DNA of 64,000 nucleotides from Thioalkalivibrio nitratireducens DSM 14787 (GTDB taxonomy: Bacteria > Pseudomonadota > Gammaproteobacteria > Ectothiorhodospirales > Ectothiorhodospiraceae): positions 3,472,001 through 3,536,000 of the forward strand of contig NC_019902.2 of NCBI RefSeq assembly GCF_000321415.2, written 5' to 3'. Below, piece by piece: positions 1 through 64,000 of this stretch (within the stretch, counting starts at the first letter, position 1; each line of letters opens with the position of its first letter). The notes beneath the pieces were generated by a model, which had not been told where the DNA came from, made no database searches, and was given only the letters and a program-made list of their open reading frames with translations. The position numbers and the translations under genes were made by a program.

Positions 1-2
1 TC

Positions 3-3000
3 ATGGTGCTGTACGTGACCGCGCGCTTCGACGACGACGGCAGATTCACGGGCCTGGACGGGTACCGGTCCGGATCGGATGCCGTCTGCCGCTTCTTCGA
101 CGATGTGCTGCAGCCTGGCGGAGAATACTGGGTCGAAGGGGTGTTCACGCGGGCGCTGGCGTTGTCCGAGGAACGGAACTTCAGCCAGGAGGTGCTGAGC
201 GGAATCAACGCCTTTGGTACCCGCGCCTTCGTGCGCGCGCTCGAGAGCACCGTGTACGGCGGGACCGCGAGCTTCATGGGGCGGCATCCCGCCGTTCAGC
301 ATGCGCGCGCCGAGGTTGCCACACTGACCGGCACGATCGACGATTTTGCCGAGGCGCTGGGCGAGCGCGTCCCGGCGCAGGCAGAGCCGGGCTGGGCGGG
401 GCTGTCGCGCTTCGAGCCCGCGGCCCAGCATGCGATGCGGCCATTGCTCGAGCAGCGGACCGCCGCCTGGAACGACGTCGAGGCGGCGCTGTGCGCGGCA
501 GTGACGGAATCGCTCGAATCGCGGCATCGCGCCGAGCAGGGGCTCGAGGGCGGCGACGAGGCCGCGCTGGCGTTGCTCGCCGAAGTCGAGCGTCTGTTCC
601 ACGAACTCGATATCCACGGCGTGGGGATGGCATGGTTGAACCACGAGGGCACGCGCAACGTGATCATGCGCTGGCTCGGGTCCGCCGAGGAGCAGCGGAT
701 CGAGGCGATGCAGGCGTTGCAGCGCTACCACGATGCCTATTCGGCGGTGCACGAGATCCGCGATACCGTCGAGAGTCTGTATCGCACCGCGACCGGCGGT
801 GCCGAATCGCTGCTTGCGCGGCCACTGACTGGTTCGCCGCCGCTGACCGCCGATCCGGCGTTTGATCACAGTCTGGCGGTGCGCCTGTTCCAGGAGACGA
901 TGGACGACCTGGACCGCTACGAAACACAGATGCTGCGGATCAAGCGCGAAGCGCTGAACGACAACCGCGCCCAACTCGATGACCCGTTCGATCGCCGCAT
1001 ACAGACGGCGATCCACGCCGCGACGATCGCGTTGAACGACGCCGCAGCGACGATGCAGGGGGCAACGCATGCGCGGCAAAGGCTGTACCGGGTGCAATGG
1101 TGGGCCGCGCACGATCTGCATACCCGGCATTCGGCCGCTTTCGAGCATACGCGCGCGCAACGCGCGAAGATCGAGGAACTGCTCGACGAATTCCGTGCTC
1201 ACTATCAGCCAGTCGAACCCGCGCTGGCGATCCTGCCGCCACCGGCGGTGATCGAAGAACGCGCGGCGACCGATACACCCTACGCATTCGGACTCGACGC
1301 AACGGCGATTCCGTCGGAGACGGTGTACGTCTGGTTCGAGGATGGTACGGAAATCGGCCGCGGCGATACGCTGCTGCACATGTTCGAGGAGCCCGGGCCA
1401 CGGACCCTCGAGGTCCGGGCGCAATGGACCCGATCGGACCGGGTGTTGCGCGACGGCAGCGCGACCGCCGAACTGAGTGTCGATATCCGCGCCGATGCCC
1501 TGCTGCCCGAACTGGCGATTCGGCCGCCGCGCGATCTCGGCGCACTCGCCGAGCCGGACCGTGCCTACGAGTTCCACGCATTGCGCAGCAACATTCCGGA
1601 CGACGCGACGCTGAGCTGGCGGATCGACGGCCGGCCGTCGGGTATCGGTGCCGACGTCGAGCTGCGTTTCGGCGATCCCGGCCCGAATATCGTCGAGCTG
1701 TTCGCCGAGTGGGAGGTTCCCGGAAGCTGGACGGGGCAGGAGCAGGTGATCGCACCGGCACTGACCGTCGAAGTCAACGACCCGGGGCCGCTGCTGGCCG
1801 AACCGTGCCGTATCCTGCTTGCCGGCACTTTCGACGAAGCGGTGCCCGAGGTGGGCATCGAGCAGTTGCTGCGCCGGTTCCCGACTCCGGAGGAAGTCGA
1901 GGATTTCGTTGCCGACCGGGCGGCGGTTGCGGCGCGGCATGGCCTGCGCGCGAGCCCCGACGAACCCGATGCGGTCGATGCGGCCACCGGCCTGACGCAG
2001 CAGTGTGTACCCGAGATTCTGGCGCAATGGCATTCCCGGCGCGCCGACCTGGAGCAGGAATTCCGCGAGCGCTGGGAAATGCTCGACGACGCCACGCTGA
2101 CGCTGCAAGTCGATACCGGGAACTTGCGAGCCCCCGCGGCACTTGGCGTGTCGCTCGCCGAAGCGGCGCAGACGCCGGAACTGAACCGGGTATCGGTGCA
2201 GCTCGAAGCGCTCGGCATGGACCTGTCCGCGCTGCACGCCGAACTGGCGTCGATGCTCGACATCCTGGCCGGTGACGAGGTCCGACCCGGTTGCGGGACG
2301 ATCCCGCCGTACTACCTCTGGCTGGACATCGACTGGACGCTGGACGGCGAAGAGGTCGGTGTCGCCCAGCGCACACCGGATGGCCGGCAAATGATGTTCC
2401 AGGCGCTGGAGGAGAGGGCCTACCCGGTGACCGCGCAGGTCACGCTGCGGTATCGGCGCGGCTGCAACAGCGGGTATCCGCAACTGATTCCCGATCGGGT
2501 GCAAACGGTCCGTACCACGATCGAGATCGAGTTCGAAGACCCGGACGCGCCTTCGCCCCCGCCCGAGGTCGTCGCCGAACCCACCGCGCCCGAGGAACCT
2601 CCCGCGGCGCCGGAACCGCCCGATCTTTCCGAGCTGGAGGAACAGCGGCAGCAGGTTCTGGACGTCTGCGAGGAATGGACCGCGTCGAAGAGCGGGGGCT
2701 ACGGCACGACGACCGAGGTCTGGGACATCGGCAGCCTGCCCGAAGGGACGGCCTTCGATTTCTCCTACAACGCGATGAGCGTGCCCGACAAGTTCGTCGT
2801 CGAGTACCCGGTGGGTAACGTGGTGCTCGACACCGGCTGGCGTGGATCGGCCGCGCGCGCCGCGCGCCGACCCGAGCTCTACCCCGGCGGCGTAACCGGC
2901 CCGGGGCGGGGTGCAGCCGACGACGTGTTCGAAAAGGCCGCAGCCGACGCGTTCAAGGTGACCGTCTACGGCCCGGAAAGCGGCACCGCATGGAACTACC

Positions 3001-5414
3001 GAATCCGGCCGCGCTGCCAGCCGGACGCGGTGCTGCGGATCGCCGAGTCACCCACCCGGGTTACGTACGGCTCGCAGATCCGCTGGCCGGCGACGACCGG
3101 CGGCGGGCTCGAAGTCACGCGCTACACCTGGCAGGCAACGCCGGACCTGAGCTTCGACGAACCGGTGACCACCGAGCCCGCGACGCGAATCACGTTCGAC
3201 CGGCTGGGGCGGGTGCTGCTGTGGGCCGAGGGCAAGCCCCGGGACAGCAGTCTGCCGACAGTCGAGTCGCAGCAGGTCGAGATCGAGGTGGTGCCGCCGC
3301 GGTTCGAGCTGGTGTTCGACCCCCCGCACGGCCAGGCCCGGGTCGGTGACGAGGTGCAGGTGGAGGTGCGCAGCGATCCGGCGCTGCCCGCCGAACTCGT
3401 CGATCACCGCTGGGTGCAGCCCAGCGCGCGCAGCACCTACACCGACAACGCGTCGCGAATCGGCTTCACGGTGGGCGATGGCGATCGTGCGCCGCTGCAA
3501 GACATCCCGCTGCATGTCTGGGTGCGGGTGCCCTATCACGGCGACACCCTGGCGGAGATCCAGGCCACGTACTCGGGGCAGCCCTACGAGGTGCAGATCA
3601 GCGAGCCGGTTCACCGCGGCCCGACCCCGCAGACCTGGGACCCCGAGCGCGGCGGGCTGGTCGATGTGCCCCGCGGTCAGGTCGTCACCGGGCAGGAGGT
3701 GCGGCTGAACGCCAGCGTGCAGCCGACACCCCCGGGAGAAGTGCGCTACCGCTGGTCGGTATTACCGGACGGCGCCCGCACCCACGGCACCACCGGCAGC
3801 AGCCAGACGTTCTCGGCCAGCAATGCCGGCAGCTACACCGTGGAAGTGGTCGCGACCAACGCCGCCGGTCTGGTCCTCGGCCGCGGGAGTCGCAGTGTGA
3901 TGGTGGCGCAGGATCAGCCACCTCCGGTGCCGGCAACGCCCGATGATGCCGAACCCGCCGACGCGGACGCCCCGCCCGCGGCAACGGTCGATCCCGATTC
4001 CCTGCTTACGCCACCGGACGTGATCGATCTGGAGCAGGCCTCCGGTCAACTCGATTCCGATACGCGCGAGCAGCGCCATGCAATCCAGGTGCCGCGGCAT
4101 GGCTCGCTGCGAGTCGATGTCCAGGCTGACGACGGACTGCGGGTCTACATGCGCCTGAAGAATGCCGACGGCCGGCGCCTGGCGAGCGCCAGCACCGGCA
4201 CGAGCCCGAGCGTCGAACGGGCCGATCTGGCGCCGGGTACCTACTACGCCAGGGTCGTTCGCTCCAGCGGGGAAGGGGGCTATCGCTTGAGCACCCGGCT
4301 GTCCGCGCCAAGCGTCGCCAACGATTCCGGGCCCAACGATACCCTCGAACAGGTCCGGCAACACGGCGAGCCGATTCCGTTGGACCGGCACAGCACGGGT
4401 CTGCTCGGCTACCAGGATCGGGACGAACGCGATACCGAAGACTGGTTCCGGTTCGAAACCACGACGCATGGCCAGGTAACGGTTGCGGTCCATGCCGAGG
4501 AAAGCCTGCGTGTGTACCTGCGGCTGAAAGATGCCAGCGGTCGACGCCTGGCGAGCGCCAGCACCAGCCATAGCCCCGAAGTCGCACGAGCCGATCTGGC
4601 ACCGGGCACCTATTTTGCCAGGGTGGTTCGCTCCAGCGGGCAGGGCGGCTACGTGATCACGCCGACGCTGGCAGCAACGACCTACGTCAGTGACCGGGAA
4701 CCCAACGACAGTATCGAACAGGCGCAGCCGATTCCGCTGGGGCAGGACACCCAGGGTTTGCTGGGCTATCTGGATCGGAGTGAGCGCGATACCGAGGACT
4801 GGTTCCGGTTCGAGACCACAGCGCATGGCCAGGTCAAGGTCGCGGTCAATGCCGAGGAAAGCCTGCGGGTGTACCTGCGGCTGAAAGATGCCAACGGCCG
4901 GCGTCTGGCGAGCGCCAGCACCAGCGATAGCCCTGAAGTGGAACGAGCCGATCTGACACCGGGCACCTATTTTGCCAGGGTGGTTCGCTCCAGCGGACAG
5001 GGCGGCTACGTGATCACGCCGACGCTGGCAGCGACGACCTACGCCAGTGACCGGGAACCCAACGACAGTATCGAACAGGCGCAGCCGATTCCGCTGGGGC
5101 AGGACACTCAGGGTTTGCTGGGCTATCTCGATCGGAGTGAGCGCGATACCGAGGACTGGTTCCGGTTCGAGACCACAGCGCATGGCCGGGTAGCGGTCGC
5201 GGTCAGCGCCGAGGAAAGCCTGCGGGTGTACCTGCGGCTGAAAGATGCCGACGGCCGGCGTCTGGCGAGCGCCAGCACCAGCCATAGCCCTGAAGTGGAA
5301 CGAGCCGATCTGACACCGGGCACCTATTTTGCGAGGGTGGTTCGCTCCAGCGGACAGGGCGGCTATACGCTCCGGCCGGTCTTCACGCCGGATCCGTCCG
5401 CGGGCGGCGGTTGA
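3..5414 (+). CDS. Very large multidomain repeat protein, probably extracytoplasmic; 5' end may lie outside the window
   Basis: The frame is open from the window edge, so the first ATG may be internal and any signal peptide may be missing. At least 1803 residues are visible. Residues 1-440 look helical and rich in E, A and R. Residues about 440-880 contain Ig-like beta segments. Residues about 890-1010 hold a two-cysteine beta-sandwich-like region with PDKF and DTGW motifs. Further Ig/PKD-like segments (EVRYRWSV, SYTVEVVATN) follow to about residue 1310. The last 450 residues are four copies of a roughly 119-residue unit with EPNDS, DTEDWFRFET and GTYFARVVRSSG motifs, which resemble pre-peptidase C-terminal (PPC) domains. 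PPC domains are usually found on secreted proteins. No catalytic motif was recognised. A surface or secreted adhesion or binding role is an inference. No neighbour explains its job. Confidence 0.85.
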   Translation: MVLYVTARFDDDGRFTGLDGYRSGSDAVCRFFDDVLQPGGEYWVEGVFTRALALSEERNFSQEVLSGINAFGTRAFVRALESTVYGGTASFMGRHPAVQHARAEVATLTGTIDDFAEALGERVPAQAEPGWAGLSRFEPAAQHAMRPLLEQRTAAWNDVEAALCAAVTESLESRHRAEQGLEGGDEAALALLAEVERLFHELDIHGVGMAWLNHEGTRNVIMRWLGSAEEQRIEAMQALQRYHDAYSAVHEIRDTVESLYRTATGGAESLLARPLTGSPPLTADPAFDHSLAVRLFQETMDDLDRYETQMLRIKREALNDNRAQLDDPFDRRIQTAIHAATIALNDAAATMQGATHARQRLYRVQWWAAHDLHTRHSAAFEHTRAQRAKIEELLDEFRAHYQPVEPALAILPPPAVIEERAATDTPYAFGLDATAIPSETVYVWFEDGTEIGRGDTLLHMFEEPGPRTLEVRAQWTRSDRVLRDGSATAELSVDIRADALLPELAIRPPRDLGALAEPDRAYEFHALRSNIPDDATLSWRIDGRPSGIGADVELRFGDPGPNIVELFAEWEVPGSWTGQEQVIAPALTVEVNDPGPLLAEPCRILLAGTFDEAVPEVGIEQLLRRFPTPEEVEDFVADRAAVAARHGLRASPDEPDAVDAATGLTQQCVPEILAQWHSRRADLEQEFRERWEMLDDATLTLQVDTGNLRAPAALGVSLAEAAQTPELNRVSVQLEALGMDLSALHAELASMLDILAGDEVRPGCGTIPPYYLWLDIDWTLDGEEVGVAQRTPDGRQMMFQALEERAYPVTAQVTLRYRRGCNSGYPQLIPDRVQTVRTTIEIEFEDPDAPSPPPEVVAEPTAPEEPPAAPEPPDLSELEEQRQQVLDVCEEWTASKSGGYGTTTEVWDIGSLPEGTAFDFSYNAMSVPDKFVVEYPVGNVVLDTGWRGSAARAARRPELYPGGVTGPGRGAADDVFEKAAADAFKVTVYGPESGTAWNYRIRPRCQPDAVLRIAESPTRVTYGSQIRWPATTGGGLEVTRYTWQATPDLSFDEPVTTEPATRITFDRLGRVLLWAEGKPRDSSLPTVESQQVEIEVVPPRFELVFDPPHGQARVGDEVQVEVRSDPALPAELVDHRWVQPSARSTYTDNASRIGFTVGDGDRAPLQDIPLHVWVRVPYHGDTLAEIQATYSGQPYEVQISEPVHRGPTPQTWDPERGGLVDVPRGQVVTGQEVRLNASVQPTPPGEVRYRWSVLPDGARTHGTTGSSQTFSASNAGSYTVEVVATNAAGLVLGRGSRSVMVAQDQPPPVPATPDDAEPADADAPPAATVDPDSLLTPPDVIDLEQASGQLDSDTREQRHAIQVPRHGSLRVDVQADDGLRVYMRLKNADGRRLASASTGTSPSVERADLAPGTYYARVVRSSGEGGYRLSTRLSAPSVANDSGPNDTLEQVRQHGEPIPLDRHSTGLLGYQDRDERDTEDWFRFETTTHGQVTVAVHAEESLRVYLRLKDASGRRLASASTSHSPEVARADLAPGTYFARVVRSSGQGGYVITPTLAATTYVSDREPNDSIEQAQPIPLGQDTQGLLGYLDRSERDTEDWFRFETTAHGQVKVAVNAEESLRVYLRLKDANGRRLASASTSDSPEVERADLTPGTYFARVVRSSGQGGYVITPTLAATTYASDREPNDSIEQAQPIPLGQDTQGLLGYLDRSERDTEDWFRFETTAHGRVAVAVSAEESLRVYLRLKDADGRRLASASTSHSPEVERADLTPGTYFARVVRSSGQGGYTLRPVFTPDPSAGGG
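4334..5404 (+). repeat. Three in-frame 357-bp tandem repeats inside the large protein gene
   Basis: The unit is exactly 357 bp (119 codons). The copies beginning at 4691 and 5048 are nearly identical in DNA, including synonymous sites, with only about a dozen differences over some 330 bp. The copy beginning near 4334 is more diverged, and a still older partial copy precedes it at about 4020-4330. This gradient points to stepwise tandem duplication, with the 3'-most pair the most recent or homogenised by gene conversion. Each unit encodes one PPC-like domain. Confidence 0.9.
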
Positions 5415-5790
5415 ACGGTCACCAGCAGGCGCGACGGGCGCGGGCCGGGCCTCCGCGTGAGCCATCGCACGAGCATGCGTCCGCGCCCGCCATGCTGTGG
5501 TCCAGGGGGGCGTTGTGTTCGGCCAGGGCTTGCGGCGTTCCGGAACGCCAGTAATGGCCGGGGAATCGTGGCCCTGGACGGTCTCGTAATAACCGGGCAG
5601 CACACCGACCGGGTGCCGGTCAGCGGGGGGTATTCCCGTCTGAGGAAATGCAGGCCCGACGGCCTGGAGGCGTCGGCTGGCCGTTCTGCCACCTCCCGCC
5701 GAAAACGGCTCCGGCCTGTCCGCCGGCGATCACCGTTTCCGGCCATTTCAGGCCGCCTCCCCGAAATCCTTCGCCGGGTTCACGGACGGT
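5415..5790. other. Intergenic, no supported gene
   Basis: No frame here has a convincing start, ribosome site and coding character together. A perfect 16-bp palindrome, ggcgttccggaacgcc, lies at 5534-5549, about 120 bp past the stop of the large gene. It is flanked by gtccaggg (about 5508) and ccctggac (about 5572), which can pair and enclose it. It could be a terminator-like structure, but no T-tract follows. Confidence 0.4.
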
Positions 5791-5946
5791 TCACGGGCGC
5801 ACAACGGCGTTGTCGTCGTTCACGTGGTCGCTGTAGTCGGCCCGACCGCGGGCACCATCCGCCTCGCGCGCGATCAGGCGCACGACGAAGGCGGAGATGG
5901 CGACGGCCGCAACGATGCCCATCAGGGTAAAAGTGTCGAGGTGCAT
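5791..5946 (-). CDS. Small single-pass membrane protein, 51 residues
   Basis: An ATG at 5946 is preceded on the minus strand by aggagaagtcatc, a good Shine-Dalgarno site at normal spacing. The 51-residue product begins MHLDTFTLMG and has one hydrophobic segment (residues about 8-24, IVAAVAISAFVV) followed by an arginine-rich then Asp/Asn-rich tail ending NAVVRP. It is predicted to be an inner-membrane protein with a short cytoplasmic or periplasmic tail. It stands alone between two intergenic stretches and no family is recognised. The ribosome site plus membrane segment is the main support. Its small size keeps confidence moderate. Confidence 0.6.
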   Translation of the reverse strand: MHLDTFTLMGIVAAVAISAFVVRLIAREADGARGRADYSDHVNDDNAVVRP

Positions 5947-6442
5947 GATGACTTCTCCTGTAACTGGTATTCGTACCTATCGATGCACGTGATGCTTGAC
6001 CCGCGCCGGCAGAGCCCGAGACCGGGCGGTGCGCTTGCGCCAGGGACACCCCATACAGCGTCAACGATACGGGGCATCTGTTGCTCGCACATTTCGCGCA
6101 AGTGCGAATTTGTAACAGTGTGTGTCAGAGCAACACCGCGCATACAACACGGGAGGCGCTCACCCCCCAGCACCGCTGGCCGGCAACGATTCCGGCCTGC
6201 GGGATTGGCCCCCGTCAACGCCGGCGCTGAAATCGGTGAAACCGGCGTCTCGACGGCTGCGCTGGTGAGGACATGGCCACCGAACCGCCGAGGGGGCGAT
6301 GTGACCACCGATGCTGAGTACGGTGCAGTCCCTCGTGTTCTTGGGGTCGGCGGGCCCCCGGTTGCCGGCCGGCCAGAAACAGCACAGCCGGCCTGCACGC
6401 GGCAGCGCGCGGGTCGTCAGGCGGACCGTCGCGCCTACCGCG
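5947..6442. other. Intergenic, no supported gene
   Basis: This is presumably the leader of the small membrane protein on the left and the trailer of the CBS-domain gene on the right. A short inverted repeat, ttcgc-N6-gcgaa, occurs near 6094-6109. A GC-rich inverted repeat built on ggccgg lies near 6361-6395, about 50 bp downstream of the CBS gene stop, and might act in termination. No tRNA or small RNA signature was recognised. Confidence 0.35.
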
Positions 6443-6874
6443 TCACCGCTCGTTGGGAGTATCGCCCTCGTCGGCTTCGGGTTCGACGGCCTCGAGCTGC
6501 TCCATCAGCGTGATCGCCACCCCGAGGAAGTCGGCGTCGGTCACCAGACCGCGCAGTTCCCCTTCACGAGTCACCGGCAGGCAGCTGCGCTTGCGCCGAA
6601 GCATCAGCAGCGCGGCATGGCGGACGTTGCTGCGCTCATCCACCGTATCGAGGTCATGCACCATCACCTCGTGCACGTGGCGTGGCCCATCGCTGCCGGC
6701 GAGCAGCACGTCGGTTTGCGCAACCAGCCCCAGCAGGTCACCGGAGGCATCGAGCACCGGCACGTGACGGATCCTGTGCTCCGCCATGATGCGGCGGACG
6801 TCATCCACGGTTGCATCGGGGTGGACGACCACGAGGTTCTGCCTGGGAGTCATGATATCGCTGATGTCGAGCAT
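6443..6874 (-). CDS. Tandem CBS-domain protein
   Basis: The 143-residue protein consists of two CBS domains, about residues 8-62 and 70-128. The characteristic hydrophobic pattern and short turns are visible (RIRHVPVLDASGDLLGLVAQTD, then SCLPVTREGELRGLVTDADF in the second). An acidic tail ends DEGDTPNER. Stand-alone CBS pairs bind adenosyl nucleotides such as AMP, ATP or SAM and often sense energy state. The ligand here cannot be read from the sequence. A strong ribosome site (ggaggagggg) precedes the ATG at 6874. The next gene upstream on the same strand is an unrecognised protein about 240 bp away, so co-transcription is possible but not shown. Confidence 0.85.
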   Translation of the reverse strand: MLDISDIMTPRQNLVVVHPDATVDDVRRIMAEHRIRHVPVLDASGDLLGLVAQTDVLLAGSDGPRHVHEVMVHDLDTVDERSNVRHAALLMLRRKRSCLPVTREGELRGLVTDADFLGVAITLMEQLEAVEPEADEGDTPNER

Positions 6875-7114
6875 GATTTCGGCCCCTCCTCCGATCTTGC
6901 GTCCATCTTCGCGCAGTCGCGCGGGCGGGTGTTGATTTGCCTCACAACTGCCGCTGCCCGGGGATTCTGGTCATACCGTACTGCAGACGGTCGAAGCCGC
7001 CACCGCCGGCGCCATCTGTCGCTCGCACGGGGAAAAGGATTCCTGCGTCGAGCGGAGTACTCGACGATGCCCTGCCGGAACAGCGGCGGGGTGAATCGTC
7101 CACTCAACCCGATT

Positions 7115-7543
7115 TCAGCCCCGGGGGACGTTGGGGGCGATGCCTCGGTCTTGCGCCAACCCCGTGGGATCCGGCAATCCCGCCTCGAGGCCGAGGTGCC
7201 AGTCTTCCACGAACGCCTCGATAGTCTCGACGAAGTCCGGGTCGTGCTCACGCCGGTTGATCGTGCAATGAATGACCACTGTGGCGCGGTCCGGCGGCAG
7301 ATCCGTGGTGACGGTCCAGGCCAGCGCGTTGGGGCACCCGGGCAGGGTGAAACGCACCCCACCGCGTATCGCCTCCCGGTGCACCGCGAACTCGCCCCAG
7401 ACGCAATAGATGCGCCCGTGGTCTCCGATCGATTCAAGCACCGTATCCACCGATGCACACCATTGCGGCAGCCGCTCGATCGTCAACTCGCGCTGCAATG
7501 CCTCGGCATCGACCCTGACATGCGCGGTCGAAAAAAACTCCAT
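7115..7543 (-). CDS. Unrecognised cytoplasmic protein, about 142 residues
   Basis: The product starts MEFFSTAHVRV and has no signal peptide or membrane segment. It looks like a compact alpha/beta fold: an N-terminal strand, a helix around VDAEALQREL, then alternating strands and a helix around VETIEAFVEDW. Three cysteines are scattered and do not form a pair motif. Two in-frame ATGs occur at 7549 and 7543. The site gggagga abuts the first and is about 6 bases from the second, so 7543 is preferred. I do not recognise the family. It lies just upstream of the CBS-domain gene on the same strand. Confidence 0.6.
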   Translation of the reverse strand: MEFFSTAHVRVDAEALQRELTIERLPQWCASVDTVLESIGDHGRIYCVWGEFAVHREAIRGGVRFTLPGCPNALAWTVTTDLPPDRATVVIHCTINRREHDPDFVETIEAFVEDWHLGLEAGLPDPTGLAQDRGIAPNVPRG

Positions 7544-7936
7544 CGACATTCCTCCCGACCTGCCCGGTCGTCATCCGGGCGGGCGAGCGGCGCCGCTGGG
7601 CCGCGGCTCGCGCCGCCGGTTTGTTGCTGGGGTGAAGTGGTCTACGGCCAGCGGACACCTCGCTCACGATCAGCGCAGAAGCGGCTACCCCCAACCATGA
7701 AGGGCGCGGGCGCAAAAGGCGAACAACGCCACCTGCCGTGGCGGCATCGGCCAACGCATGGGCGTGCGGACCGTGGGTTCCGGCGAAACGATGCGGCTGT
7801 TGCCGCCCGGGTACTGAAGTGGCGGCACCCTGACCCGACTCCAACCGCTACACTGGTGATGAAAACCCGGCACGAACGCTATCCGAGAGCCCATACATGC
7901 CCGAACAACCCCCGTCGGCAAGTCCCTTCCGGTGCG
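7544..7936. other. Intergenic, no supported gene
   Basis: This region lies between a minus-strand gene start and a plus-strand short gene, so both promoters should be here. Open frames exist on both strands but show neither ribosome sites nor coding-like third-position bias. A T-poor, GC-rich stretch dominates, and no clear -35/-10 pair was found. Confidence 0.3.
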
Positions 7937-8182
7937 ATGGACGGCGAGACCGTCGTGCGCGTCCCCAACGACCGTCGCTACGATCTGATCGATCCCCTCC
8001 CCGAGGCCTTCGAAATCCGCACCTTACACGCCCGGGATCTCTCCGGTTCGCGGGACGAGCTGTTCAAGTGCGTCTCCGGCTGGCCGGGCGACCTGCCGCC
8101 CCGCATGCAGGAATACGGCCACCCGATGCCAGGCCTGCGCCACCTGCGGTTCCCCACCGAAGTCGGGGCGTGGAACCAGTAA
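7937..8182 (+). CDS. Possible small unrecognised protein, 81 residues
   Basis: From an ATG at 7937 the frame encodes 81 residues with strong G/C bias at third codon positions, unlike the DNA before it. The sequence (RYDLIDPLPEAFEIRTL, ELFKCVSGWPGDLPPRM) is protein-like and has no membrane segment. No ribosome site is obvious; a GTG seven codons in is an alternative start. The stop at 8180-8182 is followed at once by an ATG at 8183 opening a 36-codon frame that I do not call a gene. It lies upstream of the oleate hydratase on the same strand. It may be an intact small gene or the remnant of a longer one. Confidence 0.4.
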   Translation: MDGETVVRVPNDRRYDLIDPLPEAFEIRTLHARDLSGSRDELFKCVSGWPGDLPPRMQEYGHPMPGLRHLRFPTEVGAWNQ

Positions 8183-8378
8183 ATGCCGTGCATGAGCCAG
8201 GCGCTGGACGAGCAACCGACGAACAGCCGGCTGCCCGAGGCGGTATCCCAGACGCGCGCTGGGCTCGCCGACCACGTGCGCAACCAACCCTGAACCGCCA
8301 CGGACAACCGGTCCGGTCGCTCAGGGCGGCAACCACACCGCCGCACCCCTTGCCCACCACCACGAAGACAGCAAGCAC

Positions 8379-9980
8379 ATGAGCGCCGAATCGTTGCCCC
8401 CGAACGACGTCCCGGCCATGCACTACCTGGTCGGGGGCGGCATCGCGTCGCTCGCTGCCGCGATCCTGCTGATACGAGATGCCGGCGTGCCCGGCCAGCT
8501 GATCCGGATCTTCGAGCAGGGGCAAAGCCTGGGGGGCAGCCTCGACGGTTCCGGAACGCCGGACCCCGGCTACCTGGTCCGCGGCGGCCGCATGTTCGAG
8601 CAGCACTTCGCTTGCACGTTCGATCTGCTGGCCTCGGTTCCCTCAATCGACAGCGAAGGTCTGACCCTCAAGGACGAGATCGACCGCTTCAACCACGAGG
8701 TATCGAATTCGTCGAACTGCCGGCTGGTTCGCGCTGGCAGCAAGGTGGAACCGCTGCGCTTCGGGCTGGATGCACGCGACCTGCGCGACATGGCACGGCT
8801 GATGACCCAGCCGGAAGCGTCCCTCGCCAACCGCAGCGTCGCGGATTGCTTCGCACCTTCCTTCTTCACCAGCGATTTCTGGTTCATGTGGAGCACCACG
8901 TTCGCGTTCCAGAGCTGGCATAGCGCAATCGAGCTGCGCCGGTATTTCCGGCGCTTCGTGCATCTGCTTCCGGGATTCCGGCGCCTGGAGGGGATTCTGC
9001 GGACACGCTACAACCAGTACGACGCGCTGATCCTGCCGATCCAGCGCTGGCTGCAGGGCCAGGGCGTGCACTTCGAGACCGGCACGAAGGTCATGGATGC
9101 ACGGCTGGCGCGTGAGCATGGCGAGCTTCGCGTAACCGCGCTGCACCTGCACCGAGAAGGCGTCGAACAGGTGCTGGAAGTCTCCGGGCACGACCGGGTA
9201 TTCCTTACCTTGGGCTCGATGACCGAGGGGGCCATGCTGGGCTCGAACGATGCACCGCCGTCCGAACCGACACCGGGTGGACCCGCCTGGCAACTCTGGC
9301 ACCGCCTTGCCGCGCTTGACCCCGTGTTCGGCCGGCCCGGCACGTTCGCCAACGACATCGAACGCACGAAGTGGGAGTCGTTCTCGGTGACGTTGCGCAG
9401 CCCCGCCTTTTTCGAACACATGCAGAGATTCACCGGAAACGAGGCCGGGACCGGCGGGCTGGTCACCTTCACCGATTCTCAGTGGCTGCTCTCGGTCGTG
9501 CTGTTCCGCCAGCCCCATTTCCGCGATCAGCCGGAAGACGCCTGGGTGTTCTGGGGCTACGGACTTCATCCGCAGCGCCGAGGCAATTTCACCGGCAAGG
9601 CCATGACCCAGTGCAGCGGCGACGAAATCCTCAGGGAGCTGGCTGGCCATCTCCACCTGGGCGAGAAAGCCGAGTCTCTCCTGGGCGGCGCGCGGGTGAT
9701 TCCCTGCATGATGCCGTACATCACCAGCCAGTTCATGCCGCGCTCCCCAGGCGACCGTCCATCGGTGATCCCCGAGGGAGCGCGCAACTTCGCGGTGCTC
9801 GGCCAATACTGCGAGTTGCCGGACGATGTCGTGTTCACCGTCGAATACTCGGTACGTTCGGCCTGGACCGCAGTGCATGCGCTCACGGGCAGCGGGCGCG
9901 CGCCGCCACCCGTGCGCCGAACCGACCATGACCCCGCCGTGCTGATGCGCGCCGCCCGCACCCTGCTCCGCGGCGGGTGA
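8379..9980 (+). CDS. ohyA: Oleate hydratase (MCRA family flavoprotein)
   Basis: The 533-residue protein has an N-terminal dinucleotide-binding motif (YLVGGGIASLAAA, residues about 14-28) and the family's GGRMFEQHF, WSTTFAFQSWHSAIELRR and TRYNQYD segments. FAD-dependent oleate hydratases add water to the cis-9 double bond of free oleic acid to give 10-hydroxystearate, in the cytosol or loosely at the membrane. The length (around 530-590 residues in the family) fits a complete enzyme. The stop codon is followed at once by an array of ccgggtga repeats. In an autotroph this enzyme is more likely to handle free fatty acids entering the cell, or membrane-derived ones, than to serve catabolism; that is inference. 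Confidence 0.9.
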   Translation: MSAESLPPNDVPAMHYLVGGGIASLAAAILLIRDAGVPGQLIRIFEQGQSLGGSLDGSGTPDPGYLVRGGRMFEQHFACTFDLLASVPSIDSEGLTLKDEIDRFNHEVSNSSNCRLVRAGSKVEPLRFGLDARDLRDMARLMTQPEASLANRSVADCFAPSFFTSDFWFMWSTTFAFQSWHSAIELRRYFRRFVHLLPGFRRLEGILRTRYNQYDALILPIQRWLQGQGVHFETGTKVMDARLAREHGELRVTALHLHREGVEQVLEVSGHDRVFLTLGSMTEGAMLGSNDAPPSEPTPGGPAWQLWHRLAALDPVFGRPGTFANDIERTKWESFSVTLRSPAFFEHMQRFTGNEAGTGGLVTFTDSQWLLSVVLFRQPHFRDQPEDAWVFWGYGLHPQRRGNFTGKAMTQCSGDEILRELAGHLHLGEKAESLLGGARVIPCMMPYITSQFMPRSPGDRPSVIPEGARNFAVLGQYCELPDDVVFTVEYSVRSAWTAVHALTGSGRAPPPVRRTDHDPAVLMRAARTLLRGG

Positions 9981-10044
9981 CCGGGTGACCGGGTGACCGG
10001 GTGACCGGGTGACCGGGTGACCGGGTGACCGGGTGACCGGGTGA
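9981..10044. repeat. Eight tandem copies of the 8-bp unit ccgggtga
   Basis: Eight uninterrupted perfect copies begin directly after the oleate hydratase stop codon, and the last seven bases of that gene (gcgggtga) nearly form a ninth. The period of eight is not a multiple of three, but the array lies outside the coding frame, so copy-number change would not alter the protein. It runs into a hairpin built from the same sequence. Confidence 0.97.
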
Positions 10045-10075
10045 CCGCGGATGATTACCCACTCGCGGTCACCCG
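10038..10075 (+). terminator. Hairpin after oleate hydratase, terminator-like
   Basis: A perfect 12-bp inverted repeat (cgggtgaccgcg at 10038-10049 and cgcggtcacccg at 10064-10075) encloses a 14-base loop. The left arm begins inside the last ccgggtga repeat. Upstream repeats can also pair partly with the right arm, giving alternative structures. No run of T follows, so it may stabilise the mRNA 3' end rather than terminate by itself. Confidence 0.5.
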
Positions 10076-10345
10076 ACTAAACGGGCGGGTCTGCGCAGAC
10101 GTCCGGACGGGGTCTAGATGAGCAGAGCGGCAGGATCAGGGCACAAGTCGAAGCTGGCCTGAACATCCACCCGGAATCACGCCTGCGGGTTCCGGGACAC
10201 CACGAACATCCGTTGTGCCGGTGCGTGCTCCGCAGATAACTCGTAGGCTCGATCCGACGCGGATCGGGTCCCGCACGCGGGGAAGGCCGCAGGGCCGCAA
10301 CCGGCTCCGGTCCGCGAACGGTTAAAGCTCCACGCAGCGATGCGG

Positions 10346-10726
10346 TCAGGATCCACCCCTCAGCGCCGGAAGCTCTTCCCCCTCGGGGACGATCTCCCGT
10401 GCCAACCCGTTGTTGCACCAGCGCTGTCCTGTCGGCGGCGGTCCATCGTCGAACACATGGCCCTCGTGGCCACCACAGCGGATGCAGTGGTACTCGGTGC
10501 GCGGCCAAATCAGCTTGTAGTCGGCCTTGGTGCCGACTCTTCCGGGTAGCGGGCGGGTAAAGCTGGGCCAGCCGGTGCCGCTGGCGCACTTGTTGGCGCT
10601 GGCGAAAAGCGGAAGGAAGCAGGCCGCGCAGACATACGTGCCGTCGCGCCTCTCTCCGTCCAGGGGGCTGCTCCACGGCGGTTCCGTGGTCCCTTCGAAC
10701 AGAATACGGTAGCGGCCCGGCGGCAA
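10346..10726 (-). CDS. msrB: Peptide-methionine (R)-S-oxide reductase, start uncertain or 5'-truncated
   Basis: The protein reduces methionine-R-sulfoxide in proteins. It has two zinc CxxC pairs (CAAC, CIRC), the SGTGWPSF and GHVFDDGPPPTGQRWC segments and the catalytic cysteine in RWCNNG. Resemblance to the family continues upstream of the first usable codon: the frame before 10726 reads about nine more family-like residues (RRYWRDL) but meets the 3' end of tRNA-Lys without any ATG or GTG. A TTG at 10726 is the only plausible start, and it removes the usual first helix. Either a rare start is used or the 5' end was lost at the tRNA junction. About 265 bp with no supported gene separate its stop from the oleate hydratase hairpin. 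Confidence 0.8.
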   Translation of the reverse strand: MPPGRYRILFEGTTEPPWSSPLDGERRDGTYVCAACFLPLFASANKCASGTGWPSFTRPLPGRVGTKADYKLIWPRTEYHCIRCGGHEGHVFDDGPPPTGQRWCNNGLAREIVPEGEELPALRGGS

Positions 10727-10759
10727 CAGGTCGCGCCAGTACCGGCGGCTGTTGAGATT

Positions 10760-10835
10760 TGGTGGGCCGTGTAGGATTCGAACCTACGACCAATGGATTA
10801 AAAGTCCACTGCTCTACCAGCTGAGCTAACGGCCC
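10760..10835 (-). tRNA. tRNA-Lys (anticodon UUU)
   Basis: The 76-base gene on the minus strand starts GGGCCGTTAGCTCAG, carries the anticodon loop CTTTTAA (anticodon TTT), the T-arm GGTTCGAATCC, a 7-bp acceptor stem GGGCCGT/ACGGCCC and an encoded CCA end. It lies between queC and msrB on the same strand. Its 3' end is followed after 33 bp by the usable start of msrB with no terminator between, so tRNA and msrB may share a transcript. Confidence 0.97.
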
Positions 10836-10849
10836 GGGCGAGGGCGCCT

Positions 10850-10877
10850 AGTGTACGGGCTGGGGCACAAAACGCAA
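10850..10877 (-). promoter_or_regulatory. Predicted sigma70 promoter of tRNA-Lys
   Basis: On the minus strand TTGCGT (10877-10872) and TACACT (10855-10850) are spaced by 16 bases. Initiation would fall near 10843, about eight bases before the mature tRNA. The site lies in the short gap after queC, so tRNA expression need not depend on read-through. Confidence 0.55.
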
Positions 10878-10897
10878 GCTGTGCCCGCCGCTTGGGT

Positions 10898-11626
10898 TCA
10901 GGCAGGGGCATCGGTTCGGTAGCGGGTGGGGTCCGGCAGACCGGCAGCGTCAAATCCGGCTCGGCGGATGCGGCAGCTGTCGCAGACACCGCAGGCCCTG
11001 CCATCCGCGTCGGCCTGGTAGCAGCTGACGGTCAGCGAATAGTCCAGGCGGCAGGCGGTGCCGACGCCGATGATCTCGGCCTTGGTCATCGTCAGCAGCG
11101 GCGCGCGGATCCGGAAACGGCGACCCTCGACCCCGGCGCGCGTCGCGAGGTTGGCCAGATCCTCGAAGGCCGCGATGAACTCGGGCCGGCAGTCAGGATA
11201 CCCGGAATAGTCGACCGCGTTGACACCGATAAAGATCTCGCGCAGCTCGAGCGCCTCGGCCAGTCCCAGCGACAGCGACAGCAGCGTGGTGTTGCGTGCA
11301 GGCACATAGGTCGCGGGGATGCCCTGGGTCGGAGCCTCCGGCACGGGGATCGAGGGATCCGTGAGTGCCGAACCGCCAATCGCCCCGAGGTCGATCCGGA
11401 TCACTCGGTGGCTGACCGCACCGAGGGAAGCCGCGACCCGGCGCGCGGCTTTCAGTTCGGCGCGGTGGCGCTGGCCGTAGTCGACACTCAGCGCGTGGCA
11501 GGCATACCCGGCAGCGCGCGCCAGCGCAAGGCAAGTCGCGGAGTCGAGGCCACCGGAAAGCAGCACCACCGCGGCACGGCCGGGCTCTGCCGCGTCGCCC
11601 GGGAACCGGTCAGCGGCCGGCGACAT
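10898..11626 (-). CDS. queC: 7-cyano-7-deazaguanine (preQ0) synthase QueC
   Basis: The 242-residue enzyme converts 7-carboxy-7-deazaguanine to preQ0 with ATP and ammonia, in the queuosine tRNA-modification pathway. The PP-loop motif [12 protein letters not shown] lies near residue 20. The zinc-binding cysteine cluster ([17 protein letters not shown]) is near the C terminus. The ATG at 11626 is chosen because the conserved region starts about 17 residues later; the frame stays open further upstream, but that DNA is queE. The start overlaps the end of queE by 17 bp, so the two steps of the pathway are translationally coupled. Confidence 0.96.
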
Positions 11627-12299
11627 CGCCCCAGAGCAGCTTGTGCAGTTGCAGTTGGAAACGCACCGGGGCGCGCGCCTCCAGGATCCATTCGGCGAGC
11701 CGCTGCGGTTCCAGTTCGCCGTACACCGGCGAGAACAGCACCTCGACCCCGTCCGGCCGCGGGCGACGCGCCAGCAGGTCCAGGGCCCAATCGAAGTCCG
11801 CACGATCGGCAAGCACGAATTTGATCTGGTCACCCGGGCGGAGCAGCGCGAGGTTATCCAGTCGGTTACGGGCGCTTTCTCCGGATGCCGGGGCCTTCAG
11901 ATCCATCACGATGCGCACCCGCGGGTCGACTTCCCGGAGGTCCAGCGCACCACTGGTCTCAAGCGATACTGCGAATCCGCGCTCGCAGAGCGCCTCGAGC
12001 AAGGCGAGACAGCCCGGCTGGGCAAGCGGTTCGCCACCGGTCACGCAAACGTGGCGGACCGCGAAACCCGCCACCGTGTCCAGGATCCCGTCCAGCCTGA
12101 GCATCTGGCCGCCGGTGAAACTGTAGGTGGTGTCGCACCAGCGGCAGCGCAGCGGACACCCCGTCAGGCGCACGAACACCGTGGGCCAGCCCACCTGTGC
12201 GGCCTCGCCCTGCAGCGACAGGAAGGTCTCGGTAATCCGCAGCCGCACCGCCGTGGAATCCGCCCGTGCCCGGTCGGGCACGGCCAACGTCTGCATCAT
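11610..12299 (-). CDS. queE: 7-carboxy-7-deazaguanine synthase QueE (radical SAM)
   Basis: The 229-residue radical-SAM enzyme contracts 6-carboxytetrahydropterin to 7-carboxy-7-deazaguanine. The iron-sulfur cluster motif CPLRCRWC (CxxxCxxC) is near residue 48. A GGEP SAM-binding motif ([10 protein letters not shown]) and the early substrate-binding segment [14 protein letters not shown] are present. It lies 7 bp after cpoB and overlaps queC. Placement of queE-queC at the end of the tol-pal cluster is usual in gammaproteobacteria. Confidence 0.96.
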
Positions 12300-12306
12300 C
12301 GGCCCA

Positions 12307-13095
12307 TCACCGACCCTCCAGGCGCCGCAGCCGATCCTGCGCCAGGCGCGAGAGCGTCGTGCCCGGATACTCCGACACCACCCGGTTCAACGCCTCGCGC
12401 GCCGGGTCGGCATGCCCCAGCTCGAAATGGGAGTAACCGATCTTCAGCAGTGCGTCGCTGGCCTTGTCGCTGTCGGGAAAGCGGTCACGCACGGCCTGGA
12501 AATCGACCAGCGCGCCCTCGTAATCCTGGCTTGCGTACTTGGCCTCTCCAAGCCAGTACAGCGCGTTGGCGGAGTAGACGCCGTCCGGATAGCGTTCCAT
12601 GAAACGCTCGAGCTGCAGGATCGCCTCCGGATAATCACCGGACATCAACTGGTCGAAGGCTGCCTGGTAGGCCCCCTGCTCGTCCGCATCCGGCAGCGTG
12701 TCGATCACCTCGGGCTCGGGCGGCTCTGGCTCCGGCGCCGTCCGGTCGCCTTCAAGCAGGCCCAGGCGCTCCTCCAATGCACGGATCTCGGCGCGCTGCC
12801 CGGCGCGCAGGCTGCGGACCTCGTGCTGCAGGCGTTCGACCTGCCCGCGCAGCTGGCGCAGCTCCGCCTGCAGCGCATCGGTGTTCTGCAGCATCTCCGT
12901 CAGCACGCCCGAGTCAAGCAGGCGTTCAACCCGATCCAGTCGCGTCTCGACCATCTGCAGCTGGTGCTGCGTGACCACGGGCGAGCCGGACTGTGCCCCG
13001 GCTGGGGTCCAGGCAAATACGATCGCGAGCCCCAGCAACCCCGTCACGGGGCCCCGGGTCCAGCGGTTTACGGTCGCATCCGTATGGCCAGTCAT
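12307..13095 (-). CDS. cpoB: Cell division coordinator CpoB (YbgF)
   Basis: The 262-residue periplasmic protein couples the Tol-Pal system to peptidoglycan synthesis at the septum. A signal peptide spans residues 1-33, cleaved after PAGA (TPAGAQSGSP). A coiled-coil trimerisation region (about 45-115, LQAELRQLRGQVERLQHEV) and three C-terminal TPR repeats (about 140-260, AYQAAFDQLMSGDYPEAI and following) complete it. The ATG at 13095 has the site tggagga 8-9 bases upstream. It follows pal by 67 bp. Confidence 0.94.
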   Translation of the reverse strand: MTGHTDATVNRWTRGPVTGLLGLAIVFAWTPAGAQSGSPVVTQHQLQMVETRLDRVERLLDSGVLTEMLQNTDALQAELRQLRGQVERLQHEVRSLRAGQRAEIRALEERLGLLEGDRTAPEPEPPEPEVIDTLPDADEQGAYQAAFDQLMSGDYPEAILQLERFMERYPDGVYSANALYWLGEAKYASQDYEGALVDFQAVRDRFPDSDKASDALLKIGYSHFELGHADPAREALNRVVSEYPGTTLSRLAQDRLRRLEGR

Positions 13096-13162
13096 CGATG
13101 GGTTCCTCCACTTCAGGCGTGGTTCGGGCCGCGCACCGCGCCGGCCCGGACCATGGCCAGGC

Positions 13163-13744
13163 TCAGCGGCGCACCTCGTAAACAAGTTCCACGCGCCGGT
13201 TCTTGGCCCAGGACTCCTCTGTCTGGGTGAAGGCCACGGGCATCTCCTCGCCGTAGCTGATCACGTCCAGCTGGGAATCGCGAGCACCGTTTAGGGTCAT
13301 GATCCGGCGCACCGCCTGGGCCCGCCGCTCACCCAGCGCCAGGTTGTACTCACGGGTTCCCCGCTCGTCGGTATGTCCCTCCAGACGCAGGCGCGCGCCG
13401 GAATGCTGCGACAGGTAGCGAGCATGTGCCTCGAGCATCGGGATGAACTCCGGGCGTACGGTATCACGATCGAAATCGAAATAGACCAGGCGCTCCGCGA
13501 GCGGACTCCGGGGATCGTCGAGCGGATCGGCCCGCAGGTCGCGGTCGACTCCGATCCCCGCAGCTTCCGCCTCCCTGCGCGCGCGCTCCTCGGCTGCGGC
13601 AGCCTCGGCCTCGGCAGCAGCCGCAGCCGCCGCCGCTTCGGCTGCCGCACGCTCGGCATCGGTCATCTCGCGCTTGGGCTGAGCACAGGCGGCGAGCACG
13701 CTGGCCATCAGCAGTACCAGAACCCAACGAAACGGTGCATTCAT
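13163..13744 (-). CDS. pal: Peptidoglycan-associated lipoprotein Pal
   Basis: The 193-residue outer-membrane lipoprotein links the outer membrane to peptidoglycan and to TolB. The lipobox LAAC is at residues about 15-18. An unusually alanine/glutamate-rich linker (about 25-55) precedes the OmpA-like domain. That domain has the diaminopimelate-binding signature (LEGHTDERGTREYNLALGERRA). The ATG at 13744 follows gaggaaagcaag, and the upstream frame is not coding-like. The gap to tolB is 178 bp and could hold a separate promoter. Confidence 0.96.
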   Translation of the reverse strand: MNAPFRWVLVLLMASVLAACAQPKREMTDAERAAAEAAAAAAAAEAEAAAAEERARREAEAAGIGVDRDLRADPLDDPRSPLAERLVYFDFDRDTVRPEFIPMLEAHARYLSQHSGARLRLEGHTDERGTREYNLALGERRAQAVRRIMTLNGARDSQLDVISYGEEMPVAFTQTEESWAKNRRVELVYEVRR

Positions 13745-13922
13745 CTTGCTTTCCTCAATGGGTGGATCAGGTTGGAACATGCGCATTGTCCGCGTGCCGC
13801 CCAGGCGACTCCTGCACTCGTCGGAAGCGAACCGGCAATGCAAACGCAAGGTCTGCGCGACCCGGAATCGCGCTTTTCAGTGGCAACGCAGCCCGCCACG
13901 GATGGCATCCGGCGTGCAGTGG

Positions 13923-15212
13923 CTACAACGGTGACCAGGCCGGTTCGCGCACCTCGCCCGAACGGGCTGCCAGACGCTGGTGGACCTGGCCATCCCGGCT
14001 CACAGACCCGAGGATGCCGCGGCCGCGATCCGTGGTGGAGTAGATCACCATGCTGCCATTCGGTGCGAAACTCGGTGACTTGTCGTAGCGTCCCCGAGTG
14101 AGCAGCGTGACCCGGCGCGAATCGAGGTCCAGCCGCGCGAGCCGCAGGCCGCCGTCGCCGGCGTGAACGTACACCACGGACTTGCCGTCCGGCGACACGG
14201 TGGGTGCACCTGCCGAGGTGGCCTCGAAGGTCAGACGCTGGGGAGTGCCGCCCGGGAGCCGTACCTGGTAGACCTGGGGCGAACCTGCACGGTCAGAAGT
14301 GAAATACAGCGAATCTCCGTCCGGAGACCAGGCCGGCTCGGTGTCGATCGCGTTCGACCGCACCACCGGGGTCAGTTCACCGCTGGCGAGTTCCAGTACG
14401 TAGATATTGGCGGTGCCCTCGCGCGACAGAGTCAGCGCGATGCGCCGGCCGTCGGGGGACCACACCGGCGCGCTGTTGATACCCTTGAACGCCGCGATCC
14501 GCTCGCGGGCGCCGGTCTCGACATTCTGCCGAAACACCTCCGAACGGCGGTTCTCGAACGAGACATACACCAAGTCCCGGCCGTCCGGCGACCAGTCTGG
14601 CGACATCAGCGGCTCGCTGGAACGGAACAGCGTGCGCGGGTTGGCACCGTCGGAATCCGCCACTTCCAGCGTGAACCGCCGCTGATCCCCTTCACCGGCG
14701 ACACCGACATACGCAATCCGCGCGCTGAAGGCTCCCTTGTCGCCCGTGATCTCCTCGTAGACGATATCCGAGACACGGTGCGCACCGCGGCGCATCATGT
14801 CCGGCGGCACCGGGATTCGGAAGCCGCCGAGGCGCTGGTTCGCGAGTACGTCGAACACGTGGAACTCGATCAGAATCTGCCCCTGCTCGGGTCGCTTGCG
14901 GCCGATCACCAGGTATTCGGCCCCCACCGCGGCCCAGCTCTCGGCCAGGAAACCGTCCGGACTCTCCGGGGCCGCGGGCAACGCCTGGCGCGGCAGCACC
15001 TCGAACAGGCCGCTGCGCGCGAGATTGGCACCGACGATCTGCGCGACATCCTCCGGTGGGCTGCCGACCCCGTCCCAGGCGAAAGGCGCCACCGCCACCG
15101 GGATAGCCCCGGTCACGCCTTCGGTGACCGTGACCTCCAGCACGGCCGCGGCCTGACCGGCCACCAGCATCAGCACACCCAGAAACCAGATCTGAAGACC
15201 TCTTCGTTTCAT
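13923..15212 (-). CDS. tolB: Tol-Pal system translocation protein TolB
   Basis: The 429-residue periplasmic protein has a signal peptide cleaved after AGQAAA (residue about 23), an N-terminal alpha/beta domain (about 25-165) that contacts TolA and Pal, and a six-bladed beta-propeller. The propeller shows repeated WSPDG motifs (SPDWSPDGRDLVYVS, APVWSPDGRRIALT, EPAWSPDGDSLYFTS). It begins 10 bp after tolA, typical of one operon. Confidence 0.97.
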   Translation of the reverse strand: MKRRGLQIWFLGVLMLVAGQAAAVLEVTVTEGVTGAIPVAVAPFAWDGVGSPPEDVAQIVGANLARSGLFEVLPRQALPAAPESPDGFLAESWAAVGAEYLVIGRKRPEQGQILIEFHVFDVLANQRLGGFRIPVPPDMMRRGAHRVSDIVYEEITGDKGAFSARIAYVGVAGEGDQRRFTLEVADSDGANPRTLFRSSEPLMSPDWSPDGRDLVYVSFENRRSEVFRQNVETGARERIAAFKGINSAPVWSPDGRRIALTLSREGTANIYVLELASGELTPVVRSNAIDTEPAWSPDGDSLYFTSDRAGSPQVYQVRLPGGTPQRLTFEATSAGAPTVSPDGKSVVYVHAGDGGLRLARLDLDSRRVTLLTRGRYDKSPSFAPNGSMVIYSTTDRGRGILGSVSRDGQVHQRLAARSGEVREPAWSPL

Positions 15213-15222
15213 CGTTCGTCAC

Positions 15223-16293
15223 CTAGCCCTGATCGGGCGCAAAACGGATTCGGATTCCGCCCTGGACGACAGCAGCGTCCGGTGGACGGGGAAGGGACTG
15301 CAAGCGTTCCATGGTCTGGCGCACGGACTCGCAGAAAGCCGGCGCCCCGGAACAGCTCTGGACCTGAAAGCTCAGGATACGCCCGGTGTCGGGATTCACG
15401 CGCACCAGCACGAAGGCTTCGTCACCGCTGCGCAGGCCTTCAGGCCGTCGCCAGCGGCGTTCCACCGTACCCTGGACGTCGGCAATGTAGGCATCACGCA
15501 GCGCATCCTGCTGAGCGCGCCGGTCGGCGGCCTCGCGCTGTGCGCGTGCCGCTGCCAGACGCTGGCGCTCCTGTTCCATCTGCTCGCGCCGCCGCTGTTC
15601 CTCCAGTTCGCGCGCCTGGGCCTCGCGGCGGCGCGCCTCTTCCTCGGCCCGGCGCCGCTCCGCGGCCTCGCGTTCCCGCTGAGCCGCGGCCTCCCGCTCC
15701 CGGCGCTCGGCCTCCTCGGCCCGGCGCGCCTCCTCGGCGGCGCGGCGCGCTTCCTCCGCCGCACGGCGTTCCTGCTCGGCACGGGCGCGCTCGGCCTCGG
15801 CTTCGCGCCGCTCCTGTTCGATGCGTGCGCGTTCGGCCTCGGCCATACGCCGAGCCTCTTCGGCGACGCGCTGGGCCTCCCGCTGGGCCTCCTCGGCGAC
15901 GCGCCGGGCTTCCTCGCGCGCCTCCTCGGCGGCACGCAGCGCCTCCTGCCGGGCCCGCTCCTCGGCCTCGCGCCGCTCCTGTTCCTCCCGCTGGCGCCGC
16001 AGTTCCTCCTGGCGCAGGCGTTCCGCCTCGCGGCGGGCTTCTTCCTCTGCCTGCAGTTCGGCGGCGATCCGTTCCTGTTCGGCCGTGCGGATCTCGCGCT
16101 CGATGCGTTCGAAGGTTTCAACGTCCATCGCGACTGCTTCGATCACCTCGGCCGGATCCGGGGAAAAACGCAGCGCGGACGACGCCGATGGCTGCAGGAA
16201 CGAAACGTTCAGCAACAGCGCTGCGAACAACACCGCGTGCAGCAGGAGCACCAGCAGCAGCTGGCCGAAGTGCTGTCGAATCAGGCTGAACAC
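15223..16293 (-). CDS. tolA: Cell envelope integrity protein TolA
   Basis: The 356-residue inner-membrane protein spans the periplasm and transmits proton-motive force from TolQR to TolB-Pal. One membrane segment (residues about 11-30, LLLVLLLHAVLFAALLL) is followed by a long charged A/E/R helix (about 60-260). The C-terminal globular domain (about 265-356) has two cysteines (QSCSGAPAFCES) for the usual disulfide. The helix codes for long open frames on the opposite strand, which are shadows. It lies 18 bp after tolR. Confidence 0.95.
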   Translation of the reverse strand: MFSLIRQHFGQLLLVLLLHAVLFAALLLNVSFLQPSASSALRFSPDPAEVIEAVAMDVETFERIEREIRTAEQERIAAELQAEEEARREAERLRQEELRRQREEQERREAEERARQEALRAAEEAREEARRVAEEAQREAQRVAEEARRMAEAERARIEQERREAEAERARAEQERRAAEEARRAAEEARRAEEAERREREAAAQREREAAERRRAEEEARRREAQARELEEQRRREQMEQERQRLAAARAQREAADRRAQQDALRDAYIADVQGTVERRWRRPEGLRSGDEAFVLVRVNPDTGRILSFQVQSCSGAPAFCESVRQTMERLQSLPRPPDAAVVQGGIRIRFAPDQG

Positions 16294-16311
16294 GGCATGC
16301 TCACGGAGGCG

Positions 16312-16767
16312 TCAGTCGACTTCCCTGGGGGGCGGTTCGGTCAGCAGCCCGACCCGACCCGCGCCAGCGCGCTGCAGCGCGACCATCGCGTCCATTACGC
16401 GGCCGTAGTCGACATGACGGTCCCCGCGCACGTAGGTCTGAATCCCCGGGTTTGCGACCAGCAGATCGGTGACGAGTTCGACCAGTTGCGGACCAGCCAA
16501 CGGTTCGTTGGCCAGCGGCCCCTGGTTCACGCTCAGCGCGCCGGCCGCGGTGACCGTGACCACGATCGGCTCGGCCGCGCGCTGATCGGTCTCCAGCGCC
16601 TGCGCCTCGGCCTCGGGCAGATCCACCTCTACCCCCTGCTGGAGCATCGGCGCGGTGATCATGAAGATGATCAGCAGCACCAGCATCACGTCGATGAACG
16701 GCACGACGTTGATCTGGGACATCGGCCGCCGCAGCCGGCGCCCGTTGTGGCGTGACATTTCCGCCAT
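16312..16767 (-). CDS. tolR: Tol-Pal stator protein TolR
   Basis: The 151-residue ExbD/TolR-family protein works with TolQ as a proton-driven motor. It has a short cytoplasmic N terminus (RRPMSQINVVPFID), one membrane helix (about 22-41, VMLVLLIIFMITAP) with the proton-carrying aspartate in FIDVMLV, and a periplasmic domain. It begins 9 bp after tolQ. Confidence 0.97.
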   Translation of the reverse strand: MAEMSRHNGRRLRRPMSQINVVPFIDVMLVLLIIFMITAPMLQQGVEVDLPEAEAQALETDQRAAEPIVVTVTAAGALSVNQGPLANEPLAGPQLVELVTDLLVANPGIQTYVRGDRHVDYGRVMDAMVALQRAGAGRVGLLTEPPPREVD

Positions 16768-16776
16768 GACGGAACC

Positions 16777-17460
16777 CTATTCCCGCGCGTCCGCGGCCCC
16801 GCGCCCGGCGGTCTGGCGGGCGAGCAAGGCCACGAACTCGTCGCTGAAGTTCTCGAAACGACCGATCACCCGGTCCACGTCGGTCGCGAACCGGTTGTAG
16901 GCGATCACCGCCGGAATCGCCGCGAACAGCCCGAGCGCGGTCGCGATCAGCGCCTCGGCGATCCCCGGGGCGACCATCGCCAGCGTCGCCTGCTGCACTC
17001 CCGAGAGCCCCAGGAATGCGTGCATGATGCCCCAGACGGTCCCGAACAACCCGATGTAGGGGCTGGTGGAACCGACCGTCGCGAGAAACTGCAGATAGCG
17101 TTCCAGATCCTCGCTTTCGCGTGCGATCGCGACCCGCATCGAGCGGTGCGTGGCATCGACGACGTGGGGCGGATGCTGGCGCACCCGCAGGAACTCCTTG
17201 AACCCCGAGGAAAAAACGTGCTCCATCCCGGACATGTCGGTCTTGCGGCGGACCCCGTCGTAGAGGTGGGCCAGATCCACCCCGGACCAGAACCGTTCCT
17301 CGAAATCGTCGGCCGCCCGGTGCGCCAGCTTGATCGTGCGGGCCTTGACCAGGATCGCCAGCCATGACAGCACCGAAGCCACCACCAGGATCACCATGAC
17401 CAATTGCACGATCAGGCTGGCATCCATGATCAGCCGGTATAGGGAGAGGTCCACGCTCAC
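16777..17460 (-). CDS. tolQ: Tol-Pal channel protein TolQ
   Basis: The 227-residue inner-membrane protein has three membrane segments: residues about 16-36, a second around 135-155 ([21 protein letters not shown]) and a third around 165-190. This is the MotA/TolQ/ExbB arrangement. The start codon is GTG (17460), overlapping the stop of ybgC as GTGA. Conserved [10 protein letters not shown] is present. Confidence 0.96.
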
Positions 17461-17909
17461 AGTTCGTCTCCTAAATCCGATTCAACCGCCGCCCGGACGG
17501 GGGCGGGGATGGCCACCGGCACGAAGCGCTCGGCATCCACGCAGGCCAGGCGGACCGACGCCCGGACCAGTTCCATCGCATCGCGCCAAACCACCTGTCC
17601 CACGTCCAGGCTCGCGCGGCCCAGGGCCACGGGCCGGCAGCTCACGGACAGGGCGTCGTTGAAACGCGCGGGTCGCCGCAGTTCGAGGCCCACCGAGCGC
17701 ACCACGAACAGGATCCCGCTGTCGTCCCGCAGGCGATCCTGCTCGAATCCGCGCCCGCGCAGCCACTCGGTGCGCGCGCGCTCCATGAACTTCAGGTAGT
17801 TCGCGTAGTACACCACGCCGCCGGCATCGGTGTCCTCGTAATACACTCGGACCGGCCAGACGAACGCGGCACCGCGCCCAACGGCCGCCGGCGGCAGAGG
17901 TTTCACCAT
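17457..17909 (-). CDS. ybgC: Acyl-CoA thioesterase YbgC
   Basis: The 150-residue hotdog-fold thioesterase of the tol-pal operon hydrolyses acyl-CoA thioesters in the cytoplasm. The catalytic segment [17 protein letters not shown] with its aspartate lies at residues 23-39. It overlaps ruvB by one base (TGATG) and tolQ by four. This fixes the order ruvB-ybgC-tolQ in one transcript. Confidence 0.95.
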
Positions 17910-18964
17910 CAGCCCTCGCCTCCCGGCGCACCGGGAAAGCCGAACAGGTCCGGCCGGGCCGACACCCGATCGGGCAGCCCCAGCAGCAGAAAGGTCTGCC
18001 GGGTCGCCTGCCGCCCGCGCGGCGTACGCATCAGGTAGCCCTGCTGGATCAGGAACGGTTCCACGACATCCTCCAGTGTTCCCCGGTCCTCGTTCAGCGC
18101 GGTGGACAGACTGTCGACTCCCACCGGACCACCGTCGAATTTCTCCACCAGGATCTCCAGCAGCCGCCGGTCCTGCGCATCAAGCCCGGCGGCGTCGATC
18201 GCCAGCAGATCGAGCGCCTCGCCCGACACCGGACCGGAGATGTGCCCGTCGGCGCGCACCTGCGCGTAATCGCGGACCCGGCGCAGCAGGCGGTTGGCCA
18301 GGCGCGGCGTCCCGCGCGCGCGGCGCGCGATCTCGATCGCGCCGTCATCATCGATGCCAACCTCGAGCAGCGAGGCCGCCCGGCGCACGATCCCCGCCAG
18401 ATCCTGCACATTGTAATGCTCCAGCCGCTGGACGATGCCGAACCGGTCGCGCAAAGGTGCGGTCAACAGGCCCGCGCGGGTCGTCGCACCGACCAGCGTG
18501 AACGGCGGCAGGTCGAGCTTGATCGAGCGAGCCGCCGGACCCTCGCCGATCATGATGTCGAGCTGGAAGTCCTCCAACGCGGGGTACAGCACCTCCTCGA
18601 CCACCGCTGGCAGTCGATGAATCTCATCGACAAACAGCACGTCGCGGGGCTCCAGCGCCGTCAGGATCGCGGCCAGATCCCCGGCCCGCTCCAGTACCGG
18701 ACCCGATGTCTGGCGCAGCCCGACGCCGAGTTCGTGGGCGACGATGTGCGCCAGCGTGGTCTTGCCCAGCCCCGGGGGGCCGGCGATCAGCGTATGATCC
18801 AGCGCATCACCACGGCCGCGCGCGGCGCGGATGAACAGGTCCATCTGCTCGAGCACGCGCGGCTGGCCGGTGAACTCGGCCAGCCGCTGCGGACGCAGCG
18901 AAACCTCGCTTCCCCGATCCTCCGGAAGGCGGTGCATGTCGACCAGACGCGATTCCATCGTCAC
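17909..18964 (-). CDS. ruvB: Holliday junction branch-migration ATPase RuvB
   Basis: The 351-residue AAA+ motor drives branch migration with RuvA. Walker A ([11 protein letters not shown]) is near residue 62. Walker B ([10 protein letters not shown]) is near residue 110, followed by sensor 1 (GATTRAG), the arginine finger region (LRDRFG) and a C-terminal winged helix. The GTG at 18964 sits eight bases after ttgagg, better than the ATG two codons later at 18958, which is the alternative start. A gap of about 106 bp separates it from ruvA. Confidence 0.97.
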
Positions 18965-19070
18965 AGTATGACCTCAAGGGATCGCGGTTTACACCCGAAC
19001 CCGGGTCAATAGATACCCGCCCTGCGACCCACCGCCCGACTGCCGGATCGCACCGTACCCGCGCTTGCGT

Positions 19071-19667
19071 TCAGGACCGCAGCGTCGCACGCAGCGCGAG
19101 CCGCACTAGGGCCTCGGTGGTCTCCGCCTGGCCTCGGACCGCCGCCAGCATGCGCTCGACATCCGCCGATCGGTATCCCAGCGCCTCCAGCGCCGCCGCC
19201 GCTTCGCGCTCGATCCCCGGAGCCGGCGCGCCGGCCGCCACACCGGTTTCCGGCCCGAAGCCGAGATCCGCCAGCCGCTCGCCGAGTTCCAGCACGACCC
19301 GCTCGGCCGTGCGCTTGCCGATGCCGGGGATGCGGGTCAGCGCGGCCGTATGCCCCCCGGTGATGTGCCCCGCCAGCTCGTCCGCACCCATCGTCGAGAG
19401 CATCGCCAGCGCCAGCCGCGCGCCGATTCCGTTGACCCGGATCAGCCGCCGGAACAGATCGCGGTCACGCGCCTTCAGGAATCCGAACAGGCTGTGGGCA
19501 TCCTCGCGCACGATCAGGTGGGTGAACAGGATGACCCGGTTTCCCACTTCCGGCAGGCTGGCCAGCGTCGACAGCGGCACCTCGACGTCGTAGCCGACTC
19601 CTCCCACATCGAGCACCACGCCCTGCAGGTCGCGCACCCGCAGCACGCCCTCGAGCTGGGCGATCAT
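19071..19667 (-). CDS. ruvA: Holliday junction DNA-binding protein RuvA
   Basis: The 198-residue protein forms tetramers on four-way junctions and recruits RuvB. It has the N-terminal OB domain, two helix-hairpin-helix motifs (VNGIGARLALAMLS; IPGIGKRTAERVV) and a C-terminal RuvB-contact domain (about 150-198). The start overlaps the ruvC stop as ATGA. Confidence 0.97.
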   Translation of the reverse strand: MIAQLEGVLRVRDLQGVVLDVGGVGYDVEVPLSTLASLPEVGNRVILFTHLIVREDAHSLFGFLKARDRDLFRRLIRVNGIGARLALAMLSTMGADELAGHITGGHTAALTRIPGIGKRTAERVVLELGERLADLGFGPETGVAAGAPAPGIEREAAAALEALGYRSADVERMLAAVRGQAETTEALVRLALRATLRS

Positions 19668-20179
19668 CGCGCAGCGTCCTGCGCGGCGGCCAGGCGCCGG
19701 CTCGAGTAGCCGCGGGTCTGCTCGGTGTGCGAGTGGCAGACAGCCACAGCCAGCGCATCCGCCGCATCCGCGGCCAGCGGCTCTTCGATGCGCAGGATCT
19801 GGCGCATCATGTGCTGGACCTGCGTCTTGTCCGCGCGTCCGCTGCCAACCACGGCGAGTTTCACCGCCCGGGGCGCGTATTCGAACACGGGCAGACCCGC
19901 CTGGGCCGCCGCGCAGATCGCGGCACCGCGCGCCTGCCCAAGCTTCAATGCGGACTGTGCATTGCGTGCCAGGAACACCGATTCGATCGCGAGCGCCTCG
20001 GGCCGCAGTTCGGCCACCACCCGCGCCACCCCGGCGAAGATCTCCGCCAGCCGCGCGGCCATCTCGCCGGCAGCCGGCCGGATCACGCCGAATCCGACCG
20101 GATACAGCGCGCCACCGTGCGTCTCCACCACCGCAAACCCGGTCACCCGGGACCCCGGATCGATGCCCAGCACGCGCAT
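19664..20179 (-). CDS. ruvC: Crossover junction endodeoxyribonuclease RuvC
   Basis: The 171-residue resolvase cuts Holliday junctions. The acidic active site is visible: Asp in LGIDPGSRVTG (residue 7), Glu in LAIESVFLARN, and the aspartates of LAADAADALAVAV. It begins 4 bp after yebC ends, and overlaps ruvA. Confidence 0.97.
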   Translation of the reverse strand: MRVLGIDPGSRVTGFAVVETHGGALYPVGFGVIRPAAGEMAARLAEIFAGVARVVAELRPEALAIESVFLARNAQSALKLGQARGAAICAAAQAGLPVFEYAPRAVKLAVVGSGRADKTQVQHMMRQILRIEEPLAADAADALAVAVCHSHTEQTRGYSSRRLAAAQDAAR

Positions 20180-20183
20180 CGGA

Positions 20184-20924
20184 TCAGGCGCCGGTCACGG
20201 ATTCGGGAAAGTCGGCGTTGGTGTAGACGTTCTGGACATCGTCGAGATCGTCGAGCATGTTCAGCAGCTTCAGTACCGACTGCGCGGTTTCCTCGTCGAG
20301 CGGGGCCAGGGTTCCCGCGCGCATCGTGACCTCGGCGTTCTCGGGTTCCACCCCGTGCTCGCGCAGCGCCGCGAGTACCGGCTCGAAGTCCTCGGGGCCG
20401 GTCAGCACCTCGATCGCGCCGTCGTCGTCCACCTGCACGTCCTCGGCACCGCCTTCGAGCGCGGCTTCCATCACCTTCTCGTCGTCGGTGCCCGCCGGAT
20501 ACTCGATCACGCCCTTCTTCTCGAACAGGTAGGCGACCGAGCCGTCGGTGCCCAGGTTACCGCCGGTCTTGGTGAACGCGTGCCGCACATCGGCCACGGT
20601 CCGGTTGCGGTTGTCGGTCATGCAGTCGACCAGGATCGCGGCGCCACCCGGGCCATAGCCCTCGTAGCGCACCTCCTCGTAGGCGTCGCCCTCCATCGCG
20701 CCAGCGCCGCGCTTGACTGCGCGATCGATGGTGTCGCGGGTCATGTTCGCGGCCAGCGCCTTGTCGGTCGCCAGGCGCAGGCGCGGGTTCGACGCGGGGT
20801 CCGCACCCCCAGCCCGTGCCGCGACGGTGATCTCGCGGATCAGTTTGGTGAAGAGCTTGCCCCGCTTGGCATCCTGGGCGTTCTTGCGGTGCTGGATGTT
20901 CGCCCATTTGCTGTGACCGGCCAT
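20184..20924 (-). CDS. yebC: YebC/PmpR family protein
   Basis: The 246-residue protein starts with the diagnostic [18 protein letters not shown] at 20924; the frame further upstream is not coding. The three-domain TACO1/YebC fold is indicated by [16 protein letters not shown] and the acidic central domain. Members act as transcriptional regulators or help ribosomes through proline-rich stretches; which applies here is unknown. It heads the yebC-ruvCAB series. Confidence 0.96.
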
Positions 20925-21018
20925 CGTGCGTCCCGTGTCGTTGAATGAAAAAGCTGAAGAATGTTCCGCGCCAGTGTACCCGCTGCCGCCGGTCCTGGCC
21001 GCCCGTCGCCCCCGCGGC

Positions 21019-21636
21019 TCAGAATTCGCCCTGCTCCAGGAACCGGACCACCGCATCCGCGACCGGGCCCGCCAGCAGCAGGCGGAAATGCCCGTAGGGC
21101 ACTTCGAGATGGTGGACCACCTCCGGCCCGTAGGTCTCGTCGACCGCGACCGTGCCGTCGTTGGGGCGGGGCAGCGTCCCGGGCAGCAGGCTGCCGACGC
21201 CAAGCCCGCGGTTGCCCGCGATCATGCCGATCCTGCGGCCCTGCAGCGCCGGGCTGCCGCCCACCAGGCCGCGGTCCAGCGCCGCCCCGAGCCACCAGCG
21301 CCCGGCCCGCGTGCCGGCCATGCGCGCCGCGCTGCGGCTGCCCGCCAGCGGCGCCCCGAGCATCACGATGCGCCCGGGGCGCTGTACCGGGGCAAGCGCG
21401 AACAGGTGGCGCACGACCATGCCGCCCAGGCTATGCGCGACCAGATGGATTACCTCGCCCGGAATCCGCTCCAGGAAGACCCTCAGGCAGCGCGCCGCCT
21501 GCTCGGGGGTTTCGCGGCGCGAACGATAGCGGAACGCGTGGACTTCGAACCCGTGCCGCTGCAGTCGCCGGCGCAGCGGCCACATCTCGACACCGGTCAG
21601 GTGCCAGCCGTGGATGGTGACGACACTGGCCCGCAT
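21019..21636 (-). CDS. Alpha/beta hydrolase, lipase/PGAP1-like
   Basis: The 205-residue protein has the nucleophile elbow AHSLGG (residues about 67-72), an early oxyanion motif (TIHGWHLTG), a later aspartate in [11 protein letters not shown] and the histidine in PYGHF. It thus has a complete Ser-Asp-His set. The fold and the HxxxxR pattern near GMVVRHLF resemble small triacylglycerol lipases and esterases. The substrate is unknown. No signal peptide is present. It starts 12 bp after aspS. Confidence 0.8.
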
Positions 21637-21648
21637 CGGGCGCCGGAA

Positions 21649-23427
<1,779 letters not shown>

Positions 23428-23516
23428 TGCGCCAGTTCCAAGCCAGAAAGGCGGGTTCCGCCCGGTTGATGGGTCGGCGGGCGGCACCGCCGCCCGCGCA
23501 AAAAGGGGCTGGGATG

Positions 23517-24182
23517 TTACGGTTTGGTCATCCCCGGCGCAAGCTTCGCGCCGGCCTTCACGCCGCCCTTCGCCAACGGCGGCCACTCCGGCACCACGAC
23601 CCCCAGCGACATCACGAATTTCAGACCGTCCTCGACCGACATGTCGAGTTCGACCGCATCCTCGCGCGGGACCATGATCACGAACCCGGAGGTCGGATTC
23701 GGCGTGGTCGGGACGAACACGGTCAGCACGTCGCGCTCGGTCCGCGCCTGCACCTCGCCGACGCCGACGCCGGTCTGGAATCCGAGCGTCCACAGCCCCT
23801 TGCGCGGATACTCGACCAGCAGCACGCGCCGGAACGACTGGCCGCCGTCGTCGAACACGGTGCGCATCACCTGTTTCACCGCACTGTAGATCGACCGGAC
23901 CAACGGGATCCGATCCACGATCGCCTCGCCCAGTTCGACCAGCTTCCGCCCGACGATGTTTGCCGCAACCACACCGGTCGCGAACACGATCACGATCGCG
24001 ACCACCACCCCGGTGCCCGGCACGCTGAAACCAAGAATCGCCTCCGGGCGCCAGCTCGCGGGCAGCAGCAGGATGGTGAAATCGAGCGCGTCGACCAGGA
24101 ACTTGATGATCAACCCGGTCACGATCAGCGGGACCCAGACCAGCAGTCCCGCGATCAGGTAGCGACGCAGGTGGCTCAGCAC
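23517..24182 (-). CDS. DUF502 membrane protein
   Basis: The 221-residue protein has two membrane segments (residues about 9-30 and 55-78) followed by the family's conserved [15 protein letters not shown] and [10 protein letters not shown] regions and a cytoplasmic domain with [16 protein letters not shown]. The family is widespread and of unknown function. It usually lies beside aspS or fmdB, as here: 11 bp after fmdB and 89 bp before aspS. Confidence 0.9.
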
Positions 24183-24193
24183 CGGTCAGGCAC

Positions 24194-24484
24194 TCATGCC
24201 GGCGGGGCTGCGCAGGATCCGGAGCCGCAGGCCGGCGCACCGCACCCCCCGGCGGGGCCGGAATCGGTCCTGGTCGCATCCTCCTTCAGGTTGCGGCGCT
24301 TGTCCTTCTTGAAGTCGGTCTCGTACCAGCCACCACCGGACAGGCGGAACCCGGCGGCCGACACCAGCTTGTTCAGGGCACTCGTCCCGCAGGCCGGGCA
24401 GTCGGTCAGCACGGGGTCGCTCAGCTTCTGGATGACCTCAGTACGGTCGCCACAGGCACTGCACTCGTATTCGTAAATCGGCAT
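24194..24484 (-). CDS. FmdB-family zinc-ribbon protein
   Basis: The 96-residue protein begins [17 protein letters not shown]. It has two CxxC pairs (CSAC, CPAC) forming a zinc ribbon, then a glycine/cysteine-rich tail ([13 protein letters not shown]). The family is named for a presumed regulator of formamidase, but its role is largely unproven. It is the first gene of the fmdB-DUF502-aspS series. Confidence 0.9.
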
Positions 24485-24620
24485 GTTTCGAACTCCGGAT
24501 GTTGAACAGGGATGCGCGTATTATGCGACTGAATCCTGTGAAATAAAGTACCCCCCCTGCGACAATCGGCGCGGGACACACCAGGCCGGCGCAACGGTGG
24601 AGAAGAATTGGAACGAATCC

Positions 24621-24998
24621 ATGGCGGACAAGATCGTGATCATGCTGCTGAACCTGAATCTCGAACGCCCGACCACCCTCGGCGCACCGTTTTTCCAGGC
24701 CACGGTCGCCGCGGTGATGGATCTGGAGGTGGAGATGTACTTCGCCGGCGACAGCGCGAAACTGCTGATCCGGGGCGTTGCCGAGACCATTCACCCGGGC
24801 ACGGCACATGAGAAATCGGTCTACAGCTTCATGCAGGATGCGCATGAGGCGGGTTGCCGGTTTTTCGCCTGTGCCGGAGCCATGGAAGAACACGGCCTGA
24901 CCCTGGACAATGCGATCCCGCAACTCGATGGCGTGCACGGCGGCGGCACATTCATCGGCGAGGTGATCGAGGACCACGTGGTGACCCTGACCTACTGA
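24621..24998 (+). CDS. DsrE-like sulfur-carrier-family protein
   Basis: The 125-residue protein starts MADKIVIMLLNLNLE and shows the DsrE/TusD-type fold: strand-helix with an early TLGAPFFQATVAAVMDLEVEMYFAG segment, then a cysteine pair in GCRFFACAGAMEEHGL. The cysteine after FFA occupies the place of the persulfide-carrying residue in DsrE-like proteins. Those proteins move sulfane sulfur in the cytoplasm of sulfur oxidisers. No dsr or tus partners are adjacent, so its partner is unknown. The spacing to the next gene is 18 bp. The start at 24621 is preferred because family resemblance begins there; upstream codons are not coding-like. Confidence 0.75.
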   Translation: MADKIVIMLLNLNLERPTTLGAPFFQATVAAVMDLEVEMYFAGDSAKLLIRGVAETIHPGTAHEKSVYSFMQDAHEAGCRFFACAGAMEEHGLTLDNAIPQLDGVHGGGTFIGEVIEDHVVTLTY

Positions 24999-25016
24999 CA
25001 TGACCGACCGTTTGAC

Positions 25017-25868
25017 ATGACCAACCGTGCCCGCACCGTACTCGTGACCGGCTGCTCCTCCGGTATCGGAGAGCACGTGGCACTGGCCCTGCACGAGCGC
25101 GGGTACCGGGTCTTTGCGACTGCGCGCAGCAGCGAGGCGGTCGCACGTCTGAAAAGCCAGGGTCTTGAAGCCCTGCGGCTGGACCTGGACGACTCGGCGA
25201 GCATCCGCAGTGCGGTGCACGAGGTGCTCGCGCGAACCCGCGGCGAACTGTACGCGCTGTTCAACAACGCCGGTTACGGGCAGCCTGGCGCGGTCGAGGA
25301 CCTGTCCCGCCCCGCACTGCGGGCCCAGCTCGAGACCAACGTGCTCGGCTGGCTCGAGCTGACCAACGCGGTGATCCCGGCGATGCGCAGGCGGGGCGCC
25401 GGCCGCATCATCCAGAACAGCTCGGTGCTGGGTCTGGTCGGACTGCGCATGCGCGGGGCCTACGTATGTTCCAAATTCGCGCTGGAGGGCCTCAGCGACG
25501 TGCTGCGCCAGGAACTGCACGGCAGCGGCATTCACGTGGCGCTGGTCGAACCCGGCCCGATCCGCAGCCGCTTCCGCGCCAACGCTTTTCTCGCCTACCG
25601 GCGCTTCATCCGCCCGCGCGAGAGCCACTGGCGCGAAACCTACGAACGCATGGAACGCCGCCTCGCACACGCGGAGCGGGAAGCCCCGTTCACGCTGGGG
25701 CCGGAGGCCGTGCTGAAGGCGGTCGTGCATGCGCTCGAGGCGCGTCGGCCGAAGACCCGCTACCGGGTGACCGTGCCGACCCACCTGTTCGCGACCCTGA
25801 GATGGCTGCTGCCGACCCGGGTCATGGACACCGTGATGCGCATGGTGTCCCGGGGGGAAAACCGCTGA
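25017..25868 (+). CDS. Short-chain dehydrogenase/reductase
   Basis: The 283-residue classical SDR has the NAD(P)-binding TGCSSGIG (residues about 11-18), NNAG, catalytic serine in QNSSVLG, and YVCSK (Tyr and Lys). An arginine in TARSSE after the second strand suggests NADP(H). The substrate is unknown. It sits 18 bp after the DsrE-like gene and is probably in the same transcript. Confidence 0.9.
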   Translation: MTNRARTVLVTGCSSGIGEHVALALHERGYRVFATARSSEAVARLKSQGLEALRLDLDDSASIRSAVHEVLARTRGELYALFNNAGYGQPGAVEDLSRPALRAQLETNVLGWLELTNAVIPAMRRRGAGRIIQNSSVLGLVGLRMRGAYVCSKFALEGLSDVLRQELHGSGIHVALVEPGPIRSRFRANAFLAYRRFIRPRESHWRETYERMERRLAHAEREAPFTLGPEAVLKAVVHALEARRPKTRYRVTVPTHLFATLRWLLPTRVMDTVMRMVSRGENR

Positions 25869-25872
25869 CGGC

Positions 25873-25925
25873 CATGCTCCCTCTCTTGCGAGTGGGCGAG
25901 GGGGCACGCTCCTCTCCCGGAACAG
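25873..25925. repeat. Dispersed GC-rich palindromic element, copy 1
   Basis: This stretch (with ctcttgcgagtgggcgaggg) follows the SDR gene and resembles the segment at 62033-62060 (ctcttgcgcaggcgggcgag). It appears to be a partial copy of the element described at 36297 and 62033. Confidence 0.5.
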
Positions 25926-26017
25926 AAGAGAGAACAAGGCCCGGCACGCGGCAGGAGAACCGGAAACCGCGTTCGGACAACCGCTGAGAACCCCACCGCA
26001 CGGAGTCGCCCGCGCCG

Positions 26018-27364
26018 ATGAACCTCATCTTCCTGGTCCTGATCCTCGCCGCCTTTCTCGCCGCCGCCTGGCGTGAACTGACCGAGATCGACGCCGACAG
26101 TCAACCGATGCAGGAGCTGTCGCAGGCCGCGATCAGTTCGGCGGGCAGTGCGGTGGAACTCGCGATCGGGCTGGTCGGCGTGATGGCCCTGTTCCTGGGA
26201 CTGATGAAGATCGCCGAGGCCGGCGGACTGCTGACGGTACTGGCGCGACTGCTGCGCCCGTTGATGACCCGCCTGTTCCCGAGCGTGCCGCCGGAGCACC
26301 CGGCAATGGGCGCGATGATCCTGAACTTCTCGGCCAACATTCTCGGACTCGGCAACGCGGCGACGCCCTTCGGCATCCGCGCGATGCAGGAACTGAACAA
26401 GCTGAACCCGCACCCCGGCACCGCAACCAACGCGATGGCGCTGTTCCTCGCGATCAACACCTCCAGCATCACGCTGCTGCCGACGGGCGTGATCGCGCTG
26501 CGGGCCAGTCTGGGGTCGGCCGAGCCGGCGGCGATCCTGCCGACCACGCTGTTCGCTACCCTGTTCGCGACCATCGCCGGGATCACCAGCGCGCTGGTGC
26601 TGCAACGGTTCTTTCTGCCACCGGCTTCCGCGCCGGATGCCGGCCCTTCTGATGCGGATACTCGCGCGCCGGAGCTCCGGGAAAACCAGGCAGCCGAAGC
26701 CCGCGACAGTGGCGCGTCGGCCCAGCAGGAATCGCAACCGCTGGGGATCGACGTCCCGACGCAGGGCTATCCGGGCTGGGTGAGCGCGCTGGTGCTGCTC
26801 GGGGTACTCGGCATCATCCCGCTGACGATCCTGTACGGGCAGACGATCGCCCCCTGGATCATCCCGGGCCTGATCGTCGGCTTCCTGCTGTTCGGTGTCG
26901 CGCGGGGGGTGCGCATCTACGAGGTGTTCGTGGAGGGCGCGAAGGAGGGCTTCCAGGTCGCGCTGCGCATCATCCCGTATCTGGTCGCGATCCTGGTCGC
27001 GGTGGGCATGCTGCGCGCGAGCGGTGCGCTCGGGGTGTTCGTCGGACTGCTCGCGCCCTGGACCACGCCGCTCGGCCTGCCCCCCGAGGCGCTGCCGATG
27101 GCGCTGCTGCGCCCGCTGTCGGGCTCCGGTGCCTACGGGATCATGGCCGGCATCATGCAGGATCCGGCCACCGGTCCGGACACCCATGTCGGTCTGCTGG
27201 TCTCGACCCTGCAGGGGTCGACCGAAACCACGTTCTACGTACTCGCGGTGTACTTCGGGGCGATCCAGGTGCGCCGGGTCCGGCATACCCTGGCCGCGGC
27301 GCTGACCGCCGACGTGGTGGGCGTGATGGCGGCAGTGTTCATCGTCGGCTGGCTGTTCCTGTGA
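26018..27364 (+). CDS. SpmA-SpmB fusion, nucleoside-recognition (Gate) membrane protein
   Basis: The 448-residue protein has two Gate-type halves. Residues 1-200 resemble spore maturation protein A (NFSANILGLGNAATPFGIRAM, FLAINTSSITLLPTGVIALR). Residues about 255-448 resemble SpmB (PYLVAILVAVGMLRASGALG, RPLSGSGAYGIMAG). A polar linker separates them. Around ten membrane segments are expected. The transported substrate of this family in non-sporulating bacteria is unknown. Its stop overlaps the next start as GTGA. Confidence 0.88.
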   Translation: MNLIFLVLILAAFLAAAWRELTEIDADSQPMQELSQAAISSAGSAVELAIGLVGVMALFLGLMKIAEAGGLLTVLARLLRPLMTRLFPSVPPEHPAMGAMILNFSANILGLGNAATPFGIRAMQELNKLNPHPGTATNAMALFLAINTSSITLLPTGVIALRASLGSAEPAAILPTTLFATLFATIAGITSALVLQRFFLPPASAPDAGPSDADTRAPELRENQAAEARDSGASAQQESQPLGIDVPTQGYPGWVSALVLLGVLGIIPLTILYGQTIAPWIIPGLIVGFLLFGVARGVRIYEVFVEGAKEGFQVALRIIPYLVAILVAVGMLRASGALGVFVGLLAPWTTPLGLPPEALPMALLRPLSGSGAYGIMAGIMQDPATGPDTHVGLLVSTLQGSTETTFYVLAVYFGAIQVRRVRHTLAAALTADVVGVMAAVFIVGWLFL

Positions 27365-28551
27365 CCCGACAGCGGATGCGGCCATGGCGGCGCCGCGGCT
27401 TTCCGCCCCGTGGGCCGCACCGTTACGAGTTGCACGTCGATGGCGGCACCTTCATCCCGGCGATGCTGGGGGCGATCGAGACCGCGCGCGAGCAGGTGCT
27501 GCTCGAGATGTACCTGGTCGCCTCCGGGGCCACCGCCGAGCATTTCATCGACGCGCTGGCGGCTGCGGCCCGACGCGGGGTGGACGTGCACCTGCTGCTC
27601 GACGGCTTCGGGACACAGGGGCTCGGGTCTGCGGAACGGGCCCACCTCAGCGCCGCGGGAGTACAGCTGACCTTCTACAACCCGCTGGGATGGGTCCGCT
27701 GGCGTGTCGCCCTGTTCCGGGACCACCGCAAGCTGCTGCTGGTCGACGGTCGTCTCGCCTTCGTCGGCGGCATGGGCATCACCGATGCCTTCGACCCGGC
27801 GACCCGGGGCGCAGGGGCGCATTGGCACGAGGTGATGCTGGCGCTGGAGGGACCCTGCGTTGCCGACTGGCACAGCCTGTTCGCCGATTGCTGGCGACAG
27901 TGGAGCCGGGATGCGATTGCGCTCCCCGCCTCACTCGCGTCGCCGGCGGCGACGATACCGGACGGGCAGGTTCTGGGCCACGTCCGTGCGGGCGGACAGG
28001 CGGTGATGCGGGCGGTGCTGGCGCAGATCGGCAAGGCCCACACCCGCGTGTGGATCGCGACCGCCTATTTTGCCCCTACCCGGCGCCTGCGCAGGGCGCT
28101 GAAACGCGCGGTCCGTCGCGGGGTCGACGTGCGCCTGCTGCTCGCCGGTCCATGCAACGACCATCCGGCGGTCTGGCATGCGGGGCGCCGGTTCTACGGG
28201 CCACTGCTCCAGGCGGGCGTGCGCATTTTCGAGTACCAGCCCCGGTTCTTGCACGCGAAAATGGTGCTCTGCGACGAGTGGGCAAGCATCGGCTCCAGCA
28301 ACCTCGACCACTGGACGCTACGCTGGAACCTGGAAGCAAACCAGGCAGTCACCGGCCCGGTGTTCGCGGAGGATCTGGCCGCGGTCTTCCGGCACGACTT
28401 CACGCTCAGCGAGGAATGGACCTTTGCCGCGTGGCAGCAACGCGGCCTGCGCCTGCGCCTGCTGGAGCGGGTGCTGGGCAGCCTCGACGACCTGCTGGTG
28501 CAGTGGAGCTACCGGCGCGCGCTGCGCCATCCGCCCTCCGTGCAGGGCTGA
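27361..28551 (+). CDS. Phospholipase-D family cardiolipin synthase (ClsB-like)
   Basis: The 396-residue protein has two HxKxxxxD motifs: HRKLLLVD near residue 122 and HAKMVLCD near residue 299, each followed by the expected GG/GSSN segment. It lacks the N-terminal membrane helices of ClsA and so resembles ClsB (YbhO), which makes cardiolipin from phosphatidylglycerol and another phospholipid at the inner membrane. A GTG start overlaps the upstream stop. Confidence 0.88.
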   Translation: MTRQRMRPWRRRGFPPRGPHRYELHVDGGTFIPAMLGAIETAREQVLLEMYLVASGATAEHFIDALAAAARRGVDVHLLLDGFGTQGLGSAERAHLSAAGVQLTFYNPLGWVRWRVALFRDHRKLLLVDGRLAFVGGMGITDAFDPATRGAGAHWHEVMLALEGPCVADWHSLFADCWRQWSRDAIALPASLASPAATIPDGQVLGHVRAGGQAVMRAVLAQIGKAHTRVWIATAYFAPTRRLRRALKRAVRRGVDVRLLLAGPCNDHPAVWHAGRRFYGPLLQAGVRIFEYQPRFLHAKMVLCDEWASIGSSNLDHWTLRWNLEANQAVTGPVFAEDLAAVFRHDFTLSEEWTFAAWQQRGLRLRLLERVLGSLDDLLVQWSYRRALRHPPSVQG

Positions 28552-28582
28552 CGGGAGCGCGTTCCGTGCTGCGGCGTTGCGC

Positions 28583-29467
28583 TCATGGCAGCCTGCGCGG
28601 CTCGGATCGAACCAGGCGACGCTCCACAGGGCGTTCGCGCGGCCCCCGTGCTGCTGGCGAAAACGCCGTGTCGAGGAAAACCTTCAGCCCCTCGACATAG
28701 GCCGTCCGGCTACGCAGGAACGCGTCGTTGTGTCCGCCACGCAGTTCCAGCAGGTCGGCACCGGTTGCATCCGCGATCGCACGGCCGTGCGCGAATGGCA
28801 CGATCTCGTCGTCGCGGCTGTGCACCACCAGCAGCGGCGCCGTGATCTCCCGCGCCGGGCGGAGCACGTCGTACTCGTGGCGGAGCAGCAGGCGCACCGG
28901 CAGCCAGGGATAGACCTCGGCGCCCAGGTCAGCGGCGCTGGTGAACGGCGACTCCAGGATCACTGCACCGGGCGGTTCCCGGGCGGCCAGCTCGGCCCCC
29001 ACCGCCGCGCCCAGCGAGCGGCCGAATATCACGATTTCCGACGCGGGCACACCGCGCTCCTCGCGCAGGTAACGCCAGGCTGCATTCGCGTCGAGCCGGG
29101 TTCCAGCCTCGCTCGGCCGACCCTCGCTGCGTCCGTAGCCGCGGTAGCTGAGAATGAGCACCGACAGCCCCAGGTCATGAAAGATGCGCAGCGAATCGAT
29201 TCGGTGCGACAGGTTCCCACCGTTGCCGTGGAAGAACAGCAGGGTGGTGCGTGCCTCCGGCGCCGGCACGAACCAGCCGTGCAGGCGCACTCCGTCCTCC
29301 GCGCTCAGCGCCACGTCCTCGTACGCCAGGCCGTGGCGCTCGGGCGTGGTCGCGAGCGCTGCGACCGGAAAATAGATCAGGCGCTCCTGCGTCACGTACA
29401 GGAACGCGACGAACACCCCGTAGGCGACCGCGCCCATCAGTGCCAGGCTCAGCAGGGATCGGTCCAT
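28583..29467 (-). CDS. Alpha/beta hydrolase of the YfhR/ABHD13 type
   Basis: The 294-residue protein has one N-terminal membrane anchor (residues about 5-25). The hydrolase domain shows the oxyanion HGNGGNLSHR, the nucleophile GRSLGAA, the aspartate in SRDDEIVP and the histidine in RGGHNDAF. The active-site face is probably periplasmic if the anchor is uncleaved. It converges with the cardiolipin synthase gene, 31 bp apart. The substrate is unknown. Confidence 0.85.
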   Translation of the reverse strand: MDRSLLSLALMGAVAYGVFVAFLYVTQERLIYFPVAALATTPERHGLAYEDVALSAEDGVRLHGWFVPAPEARTTLLFFHGNGGNLSHRIDSLRIFHDLGLSVLILSYRGYGRSEGRPSEAGTRLDANAAWRYLREERGVPASEIVIFGRSLGAAVGAELAAREPPGAVILESPFTSAADLGAEVYPWLPVRLLLRHEYDVLRPAREITAPLLVVHSRDDEIVPFAHGRAIADATGADLLELRGGHNDAFLRSRTAYVEGLKVFLDTAFSPAARGPRERPVERRLVRSEPRRLP

Positions 29468-29611
29468 CGCTCACCTCCTCCGGGGTTCCGGTGACGGTCG
29501 GCGGCCCTCCCGTCCCGGACATCACGCCGTCGCCCCGCGCACAGACGCGATGCGGGGCCGGGGAGGTTGCGGCTGCCGGCGGCCCCGGCGCATCCGCACC
29601 GGGGCATGCCG

Positions 29612-32600
29612 TCAGGCCTCCTGCGCCTTGATCAGTTCGACCCGCGAGCGCACGTACAGGTAGTACAGCACCGGGATGATCACCAGCGTCAGCAGCGTGG
29701 ACACCAGGATGCCGAAGATCAGCGAAATTGCGAGCCCGCTGAAGATCGGGTCGTCGATGATGAAGCCCGCACCAACCATTGCGGCCAGCCCGGTCAGCAC
29801 GATCGGCTTGGCCCGCACCGCGCCGGCATTCACTACCGCGTCGATCACCGCAACGCCGCGCCGGATCTCCTCGTTGACGAAATCGACCAGCAGGATCGAG
29901 TTGCGCACGATGATCCCCGCCAGCGCGATCATCCCGATCATCGACGTCGCGGTGAACTTCGCGTCCATGAAGAACGCGTCCATGAACGCGTGCCCCGGCA
30001 TCACCCCGATCACGGTGAGGGGGATCGGCGCCATGATGATCAGCGGCACCATGTACGACCGGAACTGGGCCACCACGAGCAGGTAGATCAGGAGCAGACC
30101 CACCGAGTAGGCGATGCCCATATCGCGGAAGGTCTCGTAGGTCACCTGCCATTCGCCGTCCCACTTCAGACTGAAGCGGTAGGGGTTGTCCGGCTGGTCG
30201 ATGAACAGCTGGGTCAATGGCTCGCCGAAAGCCATCGGCATGTCGCGCAGCTGGAAGAACAGGTCGAACATTCCGTACAGCGGGCTGTCTACTCCCCCGG
30301 CCTGATCCCCGACCACGTAGACCACCGGCAGCAGGTTCTTGTGGTGGATCGCATGCTCGCGCGTGGTGTCGACGACTTCGACGACCTCGGAGATCGGCAC
30401 CAGCGCGCCGTTCTGCGCGCGCACGTGCAGCCCGAGAACCGTCTCGAGGTCGGCCATGTCGGCCTCCTCGAACTGCAGGCGCACCGGCACCGCGTATTTC
30501 ACGTTGGTTCCGTAGAGGAAGGTCACGTCCTCGCCCGCCAGCGCGGTCTGCACCGCGGACACCACCGACTGCTGTGAGACACCCAGCCGTGCCGCGCGCT
30601 CGCGGTCGACACGCAGGATCCGCTTGGGACCGGGATGCTCGACCGAGTCGTCGATGTCGGTGATGTTCCGGGTGTTCTTGAAGACCTCGCGAACCTGGTG
30701 CGCAATCTCGATCTGGCCGTCGTAATCGGGGCCGTAGATCTCGGCAACGATCGGCGACAGCACCGGCGGGCCCGGCGGCACCTCGACCACTTTCACGCGG
30801 CCACCGTGGTATTCGGCGATCGCGTTGATCTCCGGGCGCACCGACAGCGCAATGTCGTGGCTCTTGCGGTCGCGTTTCTTGGCGTCGGTCAGGTTGACCT
30901 GGATGTCGCCGAGGTGGGCGCCCTCGCGCAGGTAGTACTGCCGCACCAGACCGTTGAAGTTAATCGGAGCAGCGGTGCCGGCATAGACCTGCACGTCGCG
31001 GACCTCGGGAACGGCGCGCAGGTAGTCTCCCATCTCGCTCAGCACCTGCTTGGTGTGTTCGAGGCTGGTCCCCTCCGGCATGTCGAGTACCACCTGGAAC
31101 TCGGACTTGTCGTCGAAGGGCAGCATCTTCAGCACCACTACCTGGAAGTAAACCAGCGACACCGAGCCCAGGATCAGCACCACGGTACCGCCGAGCATCA
31201 CCATCCGGGACAGCACCGCCTTGCGCGTCTCGCCGAGGAACGGGCGCAGGATCACGTCGAACAGCCTCGCCAGCTTCTTCGAGGCTTGCTCGTCGCTGTG
31301 CTCGCTGTGGCCGGCCTCGATCGCACGTTCGTGCAGTTCGGCCTGGCGCCGCAGCACCTTGTAGGTAAGCCAGGGTGTGACCACATAGGCCACCGCCAGG
31401 GAGATGATCATCCCCATGCTGGCGTTGATCGGGATCGGGCTCATGTACGGGCCCATCAGGCCGGTGACGAAGGCCATCGGCAGCAGTGCCGCGATCACGG
31501 TAAAGGTCGCGAGGATGGTCGGCCCCCCGACCTCGTCCACCGCGACCGGGATCGCCTCGAGGAACTTCTTCTTGCCCATGCTCATGTGCCGGTGGATGTT
31601 CTCCACCACCACGATCGCGTCATCGACCAGGATCCCGATCGAGAAGATCAGCGCGAACAGCGAAACCCGGTTCAGCGTGAAGCCCCAAGCCCAGGATGCG
31701 AACAGGGTGATCGCGAGCGTGATCACCACCGCGGTGCCGACGATGAAGGCCTCGCGCCAGCCGAGCGCGATCCAGACCAGCACCACCACCGAGGCCGTCG
31801 CGAAGATCAGCTTCTGGATCAGGGTTTTCGCCTTCTGATCCGCGGTCGCGCCGTAGTTGCGGGTGATCGTGGTCTCGATGCCGTCCGGGATGTAAGTGCC
31901 ACGCAACTGCTCGAGGCGGTCGACCAGCGAATTGGCGATGTCCACCGCGTTGGTGCCCGGCTGCTTGGCGATCGCGACCGTGACTGCCGGGTGCATATGG
32001 CCGAGATGCGCCTCCCGGTCGGCTGCCGCACCGTCGGCGTAGCTCACGTGCTGCGTCGCGTAGCCGGGGCCCTGCACGACCGCGGCGACGTCGTCCAGGT
32101 AGACCGGCCGCCCGTCGTGCATTCCCACCACGAGGCCGGCGAAGTCCTCAGCGCGCGTGATGAAGTCGCCGGCCTGGACCAGGACTTCCTGGTTGTCCTG
32201 GAACAGCGCGCCGGCATCGCGACTGAAGTTGCTCGCCTGCAGGGCGTTGCGCAGTTCCTCGACCGACAGGCTGTAACCGGCGAGCGCCTCCGGGCGGAAA
32301 CGCACGTGGACGACGTGATCCGGGCCGCCCACGGTGTAGATATCGCGGGTTCCGGGAACCCGCTTCAGTTCCGACTCGATCGCATGCGCGACCGCGGCGA
32401 GGTCATGGCCGCCACGGGTTTCGTCCTCGGTCCACAGGGTTACGGTGACGATCGGCACGTCGTCGATGCCCATCGGCTTGATCAGGGGTTCTCCGACGCC
32501 GAGGTTCTGCGGCAGCCAGTCCTGGTTCGAGAACACCTGCGTGTACAGCCGCACGAGCGCATCGGTCCGGTCCTCGCCCACCTTGAACTGCACCGTGATC

Positions 32601-32899
32601 TTGGCCATGTTCGGCTGCGAGGTGGAGAAGATGTCGTCGATCCCCTCGATCTCGGACAGCACCTGCTCGGCCGGGGTCGCGACCAGCTGTGCCACCTCCT
32701 CGGCGGTCGCGCCGGGGAACGGAATGAACACGTCGGCGATGGTGACGTTGATCTGCGGCTCTTCCTCGCGGGGGGTGATCATCACCGCAAACAGCCCCAG
32801 CATCAGGCCGACCAGCGCCAGCAGCGGCGTGATCTGCGTCGTCAGAAATTTCCGGGCGATGCGCCCGGAGATCCCCATCGGCTTGTCCTCCGCACTCAT
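29612..32899 (-). CDS. RND efflux permease (AcrB/HAE1-like)
   Basis: The 1095-residue inner-membrane proton antiporter has twelve predicted membrane helices. The first is at about 20-40, and two periplasmic loops are large. The helix-4 signature (SIGILVDDAIVVVENIHRH) contains the proton-relay aspartates. The C-terminal half repeats the pattern (MIGMIALAGIIVRNSILLVDFV). The substrate cannot be read from the sequence. Its start overlaps the stop of the adaptor gene by four bases. No outer-membrane channel gene is nearby, so a TolC-like partner must come from elsewhere. Confidence 0.93.
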   Translation of the reverse strand: MSAEDKPMGISGRIARKFLTTQITPLLALVGLMLGLFAVMITPREEEPQINVTIADVFIPFPGATAEEVAQLVATPAEQVLSEIEGIDDIFSTSQPNMAKITVQFKVGEDRTDALVRLYTQVFSNQDWLPQNLGVGEPLIKPMGIDDVPIVTVTLWTEDETRGGHDLAAVAHAIESELKRVPGTRDIYTVGGPDHVVHVRFRPEALAGYSLSVEELRNALQASNFSRDAGALFQDNQEVLVQAGDFITRAEDFAGLVVGMHDGRPVYLDDVAAVVQGPGYATQHVSYADGAAADREAHLGHMHPAVTVAIAKQPGTNAVDIANSLVDRLEQLRGTYIPDGIETTITRNYGATADQKAKTLIQKLIFATASVVVLVWIALGWREAFIVGTAVVITLAITLFASWAWGFTLNRVSLFALIFSIGILVDDAIVVVENIHRHMSMGKKKFLEAIPVAVDEVGGPTILATFTVIAALLPMAFVTGLMGPYMSPIPINASMGMIISLAVAYVVTPWLTYKVLRRQAELHERAIEAGHSEHSDEQASKKLARLFDVILRPFLGETRKAVLSRMVMLGGTVVLILGSVSLVYFQVVVLKMLPFDDKSEFQVVLDMPEGTSLEHTKQVLSEMGDYLRAVPEVRDVQVYAGTAAPINFNGLVRQYYLREGAHLGDIQVNLTDAKKRDRKSHDIALSVRPEINAIAEYHGGRVKVVEVPPGPPVLSPIVAEIYGPDYDGQIEIAHQVREVFKNTRNITDIDDSVEHPGPKRILRVDRERAARLGVSQQSVVSAVQTALAGEDVTFLYGTNVKYAVPVRLQFEEADMADLETVLGLHVRAQNGALVPISEVVEVVDTTREHAIHHKNLLPVVYVVGDQAGGVDSPLYGMFDLFFQLRDMPMAFGEPLTQLFIDQPDNPYRFSLKWDGEWQVTYETFRDMGIAYSVGLLLIYLLVVAQFRSYMVPLIIMAPIPLTVIGVMPGHAFMDAFFMDAKFTATSMIGMIALAGIIVRNSILLVDFVNEEIRRGVAVIDAVVNAGAVRAKPIVLTGLAAMVGAGFIIDDPIFSGLAISLIFGILVSTLLTLVIIPVLYYLYVRSRVELIKAQEA

Positions 32900-33954
32900 C
32901 GGGACACCTGCTGTGCTTCCTTCAGGTAGATGCTGGCATGGACCGGATCCAGCGCGATGCGCTCACCCTCGCGCAGTCCGGCCAGCACCTCGAAGCCCTC
33001 CGGTAGCTCGCGCCCGACGCGGATCTGCCGAAACCCGACGCGCCCTTCGGGGTCGACCGTATAGACGGCCACGACCTCGCTGCGGAACACCACGGCCTCG
33101 GACGGCACCACCAGTCGCCGGTCCTCGCCCAGCTTGACCGCGGCCTTTACGAACATCCCCGGGAACAGGCCCAGATCCCGCTCGGTCTCCGGCAGGTTCA
33201 GCCGCACTCGGAAGGTGTTGGTCGACGGATCCGCGTACGGAAAGATCGTCAGGCTTTCGACCTCGATGCGCTCCCCGGTATCCAGCACCACGTGCGCCTC
33301 GCGGTAGCGGCGCAGATCCTGGATCAGCCGCTGCGGCACGTTGATTTCGACGCGCAGTTGATCAAGGCTGATCCCGGTGACCAGCGGTGTTCCCGGGCTC
33401 ACGGACTCGCCGACCTCCACGTGGCGCTCGGTAAGGATTCCGGCGAACGGCGCGACCACCTGCGTATACCCCAACTGCTCACGCGCCTCGGCCAGCGACG
33501 CCTGGGCGGATTCGACGCGGGCGCGCGCGGAATCCCTCGCCGCCCGTGCACGATCGAATTCGGTTTGTGACACCAGCCCATCCGCAAAGATGGTTTCGAT
33601 GCGCTCGAACTCGGAACGCGCCTCCTGGAACCGCGTACGGGCCTCGCTCAGGCTGCCTTCCGCGGCACGCACCCGCGCCTGCTGTTCGCTGTCGCTGAGG
33701 CGCAGCACCAGGGCATCCTGCTCGACGAAGTCATCGACGTCGTAGTGGACCTCGAGCACCCGGCCCGATGTCTGGGCGGAGATGGTCGAACGGCGCACCG
33801 CCTCGACCCGGCCATCAACGATCCGCTCCTGCATCAGCGTCTGGCGTTCGACCGTGGCCGTCAGGAACGGCAGGTCCGCCGCTCCCGCCAGCACGGGCAT
33901 GACCAGCAGCAGCGCGAGCCCCGCCGCGCTCCGTTTCATCGATTCAAGCGTCAT
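32896..33954 (-). CDS. RND periplasmic adaptor (membrane fusion protein)
   Basis: The 352-residue protein has a signal peptide (MKRSAAGLALLLVMPVLAGA). It also has a split barrel-sandwich/lipoyl domain (QTSGRVLEVHYDVDDFV; YTQVVAPFAGILTERHVEVG), a helical hairpin (about 95-165) and beta-barrel and membrane-proximal domains. It bridges the permease to an outer-membrane channel. The ATG at 33954 follows ggggaa. The second ATG at 33939 would also leave a full signal peptide. The operon is preceded by an AT-rich palindrome at 34000-34021, likely its operator. Confidence 0.92.
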   Translation of the reverse strand: MTLESMKRSAAGLALLLVMPVLAGAADLPFLTATVERQTLMQERIVDGRVEAVRRSTISAQTSGRVLEVHYDVDDFVEQDALVLRLSDSEQQARVRAAEGSLSEARTRFQEARSEFERIETIFADGLVSQTEFDRARAARDSARARVESAQASLAEAREQLGYTQVVAPFAGILTERHVEVGESVSPGTPLVTGISLDQLRVEINVPQRLIQDLRRYREAHVVLDTGERIEVESLTIFPYADPSTNTFRVRLNLPETERDLGLFPGMFVKAAVKLGEDRRLVVPSEAVVFRSEVVAVYTVDPEGRVGFRQIRVGRELPEGFEVLAGLREGERIALDPVHASIYLKEAQQVSR

Positions 33955-33999
33955 GGCATTCCCCAGTTCGTTTGATGCGGACCCGGTCCCGGATCCCTA

Positions 34000-34021
34000 T
34001 ATATTAGAATTGGCTAATATA
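34000..34021. promoter_or_regulatory. AT-rich palindromic operator, TATATTAG-N6-CTAATATA
   Basis: A perfect 8-bp inverted repeat with spacer aattgg stands out in GC-rich DNA between the divergent RND adaptor gene and the tautomerase gene. It holds -10-like hexamers on both strands, so a bound repressor could block either promoter. Its core TTAG-N6-CTAA recurs upstream of soxA. AT-rich ATTAG/CTAAT dyads of this size are typical of ArsR/SmtB-family repressors; assignment to that family is inference. Confidence 0.7.
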
Positions 34022-34159
34022 AAGCCCAGCGGCCTGATCTGCAGCCTCAACCCCAGCGCCTGTAGTGTAGTGCAGATCCCGCAGCGACGCGGCTCCCCCG
34101 CCGGTCTGCCAAGCTGCTACCATTGCCCGGCGAACCCCGACCCAGCCCCGGACCTGCCC

Positions 34160-34501
34160 ATGCCCCTGCTCAGCGTAGAGACCAACGTCCCGCTGCCGGC
34201 CGATCCCTCGCCGCTTACCGCCGACCTCTCGACCGCGGTGGCCCAGTGGCTCGGAAAACCCGAAGGCTACGTGATGGTACGGCTGGCCCACAACGCGGCG
34301 ATGCGCTTCGCGGGCACAACCGATCCGCTCGCGTATTGCGAACTGAAGAGTATCGGCCTGCCCGAGGCGCGAACATGGGAACTGTCCGAGGCCCTGTGCA
34401 GCCGGTTGCAGGAACGGATCGGCGTGGCCCCGAACCGTATCTACATCGAATTCAGCGATGCCCCCCGCCAGTTCTGGGGCTGGAACAGCTCCACCTTCTG
34501 A
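34160..34501 (+). CDS. MIF/phenylpyruvate tautomerase-family protein
   Basis: The 113-residue protein has the processed-start proline (MPLLSVETNV) that is the catalytic base in the tautomerase superfamily. It also has MIF-like segments (YVMVRLAHNAAMRFAGTTDP, IYIEFSDAPRQFWGWNSSTF). MIF-like proteins form trimers; the bacterial substrate is uncertain. The ATG at 34160 is chosen because Pro1 must follow it. A weak -10 (taccat at 34118) precedes it. Confidence 0.88.
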   Translation: MPLLSVETNVPLPADPSPLTADLSTAVAQWLGKPEGYVMVRLAHNAAMRFAGTTDPLAYCELKSIGLPEARTWELSEALCSRLQERIGVAPNRIYIEFSDAPRQFWGWNSSTF

Positions 34502-34555
34502 ATCCGCTTCCTGAATGCGCTTCTGCCCTGTCACCACGATCCCGACGGAATCCCC

Positions 34556-36274
34556 ATGCGCGTCTCGCAGTTTCCCCTGAACACCCTGAAGGAGACCCCG
34601 GCCGAGGCCGAGGTCATCAGCCACCAGCTGCTGCTCCGGGCAGGTTATGTCCGCCGCCTTGCCTCCGGCCTGTATACCTGGCTGCCGCTCGGCCTACGCG
34701 TGCTGCGTCGGGTCGAGCACATCGTGCGCGAGGAGATGAACCGGGCCGGCGCTCTGGAGCTCCTGATGCCCGCGGTGCAGCCCGCAGAACTTTGGCAGGA
34801 GTCGGGGCGGTGGGACGAGTATGGCGCCGAGCTGTTGCGGCTGCGTGACCGCCATCAGCGCGAGTTCTGCTTCGGCCCAACGCACGAGGAGGTCATCACC
34901 GACCTGGTGCGCCGCGAGATCCGCAGCTACAAGCAACTGCCGGTGAATTACTACCAGATCCAGACCAAGTTCCGCGACGAGCGGCGGCCGCGCTTCGGTA
35001 TCATGCGCGCACGCGAATTCCTGATGAAGGATGCCTATTCGTTCCACCTCGATGCCGGGAGCCTGCAGGCCACCTACGATGCCATGCACGCGGCCTACAT
35101 ACGGATCTTCAACCGCTGCGGACTCGAGTTCCGGGCGGTCGAGGCCGATACCGGCTCGATCGGCGGCAGCGCATCGCACGAATTCCACGTGCTGGCCGAC
35201 TCCGGAGAGGACAGCATCGCCTTCTCCGAAGGTGGCTATGCGGCGAACGTGGAACTCGCCCCGACAACGCAGCCGTCACCCGCTCCGGCGCCCAGCCGGG
35301 AGCTGGAAAAGGTGGCGACCCCTGGCGTGCACAGCATCGAGGATCTGGTCGCATTCCTTGGCATCCCGGTCACGCAGACGGTGAAGACCCTGGTGCTGGA
35401 GGGCAGCGCTGAGGCCGATGCTCCGCTCGTGGCCGTGCTACTGCGCGGTGACCACGAACTGAACGCGGTCAAGGCCGAGAAGCACCCATGGATCGCGGCG
35501 CCGCTGCGCATGGCCGGCGACGCCGAGATCCGGGCAGCGATCGGGGCCGGCACCGGGTCACTGGGGCCGGTCGGGCTGCCGCTTCCGGTACTCGCCGACC
35601 ACGTGCTTGCCGGACTCGCCGACTTCGCCGCCGGCGCGAACGAGGACGGCTTCCACCTGACCGGGGTCAACTGGGGGCGCGACCTGCCGCTGCCGGCCAG
35701 CGCCGACCTGCGCAACATCACCGCCGGCGAACCGGCCCCGGACGGCTCCGGCCCGATCGGGATCCGCCGTGGCATCGAGGTCGGGCACATCTTTCAGTTG
35801 GGCGAAAAGTACAGCCGCGCCCTGAATGCCAGCGTGCTCGACGAGTCCGGGCGCGAGCGCGTCGTGACCATGGGCTGTTACGGCATCGGCGTCTCGCGGG
35901 TGGTCGCGGCCGCGATCGAGCAGAACCACGACGACCGCGGGATCTGCTGGCCGGCAGCCCTCGCGCCATTCGATATCGCACTGTGCCCGATCGGCGCGAA
36001 GAAATCCCAGCGCGTGCGCGATGCCGCGACCGCGCTGCACGACGAATTGCAAGCGGCCGGTTTCTCAGTGCTTCTGGACGACCGGGACATCCGCCCCGGG
36101 GTGATGTTCGCGGACATGGAACTGATCGGCCTGCCTCACCGGCTGGTGATCGGCGAACGCGCACTGGACGAAGGCGTGATCGAGTACCAGGGCAGGCAGA
36201 ATCCGGAGGCATCCAGGATCGAACGCGCGGGACTGCTGGACTTCCTGCGGGAGCGGCACGCCGAGTCCAGCTGA
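34556..36274 (+). CDS. proS: Prolyl-tRNA synthetase, bacterial type with editing domain
   Basis: The 572-residue class II synthetase has motif 1 ([22 protein letters not shown]), motif 2 ([23 protein letters not shown]), an inserted YbaK-like editing domain between them and motif 3 (about residues 230-410, [20 protein letters not shown]), motif 3 ([15 protein letters not shown]) and the C-terminal anticodon-binding domain. It lies 54 bp after the tautomerase gene. Confidence 0.97.
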
Positions 36275-36296
36275 TCCTCGGCGTGCCGTGCACAGC

Positions 36297-36375
36297 ACCC
36301 CTCCCCAACCCCTCCCCAACCCCTCCCGCGTTCCCGGGGGAAGGGCATTCTCCCCTCTCCCGCTTGCGGGACAAA
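36297..36375. repeat. Dispersed GC-rich palindromic element, copy 2
   Basis: After the proS stop, ccctccccaac is repeated and runs into cctcccgcgttcccgggggaaggg (split here as two arms, cctcccgcg and cccgggggaaggg). The minus strand at 62101-62033 carries the same order of blocks: ccctccccaacccctccc, then cgt, then gggggaggggc, then ctctc. The element is therefore a shared family member and not local low complexity. It may end the proS transcript. Confidence 0.65.
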
Positions 36376-36461
36376 TTCGCCGGGAGCGGATTTCGAACAG
36401 CCGGAGGCTGGCCCGAAGGGCGCAGGGCACGATGCCGGGAGTAAAGGGCCGGGGGTGAGGG

Positions 36462-36755
36462 TCAGCGCACCCCGAACTCCCGGGGCAACGGGTCGGGCAC
36501 CGGGACCGGCTCGCAATCGACGGTACTGACCCGCGCCGCCGGGGGACCCTCGGCCAGCCAGGCGCGCAGGCGGGCCACCGCTGCGGGCGTACCGACTGCC
36601 AGCACCTCCACGCTCCCGTCGGAGCGATTGCGCGCGTATCCAACCAGCCCCAGTTCCACCGCGTGGCGCTGGGTCGAGGCACGGAAGAACACGCCCTGCA
36701 CCCGGCCGGTTACCCGACAACGCAGGGCCTCGGTACCATTGGCATGCGCATTCAT
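36462..36755 (-). CDS. acyP: Acylphosphatase
   Basis: The 97-residue enzyme hydrolyses carboxyl-phosphate bonds such as acetyl phosphate or carbamoyl phosphate. The phosphate-binding loop and catalytic arginine (GRVQGVFFR, residue about 24) and catalytic asparagine ([13 protein letters not shown]) are intact. The start is 21 bp from the divergent arsC start; both use the same palindromic ribosome site. Confidence 0.93.
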
Positions 36756-36761
36756 GTTTTC

Positions 36762-36771
36762 CCTCCGGAGG
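36762..36771. promoter_or_regulatory. Palindromic Shine-Dalgarno cctccggagg shared by two divergent genes
   Basis: The 10-bp perfect palindrome gives GGAGG on both strands. It lies six bases from the acylphosphatase ATG (36755) and five from the arsC ATG (36777). With only 21 bp between the two start codons, neither promoter fits here. The promoters must lie within the opposing coding sequences. Confidence 0.85.
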
Positions 36772-36776
36772 CTTTG

Positions 36777-37130
36777 ATGACCGATTCCCCCCGTATTTAC
36801 CACAACCCGCGCTGCAGCAAGTCGCGCGCCACGCTCAGCCTGCTGCGGGAGCAGGGGATCGAGCCCGAGATCGTCGAGTACCTGAAGGCCCCGCCGGACC
36901 GCGAGACCCTTGCCGGCCTGATCAGGCGTCTGGGGATCCGGCCGCGGGACCTGCTGCGCACCGGCGAGGCGGAATACCGGGAACTCGGGCTCAAGGATCC
37001 GGCGCTGTCCGATGAACAGCTGATTCAGGCGATGGTCGAGCACCCGAAACTGATCGAGCGGCCGATCGTGGTCCACCGGGGGCAGGCCCGGATCGGCCGC
37101 CCCCCTGAGCGCGTGCTGGAGATCCTCTGA
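36777..37130 (+). CDS. arsC: Arsenate reductase ArsC, glutaredoxin-linked type
   Basis: The 117-residue ArsC/Spx-family enzyme has the catalytic cysteine in [10 protein letters not shown] (residue about 13). Three arginines that bind arsenate are present in LLRTGE, IERPIV and ARIGRPPE. It reduces arsenate to arsenite with glutathione and glutaredoxin. No arsB or arsR is adjacent, so it may serve general redox duty. Its stop overlaps the wrbA start (TGATG). Confidence 0.9.
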
Positions 37131-37732
37131 TGGCCGAGATTCTGGTGCTCTACTACAGCCGGTACGGCGCCACCGCCAGCCTCGCACGCGCAGTCGCCAC
37201 CGGGGTGGAAAGGTCGGGCGCTGCCGCACGCGTGCGGACGGTCCCGCCGGTGGCCTCCGGCATCGGTGAAGCGGCCCCCGCCGTCCCCAAACGGGGGCCA
37301 CCCTACGCCTCGCCTCGGGATCTCGAGGAAACCGATGGCCTGGTACTGGGCTCACCCACGCGCTTCGGCAATATGGCCGCACCGCTGAAACACTTTCTCG
37401 ACGGTACCAGCGGACTGTGGACAACCGGCGCACTCGTCGACCGGCCGTTCGGGGTGTTCACCAGCACCTCGACCATGCACGGCGGACAGGAAACCACGCT
37501 GCTGAGCATGGCGCTGCCGCTGATCCACCAGGGAATGGTCTGGGTCGGCGTACCGTACACCGTGCCCGAACTCGGCAGCACGACCGGCGGCGGCGGCCCG
37601 TACGGGGCGTCGCACGTTGCGGGCCCCGAAGGCGGGCGCGCGCTCACGCGTGACGAGCGTCGGATCGCGGAGGCACTGGGCCAGCGCGTCGGGCGACTGG
37701 CCGCGCGCCTCGCTGGCGAAAAGCGGCCGTGA
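37130..37732 (+). CDS. wrbA: NAD(P)H:quinone oxidoreductase WrbA
   Basis: The 200-residue flavodoxin-fold protein has the FMN phosphate loop [12 protein letters not shown], the [18 protein letters not shown] segment and [17 protein letters not shown]. It carries out two-electron quinone reduction, which avoids semiquinone radicals. It is coupled by overlap to arsC upstream and DUF2069 downstream. Confidence 0.94.
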
Positions 37733-38106
37733 GAACCGCCGGCCGCTGGCTCACACTGGCCGGATACTTCGGGCTGTTCTTCCTGATCCTGCTATGGACG
37801 ACGCTGATCGCACCACCCCAACACCTGCCCCGCGCGCTGGTGCTGCTGGTGCTGCTCCTGCCGCTGCTCGCACCGCTTCGGGGGCTGCTGCACGGCCGAC
37901 CGTACACGCACGCCTGGACCAGCCTGCTGTCCCTGTTCTACGTGGCTCTGGGCATCACGCTGGCCGCAATGCCGGAAGAGCGGGTCTACGGCCTGTCAAT
38001 GCTGGTATTCGGGTTGATGCTGTTCACCGGCTGCCTGCTGTATCTACGCCGGCGGCGCCCGCTGGCGCACGGGAACCGCCGGGGAACCGGTTCCGGCACC
38101 GGGTAA
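37729..38106 (+). CDS. DUF2069 membrane protein
   Basis: The 125-residue protein has four hydrophobic segments (residues about 8-28, 35-52, 62-82, 88-108) and an arginine-rich tail (LYLRRRRPLAHG). The start is GTG, overlapping the wrbA stop. DUF2069 genes commonly follow wrbA in gammaproteobacteria. The function is unknown. Confidence 0.88.
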   Translation: MRTAGRWLTLAGYFGLFFLILLWTTLIAPPQHLPRALVLLVLLLPLLAPLRGLLHGRPYTHAWTSLLSLFYVALGITLAAMPEERVYGLSMLVFGLMLFTGCLLYLRRRRPLAHGNRRGTGSGTG

Positions 38107-38114
38107 GCGGCAGT

Positions 38115-38849
38115 TCAGTCGCCACCGGCGGTGGACAGCCGCTGCAACTCGGCGCGCACGAACGGGATCGTCAGCCGCCGCTGCGCGGCCAGCGCGGCAA
38201 GATCCAGCCGGTCCAGCAGGCGCAGCAGCCGGTCGAGATCGCGGCACTCGTGGCGCAGCAGGTAGTCCGCAACCGCGGTGCTCAGCGTGAGCCCCCGCCG
38301 CGCGGCCTGCTGCTGCAGGATGGTCCGGATCCCGGCTTCGCCGGGCTGCTCCAGCCGGAACACCGGTCCCCAGGCGAGGCGCGAGACCAGATCCGGCAGC
38401 AGGCAGCCGATCCCGTCCGGTCCGGCCCTTGCAGCCAGCACGAGACGGCCGTCGCGATCCCGCACGCGGTTGATCAACCCGAACAGCGCCCGTTCCCACC
38501 CACGCTGCCCCGCAACCGCCTGCAGGTCGTCGAGAACCAGCAGGTCGAGCTGGTCCAGCGCTTCGAGTACGGCCGCCGGATCGCGTGCCGCGAACTCCGC
38601 GAGCGGCAGGTAACCGCAGCGGTGACCACGCGAGAACGCCTCGTGACAGGCCGCCTGGAGCAGGTGCGTCTTGCCGGAACCCGCGTCTCCATGAAGGTAG
38701 ACCTGCCGCTCCCCGGTACCGGCCTCCGGGAACGCCCGCGCGACGGCCTGTACCGCGGCAACGGCCAGGCCGTTGTTCCCGGCGTGAAAGGTTTCGAACC
38801 GCGAGCTGTCGCGCAGCCTCAGGTCCAGCGGCAACTGCTGATACGTCAT
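38115..38849 (-). CDS. hda: DnaA regulatory inactivator Hda
   Basis: The 244-residue AAA+ protein promotes hydrolysis of DnaA-bound ATP together with the sliding clamp after initiation. The N-terminal clamp-binding motif (QQLPLDLRLRD) begins at residue 4. Walker A (LHGDAGSGKTHLL) and Walker B (LLVLDDLQAV) follow. The ATG at 38849 places the clamp motif at the very N terminus, as expected. It converges with DUF2069, 8 bp apart. Confidence 0.95.
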   Translation of the reverse strand: MTYQQLPLDLRLRDSSRFETFHAGNNGLAVAAVQAVARAFPEAGTGERQVYLHGDAGSGKTHLLQAACHEAFSRGHRCGYLPLAEFAARDPAAVLEALDQLDLLVLDDLQAVAGQRGWERALFGLINRVRDRDGRLVLAARAGPDGIGCLLPDLVSRLAWGPVFRLEQPGEAGIRTILQQQAARRGLTLSTAVADYLLRHECRDLDRLLRLLDRLDLAALAAQRRLTIPFVRAELQRLSTAGGD

Positions 38850-38931
38850 CACACCCCCGATGCCCGGGCGGGGCGTTTCCCACCACGGGCGGAGACTGGT
38901 GCCGGCTGCAGCCATGGCGCTGCGGTACGGA

Positions 38932-39513
38932 TCATGCCCCGCGCCCGGCACCGGCCGGCGGAAAGAAATGGACCCAGGCGCGGCGGCCCCAGACCACGGT
39001 ATAGGCCAGTCCGCTGAACACGGTGGTGAGGCTCACGATCACGACCAGCAGGTGAACCCAGACCGGATCAAGGTTCAGGATGCCGACCTTCAGGATCGCA
39101 CCGAGCACCAGCAGAATCTGGAAAAAGGTGTTGACCTTGCTGATCATCAGCGGCTCGATCTGCAGCGGCCCCACCCAGTGCCGATAGGCCAGCGACCCGG
39201 CCGTCAACCACAGGTCGCGCCCGACGACCAGGAACAGCAGCCAAAGCGGAAGCAATCCGGACAGGGTCACCGCAAGATAGACGCCGAGCATCAGGATCTT
39301 GTCCGCGGCCGGATCGAGCCAGGCGCCCAAAGCCGTGCTCCAGCCGTAGCGGCGGACCAGGTAACCGTCGAGCGCATCCGTCAGTCCCGCGATCGCCAAC
39401 AGCACCAGCGCCGGCCAGTAGTCGCCCCGGTACATGAACCAGACGATCGGCACGGTCAGCACGATGCGCGACACGGTCACGGCATTGGGGAGATGGCGCA
39501 GGCGCAGGCGCAT
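38932..39513 (-). CDS. CDP-alcohol phosphatidyltransferase
   Basis: The 193-residue membrane enzyme carries the family signature: DG near [10 protein letters not shown], then G and two aspartates in [11 protein letters not shown]. Four to five membrane helices are expected. It transfers a phosphatidyl group from CDP-diacylglycerol to an alcohol. It could be a phosphatidylglycerophosphate synthase paralogue, but the alcohol cannot be told from the sequence. It lies 82 bp upstream of hda, a common pairing near purM. Confidence 0.88.
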
Positions 39514-39902
39514 GCGGTTCAGCGGCCCACCGCGGCATGCCCGGCGTCCGCCAGGGACCGCCCCCATGTTGCCCAACCCACCCGCCCGTCGACACGCGAC
39601 ACGCACGGCGTGGCCGCACCGGGGACGCTGGGCAACGGCCGCCTCCCGGATCCGATCGCCAGGAGGTGCGGGCCCCGCGCCAAGCTGGCCGGGCACACGG
39701 ACACGACATGCCGGGCGGCATGCCACAGGCTGTCACCGTCCGTCGTCCCCGTTCCTTGTCGAGACACCACCACGCTCCAGGACCTCAACCGCCTCGGCAA
39801 ACAGCGCGCAACATAGCACAGGCCTGCGCACTTTCCGGAGCCCCTTTTGCATGCGCCCCCCGCGCTCGCTACCATTTCCTGCCCCGTTTGACGAGATCCC
39901 CC
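39514..39902. other. Divergent intergenic region between phosphatidyltransferase and purM
   Basis: About 390 bp contain no supported gene. The purM promoter is proposed at its right end. Frames crossing it on both strands lack ribosome sites and conserved content. Confidence 0.5.
39847..39875 (+). promoter_or_regulatory. Predicted sigma70 promoter of purM
   Basis: TTGCAT (39847-39852) and TACCAT (39870-39875) are spaced by 17 bases. Initiation near 39882 would leave a leader of about 20 bases before the purM ATG. The same gctaccatt string precedes the tautomerase gene at 34116. Confidence 0.5.
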
Positions 39903-40964
39903 ATGCCCGATTCCCGCAGTGGTCTGACCTATCGCGACGCCGGCGTCGACATCGAGGCGGGCAGCACGCTGGTCGAGCGCATCAAACCCCAGGCCGCCCG
40001 TACCCGTCGACCCGGCGTGCTCGCGGGCCTCGGCGGCTTCGGCGCGCTGTTCGAACTGCCGCTGGACCGCTATCGACAGCCGGTGCTGGTATCCGGCACC
40101 GACGGGGTCGGCACCAAGCTGCGGCTGGCACAGATGTTGGGGCGGCACGACAGCATCGGTATCGACCTGGTCGCCATGTGCGTGAACGACATCGTGGTAC
40201 AGGGTGCGGAACCGCTGTTCTTCCTCGACTACTACGCCACCGGCCGCCTGAACGTGGACATCGCCGCCGATGTGGTCAAGGGCATCGCCGACGGCTGCGT
40301 GCAGGCCGGATGCGCACTGGTCGGCGGCGAAACCGCGGAGATGCCGGGAATGTACCAGGGCGAGGACTACGACCTCGCGGGCTTTGCGGTCGGGATCGCT
40401 GAAAAAGACGAATTGCTCGACGGCAGTTCGGTGCAGGCGGGTGACGTGTTGCTGGGCCTGGCATCGAGCGGACCGCATTCCAACGGCTACTCGCTGATCC
40501 GGCGGGTGATGGAACTCGGCGGCACCGATCTCGATCAGCAGTTCGAGGGCCCGGACGGGGTATCGCAGTCGCTCGGCGATGCGCTGCTGGCCCCGACCCG
40601 CATCTATGTGCGCCCACTGCTCGAACTGCTGAAAACGCAGCCGGTACATGCGCTGGCACACATCACTGGCGGCGGGCTCACCGAGAATCTGCCGCGCGTG
40701 CTGCCCACGGGGCTGCATGCACGGATCGACCTCGCGGAGTGGCCGCGCCCGCCGGTGTTCGACTGGCTCCAGGTCGCCGGCAATATCGACGAGCCGGAGA
40801 TGCTGCACACGTTCAACTGCGGGATCGGCATGATCGTCGTGTTGCCGGAATCGGCGGTGGACGCGGCGACCTCGGGTCTGGCCCTGGCGGGCATCCCGGC
40901 ATGGCCGATTGGAAGAGTGGTGCACGGGGCCGGCCCCCCTTCCGTGCATTACCTCAGCGCATGA
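39903..40964 (+). CDS. purM: Phosphoribosylformylglycinamidine cyclo-ligase PurM
   Basis: The 353-residue enzyme makes aminoimidazole ribonucleotide in de novo purine synthesis. It shows [13 protein letters not shown], the ATP-binding [43 protein letters not shown] and the late [13 protein letters not shown]. The ATG at 39903 gives the usual length. The stop overlaps the purN start (ATGA). Confidence 0.97.
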
Positions 40965-41695
40965 CGCCGGAGGCTGGAGAACCGCAGTCGTTCCCCGGCC
41001 CGGTTCGCGCCGGTTCGCGGCCTTGGCGCCTGGCCGTCCTGATCTCCGGACGGGGCAGCAACCTGAAGGCGCTGATCGAAGCCTGCGCGAACGGGCGGAT
41101 CGACGGGACGATCGTTACGGTCGTCTCCAACCGGCCCCAGGCACCCGGCCTGGAACATGCGCGGGCGGCCGGAATTGCCCGCACGGTTGTGGACCACCGC
41201 AGCTTCCCGGACCGGACAGCGTTCGACCGGGAGCTCGCGGCCGCGCTGGATTCCAGTGCCCCGGACCTGGTGATCCTGGCGGGCTTCATGCGCGTGCTGA
41301 CGCCGGAGTTCGTGAACCGGTTTGCCGGGCGGATGGTGAACATCCACCCCTCGCTGCTGCCCGCGCTGCGGGGCCTCGACACGCATGCGCGGGCTCTGGC
41401 CGCGGGGATGCCGACCCACGGGGCCAGCGTGCATTTCGTGACCTCGGAACTGGACGGCGGCCCGGTGATCATGCAGGCTCGGGTACCGGTGTGTGCGGGC
41501 GACACCAGCGAGACTCTCGCCGCACGCGTCCAGTTGGCCGAACACCGGCTCTACCCCGCAGCTATCGCGCTGATCTGTTCAGGACGCATTCAGTCCGCCG
41601 GGGGCACGGTGCTGTACGACGGGCAACCGCTGGAACGCCCGCTTCTGCTGGACGAGCTCCCGGAGGCCGCAAGACGATGCACTGGCTCCCCCTGA
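40961..41695 (+). CDS. purN: Phosphoribosylglycinamide formyltransferase PurN
   Basis: The 244-residue enzyme transfers a formyl group from 10-formyltetrahydrofolate to GAR. Visible are the phosphate loop [11 protein letters not shown] and the catalytic NIHPSLLP and H/D pair ([19 protein letters not shown]). About 20 extra N-terminal residues and 20 extra C-terminal residues make it longer than the E. coli enzyme. It is coupled to purM and overlaps the next gene by 19 bp. Confidence 0.96.
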
Positions 41696-42426
41696 CCGTA
41701 CTGATGCTCGTGTCGGCCGCGAGCAGCCCGGTGTCGGCTTCCACGCCGGCGCCCTTTCCGGGCTACACCGCCACCTACGAGGCACAGGTACTCGGCAACA
41801 CCCTGACCGTGCAGAGCACCCTCAGCCACGAGGGGGAAAACGTGAGAATGGCGATGGACGCGCATGTCTCGGGTTTCCTGCGCCTGCTCGGGCGCTTCGA
41901 GTTCAACCGCGAGACCCTGCTCCAGGTCGACGGCGCGGAGATCCGCCCGCTGCAGTCGCGCAGCGTCCAGATCACCCCTCGCCGTGAACGGCGCGTCGAG
42001 ACGCGCTTCGACTGGCCCGCCGGCCGCGCCCAGGGGCAGGTGAACCAGGATGGCTTCGCCCTGGAGATCCCCGGGGGCACGCAGGATTACCTGTCGTCGA
42101 TCTACCTGACCATCGACCGCCTGCGCCGCGGCGATCTGGACAACGCGATCCGGGTCACCATACTCGAACGCACCCGCATCCGCAGCTACACGATGGGGCG
42201 CGAAGGCACCGAGCGGCTGGACACGGTGCTGGGCCCGCTCGAGACGGTGCAGATCACGCGCCGGGACACGGACAGCGACGTGGCACTGTCGAGCTGGTTT
42301 GCCGAGGGGCTCGGCTATGTTCCGGTGCGGCTGGACTACGAGGCCGACGGATCGGTGTACCAGCTGAACCTGACCCGGCTGGAGTGGCACGACCCGCTGA
42401 CCGCCCCCGGCGGGGACGTTCGTTGA
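41677..42426 (+). CDS. DUF3108 exported protein
   Basis: The 249-residue protein has a signal peptide (residues 1-21, cleaved near VSAS) and a beta-rich mature region with FPGYTATYEAQVLG near the start and RLDTVLGPLETVQITR, both typical of DUF3108. The family often follows purN and is of unknown periplasmic function. The site cggagg lies ten bases before the ATG at 41677. Confidence 0.9.
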   Translation: MHWLPLTVLMLVSAASSPVSASTPAPFPGYTATYEAQVLGNTLTVQSTLSHEGENVRMAMDAHVSGFLRLLGRFEFNRETLLQVDGAEIRPLQSRSVQITPRRERRVETRFDWPAGRAQGQVNQDGFALEIPGGTQDYLSSIYLTIDRLRRGDLDNAIRVTILERTRIRSYTMGREGTERLDTVLGPLETVQITRRDTDSDVALSSWFAEGLGYVPVRLDYEADGSVYQLNLTRLEWHDPLTAPGGDVR

Positions 42427-43838
42427 CCGGAACCTTCGACCTCGCGGTCATCGGCAGCGGACCGGGCGGCTACCGCGCCGCGGTGCTCGGGGCCCTGCGG
42501 GGCCTCGATGTGGTTCTCGTCGAACGGGACCGCTGGGGCGGCTGCTGCCTGAACCGCGGTTGTGTGCCGAAGAAAGCCTGGTACCACAGCGCGCGCCTGA
42601 TCGCCTCCCAGCACACTTTCGCCGCCCGCGGCATCCGCGGCAGCCTCGCCGGCGATCTCGCGGCCGCCTGGAATCACCAGCGCGGAGTCGTCGACCGCGT
42701 CCGCGAAAGCTACCGGGCCTACCTGAAACACCTGAAGGTCGAGACCCGGGCCGGACATGCGCGGTTTGCCGGTCCCGGAGAAATCGACATCCTCGGCGCG
42801 GAGGGTTCCGATACGGTGCGCGCCCGCCACACGATCATCGCAACGGGCGCGGCACCGATCGTGCCGGAACCGTTCCGCCTCGCGTCAGCGCGCGTTCTGA
42901 CCACCGACGACCTGTTCGATCGCGCGCCTCCCGCGGGCGCGCGGGTCGCGGTCATCGGCAGCGGCGTGGTGGCGACGGAGTTCGCGTTCATCTTGCAGCT
43001 GCTTGGCCGCGAGGTGACCTGGCTGTCGCGCTCCCGACCGCTCGCGCGCCTCGGTTTCAGCGTCCAGGCACTGACGACCCTGAACGAACGACTGCAGGCG
43101 CAGGGCATCGAGCCCCGGCGGATCCGGGCTTACGCGAAGGCCGAGATCGGGCGCGACACGGTCGCCATCACGACCGAAAGTGGCGAGCGCTTCGAGGTCG
43201 ACTGGGTCCTGCTCGGCACGGGGCGACAGCCTGTGACCGCCGACCTGGGCCTGGAACGGGTCGGGGTCGGCACCGACCGCCGCGGGTTCATCGAGCGGGG
43301 CCCGACGCTGCAGACAGCGGCCGCCGGTGTCTATGCGATTGGCGACGTCGCGGGCGACTCGATGACCGCGAACCACGCGTTGTCCGACGCCACCGTCGCG
43401 GTGGCCAACATTCTCGGCGAGGATCGGCGCCAGGATGGCCGCTTCGTGCCCACGGTCGTCTACAGCGCCGTGGAAATGGCCCGCCTGGGCCTGAACGAGG
43501 ACATGGCCGAGGACGAGGGACACGAGCCTGCCGTGGGCTTCGCTGCGTTCGAGACCTCGCCCCGGGCCCTGGGACAGGACGAACCCGAGGGGTTCGTGCG
43601 CCTGATCGGCGACCTGGACACCGGCGCCCTGCTCGGCGGCGAGATCGTCGGCGGCGACGCGGGGGAACTGATCCACCTGCTGTCGCTCGCTCCCGACCGC
43701 GAGACCGCACTGGCGTGGCTGGCACGGGGAACCTGGAACCATCCGGCACGCGCCGAGGAAATCCTGAACGCCACCGAGACCATGGCCGCGAAATGGCAGC
43801 TGCAGGATCCGATTTTCGGCCGGCGCCACCGCCGCTGA
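42423..43838 (+). CDS. Lpd-like pyridine nucleotide-disulfide oxidoreductase
   Basis: The 471-residue flavoprotein has the FAD motif VIGSGPGGYRAAV, the redox pair GGCCLNRGCVPKK, an NAD(P) motif VIGSGVVATEFAF, the second FAD motif GVYAIGDVAGD and a C-terminal HPARAE that matches the His-Glu catalytic dyad of the dimer partner. It is therefore competent for dithiol chemistry. The N-terminal redox loop and PKK resemble dihydrolipoamide dehydrogenase, but no 2-oxoacid dehydrogenase genes are near. A TTG at 42423 overlapping the previous stop is the likely start; the frame remains open to 42384. Confidence 0.85.
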   Translation: MTGTFDLAVIGSGPGGYRAAVLGALRGLDVVLVERDRWGGCCLNRGCVPKKAWYHSARLIASQHTFAARGIRGSLAGDLAAAWNHQRGVVDRVRESYRAYLKHLKVETRAGHARFAGPGEIDILGAEGSDTVRARHTIIATGAAPIVPEPFRLASARVLTTDDLFDRAPPAGARVAVIGSGVVATEFAFILQLLGREVTWLSRSRPLARLGFSVQALTTLNERLQAQGIEPRRIRAYAKAEIGRDTVAITTESGERFEVDWVLLGTGRQPVTADLGLERVGVGTDRRGFIERGPTLQTAAAGVYAIGDVAGDSMTANHALSDATVAVANILGEDRRQDGRFVPTVVYSAVEMARLGLNEDMAEDEGHEPAVGFAAFETSPRALGQDEPEGFVRLIGDLDTGALLGGEIVGGDAGELIHLLSLAPDRETALAWLARGTWNHPARAEEILNATETMAAKWQLQDPIFGRRHRR

Positions 43839-43865
43839 GAGGCGGGTGCGCGGTCAGCCGGATCT

Positions 43866-45224
43866 TCAGTCGCCGGCAACCGTCATCGATTCGATCAGCA
43901 CGGATCCGGTCCGGGTGTTCCCGCGCAGGTCGGTGTCGTTCCCGACCGCGGCGATCCGCCGATACATGTCGCGGAGGTTTCCGGCGATGGTGATCTCCTC
44001 GACCGGGTAGGCGATTGCGCCGTTCTCGACCCAGAACCCGGCTGCGCCCCGGGAGTAGTCGCCGGTCACTGCGTTGACTCCCTGGCCGATCAGCTCGGTG
44101 ACCAGCAGACCGGTGCCCATGTCCGCGAGCAGATCCGTGAAGCCACGGTCGCCCGGGTGCGGCCGGACGGTCACGTTGCGTGCTCCCCCGGCGTTGCCCG
44201 TCGTCTGCAGCCCCAGGCGGCGCGCGGAATAGCTGTCCAGGATGTAGCCCTCGAGCACGCCGCCGGCGATCAGCGCCCGTTCCCGGGTACGCACACCCTC
44301 GCCATCGAACGGGGCACTGCCGAGCGCCCCCGGCAGCAGCGGCAATTCGTCGATCTGCATCCAGTCGGGAAACACTGCCTGACCGGCGGCATCGAGCAGG
44401 AACGAGCTCCTGCGGTACTGTGCGGACCCGCCGATGGCGCGCGTGAAGCTGCCGATCAGCGAGCGCGCCATCTCCGGCATGAACAGGACCGGGCACTGCC
44501 GGGTGCCGAGCTTGCGCGCCCCGAGCCGCCGCAGTGCACGTTCCGCCGCCGCCCGGCCAATCGCCTCGGCTTCGGCCAGGTGCACGGCGTCGCGCGCCAC
44601 GCTGTACTCGTAGTCCCGCTGCATGCCGCCCGCATCCCGCGCCACGAGCGCGCAGGAGAGCGTGTGCCGGGTGCTGCAGTAGCCACCCATAAAACCCTGG
44701 GTGTCACCGAGCCAGAACATCGCCCGGCGCGTGCCGACACTCGCACCCTCGGAGTTGTCCACGCGCGGGTCCAGCGCGAAGCCCGCCGCCTCGGTGCGCC
44801 GCGCCAGTTCGATCGCCTGGTCCGACGGGCAGTCCCAGGGGTGATCGAGCTCGAGCTCCGGCCAGTCGCGGGCCTGGGTGTCGGCGTCGGGAAGGCCAGC
44901 CCATGGATCCGGCTCGGTGTGGCGGGCGATGCGGCACGCCGCCTCGGCCGTCTGCTGCAGAGCCGCCGGGCTGAAATCCGTGGTCGACGCGGCCCCCCTG
45001 GACTGACCGAAATAGGCGACCAGTGCCATCTGCTGGTCGCGCTCGTGTTCCAGCGTCTCGACCTCGCCCCTGCGCACGGTCACGCTGAGACCGACATTGT
45101 GGCTGACGACGACCTGTGCCGCCGACGCGCCGCAGGCGCGCGTGTGTTCGAGCACCCGGGCGACCCGCTCCTGCAGGGATTCGGGGGTATGCGACAGGGC
45201 CTGTATCTCGTTCGTTCGATCCAT
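43866..45224 (-). CDS. pmbA: Metalloprotease PmbA (TldE)
   Basis: The 452-residue protein partners TldD in a heterodimeric metalloprotease that degrades unfolded peptides and processes small modified peptides. It lacks the HExxxH motif, as expected for this subunit. TldD/PmbA-family segments are visible (SARRLGLQTTGNAGGARNV, VTGDYSRGAAGFWVENG). It lies on the same strand as tldD, separated by an 87-residue gene. Confidence 0.95.
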   Translation of the reverse strand: MDRTNEIQALSHTPESLQERVARVLEHTRACGASAAQVVVSHNVGLSVTVRRGEVETLEHERDQQMALVAYFGQSRGAASTTDFSPAALQQTAEAACRIARHTEPDPWAGLPDADTQARDWPELELDHPWDCPSDQAIELARRTEAAGFALDPRVDNSEGASVGTRRAMFWLGDTQGFMGGYCSTRHTLSCALVARDAGGMQRDYEYSVARDAVHLAEAEAIGRAAAERALRRLGARKLGTRQCPVLFMPEMARSLIGSFTRAIGGSAQYRRSSFLLDAAGQAVFPDWMQIDELPLLPGALGSAPFDGEGVRTRERALIAGGVLEGYILDSYSARRLGLQTTGNAGGARNVTVRPHPGDRGFTDLLADMGTGLLVTELIGQGVNAVTGDYSRGAAGFWVENGAIAYPVEEITIAGNLRDMYRRIAAVGNDTDLRGNTRTGSVLIESMTVAGD

Positions 45225-45337
45225 GCTGATTCCGTGTACTGCGTTGAGCCCGGCTGCAGCGGGCGACAGGCGGCCCGCCAGGGCCGCGACCGATGCGGGG
45301 ACTGGGCTGCTTGGAAAAGGCCGACACAAGCGCCCGG

Positions 45338-45601
45338 TCAGGGGCTGGCACCGTGCTTGTTGACTGCGGACCGGTTGCCCCAGGCGTCGAGATCGTCGAC
45401 CTGGACCCCGACCCAGTAGAGCCGCCCCAGGCTGTCCCGGGTGAACCCTCCGACGAGACGCTGGCCCGGGGCCAGCCGCACGCCATGGGCGAAGGTCTCG
45501 GCCTGCCCGCGCGCCCGGAACACGTGCCATTGGACGATTCGGTCGTTCCCGCGGCCCTCCGGCAGCGGATGCTCCTGGTCGAGCAATGCGAGTTCGGTCA
45601 T
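45338..45601 (-). CDS. Small unrecognised protein between tldD and pmbA, 87 residues
   Basis: The product begins MTELALLDQEHPLPEGRG and is predicted to be soluble, with a beta-rich core (IVQWHVFRARGQAETF, RLYWVGVQVDDLDAWGN). The ATG at 45601 follows a G-rich segment; a GTG at 45607 is an alternative. It lies 82 bp after tldD and 113 bp before pmbA on the same strand. I do not recognise the family. A link with the TldD-PmbA protease is suggested only by position. Confidence 0.6.
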   Translation of the reverse strand: MTELALLDQEHPLPEGRGNDRIVQWHVFRARGQAETFAHGVRLAPGQRLVGGFTRDSLGRLYWVGVQVDDLDAWGNRSAVNKHGASP

Positions 45602-45683
45602 GTGCACCCCCGGAAATCGCTTGCGTACAGGATCCGCGCCCGTCCCCCGCGCCCGGGGATTGCGGGCGCCGACGCCGGCCCGG

Positions 45684-47126
45684 TCACGCGGCCTGCGTCC
45701 CGCCGACGGTCATGCCGTCGATGCGCAGTGTCGGCTGGCCGACGCCGACCGGAACGCCCTGCCCCTCCTTGCCGCAGGTGCCGACCCCGGTATCCAGTTC
45801 GAGATCGTTCCCGATCATCGAGACCCGGGTCAACACGTCGGGGCCATGGCCGATCAGGGTAGCGCCCTTCACCGGCCGGGTCACCCGCCCGTTTTCGATC
45901 AGGTACGCCTCGGACGCCGAAAACACGAACTTGCCGGAGGTGATGTCGACCTGACCGCCGCCGAAGTTGACCGCATAGAGCCCGCGGTCCACCGAGGCGA
46001 TGATCTCCTCCGGTTCCCGGTCGCCCGCGAGCATATAGGTGTTGGTCATGCGCGGCATCGGCAGGTGGGCGTAGGATTCGCGCCGGCCGTTGCCGGTGGA
46101 ACGGCTGCCGCTGAGACGGCCGTTCAGGCGGTCCTGCATGTAGCCGCGCAGGATCCCGTCCTCGATCAGCACCGTGCGCTGCGTGACCGTTCCCTCGTCA
46201 TCGACGTTCAGCGAACCGCGCCGGCCGGGCAGCGTGCCGTCGTCGACGATTGTGATGCCGGGGGCCGCCACGCGTTCGCCGATCCGCCCGGCGAAGGCCG
46301 ACGTTCCCTTGCGGTTGAAATCGCCTTCCAGTCCATGCCCGATCGCCTCGTGCAGGAGCACCCCGGGCCACCCGGATCCGAGCACGACTTTCATCGTCCC
46401 GGCCGGCGCATCCTCCGCCTCGAGGTTGACCAGGGCCTGTCGTACCGCCTCGCGGGCATAGGCACCGGCCCGGTCATCGTCGGTGAAATAGTCGTAGCCG
46501 GACCGGCCGCCACCGCCCGCGTTGCCCGACTCGCGCCGGCCGTCCTGCTCCACCAACACCTGGACGTTCAGGCGCACCAACGGACGCAGGTCGGTGACCA
46601 GTTCGCCCTCGGCATTCAGCACCAGCACCATTTCCCGAACCCCGGAGAGGGAACAGATCACCTGGGTCACGCGCGGGTCCGCAGCACGAGCCACCGCATC
46701 GACATGTTTGAGCAACTCGATCTTGCGCCCTTCGTCCAGGGAGCCCAGCGGGTCGACCGGCAGGTACAGCGGGACATCGCGGACCGCACCGGGGCGGACC
46801 GCCGCCGACGCCGTCTGGCCGACCCGGGCGATGCTGCGTGCGGTCCGGCCGGCTTCGAGCATCGCTGGCAGCGTGATCTCGTCCGAATAGGCGAAACCGG
46901 TCTGCTCACCCGCGATCACCCGGATGCCAACGCCCCGCTCGATGTTGAAACTCGCGCTCTTGACCAGCCCGTCTTCCAGGGACCAGCCCTCGTGGCAAAT
47001 GAACTGGAAATAGCAGTCGCCGCCATCCGTGCCGCGTCCGAACGCCGCCGCCAGCACATCGCCGAGCTGCGCCTCGGTCACGCCGCCAGGTTCCAGAAGG
47101 GTTTCGCGCACCAGATTGTCGATCAT
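45684..47126 (-). CDS. tldD: Metalloprotease TldD
   Basis: The 480-residue catalytic subunit of the TldD/PmbA protease has the zinc site [11 protein letters not shown] (HExxxH, near residue 260) and the late cysteine region [21 protein letters not shown]. The ATG at 47126 matches family length. It follows the nitrilase-family gene by 38 bp. Confidence 0.96.
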
Positions 47127-47164
47127 CGTGTTTCCGCTGGTTGGAATGGTGGGGCCCGGTCCTG

Positions 47165-48007
47165 TCAGCCGGAGGCCGGGGAAACCTCGACATCGCAGGC
47201 CAACCGCCGGTGTTGCACGGCGGGGAAGAGCGTGCGAATCCGGCCGACGCACTCGCAGCCGAGATCGGCGACCAGCACCCCCGGGTTGCGTCCGAGCTGC
47301 GCCACGACCCGGCCCCAGGGGTCGATCAGCGCACTGTGCCCGTAGGTCTCGCGACCGTTCACATGGAATCCGCCCTGGGCCGCGGCAAGCATGAACATCT
47401 GGTTCTCGATCGCCCGGGCCCGCAGCAGAATGTCCCAGTGTGCCTGCCCGGTCTGCGCGGTGAACGCCGCCGGCATCGCCACAAACTCCGCGCCCTGATC
47501 CAGCAGCCCACGGAACAGTTCCGGGAAACGCAGATCGTAACAGACCGCCAGCCCCATCCGTCCGAAAGGCGTATCCAGCGTGACGATTTGCTCGCCCGGC
47601 TCGTAGATCCGCGACTCGGTGTAGCGCTCGTCGCCGTCCGGGAGGCGCACGTCGAACAGGTGCAGCTTGTCGTAGCGCGCGACCCGCTCGCCCTGGTCGT
47701 CGAACACCATGCAGGTCGAACGGGCCCGGTCGCCACGGAGCGTCTTCAGCGGGATCGTGCCGCCCACCAGCCAGATTCCGAAGCGCCGCGCCTGTTCGGC
47801 AAGAAAGGCCTGGAGGGGGCCTGCCTGCGGTTCCTCGGCGATCTTCAACACATCGGTCTCCTGCATGCCCATCATCGCGAAGTTCTCGGGCAACACCACC
47901 AGCTTCGCGCCCTTCTCCACCGCCTCGCGGAGCAGGCGCTTCGCCTCCAGCAGGTTGGCCTGGGGTTGGGGTCCGGACGCCATCTGGATCGCGGCAACGT
48001 TCGTCAT
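47165..48007 (-). CDS. Nitrilase-superfamily amidohydrolase (Nit1/YbeM-like)
   Basis: The 280-residue enzyme has the Glu-Lys-Cys triad: [17 protein letters not shown] and [11 protein letters not shown]. Close relatives are omega-amidases that remove damaged deaminated glutathione. That activity is likely but not proven here. It sits between yhdP and tldD, a conserved gammaproteobacterial arrangement. ATG 48007 is preferred to GTG 48016. Confidence 0.92.
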
Positions 48008-48026
48008 CACATGCACCGTGGGTTGT

Positions 48027-51000
48027 TCAATCGACTAGATCCTGTTCCGTTCTGACCCGGGCTCTGACTACTGGATTGGACCATGGACCGGTCACGTAAT
48101 ATTCCACTCGCGCCGCTTCCTCCACCTGATCCCCGATCCCCAGCGCACGTTCCACCAGCAACACCACCACACCGGCCACCGGCCCGCCCACCAGTGCGCC
48201 GACGATCGGGAGCGTCGAGCGCAGGCGCGGCACCACCACGATGGACTGATCGAAGTCCCGCGCGACCAGCCCGGTGCGACCGCTGACCCGGACCACCGCC
48301 GAGGGACTGCCGATCCGGAGTCCGGAGATCAGCAGATCGCCCCCGTCGATCGTGGCGTCACCGGCCAACTGGTCGAAGATCAGTCCCTGAGTATAAACGT
48401 CCCGGAAGTCGAGGCGCAGTCGGCGCGGGATCACGTCCAGGCTGACCAGCCCCAGCAGTCGGCCCGCACCCGGGTCGACATCCCGAAGCGCCCCATCCGC
48501 AAGGTCGAGCTCCACGCGCCCCTGCAGGGTGGCCGGATCCGGGGCGTGAAGCGGCCCGGGCCAGGCGAGCTGGAACCGCGCCACACCCGTACCCTGCTCC
48601 AGGGCCCGCGACACCCCGATGGCCGCGAGCCCGGCACCCCAGTCGTCGCCACGAGCCTCGATCGCCACCTCGGTGGCCGGCTCCCCGTCCGGCGACACGG
48701 TCCAGCGTCCGTCGCCGGACAACGCCACGCCGCCTTCCGGCGCACCGAGGTGCTGCAGCAGCACCTCCAGCCCTTCGGGCTCGGGCAACAGGCGCAGATC
48801 GAGATCGGCGAAGCGCAACTCCCCAAGGCGCAGGTCATCCGCGGTCAGATCCACTGCCGGCCATTGGCGGGGATCCGCCAACAGGCCTTCCGGGCGTGGC
48901 GGTCGTCTGTTCCCCGGCTCCGGAAGGCGGTCGAGCTGCAAACGCTCCAGTGCGATGCGCCAATGCCCGCGCCCCGCGATCCCGTCCTCGGCCGCGCCGG
49001 CCGGCTCGATCCATGCCTGACCGCGCAGCCAGTCGCCATCGAGGGCCAGCCATTGCCCACGTGCGACGGGTTCCAGCCGGAGCCGCAGGCCGGGCATGGT
49101 CAGGCTTCCCCAGCGCACGCTGTCGGTGACGTCGATCTCGGCCCGTCGCAGCCGCAGATCGTCGGTGGCATCCACCGGCGCGCTCCCCGCAGCCAGAGAC
49201 TCGAGCACCTGCAGCCAGGCGCCGACATCGACCGAAGCAAGTTGCGCATCCAGCTCGATCCCGGTTTCGGGTACGGGGCGACGCGCGGGAAGCGGCTGTC
49301 CGAGCTGAAGCGCGATGGCCCGGACGGTGCCCGGCCCCGCCCCGGGGGCCGGCAGAAGCCGCATGTCGGCGGCCAGCACGCCGTCGAAACGGATCTGCCC
49401 GAGGTCGCCGGCGGCCGGCCCGAGTGGCCAGACGATGCTCAGCGGGCGGCGCGTGCCGCGCGTCTTGGCGAGCGGAGGCGGCCAATCGATCTCGACCCCC
49501 TCGAGATCCGTCGTGAGTTCGAGCAGCGAATCGCCGGCATCGTCCAGGCGGATGTCCGCGCGCCAGTCGGCCGTGCCACGCACCTGGGCCAGCCACGCCT
49601 GCTCCCCCACCCAGGGCGCGAGGGGCTGGCGCCCGGAGGCCCGTACCTGCACCGCGCCGGCGCCGGCAGGGCGTTCGAGGTCGATCACGACGGGTTCACC
49701 GTGCACGACGGCACGAATGCCCTGTCCCCGGATGCCGGTCTCCGGCCCGAAGCGCACCTCGCCGCTCAGCTGTTGCAGGCGTAGCGGCACCTCGGGCACC
49801 TCAAGCAGTGCCCCTTCGATGCGCAGGCTGCCGGCAACCTCGGTCGCAGCGGGCCCGTCGCCATGGAGCGGTATGCGCAGTTCCAGATCCAGTTCGCTGT
49901 CTCCGCCCGGCCTCAGCTCGTCGCGGTACCGGCCGAAGCCGCCGTCGATGCCGGCCTGGCGCAGATAGTCCGGCAGGTCATCCACAGGCCCCGACGCCTG
50001 GCCCCGGATCTCCAGCGTCGGCTGGTCCTGCATATCAGCGATCGTCACCTCGGTATCGTCCACCGCCGTGTCCAGAATCCGGCCCGACACGTTCTCGGCA
50101 CGGAACGACGCGTTGTGGAAGACCAGCGTGCCGGTCAGGCCTTCGGCCGCCGGCCAGCCCGGCTGGTAGTCGAGCCGGCCGTCGTCGATGCCCGCCCGCA
50201 GGAGGAAGGTGCCCTCGCCGCCCCGGAACGGAAAATCCCGCGGGTTGCCGCGGTATACCATGCCCCCCCCGGTCAATGTGGCGTCGCGGATGCTGTCGGC
50301 GAGCCACTGGTAGGTCTGCGGCGGCAGGAGGTACTCGGGCAGATACGGGGCGACCCGGCTGCCGTCGGCACGCAGGAAGCGCAGCGCGAGATCGAGCTGC
50401 GGCTGCTCGCCGAACTCGATGCGGCCCTCGCCCTCCGCCGCCGCATCCGGGTTCTCCGCGAAGAAGTCGGAGATGGTGAGATGCCAGGCCGCTGGGTCGC
50501 GCCGCACGTCCAGCTGCGCCCGCAGCCGATCCAGCCTCAGCGGTGCGCCATACCAGCGGGGTAGCGCCAGCTCGAGCCCCGTGCTGTCCAGCGCCAGGGT
50601 TCCCCGCCCATCCGCCCAGTCGAGACTCGCGTCAAGCCCGGCGAATCCCGGAATGGCCTCGTGCGCGCTCAGTTTCAGCGCCACCGCGTCCGCCTCTACC
50701 TGGTCCAGACGCCAGCCCGCCTCGTCCCGGGTCAACAGAACCTGTAGCGAGTGCAGATCGCCGGACGGCTGCAGCGCCGCCAGCACATCGAACCCGGGCA
50801 CCGCCTCCGGATGCAGTCGATCCGCAATGCGCGCATACGGACCCAGCGCGATGCCGGCGGCCGAAAGCGCAATCCGGTCCGCGGCCCGCTCGGGACCGTC
50901 GCCGGTCAGACGGTACTCGAGCCGCGCATCGCCCGCGCCCGGGGTGCGGGCACTCCACCAGGCGACGGCCTTCCGATCCATCCTGCGCCACTGGAAGCGA

Positions 51001-51848
51001 TGACCGAAGGCATGGATACGCCGGCCATCGCCGTGCGCCAGCAACACCCGGGTGTCGTGTTCGCCCTGAAGCCGCCGCACCCTGCCGTCCTCGAGGCTGC
51101 CCCAGACCTTCACCGAACTGGCCCCGACAAGATCGGCGGGGGCTCCTGCCATCCGGCCCCAGTAGTCGAGTTGCAGATCCTCAGCCTCGAGATAGAATTC
51201 GACCGGCCTCGCCCCCGCGAGCGGGGCCTCGAGCCCGAGGTACACACGCCCGCCGGCCTCCGCGAGCAGTCGCCCGCGCCCCACGGCCCTGAGCCCGCTG
51301 CCGTCGGCTTGCAGATCCAGGGTGTCGACCTGTACCCCCGCATGCAACTGATGCCCGGCGTCGACCCACTGCAGACTTGCTTCGGCGATGCCCACGCGCC
51401 CGAGTTCACGGAAATGTCGCTGCCAGTCCAGGGCCAGCGGGCGCTGCCCCCCGAATTGCCAGCCGTGCGCGCTGAACATCCCGTCGGCATCGCGCTCCAC
51501 GCGCAGATCGACCCCGCTCAGCCGCACTTCGCCCGGTACCGGGCGGCGGGCGCGCAGGCTGCGCAGCGGTGCAAGCGTAATGCCCACTTCGCGCGCCTGC
51601 AGCGGGATCCCGTCCGGCACCTCGATCCGCACCTCGCGGGCGACCAATTCCGGCACCCAGCCGGACCAGCTCAGCTGCAGCGACTCCACGCGGACGTCAC
51701 GGTCGATCCAGGTCCCGGCGAGTCGTTCCACCCCGGTCGCCAACGCGTCCGAATGCGGCAGGACCAGCCGCAGGGTCAGCAACAGCAGCGACAACAGCGC
51801 CAGCACCAGCGCGATGGCCGGAACGACGGCGCGCAGCCCCCGCCGCAT
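48027..51848 (-). CDS. yhdP: YhdP-family AsmA-like inner-membrane protein
   Basis: The 1273-residue protein begins MRRGLRAVVPAIALVLALL, an N-terminal membrane anchor. A very long beta-rich periplasmic region follows, with the end segment SPSAVVRVSGRTGLVARDFDQSIVV typical of the family. YhdP-like proteins form hydrophobic bridges for phospholipid transport between the two membranes. The ATG at 51848 aligns with the E. coli start; a GTG at 51959 would add 37 residues before the membrane helix and is less likely. Confidence 0.93.
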   Translation of the reverse strand: MRRGLRAVVPAIALVLALLSLLLLTLRLVLPHSDALATGVERLAGTWIDRDVRVESLQLSWSGWVPELVAREVRIEVPDGIPLQAREVGITLAPLRSLRARRPVPGEVRLSGVDLRVERDADGMFSAHGWQFGGQRPLALDWQRHFRELGRVGIAEASLQWVDAGHQLHAGVQVDTLDLQADGSGLRAVGRGRLLAEAGGRVYLGLEAPLAGARPVEFYLEAEDLQLDYWGRMAGAPADLVGASSVKVWGSLEDGRVRRLQGEHDTRVLLAHGDGRRIHAFGHRFQWRRMDRKAVAWWSARTPGAGDARLEYRLTGDGPERAADRIALSAAGIALGPYARIADRLHPEAVPGFDVLAALQPSGDLHSLQVLLTRDEAGWRLDQVEADAVALKLSAHEAIPGFAGLDASLDWADGRGTLALDSTGLELALPRWYGAPLRLDRLRAQLDVRRDPAAWHLTISDFFAENPDAAAEGEGRIEFGEQPQLDLALRFLRADGSRVAPYLPEYLLPPQTYQWLADSIRDATLTGGGMVYRGNPRDFPFRGGEGTFLLRAGIDDGRLDYQPGWPAAEGLTGTLVFHNASFRAENVSGRILDTAVDDTEVTIADMQDQPTLEIRGQASGPVDDLPDYLRQAGIDGGFGRYRDELRPGGDSELDLELRIPLHGDGPAATEVAGSLRIEGALLEVPEVPLRLQQLSGEVRFGPETGIRGQGIRAVVHGEPVVIDLERPAGAGAVQVRASGRQPLAPWVGEQAWLAQVRGTADWRADIRLDDAGDSLLELTTDLEGVEIDWPPPLAKTRGTRRPLSIVWPLGPAAGDLGQIRFDGVLAADMRLLPAPGAGPGTVRAIALQLGQPLPARRPVPETGIELDAQLASVDVGAWLQVLESLAAGSAPVDATDDLRLRRAEIDVTDSVRWGSLTMPGLRLRLEPVARGQWLALDGDWLRGQAWIEPAGAAEDGIAGRGHWRIALERLQLDRLPEPGNRRPPRPEGLLADPRQWPAVDLTADDLRLGELRFADLDLRLLPEPEGLEVLLQHLGAPEGGVALSGDGRWTVSPDGEPATEVAIEARGDDWGAGLAAIGVSRALEQGTGVARFQLAWPGPLHAPDPATLQGRVELDLADGALRDVDPGAGRLLGLVSLDVIPRRLRLDFRDVYTQGLIFDQLAGDATIDGGDLLISGLRIGSPSAVVRVSGRTGLVARDFDQSIVVVPRLRSTLPIVGALVGGPVAGVVVLLVERALGIGDQVEEAARVEYYVTGPWSNPVVRARVRTEQDLVD

Positions 51849-51983
51849 CACCGGGAACCCCCGGGGAAACCCGCCGCGAACCGACACGGGCGGGACGGAA
51901 GCGCCGTCCGTGCATTCACCGAGCGTGGGGCTGGAATCGGCGCTACCGGAAACGGGCACATTCCGCTCAGACGGACACCCGGT

Positions 51984-53468
51984 TCAAACGAACACCACGT
52001 CGAACTGCTCCTGCTGGTACAGGGTCTCCACCTGGAACCGGATCGGCACGCCGACGAACTCCTGGAGTTCGGCCAGGCTGGACGATTCCTCGTCGAGCAG
52101 GAGATCGATCACGCTCTGCGACGCCAGCACCCGCAGTTCCTTTGCATCGTACTGGCGCGCCTCGCGCAGGATCTCGCGGAACAATTCGTAACACACGGTC
52201 TCCGCCGACTTCAGATAGCCGCGACCGCCGCAGGTCGGACAGGGCTCACAGAGCAGGTGCTCCAGACTGTCACGGGTGCGCTTGCGGGTCATCTCGACCA
52301 GACCCAGCGGGGACACGTCGCAGATCTGGCATTTCGCGTGGTCGCGCTCCAGTGCGCGTTCCAGTGCACGGATCACCTGGCGCTTGTGCTCCTCGTCCTG
52401 CATGTCGATGAAGTCGATGATGATGATGCCACCGAGGTTGCGCAGCCGCAGCTGGCGACCGATCGCCTGGGCCGCCTCCAGGTTGGTCTTGAAGATGGTC
52501 TCCTCGAGGTTGCGGTGGCCGACGAAACCGCCGGTGTTGATGTCGACGGTGGTCATGGCCTCGGTCTGGTCGAAGATCAGGTACCCGCCGGACTTGAGCT
52601 CCACCTTGCGCTCCAGCGCACGCTGGATCTCCTCCTCGACATTGAACAGCTCGAAAATCGGCCGTTCGCCCGGGTAATGCTCGATCCGGTCGGTCAGTTC
52701 GGGAATGTAGCGCTCCGCGAACTCGCGCACTTTCTGCCAGGTCTCGCGCGAGTCGATCCGGATGCGTTCGAGCTCGACGCCGACCATGTCGCGCAGGATG
52801 CGCAGCACCAGCGGCAGGTCGGCATGGATCTCCTGCCCGGCCTCGCAGTTGGCGGCGCTCTCCTGCAGGGTGTCCCAGAGCTTCTTCAGAAAGATCACAT
52901 CGTTTTGCAGCGCGCCCTCGTCCGCGAGTTCGGCCGCGGTGCGCACGATGAAACCGTGCTCGGGTGCATACTCCCCCCGCAGGCGCTCCATGGTTTCGCG
53001 TAGGCGGCTGCGGGTACCGTCGTCCTCGATCCGTGTACTGATGCCGATGTTGGCCTGGTTGGGCATCAGCACCAGGTGCCGCGACGGCACTGTGACATAG
53101 GTGGTCAGGCGTGCACCCTTGCTGCCGAGCGGATCCTTGATCACCTGCACCAGCAGTTCCTGCCCCTCGCGCAGCAGCTGGCTGATCGATTCATGGCGCC
53201 GGCAGGGGTCGCCGTTATTGCAGAGTTCCTCGCGCTCGACCGGCGCGACGTCGGAGGCGTGCAGGAAAGCCGTGCGGTCCAGCCCGACGTCGACGAACGC
53301 GGCATCCATACCCGGCAGCACCCGACACACGCGGCCCTTGTAGATGCTTCCCACCAGGCCCCGGCGACGGCTGCGTTCGAGATGCAGCTCGGTGACGATG
53401 CCGTTCTCGACCAGGGCCACCCGGCTCTCCTGCGGGGTGATGTTCATCAAGAGTTCGGTGCCGGTCAT
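51984..53468 (-). CDS. rng: Ribonuclease G
   Basis: The 494-residue endoribonuclease matures 16S rRNA 5' ends and cuts mRNA. It has an S1 domain (about 35-125), the catalytic aspartates in MTTVDINTGGFVGH and IIIIDFIDMQDEEHK, and a zinc-link motif CPTCGGRG. No RNase E-like C-terminal scaffold is present, so it is RNase G. It precedes yhdP by 135 bp. Confidence 0.96.
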   Translation of the reverse strand: MTGTELLMNITPQESRVALVENGIVTELHLERSRRRGLVGSIYKGRVCRVLPGMDAAFVDVGLDRTAFLHASDVAPVEREELCNNGDPCRRHESISQLLREGQELLVQVIKDPLGSKGARLTTYVTVPSRHLVLMPNQANIGISTRIEDDGTRSRLRETMERLRGEYAPEHGFIVRTAAELADEGALQNDVIFLKKLWDTLQESAANCEAGQEIHADLPLVLRILRDMVGVELERIRIDSRETWQKVREFAERYIPELTDRIEHYPGERPIFELFNVEEEIQRALERKVELKSGGYLIFDQTEAMTTVDINTGGFVGHRNLEETIFKTNLEAAQAIGRQLRLRNLGGIIIIDFIDMQDEEHKRQVIRALERALERDHAKCQICDVSPLGLVEMTRKRTRDSLEHLLCEPCPTCGGRGYLKSAETVCYELFREILREARQYDAKELRVLASQSVIDLLLDEESSSLAELQEFVGVPIRFQVETLYQQEQFDVVFV

Positions 53469-53551
53469 GCATTCTCTCTTCGTTGGTGCTGCGCGACCCG
53501 CTCCGGCGCATCGCCGCGGGCGTGTGGAAGAATCCCGCGGTGGCGGACTGA

Positions 53552-54703
53552 TCACGCCATCCTGTGACCGGGCGCGGACCCGGGCCGTTCCCCGGAATCG
53601 GGTACATCCGGCGGCTCCGGTTCACCCGAATCCCCGCTGTCGTCCTGCCTGGCCCCCTCGTGGCGCGGCCAGGACTTCAGCACCGCGTGCACCAGCGTGG
53701 CCAGCGGGATCGCGAAGAACACGCCCCACAGGCCCCAGATGCCGCCGAAGATGAACACCGCCGCTATGATCGCGACCGGGTGCAGGTTCACGACCTCGGA
53801 GAACAGCAGGGGTACCAGCACATTGCCATCCAGGAACTGGATCACCCCATAGGCGATCAGCACCCAGGCGAACTCGCTCGACAGGCCGAACTGGAAGTAG
53901 GCCACCAGTGCCACCGGGATGGTGACCACCGCGGCCCCGATATAGGGGATGATCACCGAAATCCCGACCATGAACGACAGCAGCACCGCGTACTGCAGCC
54001 CGAACCAGTGGAAGGTGATGAAGCTGACTGCCCAGACCAGCAGGATTTCGATGAACTTGCCGCGCACGTAGCTGGCGATCTTCACGTTCACCTCGTTCCA
54101 GACCTGGCCGGCCAGACGCCGGTCGCGCGGCATGAACCCCATGAACCAGTTCAGGATCGCGTCCCGGTCTTTCAGCATGAAGAAGACCATCAGCGGCACC
54201 ACGATCAGGTAGATCACCACCGTGACCAGGTGCTGCGCAGAGGCCAGCGAGAACTTGACCACCTGCTGCCCGAACTGGGTGGCCTCGGCCCGGATCGCGC
54301 CCATGATCTCGAAAACCTGCTCCTCGGAAACGATCTGCGGGTAGCGCTCGGGTAACTGCAGCAGCAACGCCTGTCCCTGGGAGATCATCACCGGCAGTTC
54401 GCGCACCAGCTGTGTGACCTGCTGCGACATCAGCGGCACCAGGCCGAACAGCGCCGCCGTGACCAGCGCGAAGAACGCGGCCATCACCAGGATCACCGAG
54501 AGCAGCCGCGGAACCCGGAGCCGCGTCAGCTTCGCGACCGCGCCCTCGAGCAGATACGCGATCACCAGGCTGGCCAGCAGTGGCGCCAGGATGCGGCCGG
54601 CGAAGATCACCAGCAGGAAGCCGGCCAGCAGCAGCAATGCGAGAATCACCACCTGCGGATCGGTGAAATGCCGCTCGTACCAGCGACGAAGCACCTCGAT
54701 CAT
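53552..54703 (-). CDS. AI-2E family transporter (PerM-like)
   Basis: The 383-residue membrane protein has eight predicted helices, an early pair at about 18-55, and a central amphipathic region with SQQVTQLVRELPVMISQ. It also has the conserved PLMVFFMLKDRD and VGISVIIPYIGA segments and an acidic C-terminal tail. The family is named for autoinducer-2 export, but many members are Na+/H+ antiporters or of unknown substrate. Its start overlaps the stop of the 123-residue gene (ATGA). Confidence 0.9.
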   Translation of the reverse strand: MIEVLRRWYERHFTDPQVVILALLLLAGFLLVIFAGRILAPLLASLVIAYLLEGAVAKLTRLRVPRLLSVILVMAAFFALVTAALFGLVPLMSQQVTQLVRELPVMISQGQALLLQLPERYPQIVSEEQVFEIMGAIRAEATQFGQQVVKFSLASAQHLVTVVIYLIVVPLMVFFMLKDRDAILNWFMGFMPRDRRLAGQVWNEVNVKIASYVRGKFIEILLVWAVSFITFHWFGLQYAVLLSFMVGISVIIPYIGAAVVTIPVALVAYFQFGLSSEFAWVLIAYGVIQFLDGNVLVPLLFSEVVNLHPVAIIAAVFIFGGIWGLWGVFFAIPLATLVHAVLKSWPRHEGARQDDSGDSGEPEPPDVPDSGERPGSAPGHRMA

Positions 54704-55071
54704 GAGGAGGATCGCACCCGCTCGTAGTGGGCTGCGAACACGACCTCGAGTTCATCGATGACATCGGCGGCCGGTTTGCCCTGCATCACGTGCTGGGCCA
54801 TCAGAGCGGAGGTATCGTTCAGCAGCGGCCCGCGGTCGAGCATGAAATAGGTCTCGGACAGCCGGCGCATCGCCTTGATCACCGATTCCTCCTCCGGCCG
54901 CGGAATCGCCTTGGGCTCGGGCAACGGAGCAGCCTCGGCCTCCGGAGCCCGGGCAAGCAGGAATTCCGCGAATTCCAGCAGGGTCTGCTGCTGCTCCTCG
55001 GGTAGCCTCCCGGCGATCTCGGACAGGCGTTCGCCGATACCGGCGGCCTTCTTCCCCCGCTTCATGTTCAT
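54700..55071 (-). CDS. Unrecognised 123-residue helical protein
   Basis: The protein begins MNMKRGKKAAGIGERLSEIA. It has a helical N-terminal part with QQQTLLEFAEFLLARAPE, a proline-rich hinge (PLPEPKAIPRPEEESV) and a second helical part (VIKAMRRLSETYFMLD; GKPAADVIDELEVVFAAHYERV). No membrane segment is seen. I cannot assign it to a named family, though the two-helix plus hinge layout suggests a small adaptor. It is 8 bp after the amidotransferase-like gene and overlaps the permease gene, so it is translated with both. Confidence 0.75.
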   Translation of the reverse strand: MNMKRGKKAAGIGERLSEIAGRLPEEQQQTLLEFAEFLLARAPEAEAAPLPEPKAIPRPEEESVIKAMRRLSETYFMLDRGPLLNDTSALMAQHVMQGKPAADVIDELEVVFAAHYERVRSSS

Positions 55072-55079
55072 CGGTGCGA

Positions 55080-55826
55080 TCACGCATCCGTCTCCAGTTT
55101 CAGGCTGAATACCGGCATCTTGCGACGCTCCTGCATCAGCTCGAGTTCGGTGACCAGCGCAACGACGACGCGGCTGGTCGCGTCCTGCATTCCGCGCCAT
55201 TCCAACCGCGCCTCGGTCAGCAGTTCGCCGATATTCGGCGGCGGATTGTGGCCAGCCTCCATGATGATATCTTCCAGCATGCCCGGTTTCATTTCCGGGC
55301 GAAACAGCAGGCCGTAGGTCAGCGCGTCCGGCCGGACCGCCAGCCAGCGGCCGGTGTCGTCGACCAGAATCGGTTCCAGCCCCTCCGGCAGATCCACCCG
55401 GCCGTGCACCAGCACCGGCACGTGCTTCCCATCCAGCGCCTCGGCCAGGGCGTCGCCGGCACCCGCGTCGGTCCTGCGCACGGTCACGAACTCGGCCCGG
55501 CACGGTGGCTCGGCGTGCGCGGTGCCACCCGCCTGCAATGCAACCAGCAGCCCGCCCATCCCCAGCCCGATCACCGGACGGCGCGAACGCCGGAAAACAT
55601 CGATCAGCGCCAGTTCGTCGGGGACCTGGGGATTGTGCTCCAGGTCCGTCACCGGCCAAGCACCGCCGAGCAGCCAGAGCCCGTCGAACTGCGCTGCAGA
55701 TCCCGGCAGGCCCTGCCCTACGAACGGCCGGTAATAGGAAAAGCCGATATCACGCTTCTCCAGATGCGATTCTATCAGGCCCAGAAATTCCGAATAGGTG
55801 TGCTGAACCACGCAATAGTTCTTCAT
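55080..55826 (-). CDS. Class-I glutamine amidotransferase-like protein lacking catalytic residues
   Basis: The 248-residue protein has the amidotransferase fold signature: an N-terminal FDGLWLLGG segment, the region where the nucleophile elbow should be (VIGLGMGGLLVA) and a C-terminal YGLLFRPEM. In active enzymes the elbow is GxCxG and the end is HPE. Here Cys is Met and His is Arg, so glutamine hydrolysis is not expected. It could bind a ligand or a partner. It overlaps the LysR gene by four bases (ATGA) and precedes the 123-residue gene by 8 bp. Confidence 0.82.
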   Translation of the reverse strand: MKNYCVVQHTYSEFLGLIESHLEKRDIGFSYYRPFVGQGLPGSAAQFDGLWLLGGAWPVTDLEHNPQVPDELALIDVFRRSRRPVIGLGMGGLLVALQAGGTAHAEPPCRAEFVTVRRTDAGAGDALAEALDGKHVPVLVHGRVDLPEGLEPILVDDTGRWLAVRPDALTYGLLFRPEMKPGMLEDIIMEAGHNPPPNIGELLTEARLEWRGMQDATSRVVVALVTELELMQERRKMPVFSLKLETDA

Positions 55827-56764
55827 AGACCCTCCTCCGGCGACGGGGCCGGGATGCGGTCGGGCTCGTCGCCGTGGGTGCAGTATTCGCGGATGAAGCG
55901 CAGCAACACTTCCAGCGTCGGCACCCGGAACTTCTGCCGTGCATGCACCAGCGAGATCGGGCGTTCGAGCGTGGGCTCCAGGGGAATCGCGACCAGCTGC
56001 CCGAGGACCACTTCCTTCGCAATCACCGACTCGGAGAGCATCGAGATCCCCATTCCGGCGGCCACCGCACCCTTGATCGCTTCCGGGCTGCCCAGTTCCA
56101 TGCACAGGTTCAGACGGGCGCGGCTGCAACCCTGCCGCGTGAGGTATTCCATGATCACCTCGCGGGTACCCGATCCCTCTTCCCGGCAGACGAACGGTTC
56201 GTCCACGAAATCCTCCAGCGTGACCTTGCGGCGCGCTGCCAGGCGGTGATCCGGCGGCACGATCAGGCGCAGCCGATCGATCAGGCAGGGCTGCACGATC
56301 AGGTTGCGGTTGCTGACCGGTGCCTCGACGACGCCGAGATCAATCTCGCTCTCCTCGACCATCGCGACCACCGCCTCGGTGTTGCCAACCCGAAGGCTGA
56401 TACCGACCTCGGGATGGCTGCGCAGGAAAGCCCCCAGCAGCGTCGGCAACAGGTACTCGGCGACCGTGGTGCTGGCACCCAGGACCAGCGCCCCGCCCAC
56501 CGCGCCCTTCAGCTCGCGCAACGCTGCGTCCATCTCTGCGTAGGTCTCGAAGATGCGTTCCGCATAGCGGAAGACCAGGCGGCCCGTGTCGGTGAGCGTG
56601 ACCCGGTTGTGGGTGCGGTCGAACAGGCGCGAATCGAGCTGCTCCTCGAGCTGCCGCACCTGGAAGGTCACCGCGGGCTGGGTCATGTGCAGCACCTCGG
56701 CCGCCCGCGTGAACGAGAGCAGCCGGGCCACGGTGAAAAAGACCTGCAAGCGCCGATCCGACAT
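55823..56764 (-). CDS. LysR-family transcriptional regulator
   Basis: The 313-residue protein has an N-terminal winged helix-turn-helix (residues about 3-62, SFTRAAEVLHMTQPAVTFQVRQLE) and an effector-binding domain (about 88-300). It resembles CysB/CbbR-type regulators in layout; the effector is unknown. It heads a run of overlapping genes and is divergent from the TM2 gene, 139 bp away. Regulation of its own operon or of the TM2 gene is plausible from position only. Confidence 0.92.
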   Translation of the reverse strand: MSDRRLQVFFTVARLLSFTRAAEVLHMTQPAVTFQVRQLEEQLDSRLFDRTHNRVTLTDTGRLVFRYAERIFETYAEMDAALRELKGAVGGALVLGASTTVAEYLLPTLLGAFLRSHPEVGISLRVGNTEAVVAMVEESEIDLGVVEAPVSNRNLIVQPCLIDRLRLIVPPDHRLAARRKVTLEDFVDEPFVCREEGSGTREVIMEYLTRQGCSRARLNLCMELGSPEAIKGAVAAGMGISMLSESVIAKEVVLGQLVAIPLEPTLERPISLVHARQKFRVPTLEVLLRFIREYCTHGDEPDRIPAPSPEEGL

Positions 56765-56903
56765 GGGCGTCGTTCCCCCGGATGTTCCCGCGCATGCTAG
56801 CAAGACCGGCAATGGCGCAATAGCAGACGGACATTCCCTGCGACAAACGCGGCCCGGGGTAGACTGGCCAGAATCGGACATATGGTGAAGCGGGCACGGG
56901 ATC

Positions 56904-57482
56904 ATGGGCAAGGCGTGGCGGGAACTGGACCTGAAGGGCGGCGGCCTTCAGGCGGTCAATGCGCTGCTCGCCGCAATGCTGCGCTCGCGCCGGAAGGCCT
57001 ACGCCGCCTGGCTGCTGTTCCCGCTGGGCTTGCACCGCTTCTATCTCGGGGTACCGCGTTCGGCACTGCTGTTTCCGCTGTTCACCGCACTTACGCTGCT
57101 GACCGCGCTGCTACTGCCGGGCCAGTGGTGGCTGCTGCCGCTGCTGGCCCTGCTCGGGTGGGCCGCCTACGACCTGTACTGGATCGAGCGCCGCGTGACC
57201 GCCTTTAACAAGGAGCTGCGCATGCGCCTGTTCCTGCGCAAGGGCCACGCGCCCCCGCGGAACTACCGGGGCCGGTACGCGGGCAGCGACGAAGCGAAGC
57301 GGTTGGAAGAAGATCTCGCCGAGTACCAGGCCCTGAAAGAACGCGAACGCGCGGGGCATGGGTCGGACACGGACGCAACCGACGCCGGATCCGCAGAAGC
57401 ACGCAGGCGTGCGCCGTCGTTCAGCGAGCAGGAGGCGATGCTGCGGGAACTGTCCCGCCGGCGTGGTCACAAGAGCCGCTGA
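56904..57482 (+). CDS. TM2-domain membrane protein
   Basis: The 192-residue protein has a TM2 domain: KAYAAWLLFPLGLHRFYLG followed by two membrane helices (about 52-90, with LLPLLALLGWAAYDLYWI). A long charged C-terminal tail follows (about 100-192), rich in E, R and K, with FSEQEAMLRELSRRRG. The function of TM2 proteins in bacteria is mostly unknown. Confidence 0.85.
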   Translation: MGKAWRELDLKGGGLQAVNALLAAMLRSRRKAYAAWLLFPLGLHRFYLGVPRSALLFPLFTALTLLTALLLPGQWWLLPLLALLGWAAYDLYWIERRVTAFNKELRMRLFLRKGHAPPRNYRGRYAGSDEAKRLEEDLAEYQALKERERAGHGSDTDATDAGSAEARRRAPSFSEQEAMLRELSRRRGHKSR

Positions 57483-57493
57483 ACACTGCGGGG

Positions 57494-57522
57494 GCCGCGC
57501 CTGTCGTACCCCAGGGCGCGGC
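57494..57522. terminator. Possible bidirectional terminator between convergent genes
   Basis: A perfect 8-bp inverted repeat (gccgcgcc / ggcgcggc) with a 13-base loop lies in the 57-bp gap between the TM2 gene and the convergent ORF6N-like gene. No T-run is present, so the assignment is weak. Confidence 0.4.
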
Positions 57523-57539
57523 GCGGGCCTTCCGGGCCG

Positions 57540-57869
57540 TCAGCCGCGGCCGATCAGGCAGCGGTATCCCGACTCGGTTACCAGCACCACGTGGATGCTC
57601 GTCGGGTAGACCAGCCCCCGCGCACGCAGGTCCGCGATCCAACCGGCGTGTTCCGCAGCATCCAGGCGGAAGTAGTCATGTCCCTCCTGCATCCGTGGCC
57701 TGCAGGCCTTGAAGCGCCGGAACGCAGTACCCTTGGGGACGCGGTTGAACTCGTCGATCTGGCGCAGGCTCAGCGTGTCCCGTCCGCGGAAGCGGACCGG
57801 AACCGGGGCGGTACCCGTACGGTCGGGCAACCCGAAGCGGGTCTGCTGATCGTGCGCGCGGTCGCTCAT
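57540..57869 (-). CDS. ORF6N-like DNA-binding-type protein, 109 residues
   Basis: The product starts MSDRAHDQQTRFGLPDRTG. It contains LSLRQIDEFNRVPKGTAFRRFKACRPRMQEGHDYF, shown here as one continuous region at residues about 34-68, which resembles the ORF6N domain of phage antirepressors (R-Q-I-D, G-T-A-xR-xF, E-G-x-D-Y-F pattern). The tail (IHVVLVTESGYRCLIGRG) matches the end of such domains. No phage genes surround it. It may be a small chromosomal regulator. The ATG at 57869 is preferred; upstream codons are not coding-like. Confidence 0.65.
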   Translation of the reverse strand: MSDRAHDQQTRFGLPDRTGTAPVPVRFRGRDTLSLRQIDEFNRVPKGTAFRRFKACRPRMQEGHDYFRLDAAEHAGWIADLRARGLVYPTSIHVVLVTESGYRCLIGRG

Positions 57870-57945
57870 GCGTCGTACTATCGCAGAGGCGCGCGTATCA
57901 GGGTAGCGCCAACGGCGGCACGGCCCACGAACCAAGCGAGGATGC

Positions 57946-58941
57946 ATGGAGTTCCTGCAAGAATACGGCCTGTTTCTGTTGAAGGGGCTGACTATCCTGG
58001 CGCTGACGCTGGGGCTTTTCGGGGCCGTGATCGCCGGCACGACCCGCGGGCGGCTGCGTGACGAGGAGCAGCTCACGGTACGGCACCTGAACCAGCGCTA
58101 CCGCGAGATGGAGCGGATCCTCCAGCGCAAGGTTCTCGGCCGGCGTGCGCTCCGCGAACACCTGCGGCAGTATCGGCGCGATCGGAAACAGGCGGCACGC
58201 TCCGGTGCGCAGAAGCAGACCCGGGTTTACGTGCTCCGGTTTCAGGGCGACCTTCGCGCCACCCGCACCGACAATCTCCGGGAAGAGGTCTCGGCGGTGC
58301 TGACACTGGCCCGCCCCGGCACCGACCGGGCCGTGCTGTGCCTGGAAAGCGCCGGCGGGCTGGTACCGTCGTACGGGCTTGCAGCCGCCCAGCTCGCCCG
58401 GCTGCGCGAGGCCGGGCTGGAACTCACGGTCGCGGTGGACCGGGTCGCGGCCAGTGGCGGCTACCTGATGGCCGCGGTGGCCCATCGCATCGTGGCCGCA
58501 CCGTTCGCGGTCGTCGGCTCGATCGGCGTCGTCGCCCAGATCCCGAACATCCACCGGCTGCTGAAGCGCCACGACGTCGACATCGAACTGCTGACCGCCG
58601 GACAGTACAAGCGCACCCTGACCGTGCTCGGCAAGAACACGCCCGAGGGGCGTGCCAAGTTCCAGCAGGAACTCGAGGAGACCCACGGGCTGTTCAAGGC
58701 CTACCTGCAGCGCTATCGCCCGCAACTGGAACTCGAGACGCTGGCCACCGGCGAGCACTGGTACGGAGAACAGGCGCTGGAACGCGGGCTGGTCGACGAG
58801 TTGCGTACCAGCGACGACCTCCTGCTGGCCCTGGCCCGCGAACACGAGCTCTACGAGGTCCGTTTCAGCCGCCGTCAGTCGCTCGGCCGGCGCATCGGCC
58901 TGGCCGTGGAACAGGGCCTGGAACGGCTGCTCCGCGGGTAG
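57946..58941 (+). CDS. sohB: Inner-membrane peptidase SohB (S49 family)
   Basis: The 331-residue protein has an N-terminal membrane helix (about 10-32), a coiled-coil-prone linker and the S49 domain. The catalytic serine is in VAASGGYLMAAV and the lysine is in TAGQYKRTLTVLG. Members cut membrane-associated or signal peptides. It is divergent from the ORF6N-like gene; 76 bp separate their starts. The 227 bp after its stop hold only weak inverted repeats such as gcggaggctccgc. Confidence 0.94.
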   Translation: MEFLQEYGLFLLKGLTILALTLGLFGAVIAGTTRGRLRDEEQLTVRHLNQRYREMERILQRKVLGRRALREHLRQYRRDRKQAARSGAQKQTRVYVLRFQGDLRATRTDNLREEVSAVLTLARPGTDRAVLCLESAGGLVPSYGLAAAQLARLREAGLELTVAVDRVAASGGYLMAAVAHRIVAAPFAVVGSIGVVAQIPNIHRLLKRHDVDIELLTAGQYKRTLTVLGKNTPEGRAKFQQELEETHGLFKAYLQRYRPQLELETLATGEHWYGEQALERGLVDELRTSDDLLLALAREHELYEVRFSRRQSLGRRIGLAVEQGLERLLRG

Positions 58942-59168
58942 TCCGGCCGCTGGCGCAGCCACGGGCGATGTTGCGCCCGACGGCATCACCTGCCGGCGTC
59001 GAACGCCAACCCGCCGGTCATGCCGCCCCGGCACCCGGGCTCACAAACCCGCAGGTTGTGCCGCGCCAGCAAGGGCAATATGCGCCGCCCCAACGGGCCC
59101 TGCGGTCACGCCGACGAGGCCCAATACCCCGGGGGCCGGGCGGAGGCTCCGCGTCCCCCGGTGGGACC

Positions 59169-61058
59169 TCAGCCGCTCTTCAGCAACTGACGATTCAGGC
59201 GCGCGACGAAGCCGGCCGGATCCTCGAGCTGCCCGCCCTCGGTCAGCAGAGCCTGCTCGAACAGCAGCGTCGCCAGATCGTCGAAGTCGGCCGCCTCGGC
59301 CGCCTTCAGGCGTTCCACCAGCGGATGCGACGGGTTGACCTCGAGCACCGGCTTGCTGCCGAACGTCGGCTGGCCGGCCTGCTTCAGCAGTTCCTGCAGG
59401 TACAGCGCCATCTCGTGCTCGCCGAGCACGATGCAGGCGGGCGACTCCACCAGCCGCTTCGACGCACGCACGCTCTCGACCCGGTCGCCCAGAGCCTTCG
59501 CGATCCGTTCGGGCAGATCGCCGAGATCGTCGGCGGCCGACGCGTCGTCTTCGGTCTTCGCGTCCTGGTCGCCGATCACGTCGTCGAGATCCAGATCCCC
59601 CTTGGACACGGACTTGATCGGCGTGCCGTCGAAGCTGTCCAGGTGCGACAGCAGCCACTCGTCGACCCGGTCGGAGAGCAGCAGCACCTCGATGCCGTGC
59701 TTGCGGAAGATCTCGAGATGCGGGCTGTTGCGCGCGCCCGCGGGGCTGTCGGCAGTCACCACGTAGATCGCCTTCTGGCCCTCCTTCATCCGCGACTTGT
59801 ACTCGGCCAGCGACACGTTCTGGGTGTCGTCGTCGTTGTGGGTGCTCGCGAAACGCAGCAATTTCGCGATCTGCTCGCGGTTCGCGTAGTCCTCGCCCGG
59901 ACCTTCCTTCAACACGCGGCCGAAGTTCGTCCAGATCTCCGCGTATTTCTCGGGTTCGTTCTCGGCGATCGACTCGAGCAGGCCCAGGATCTTCTTCACC
60001 GAACCCGAGCGGATCCCGTCGACCAGCCGGTTGTTCTGCAGGATCTCGCGCGAGACGTTCAGCGGCAGATCGGAGGAGTCGACCACGCCGCGCACGAAAC
60101 GCAGGTAGGTCGGCAACATTTTCTCCGCGTCGTCCATGATGAACACGCGCTTCACGTACAGCTTCACGCCGTGACGGCGGTCGCGGTCCCAAAGGTCGAA
60201 CGGCGCGCGTTTCGGGATGTAAAACAGCGTGGTGTACTGCTGCTTGCCTTCGACGTGACTGTGCACCCAGGCCGCAGGATCCTCGAAGTCGTGCGCCACG
60301 TGCTTGTAGAACTCGCGGTACTCGTCGTCGGTGATTTCACTCTTCGCGCGCGTCCACAGCGCGCTGGCACGGTTCACGGTCTCCCACTCGTCGGTGGGTT
60401 TGCCGTCGTCGTCGACCTTCGGCATCCGGATCGGGAAGGCCACGTGGTCGGAGTAGCGGGTGATGATATGGCGCAGGCGGTACGCCTCGAGGAACTCGTC
60501 CGCATCTTTCTTCAGGTGTAGGATCACCTCGGTGCCGGGCTCGGCGCGGGTGCAGCTCTCGAGCGTGTAGCTGCCCGCGCCGTCCGACTGCCAGCGCACC
60601 GCGCCGCCTTCGGGGGCATCGGCACGGCGGGTCTCGACCGTGACCCGGTCGGCCACCGTGAACGAAGAATAGAAACCGACGCCGAACTGGCCGATCAGCA
60701 GCGCGTCCTTCTGCTGATCACCGGTCAGGCTGCTGAGGAACTCCTTGGTGCCCGAGCGCGCAATAGTGCCGATGTTCGCGACCACCTCGTCGCGGGACAT
60801 CCCGATGCCGTTGTCGATCACGTGAATCTCGCGCCGGTCCTTGTCGAAATGCACGTCGATATGCAGCTCGGCCGGCTGGCTGATCGTATCGGGGTGGGCC
60901 AGCGCCTCGAAGCGCAGCTTGTCGCAGGCATCGGCCGCGTTGGAAATCAGCTCGCGCAGGAAGATCTCGCGATTCGAGTACAGCGCGTGGATCATCAGGT
61001 GCAGCAGTTGGCTGACCTCGGTCTCGAAGCGGCGTTCTTCGCGTTGGGTCTCAGTCAT
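59169..61058 (-). CDS. htpG: Molecular chaperone HtpG (Hsp90)
   Basis: The 629-residue protein has the GHKL ATPase domain ([40 protein letters not shown]), the middle domain with its catalytic arginine region ([15 protein letters not shown]) and a C-terminal dimerisation domain. It is a cytosolic stress chaperone. Its start overlaps the stop of rlmJ by eight bases, so the two are translationally coupled. Confidence 0.97.
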
Positions 61059-61974
61059 AATCCTTCACATCCTCAGGATCGGGTGGATCGGGGTTTTGGA
61101 CCCGTACGAGGTGGGGACGGCCGCGGGAGTTTTCAAGCGCGAGGGCCTGAAACAAGCCACCGCGGCCCTCGGGGTCCAGGCGGCGCCAAGCCGGGAACAG
61201 CACCTGGCGCGCCTGCAGGTCGAGCTGCCAGGGCGCACCGATCACCGCGATGCCGGAACCCTGCAGGCCCGGACCGCGCGGTGGATCGGTCAGCCGCAGT
61301 TCGCTGAACACGATGCGCTCGCCGGCATGCCCGGCCCGAAGTGCCTCCCTCAGCCGCGGGTGACGGCCGTCCTCGAGCACCGGGTACCAAACCAGCAGGA
61401 TCCCGGTGTTCCACCGGCGGCGGATCTCCGCGGTCAACTGCGGAACCTCGGTGTACTCGGCCGGCCTTTCGTAGGCCGGGTCGAGCAGCGCCATGCCCCT
61501 GCGCGGCTCGGGCGGAAAGAGGGCTCGCGCGGCTTCGCGCGCGTCGCGGCGGTGCACGTGGCAGCGCCGGTCCACGCGCAGGCCGGCTCGCAGTGCAGCG
61601 TGCGCCGCGGGATGCAGCTCGCAGGCGATCAGCCGGTCCTGTGCGCGCAGGCGCAGGCGGGCGATCTGCGGCGAACCGGGATACCGGGTCAGCTCTCCAG
61701 GGCGGGGCTGCAGGCCGCGCAGCGCCGCCAGAAACGCCTGCAGCGGTGCCGGACCGCCCGTCAGGTCCCACAGACGACCGATCCCCGCGCGCCATTCGCC
61801 GCTGCGCGCGGCGGCCCCTGTGGTCAACGGGTACTCGCCGGAACCGGCATACAGATCCAGCACGACGAAGGGCTTCGGCCGGGACAGCAGCGCATCCAGC
61901 ACCAACCAGAGCAGCAGGTGCTTGTGCACGTCGGCGGAGTTGCCGGCATGGTATTGGTGCTGGTAGCTGAGCAT
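61051..61974 (-). CDS. rlmJ: 23S rRNA (adenine2030-N6)-methyltransferase RlmJ
   Basis: The 307-residue SAM-dependent enzyme starts [19 protein letters not shown], the diagnostic N terminus. It has the SAM loop [10 protein letters not shown] and the catalytic DPAYE (variant of DPPY). It methylates A2030 of 23S rRNA. The C-terminal tail is longer than usual and Pro/Asp-rich. Coupling to htpG is by overlap. Confidence 0.93.
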
Positions 61975-62032
61975 GCTGGCGCAGCACGATACCCGCAATC
62001 CCGCGCGCAGACCACTGGCACCAGCGAGGAGC

Positions 62033-62101
62033 CCCTCTTGCGCAGGCGGGCGAGAGAAAAAAAGCCCCTCCCCCGGCACGGGGGAGGGGTTGGGGAGGGG
62101 G
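62033..62101. repeat. Dispersed GC-rich palindromic element, copy 3
   Basis: This stretch contains the terminator hairpin at 62065-62089. Read on the minus strand it matches the element at 36297 block for block. Its left end (ctcttgcgcaggcgggcgag) matches 25875-25895. Confidence 0.65.
62057..62089 (-). terminator. Rho-independent terminator downstream of soxX
   Basis: On the minus strand an 11-bp perfect stem (cccctcccccg/cgggggagggg) with a 3-base loop is followed by seven T (a run of seven A at 62057-62063 on the plus strand). It lies about 90 bp past the soxX stop and ahead of the rlmJ start, so it should separate soxAX from rlmJ-htpG. Confidence 0.75.
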
Positions 62102-62113
62102 CGGAAACAGGAA

Positions 62114-62139
62114 GGCCGCCGGTGTTGCCACCGGCGGCC
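62114..62139 (-). terminator. Stem-loop directly after soxX
   Basis: A perfect 10-bp inverted repeat (ggccgccggt/accggcggcc) with loop gttgcc lies 42 bp after the soxX stop codon. On the minus strand it is followed by ttcctgtttcc, only weakly T-rich. It may protect the soxAX mRNA 3' end or act with the stronger terminator beyond. Confidence 0.6.
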
Positions 62140-62180
62140 TCGTCACGGCCCCGTGGGACCGGCTACTGCCTGAACCGATC

Positions 62181-62870
62181 TCACTCGTTGACCGGGGACT
62201 CCGGATCGAACATGTACGCCATGATGTCGGCGATCGCCTGCTCGTCCAGGAACCCGCTCGCACCGAAGCGCGGCATGTGGGTGCAGGGGAAGTAGACGTG
62301 GGGGTTGTAGATCATGTCGTACGCGTACTTCAGGATCGCCTCGCCGCTGCCGCGAGTCTTGCCGTAACCCGTCAGGCCCGGACCCACGGTACCGCCGGTG
62401 CGGTCCATGGCGAACTGGTGGCAGTTGTAACAGGTACCACCGACTTCGCGGGTGGTGTGGTCGTCATAATTGTGACCGACGCGATAACCGAAACCGGACC
62501 AGGCCAGCTCACGGCCCCGCTCCCAGTCACCGAGCTGGATGCCGCCTTCCGGATACACGATCGACTCTGCGGCCGCGGCGCGAATGGCGTTCATCGTATC
62601 GGCATCCGGCTTGCCGTCGCCGATGATCGAGCAGGCCTCCTGCAATTCGTCCTGCTGCATGCGGTCACGCGCAGTGCCGCCCTCCTGCATTTCCTGGCTC
62701 AGATTGAAGCCGCCACCGTCATTCGCCTCGAAGATCAGGTACTCGGCGAGTTCGTGCGGCGTCATCGCGGTGTAGTCGACCTGGTCGGCATCGGCCACCG
62801 CAGGGCCACCAGCGACGAACAGGGTTGCGAAAGCGGCAACACCGGCCGCCAGAGAGGTCTTCTTGAACAT
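62181..62870 (-). CDS. soxX: Sulfur-oxidation cytochrome SoxX
   Basis: The 229-residue periplasmic protein is the small cytochrome c subunit of SoxXA. It has a signal peptide (MFKKTSLAAGVAAFATLFVAG; about 26 residues) and one heme-binding CYNCH (residues 147-151). A likely axial Met is at residue 199 in CTHMPRFG. An extra stretch before the heme (about 40-120) is longer than in minimal SoxX. It follows soxA by 27 bp. No soxYZ, soxB or soxCD is in the window. Confidence 0.92.
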   Translation of the reverse strand: MFKKTSLAAGVAAFATLFVAGGPAVADADQVDYTAMTPHELAEYLIFEANDGGGFNLSQEMQEGGTARDRMQQDELQEACSIIGDGKPDADTMNAIRAAAAESIVYPEGGIQLGDWERGRELAWSGFGYRVGHNYDDHTTREVGGTCYNCHQFAMDRTGGTVGPGLTGYGKTRGSGEAILKYAYDMIYNPHVYFPCTHMPRFGASGFLDEQAIADIMAYMFDPESPVNE

Positions 62871-62897
62871 ATCTCGAGTCTCCTTGTGCGTCCGGGA

Positions 62898-63731
62898 TCA
62901 GCGCTTCATGTCGGGCAGGATGGCAGGTTGGCCGCGGCCCACGTCGGTCCAATACGAGATCAGCGCGATCGAGGCGTCGGAACCCGCGAGCATGCCGGCC
63001 TGACGCATCTGGAAGTAGCAGCCCCGGACACGGTGTTGGCTGCTGCGAACGTGGTCATGACCGACCCGGAAGGCGGGCCAGGAGATCGCCTTGGTCCATT
63101 CCTCGCCGACACTCGCATCGGGCAGCCGCGAGGCGCGCACCTGCTTGCCGGTCTGACCGTGACACGCGTAGCAGTTGAAATCGGACATGCCGGCACGGCG
63201 GGCGAACAGCACCTCGCCGGCGTCACGCATCGCCTTCTCCAGCGGATGATCGAGCGGGTTGTTCCACTCCATGCCGTTGGACTGCATCGCGATGTAGGTC
63301 TGGATCTGCATGTGATCCGAGCCCGAGCCATGCCGCGTGGTCACCGCCGGGTCATCCGCAGCGAATCCCTGCACCTCGGTCATGCAATGCACGATCCGGG
63401 TCTCGAGGTCCATCACCTTGCCGGTGTCCTCGAAGTAACGCGGCAGCTCGACGTAGGCACCTTCCAGCACGCCGGGACCCTTGCCGAAATCGCAGGCTTC
63501 CATCGAGACATTGTTCGGCCCGCGCGGCGTATGGAACAGATCCTCACCGTCCATGCCAACCCACAGCGCCGGGTTGTCGGGCATCATCATGATGTTCATC
63601 TCACTCTGGGTGAGATAGTCGGAGGGGAGTTTGTCGATCAGCGCCTGAAGGACGTCCTCCGGTGCCTGGGCATGGGCCGTAGCCCCCAGAGCCAGTGCCA
63701 CGGGTAGCGCGAGCAAGGCCTTCTTGAACAT
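62898..63731 (-). CDS. soxA: Sulfur-oxidation cytochrome SoxA, single-heme type
   Basis: The 277-residue periplasmic protein is the catalytic subunit of L-cysteine S-thiosulfotransferase SoxXA, which joins thiosulfate to the SoxYZ carrier. A signal peptide ends near TAHAQ. One CYACH heme site lies at residues 187-191. The cysteine heme ligand is C238 in VRGCYFQMR. In place of the N-terminal heme of diheme SoxA there are single cysteines (C80 in EACDFG and C116 in VHCMTEV), probably a disulfide. The ATG at 63731 has ggaggtttcc just upstream, better than ATG 63743 or GTG 63746. Confidence 0.93.
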   Translation of the reverse strand: MFKKALLALPVALALGATAHAQAPEDVLQALIDKLPSDYLTQSEMNIMMMPDNPALWVGMDGEDLFHTPRGPNNVSMEACDFGKGPGVLEGAYVELPRYFEDTGKVMDLETRIVHCMTEVQGFAADDPAVTTRHGSGSDHMQIQTYIAMQSNGMEWNNPLDHPLEKAMRDAGEVLFARRAGMSDFNCYACHGQTGKQVRASRLPDASVGEEWTKAISWPAFRVGHDHVRSSQHRVRGCYFQMRQAGMLAGSDASIALISYWTDVGRGQPAILPDMKR

Positions 63732-63805
63732 GGAAACCTCCATCACAAGGTTGACATCGTTTTTTTCGGCAGTTCGGGCCCGAGCGGCTCGAACGCATCG
63801 TCATC

Positions 63806-63832
63806 GTGCTAATGTGCGGAACCCCCTGTCAA
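63806..63832 (-). promoter_or_regulatory. Predicted soxA promoter with a half-site over the -10 region
   Basis: On the minus strand a consensus TTGACA lies at 63832-63827. The -10 is weak (tagcac at 63811-63806, spacing 15, or gcacga at spacing 17). A half-site cacattagc (63816-63808 on the minus strand) overlaps it. Initiation near 63797 would give a leader of about 66 bases. A poor -10 with a perfect -35 fits a regulated promoter. Confidence 0.55.
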
Positions 63833-63839
63833 CAAAAGT

Positions 63840-63867
63840 CATCACATTAGCGACTGCTAACGTGATG
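63840..63867. promoter_or_regulatory. Inverted repeat catcacattagc-gact-gctaacgtgatg upstream of soxA
   Basis: The two 12-bp arms differ at one position only. The core is TTAG-N6-CTAA, the same core and spacing as at 34000-34021. It lies eight bases upstream of the soxA -35, centred about 57 bases before the predicted start point. It is a probable binding site for a dimeric regulator. Confidence 0.7.
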
Positions 63868-64000
63868 ATTTCCTGGGCAGGTTCAAGACCACATCGGGGG
63901 ACAGACGCAACGCGGCGCTGGATTATTCCCGGGAGTCTCCCGGTTCGGGAATACACACGCCCCGATGGCGAGTCCGGTGAAGGGAAGGTCCGACGGGGCG
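63868..64000. other. Edge region with a nested inverted repeat, no gene
   Basis: An inverted repeat tattcccg (63924-63931) / cgggaata (63946-63953) encloses a smaller hairpin ccggga-gtc-tcccgg. It could be the terminator of a gene outside the window. No coding frame is supported. Confidence 0.35.

Follow-up and report, generated by a model that had tools for sequence, protein, structure and literature searches.

Can one regulator act on both thiosulfate oxidation and an RND efflux pump in Thioalkalivibrio nitratireducens? The question is raised by two palindromes in the window, the whole stretch of 64,000 nucleotides that was analysed. The first-pass annotation assigned both of them the core TTAG-N6-CTAA, placed one upstream of soxA and the other upstream of an RND operon, and proposed that they are a shared operator of an ArsR-family regulator.

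Palindromes of the window

The pattern TTAG-N6-CTAA is found exactly twice in the 64-kb window, at 34004-34017 and 63847-63860, which agrees with the two dyads described at 34000-34021 and 63840-63867, and it is absent from 100 dinucleotide shuffles of the window. The first dyad, TATATTAG-AATTGG-CTAATATA (34000..34021, no strand assigned), includes the core ATTAG-N6-CTAAT at 34003-34018 and is the candidate operator of the RND operon. This operon codes for an RND periplasmic adaptor of the MFP type (32896..33954, minus strand; TIGR01730 229 bits, cut-off 94.9), whose true start is maybe slightly downstream, and for an RND permease (29612..32899, minus strand; Pfam ACR_tran 502 bits) whose closest solved chains are MexK and similar proteins. 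The second dyad, CATCACATTAGC-GACT-GCTAACGTGATG (63840..63867, no strand assigned), appears to be a weaker copy of the operator and can form a 13-bp hairpin on the minus strand. The reverse complement of its right arm is CATCACGTTAGC, so that the arms read catcac(a/g)ttagc. A -35-like hexamer, TTGACA (63827..63832, minus strand), follows the core at a distance of 13-15 nt in most loci of the genus. The genes behind it are soxA (62898..63731, minus strand; TIGR04484 191.3 bits, cut-off 110) and soxX (62181..62870, minus strand; TIGR04485 75.4 bits, cut-off 61). The proposed placement of the two sites upstream of soxA and of the RND operon is thus correct.

The two sites differ in quality. The 96 distinct sites behind the scoring matrix come mostly from the genus and family; they include the RND site of the window and no soxA site. 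The only window positions that reach at least 0 bits are the RND site (39.9) and the soxA site (16.8). The median for exact sites is 32.7 bits versus 16.8 for the soxA copy, whose arms outside the core depart from the shared consensus.

Distribution of the motif in genomes

The bare core TTAG-N6-CTAA is present at 7 places in the whole 4.0-Mb genome versus 15 for the reversed control. It is therefore not enriched by itself, and raw-core enrichment was dropped as support. All 7 copies are preceded by an A and 6 of them have a T after CTAA. The longer palindrome ATTAG-N6-CTAAT occurs 6 times in the genome versus 0 for the reversed control, so that enrichment over the control is seen for the extended form and not for the bare core. 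The same comparison in 58 genomes gave 94 versus 3 in the 30 genomes of the genus (the window's own included), 21 versus 2 in 7 others of the family and, as a weaker enrichment, 81 versus 28 in 21 more distant genomes.

The site loci examined were drawn from among the matches listed, not from every site of every genome, and genes were called with a simple in-house caller that is crude and gives approximate gene starts. None of the 58 rows of the first site set (57 distinct sites, as L068 repeats L156) lies inside a called gene. In the second set, two of whose 42 sites repeat sites of the first, this is the case for 2 of the 42 (L269, and L283 in a doubtful 68-aa frame). The extended TTAG/CTAA palindrome is supported by these distributions as a real, conserved operator common to the RND operon and to sulfur genes. 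The first-pass annotation had considered a clustering of sites at sox, sqr, fcc or dsr genes and at an ArsR-family gene; judged by the neighbouring genes seen, sqr, fcc, dsr and BigR-type ArsR genes are found at 0 of the 7 sites of this genome.

Note that the genome of the window has, besides soxA, five sites with one mismatch, two of them close to the genes of a second RND adaptor and of an MBL-like protein. They were left out of the evidence. The site of the second adaptor (L016, C1:3043179-3043194) reads ATAAGTATACCCTAAT followed by ATATAA and stands ~330 bp before the called start of the gene. In genome G051, two near-identical sites (GCTTATATTAGNCGATNCTAATAGAATG; L279, L280) are found ~200 bases from contig ends and may belong to a repeat or mobile element.

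The RND operon operator in relatives

The RND site is the strongest member of the predicted regulon. The stretch before the adaptor gene was aligned for the best 30 loci of the genus and family. All 29 aligned loci contain the site, 27 of them exactly and 2 with nine of ten bases. In the thirtieth, whose contig begins with the site and which stays outside the alignment (L133), an exact site is located 71 bp upstream of the adaptor gene. Core columns of the 29 sequences have 2.0 bits (one has 1.6) versus a mean of ~0.2 bits in the flanks, showing that the operator is conserved above its neighbouring sequence.

Homologs of the adaptor protein of the window gave 429 matches, of which the best 80 were taken as pump loci and scanned from 350 bp upstream to 30 bp into the adaptor match, with an equal length inside the gene as control. 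The closest named relatives among these best 80 belong to Thioalkalivibrio. An exact upstream site was found in 35 of the best 80 of 429 loci and a nine-of-ten copy in 13 of the 80, while the best score of the control inside the gene was 8 (of 10). The promoter stretches hold 36 exact sites versus 3 in the rest of the 789,870 bases, and the reversed control gave 0. Exact sites are found in 14 of 17 Thioalkalivibrio loci, two others having nine of ten bases and the last just 92 bases of upstream sequence, and in 7 of 7 loci of Ectothiorhodospira. No upstream copy of nine or more bases is present in the 10 Marinobacter pump loci. Adaptor homologs of two further families (L262, L263) also carry the site. 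A common -35 element at fixed spacing from the RND site is weakly discernible in 50 sequences (TTG at offset -26 in 9 and at -24 in 7), from which an overlap of the operator with the -10 is plausible. As the operator is conserved in relatives, the pump may be under the control of a sulfur-sensing protein along with sulfur metabolism.

Targets of the operator related to sulfur metabolism

The other sites of the window's genome are found upstream of a YgaP-like membrane gene (PF11127) that is followed by an MBL-fold hydrolase gene, upstream of a sulphur globule protein gene (PF17228), of a cytochrome c gene (PSCyt1) and of a DUF302 gene, and between alpha/beta hydrolase-like and ABC-F ATPase-like genes (by eye). 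The MBL hydrolase beside the YgaP-like gene remains under every NCBIfam cut-off with which it was compared. No ArsR was seen among the called genes in the 10-kb stretch round the YgaP-like/MBL genes. ArsR genes of an ELCVCEL type, 1.5-9 kb from some YgaP-like sites, were discarded as candidates: their sequence reads as that of metal(loid) sensors and the nearby copies of the motif have at most 7 of 10 bases.

Targets in relatives were tallied by reading 50 loci (L156-L205), RND sites being left out; Pfam was searched with one protein of each main kind and the remainder were grouped by sequence likeness. They comprise YgaP-like genes (12), sulphur-globule-like genes (8, plus 2 related), nitrate-type substrate-binding protein genes (10), genes for 133-aa secreted proteins (4) and for a small membrane protein (3), DUF302 (2), one PSCyt1-like gene and 8 others. 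In other genera the site lies between rhodanese-like (by eye) and TolC-like genes (L156, L266, L273; one TolC scanned), and in L276 it precedes an SQR-like gene. Most recognisable targets are thus sulfur-related, the nitrate-type transporter and an Rrf2-like gene being exceptions.

The dyad upstream of soxA

Among 30 soxA loci, all 8 core bases are kept in 16, 7 of 8 in 3 and 6 of 8 in 5; the core is absent at its place in 4 (L049, L050, L052, L053) and 2 are unscorable (L041, L054). Matrix scores, given for 28 loci, are 14-25 bits in the 16 intact ones and in L056, 7-12 bits in L038, L043 and L044, 2-3 bits in L042 and L045-L047, and below 0 in L052 and L053. L049 and L050 have an 18.9-bit copy elsewhere, ~380 bp upstream of soxA. 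The element thus decays in one subclade. The presence of both sites in relatives, which the proposal of a shared operator implies, therefore holds at the RND operon (35 of 80 exact among the best 80 of 429 loci) and is partial at soxA (intact core in 16 of 30).

A serious alternative, judged somewhat the less probable, is that the soxA dyad is the intrinsic terminator of an MGMT-like gene upstream; it would then resemble the RND site by accident, and the only true operator of the window would be that of the pump. The soxA-sense (minus) strand of the dyad indeed encodes a hairpin of 13 bp and a 4-nt loop, with cTTTTg behind it (z -5.0 for a 71-nt stretch). This stable hairpin with a U-run is found in the subclade of the window, where folding is more stable on the sense strand than on the antisense one. 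An MGMT-like gene of the same orientation is the first one called upstream in 18 of 28 loci (by eye). The non-Watson-Crick pairs of the soxA-sense dyad, counted at nine pairs (positions 4-12 from outside, counted from 0) in 19 distinct sequences, are G.T in 33 cases, A.C in 1 and other in 30, a bias that RNA pairing would favour; the sequences are related and the count therefore represents only a handful of independent events. The upstream gene, however, ends ~250 bp from the dyad, which is not the placement of a terminator just behind a gene end. The other subclade combines a weak hairpin (-3 to -6 kcal/mol) with a higher operator score (22-25 bits), and in most loci the core retains its place 13-15 nt upstream of TTGACA even where the arms change. 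L056, from another genus, scores 18.5 bits at the corresponding place although its next upstream gene points away, so that no terminator is needed. Scores of at least 14 bits are, moreover, rare: 232,635 bases of ArsR-centred loci have 4 such positions, including one true site and the copy upstream of the ArsR gene of genome G033 described below. The terminator-like hairpin in the subclade of the window, set against the weak hairpin and higher operator score in the other, leads us to hold soxA as a probable but weaker, putative member of the regulon. The shared operator originally proposed is thereby retained in its extended form, conserved at the RND operon and at sulfur genes, while its bare core is unenriched and its soxA copy is weaker and has a terminator-like rival.

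Candidate regulators

The regulator is probably a two-cysteine ArsR protein of the BigR/SqrR kind. Such genes adjoin both the operator and RND-type transporters in other bacteria, which makes this kind the best candidate. Two tandem exact sites separate a two-cysteine ArsR gene from a divergent MMPL/RND transporter gene in L259, and an exact site is found 27 bp upstream of another two-cysteine ArsR gene in L287. The best 80 of 429 pump loci contain ten BigR-type ArsR genes (tblastn), in nine loci. In one of them, from a Solemya symbiont (L378), an exact site separates the RND operon from the ArsR gene, which stands directly before it. In L346 an exact site lies ~105 bp upstream of the second of two ArsR copies, a two-cysteine protein, and in L331 three nine-of-ten sites are found upstream of a two-cysteine ArsR gene. 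The exact site of L372 is ~1.4 kb upstream of its ArsR gene. Six of the ten genes have no near site of nine or more of 10 bases: five of the nine loci are devoid of such sites anywhere (L335, L356, L357, L370, L371) and for the first ArsR copy of L346 such a site is found only at 5 kb.

In the genome of the window the regulator is most likely a 117-aa ArsR (C1:3865468-3865818) acting from a distance. It matches ArsR/SmtB winged-helix models (PF01022 47.9 bits, cut-off 22; NF033788 83 bits, cut-off 55) and its best match is BigR (3pqj, 1.9e-19). Both BigR cysteines are aligned, as they are with HlyU and with YgaV, the latter also in a multiple alignment. It is the only one of 12 PF01022 matches in the genome that has both of them (by eye). 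Its score to the BigR equivalog NF040642, 81.3 bits, is below the cut-off of 155 and the protein is therefore not classed as BigR itself. The ArsR of L378 is 57% identical to it over 97 residues. The promoter of the ArsR of the window's genome has no copy of the operator and the gene is unlinked to the targets, so that it would act in trans without autoregulation. The ArsR-family regulator of the first-pass annotation thus gains a candidate of the BigR/SqrR kind from adjacency in other bacteria and none from a site at the corresponding gene of this genome. In genome G033 (L255), which has the operator at its pump, two PF01022 ArsR genes are found at E 1e-4. One is of BigR type and the counterpart of C1:3865468-3865818; ~28 bp upstream of it is an 8-of-10 copy of 14.5 bits.

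A second candidate, considered improbable, is an ArsR-rhodanese fusion (C1:1709056-1709730) that would take the place of the BigR-like ArsR. Its rhodanese domain fits a sulfur sensor, its promoter has the 8-of-10 copy TTTAGAATTTGCTGAT ~50 bp upstream, and several ArsR-rhodanese homologs, fusion genes included, have upstream copies of 10-14 bits (L026, L098, L114, L117, L122, L124, L245). The copy is poorly kept among nine fusion homologs of at least 71% identity (L097-L105), where it has 8 of 10 bases in one, 7 in one and at most 6 in the rest, the 90% identical homolog of genome G011 among them. The fusion is devoid of the two BigR cysteines, and genomes G033 and G035 carry the RND operator although their best matches to the fusion reach just 6e-9 and 4e-10. 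On the copies of its homologs and the missing cysteines it was ranked below the BigR-like ArsR as main regulator. In one subclade of the ArsR-rhodanese upstream copies TTAG and CTAA are ten bases apart (by eye).

Palindromes of 5-6-5 layout are an architecture of the CRP type too. The operator might accordingly belong to another family, for example CRP/FNR- or TetR-like, next to which the adjoining ArsR genes would be coincidental; its layout is compatible with a CRP-type protein and a part of its targets are non-sulfur genes. This is held to be very improbable given the motif in the promoters of four two-cysteine ArsR genes (exact in L259, L287 and L346, nine of ten in L331), the ArsR gene directly before motif and pump in L378, and the binding of HlyU, an ArsR protein of the two-cysteine kind, to an oligonucleotide that bears an 8-of-10 copy (in the available part of PMC10509353).

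Relation to known sulfur-sensing repressors

The predicted two-cysteine ArsR operator belongs to a kind of sulfur-sensing regulon that is already known; its consensus is newly defined and its RND target is conserved. The consulted parts of PMC10451225 and PMC12423496 describe sulfane-sulfur ArsR repressors that act on sox and shdr genes. In section 2.1 of PMC12423496, RND pumps are given as likely targets or gene neighbours of such regulators. The link between sulfur and RND pumps, initially thought undescribed, was consequently already present there at the level of gene neighbourhood. The repressors BigR, SqrR, SoxR, sHdrR, YgaV and HlyU share with the candidate two conserved cysteines, the ArsR fold by sequence and sulfur-gene targets, as well as, according to the same section of PMC12423496, RND pumps among their gene neighbours. 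In contrast to them, the candidate would have dispersed targets, reached through the defined TATATTAG-N6-CTAATATA, and an unlinked gene.

The SqrR site ATTC-N8-GAAT, as given in the available portion of PMC9774250, has the same 16-bp frame ATT-N10-AAT, but its half-site ATTC differs from the ATTAG found here, where the fourth base is A and is followed by G. The HlyU operator of Vibrio cholerae is a 17-bp TAATTCAGACTAAATTA (PMC4330345), and the oligonucleotide of PMC10509353 contains ATTAA-N6-CTAAA, with 8 of 10 bases of ATTAG-N6-CTAAT. HlyU activates a haemolysin gene in V. cholerae, whereas here the pump would be repressed. The BigR operon of Xylella and Agrobacterium, in the accessible part of PMC5823870, likewise puts an MBL enzyme of persulfide dioxygenase type under a two-cysteine ArsR. 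That enzyme is a DUF442-ETHE1 fusion encoded beside bigR with a TauE-related transporter, unlike the YgaP-like transmembrane protein and separate MBL hydrolase found here. The ygaV promoter of Escherichia coli holds no copy that reaches 8 of 10 bases and was excluded as a direct operator match. No relevant paper was found when full texts were searched for the motif string together with ArsR or BigR; PMC6018088, in its available part, has the string only in a primer. The portions consulted of PMC7315123, PMC5823870, PMC6018088 and PMC9995734 do not give the motif as an operator. Nor was the operator found in the literature on SqrR, RND and sulfide, on Thioalkalivibrio regulons or on sulfur oxidation with RND and ArsR, within a reach that leaves out supplements and most subscription papers, and no study of sulfur-substrate sensing was found in that on Thioalkalivibrio.

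Proposed mode of action

With a probability of roughly two in three, TATATTAG-N6-CTAATATA would be the operator through which a two-cysteine ArsR repressor of the BigR/SqrR/YgaV kind controls a regulon. In the model that we infer for the binding of ArsR, its signal, the direction of regulation and the control of soxA, the reduced ArsR dimer would occupy the palindrome and thereby obstruct the promoter. On accumulation of sulfane sulfur (persulfide, polysulfide), a sulfur bridge would form between the two cysteines and ArsR would leave the DNA. Its release would then allow production of the RND pump, of the YgaP-like membrane protein and MBL hydrolase and of the sulfur-globule protein and, less certainly, of soxAX.

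A wider view, put forward tentatively and rather unlikely as it stands, would make an RND pump gated by sulfane sulfur a permanent component of lithotrophic sulfur oxidation across gammaproteobacteria as different as soda-lake Thioalkalivibrio and Ectothiorhodospira and the Solemya symbiont; in some genera TolC would belong to the regulon as well. Such a pump might carry polysulfide, zero-valent sulfur or a persulfidated product out of the cell when the oxidation of thiosulfate and sulfide accelerates, and would share its operator with the sulfur-globule coat protein and soxAX. The analysis provides a defined operator and a target list for a class of sulfur sensors, together with a testable reason for the conservation of an RND pump beside sulfur oxidation.

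Further targets

In ten genomes of the genus an exact site is located ~90-200 bp upstream of the gene for the nitrate-type substrate-binding protein (L163, L166, L170, L173, L176-L178, L181, L184, L187), which sits behind an ANTAR/NasR-like regulator gene (by eye; one copy scanned). These sites hint at a possible link between sulfur and nitrate. An exact site is also found 58 bp upstream of the Rrf2-like gene, beside a flavohaemoglobin-like gene (by eye), in L157 (G007:C11:40364). The small membrane protein, which has no Pfam match (one copy scanned), is a recurrent target in two genera (L169, L179, L189, L270, L271, L291, L295).
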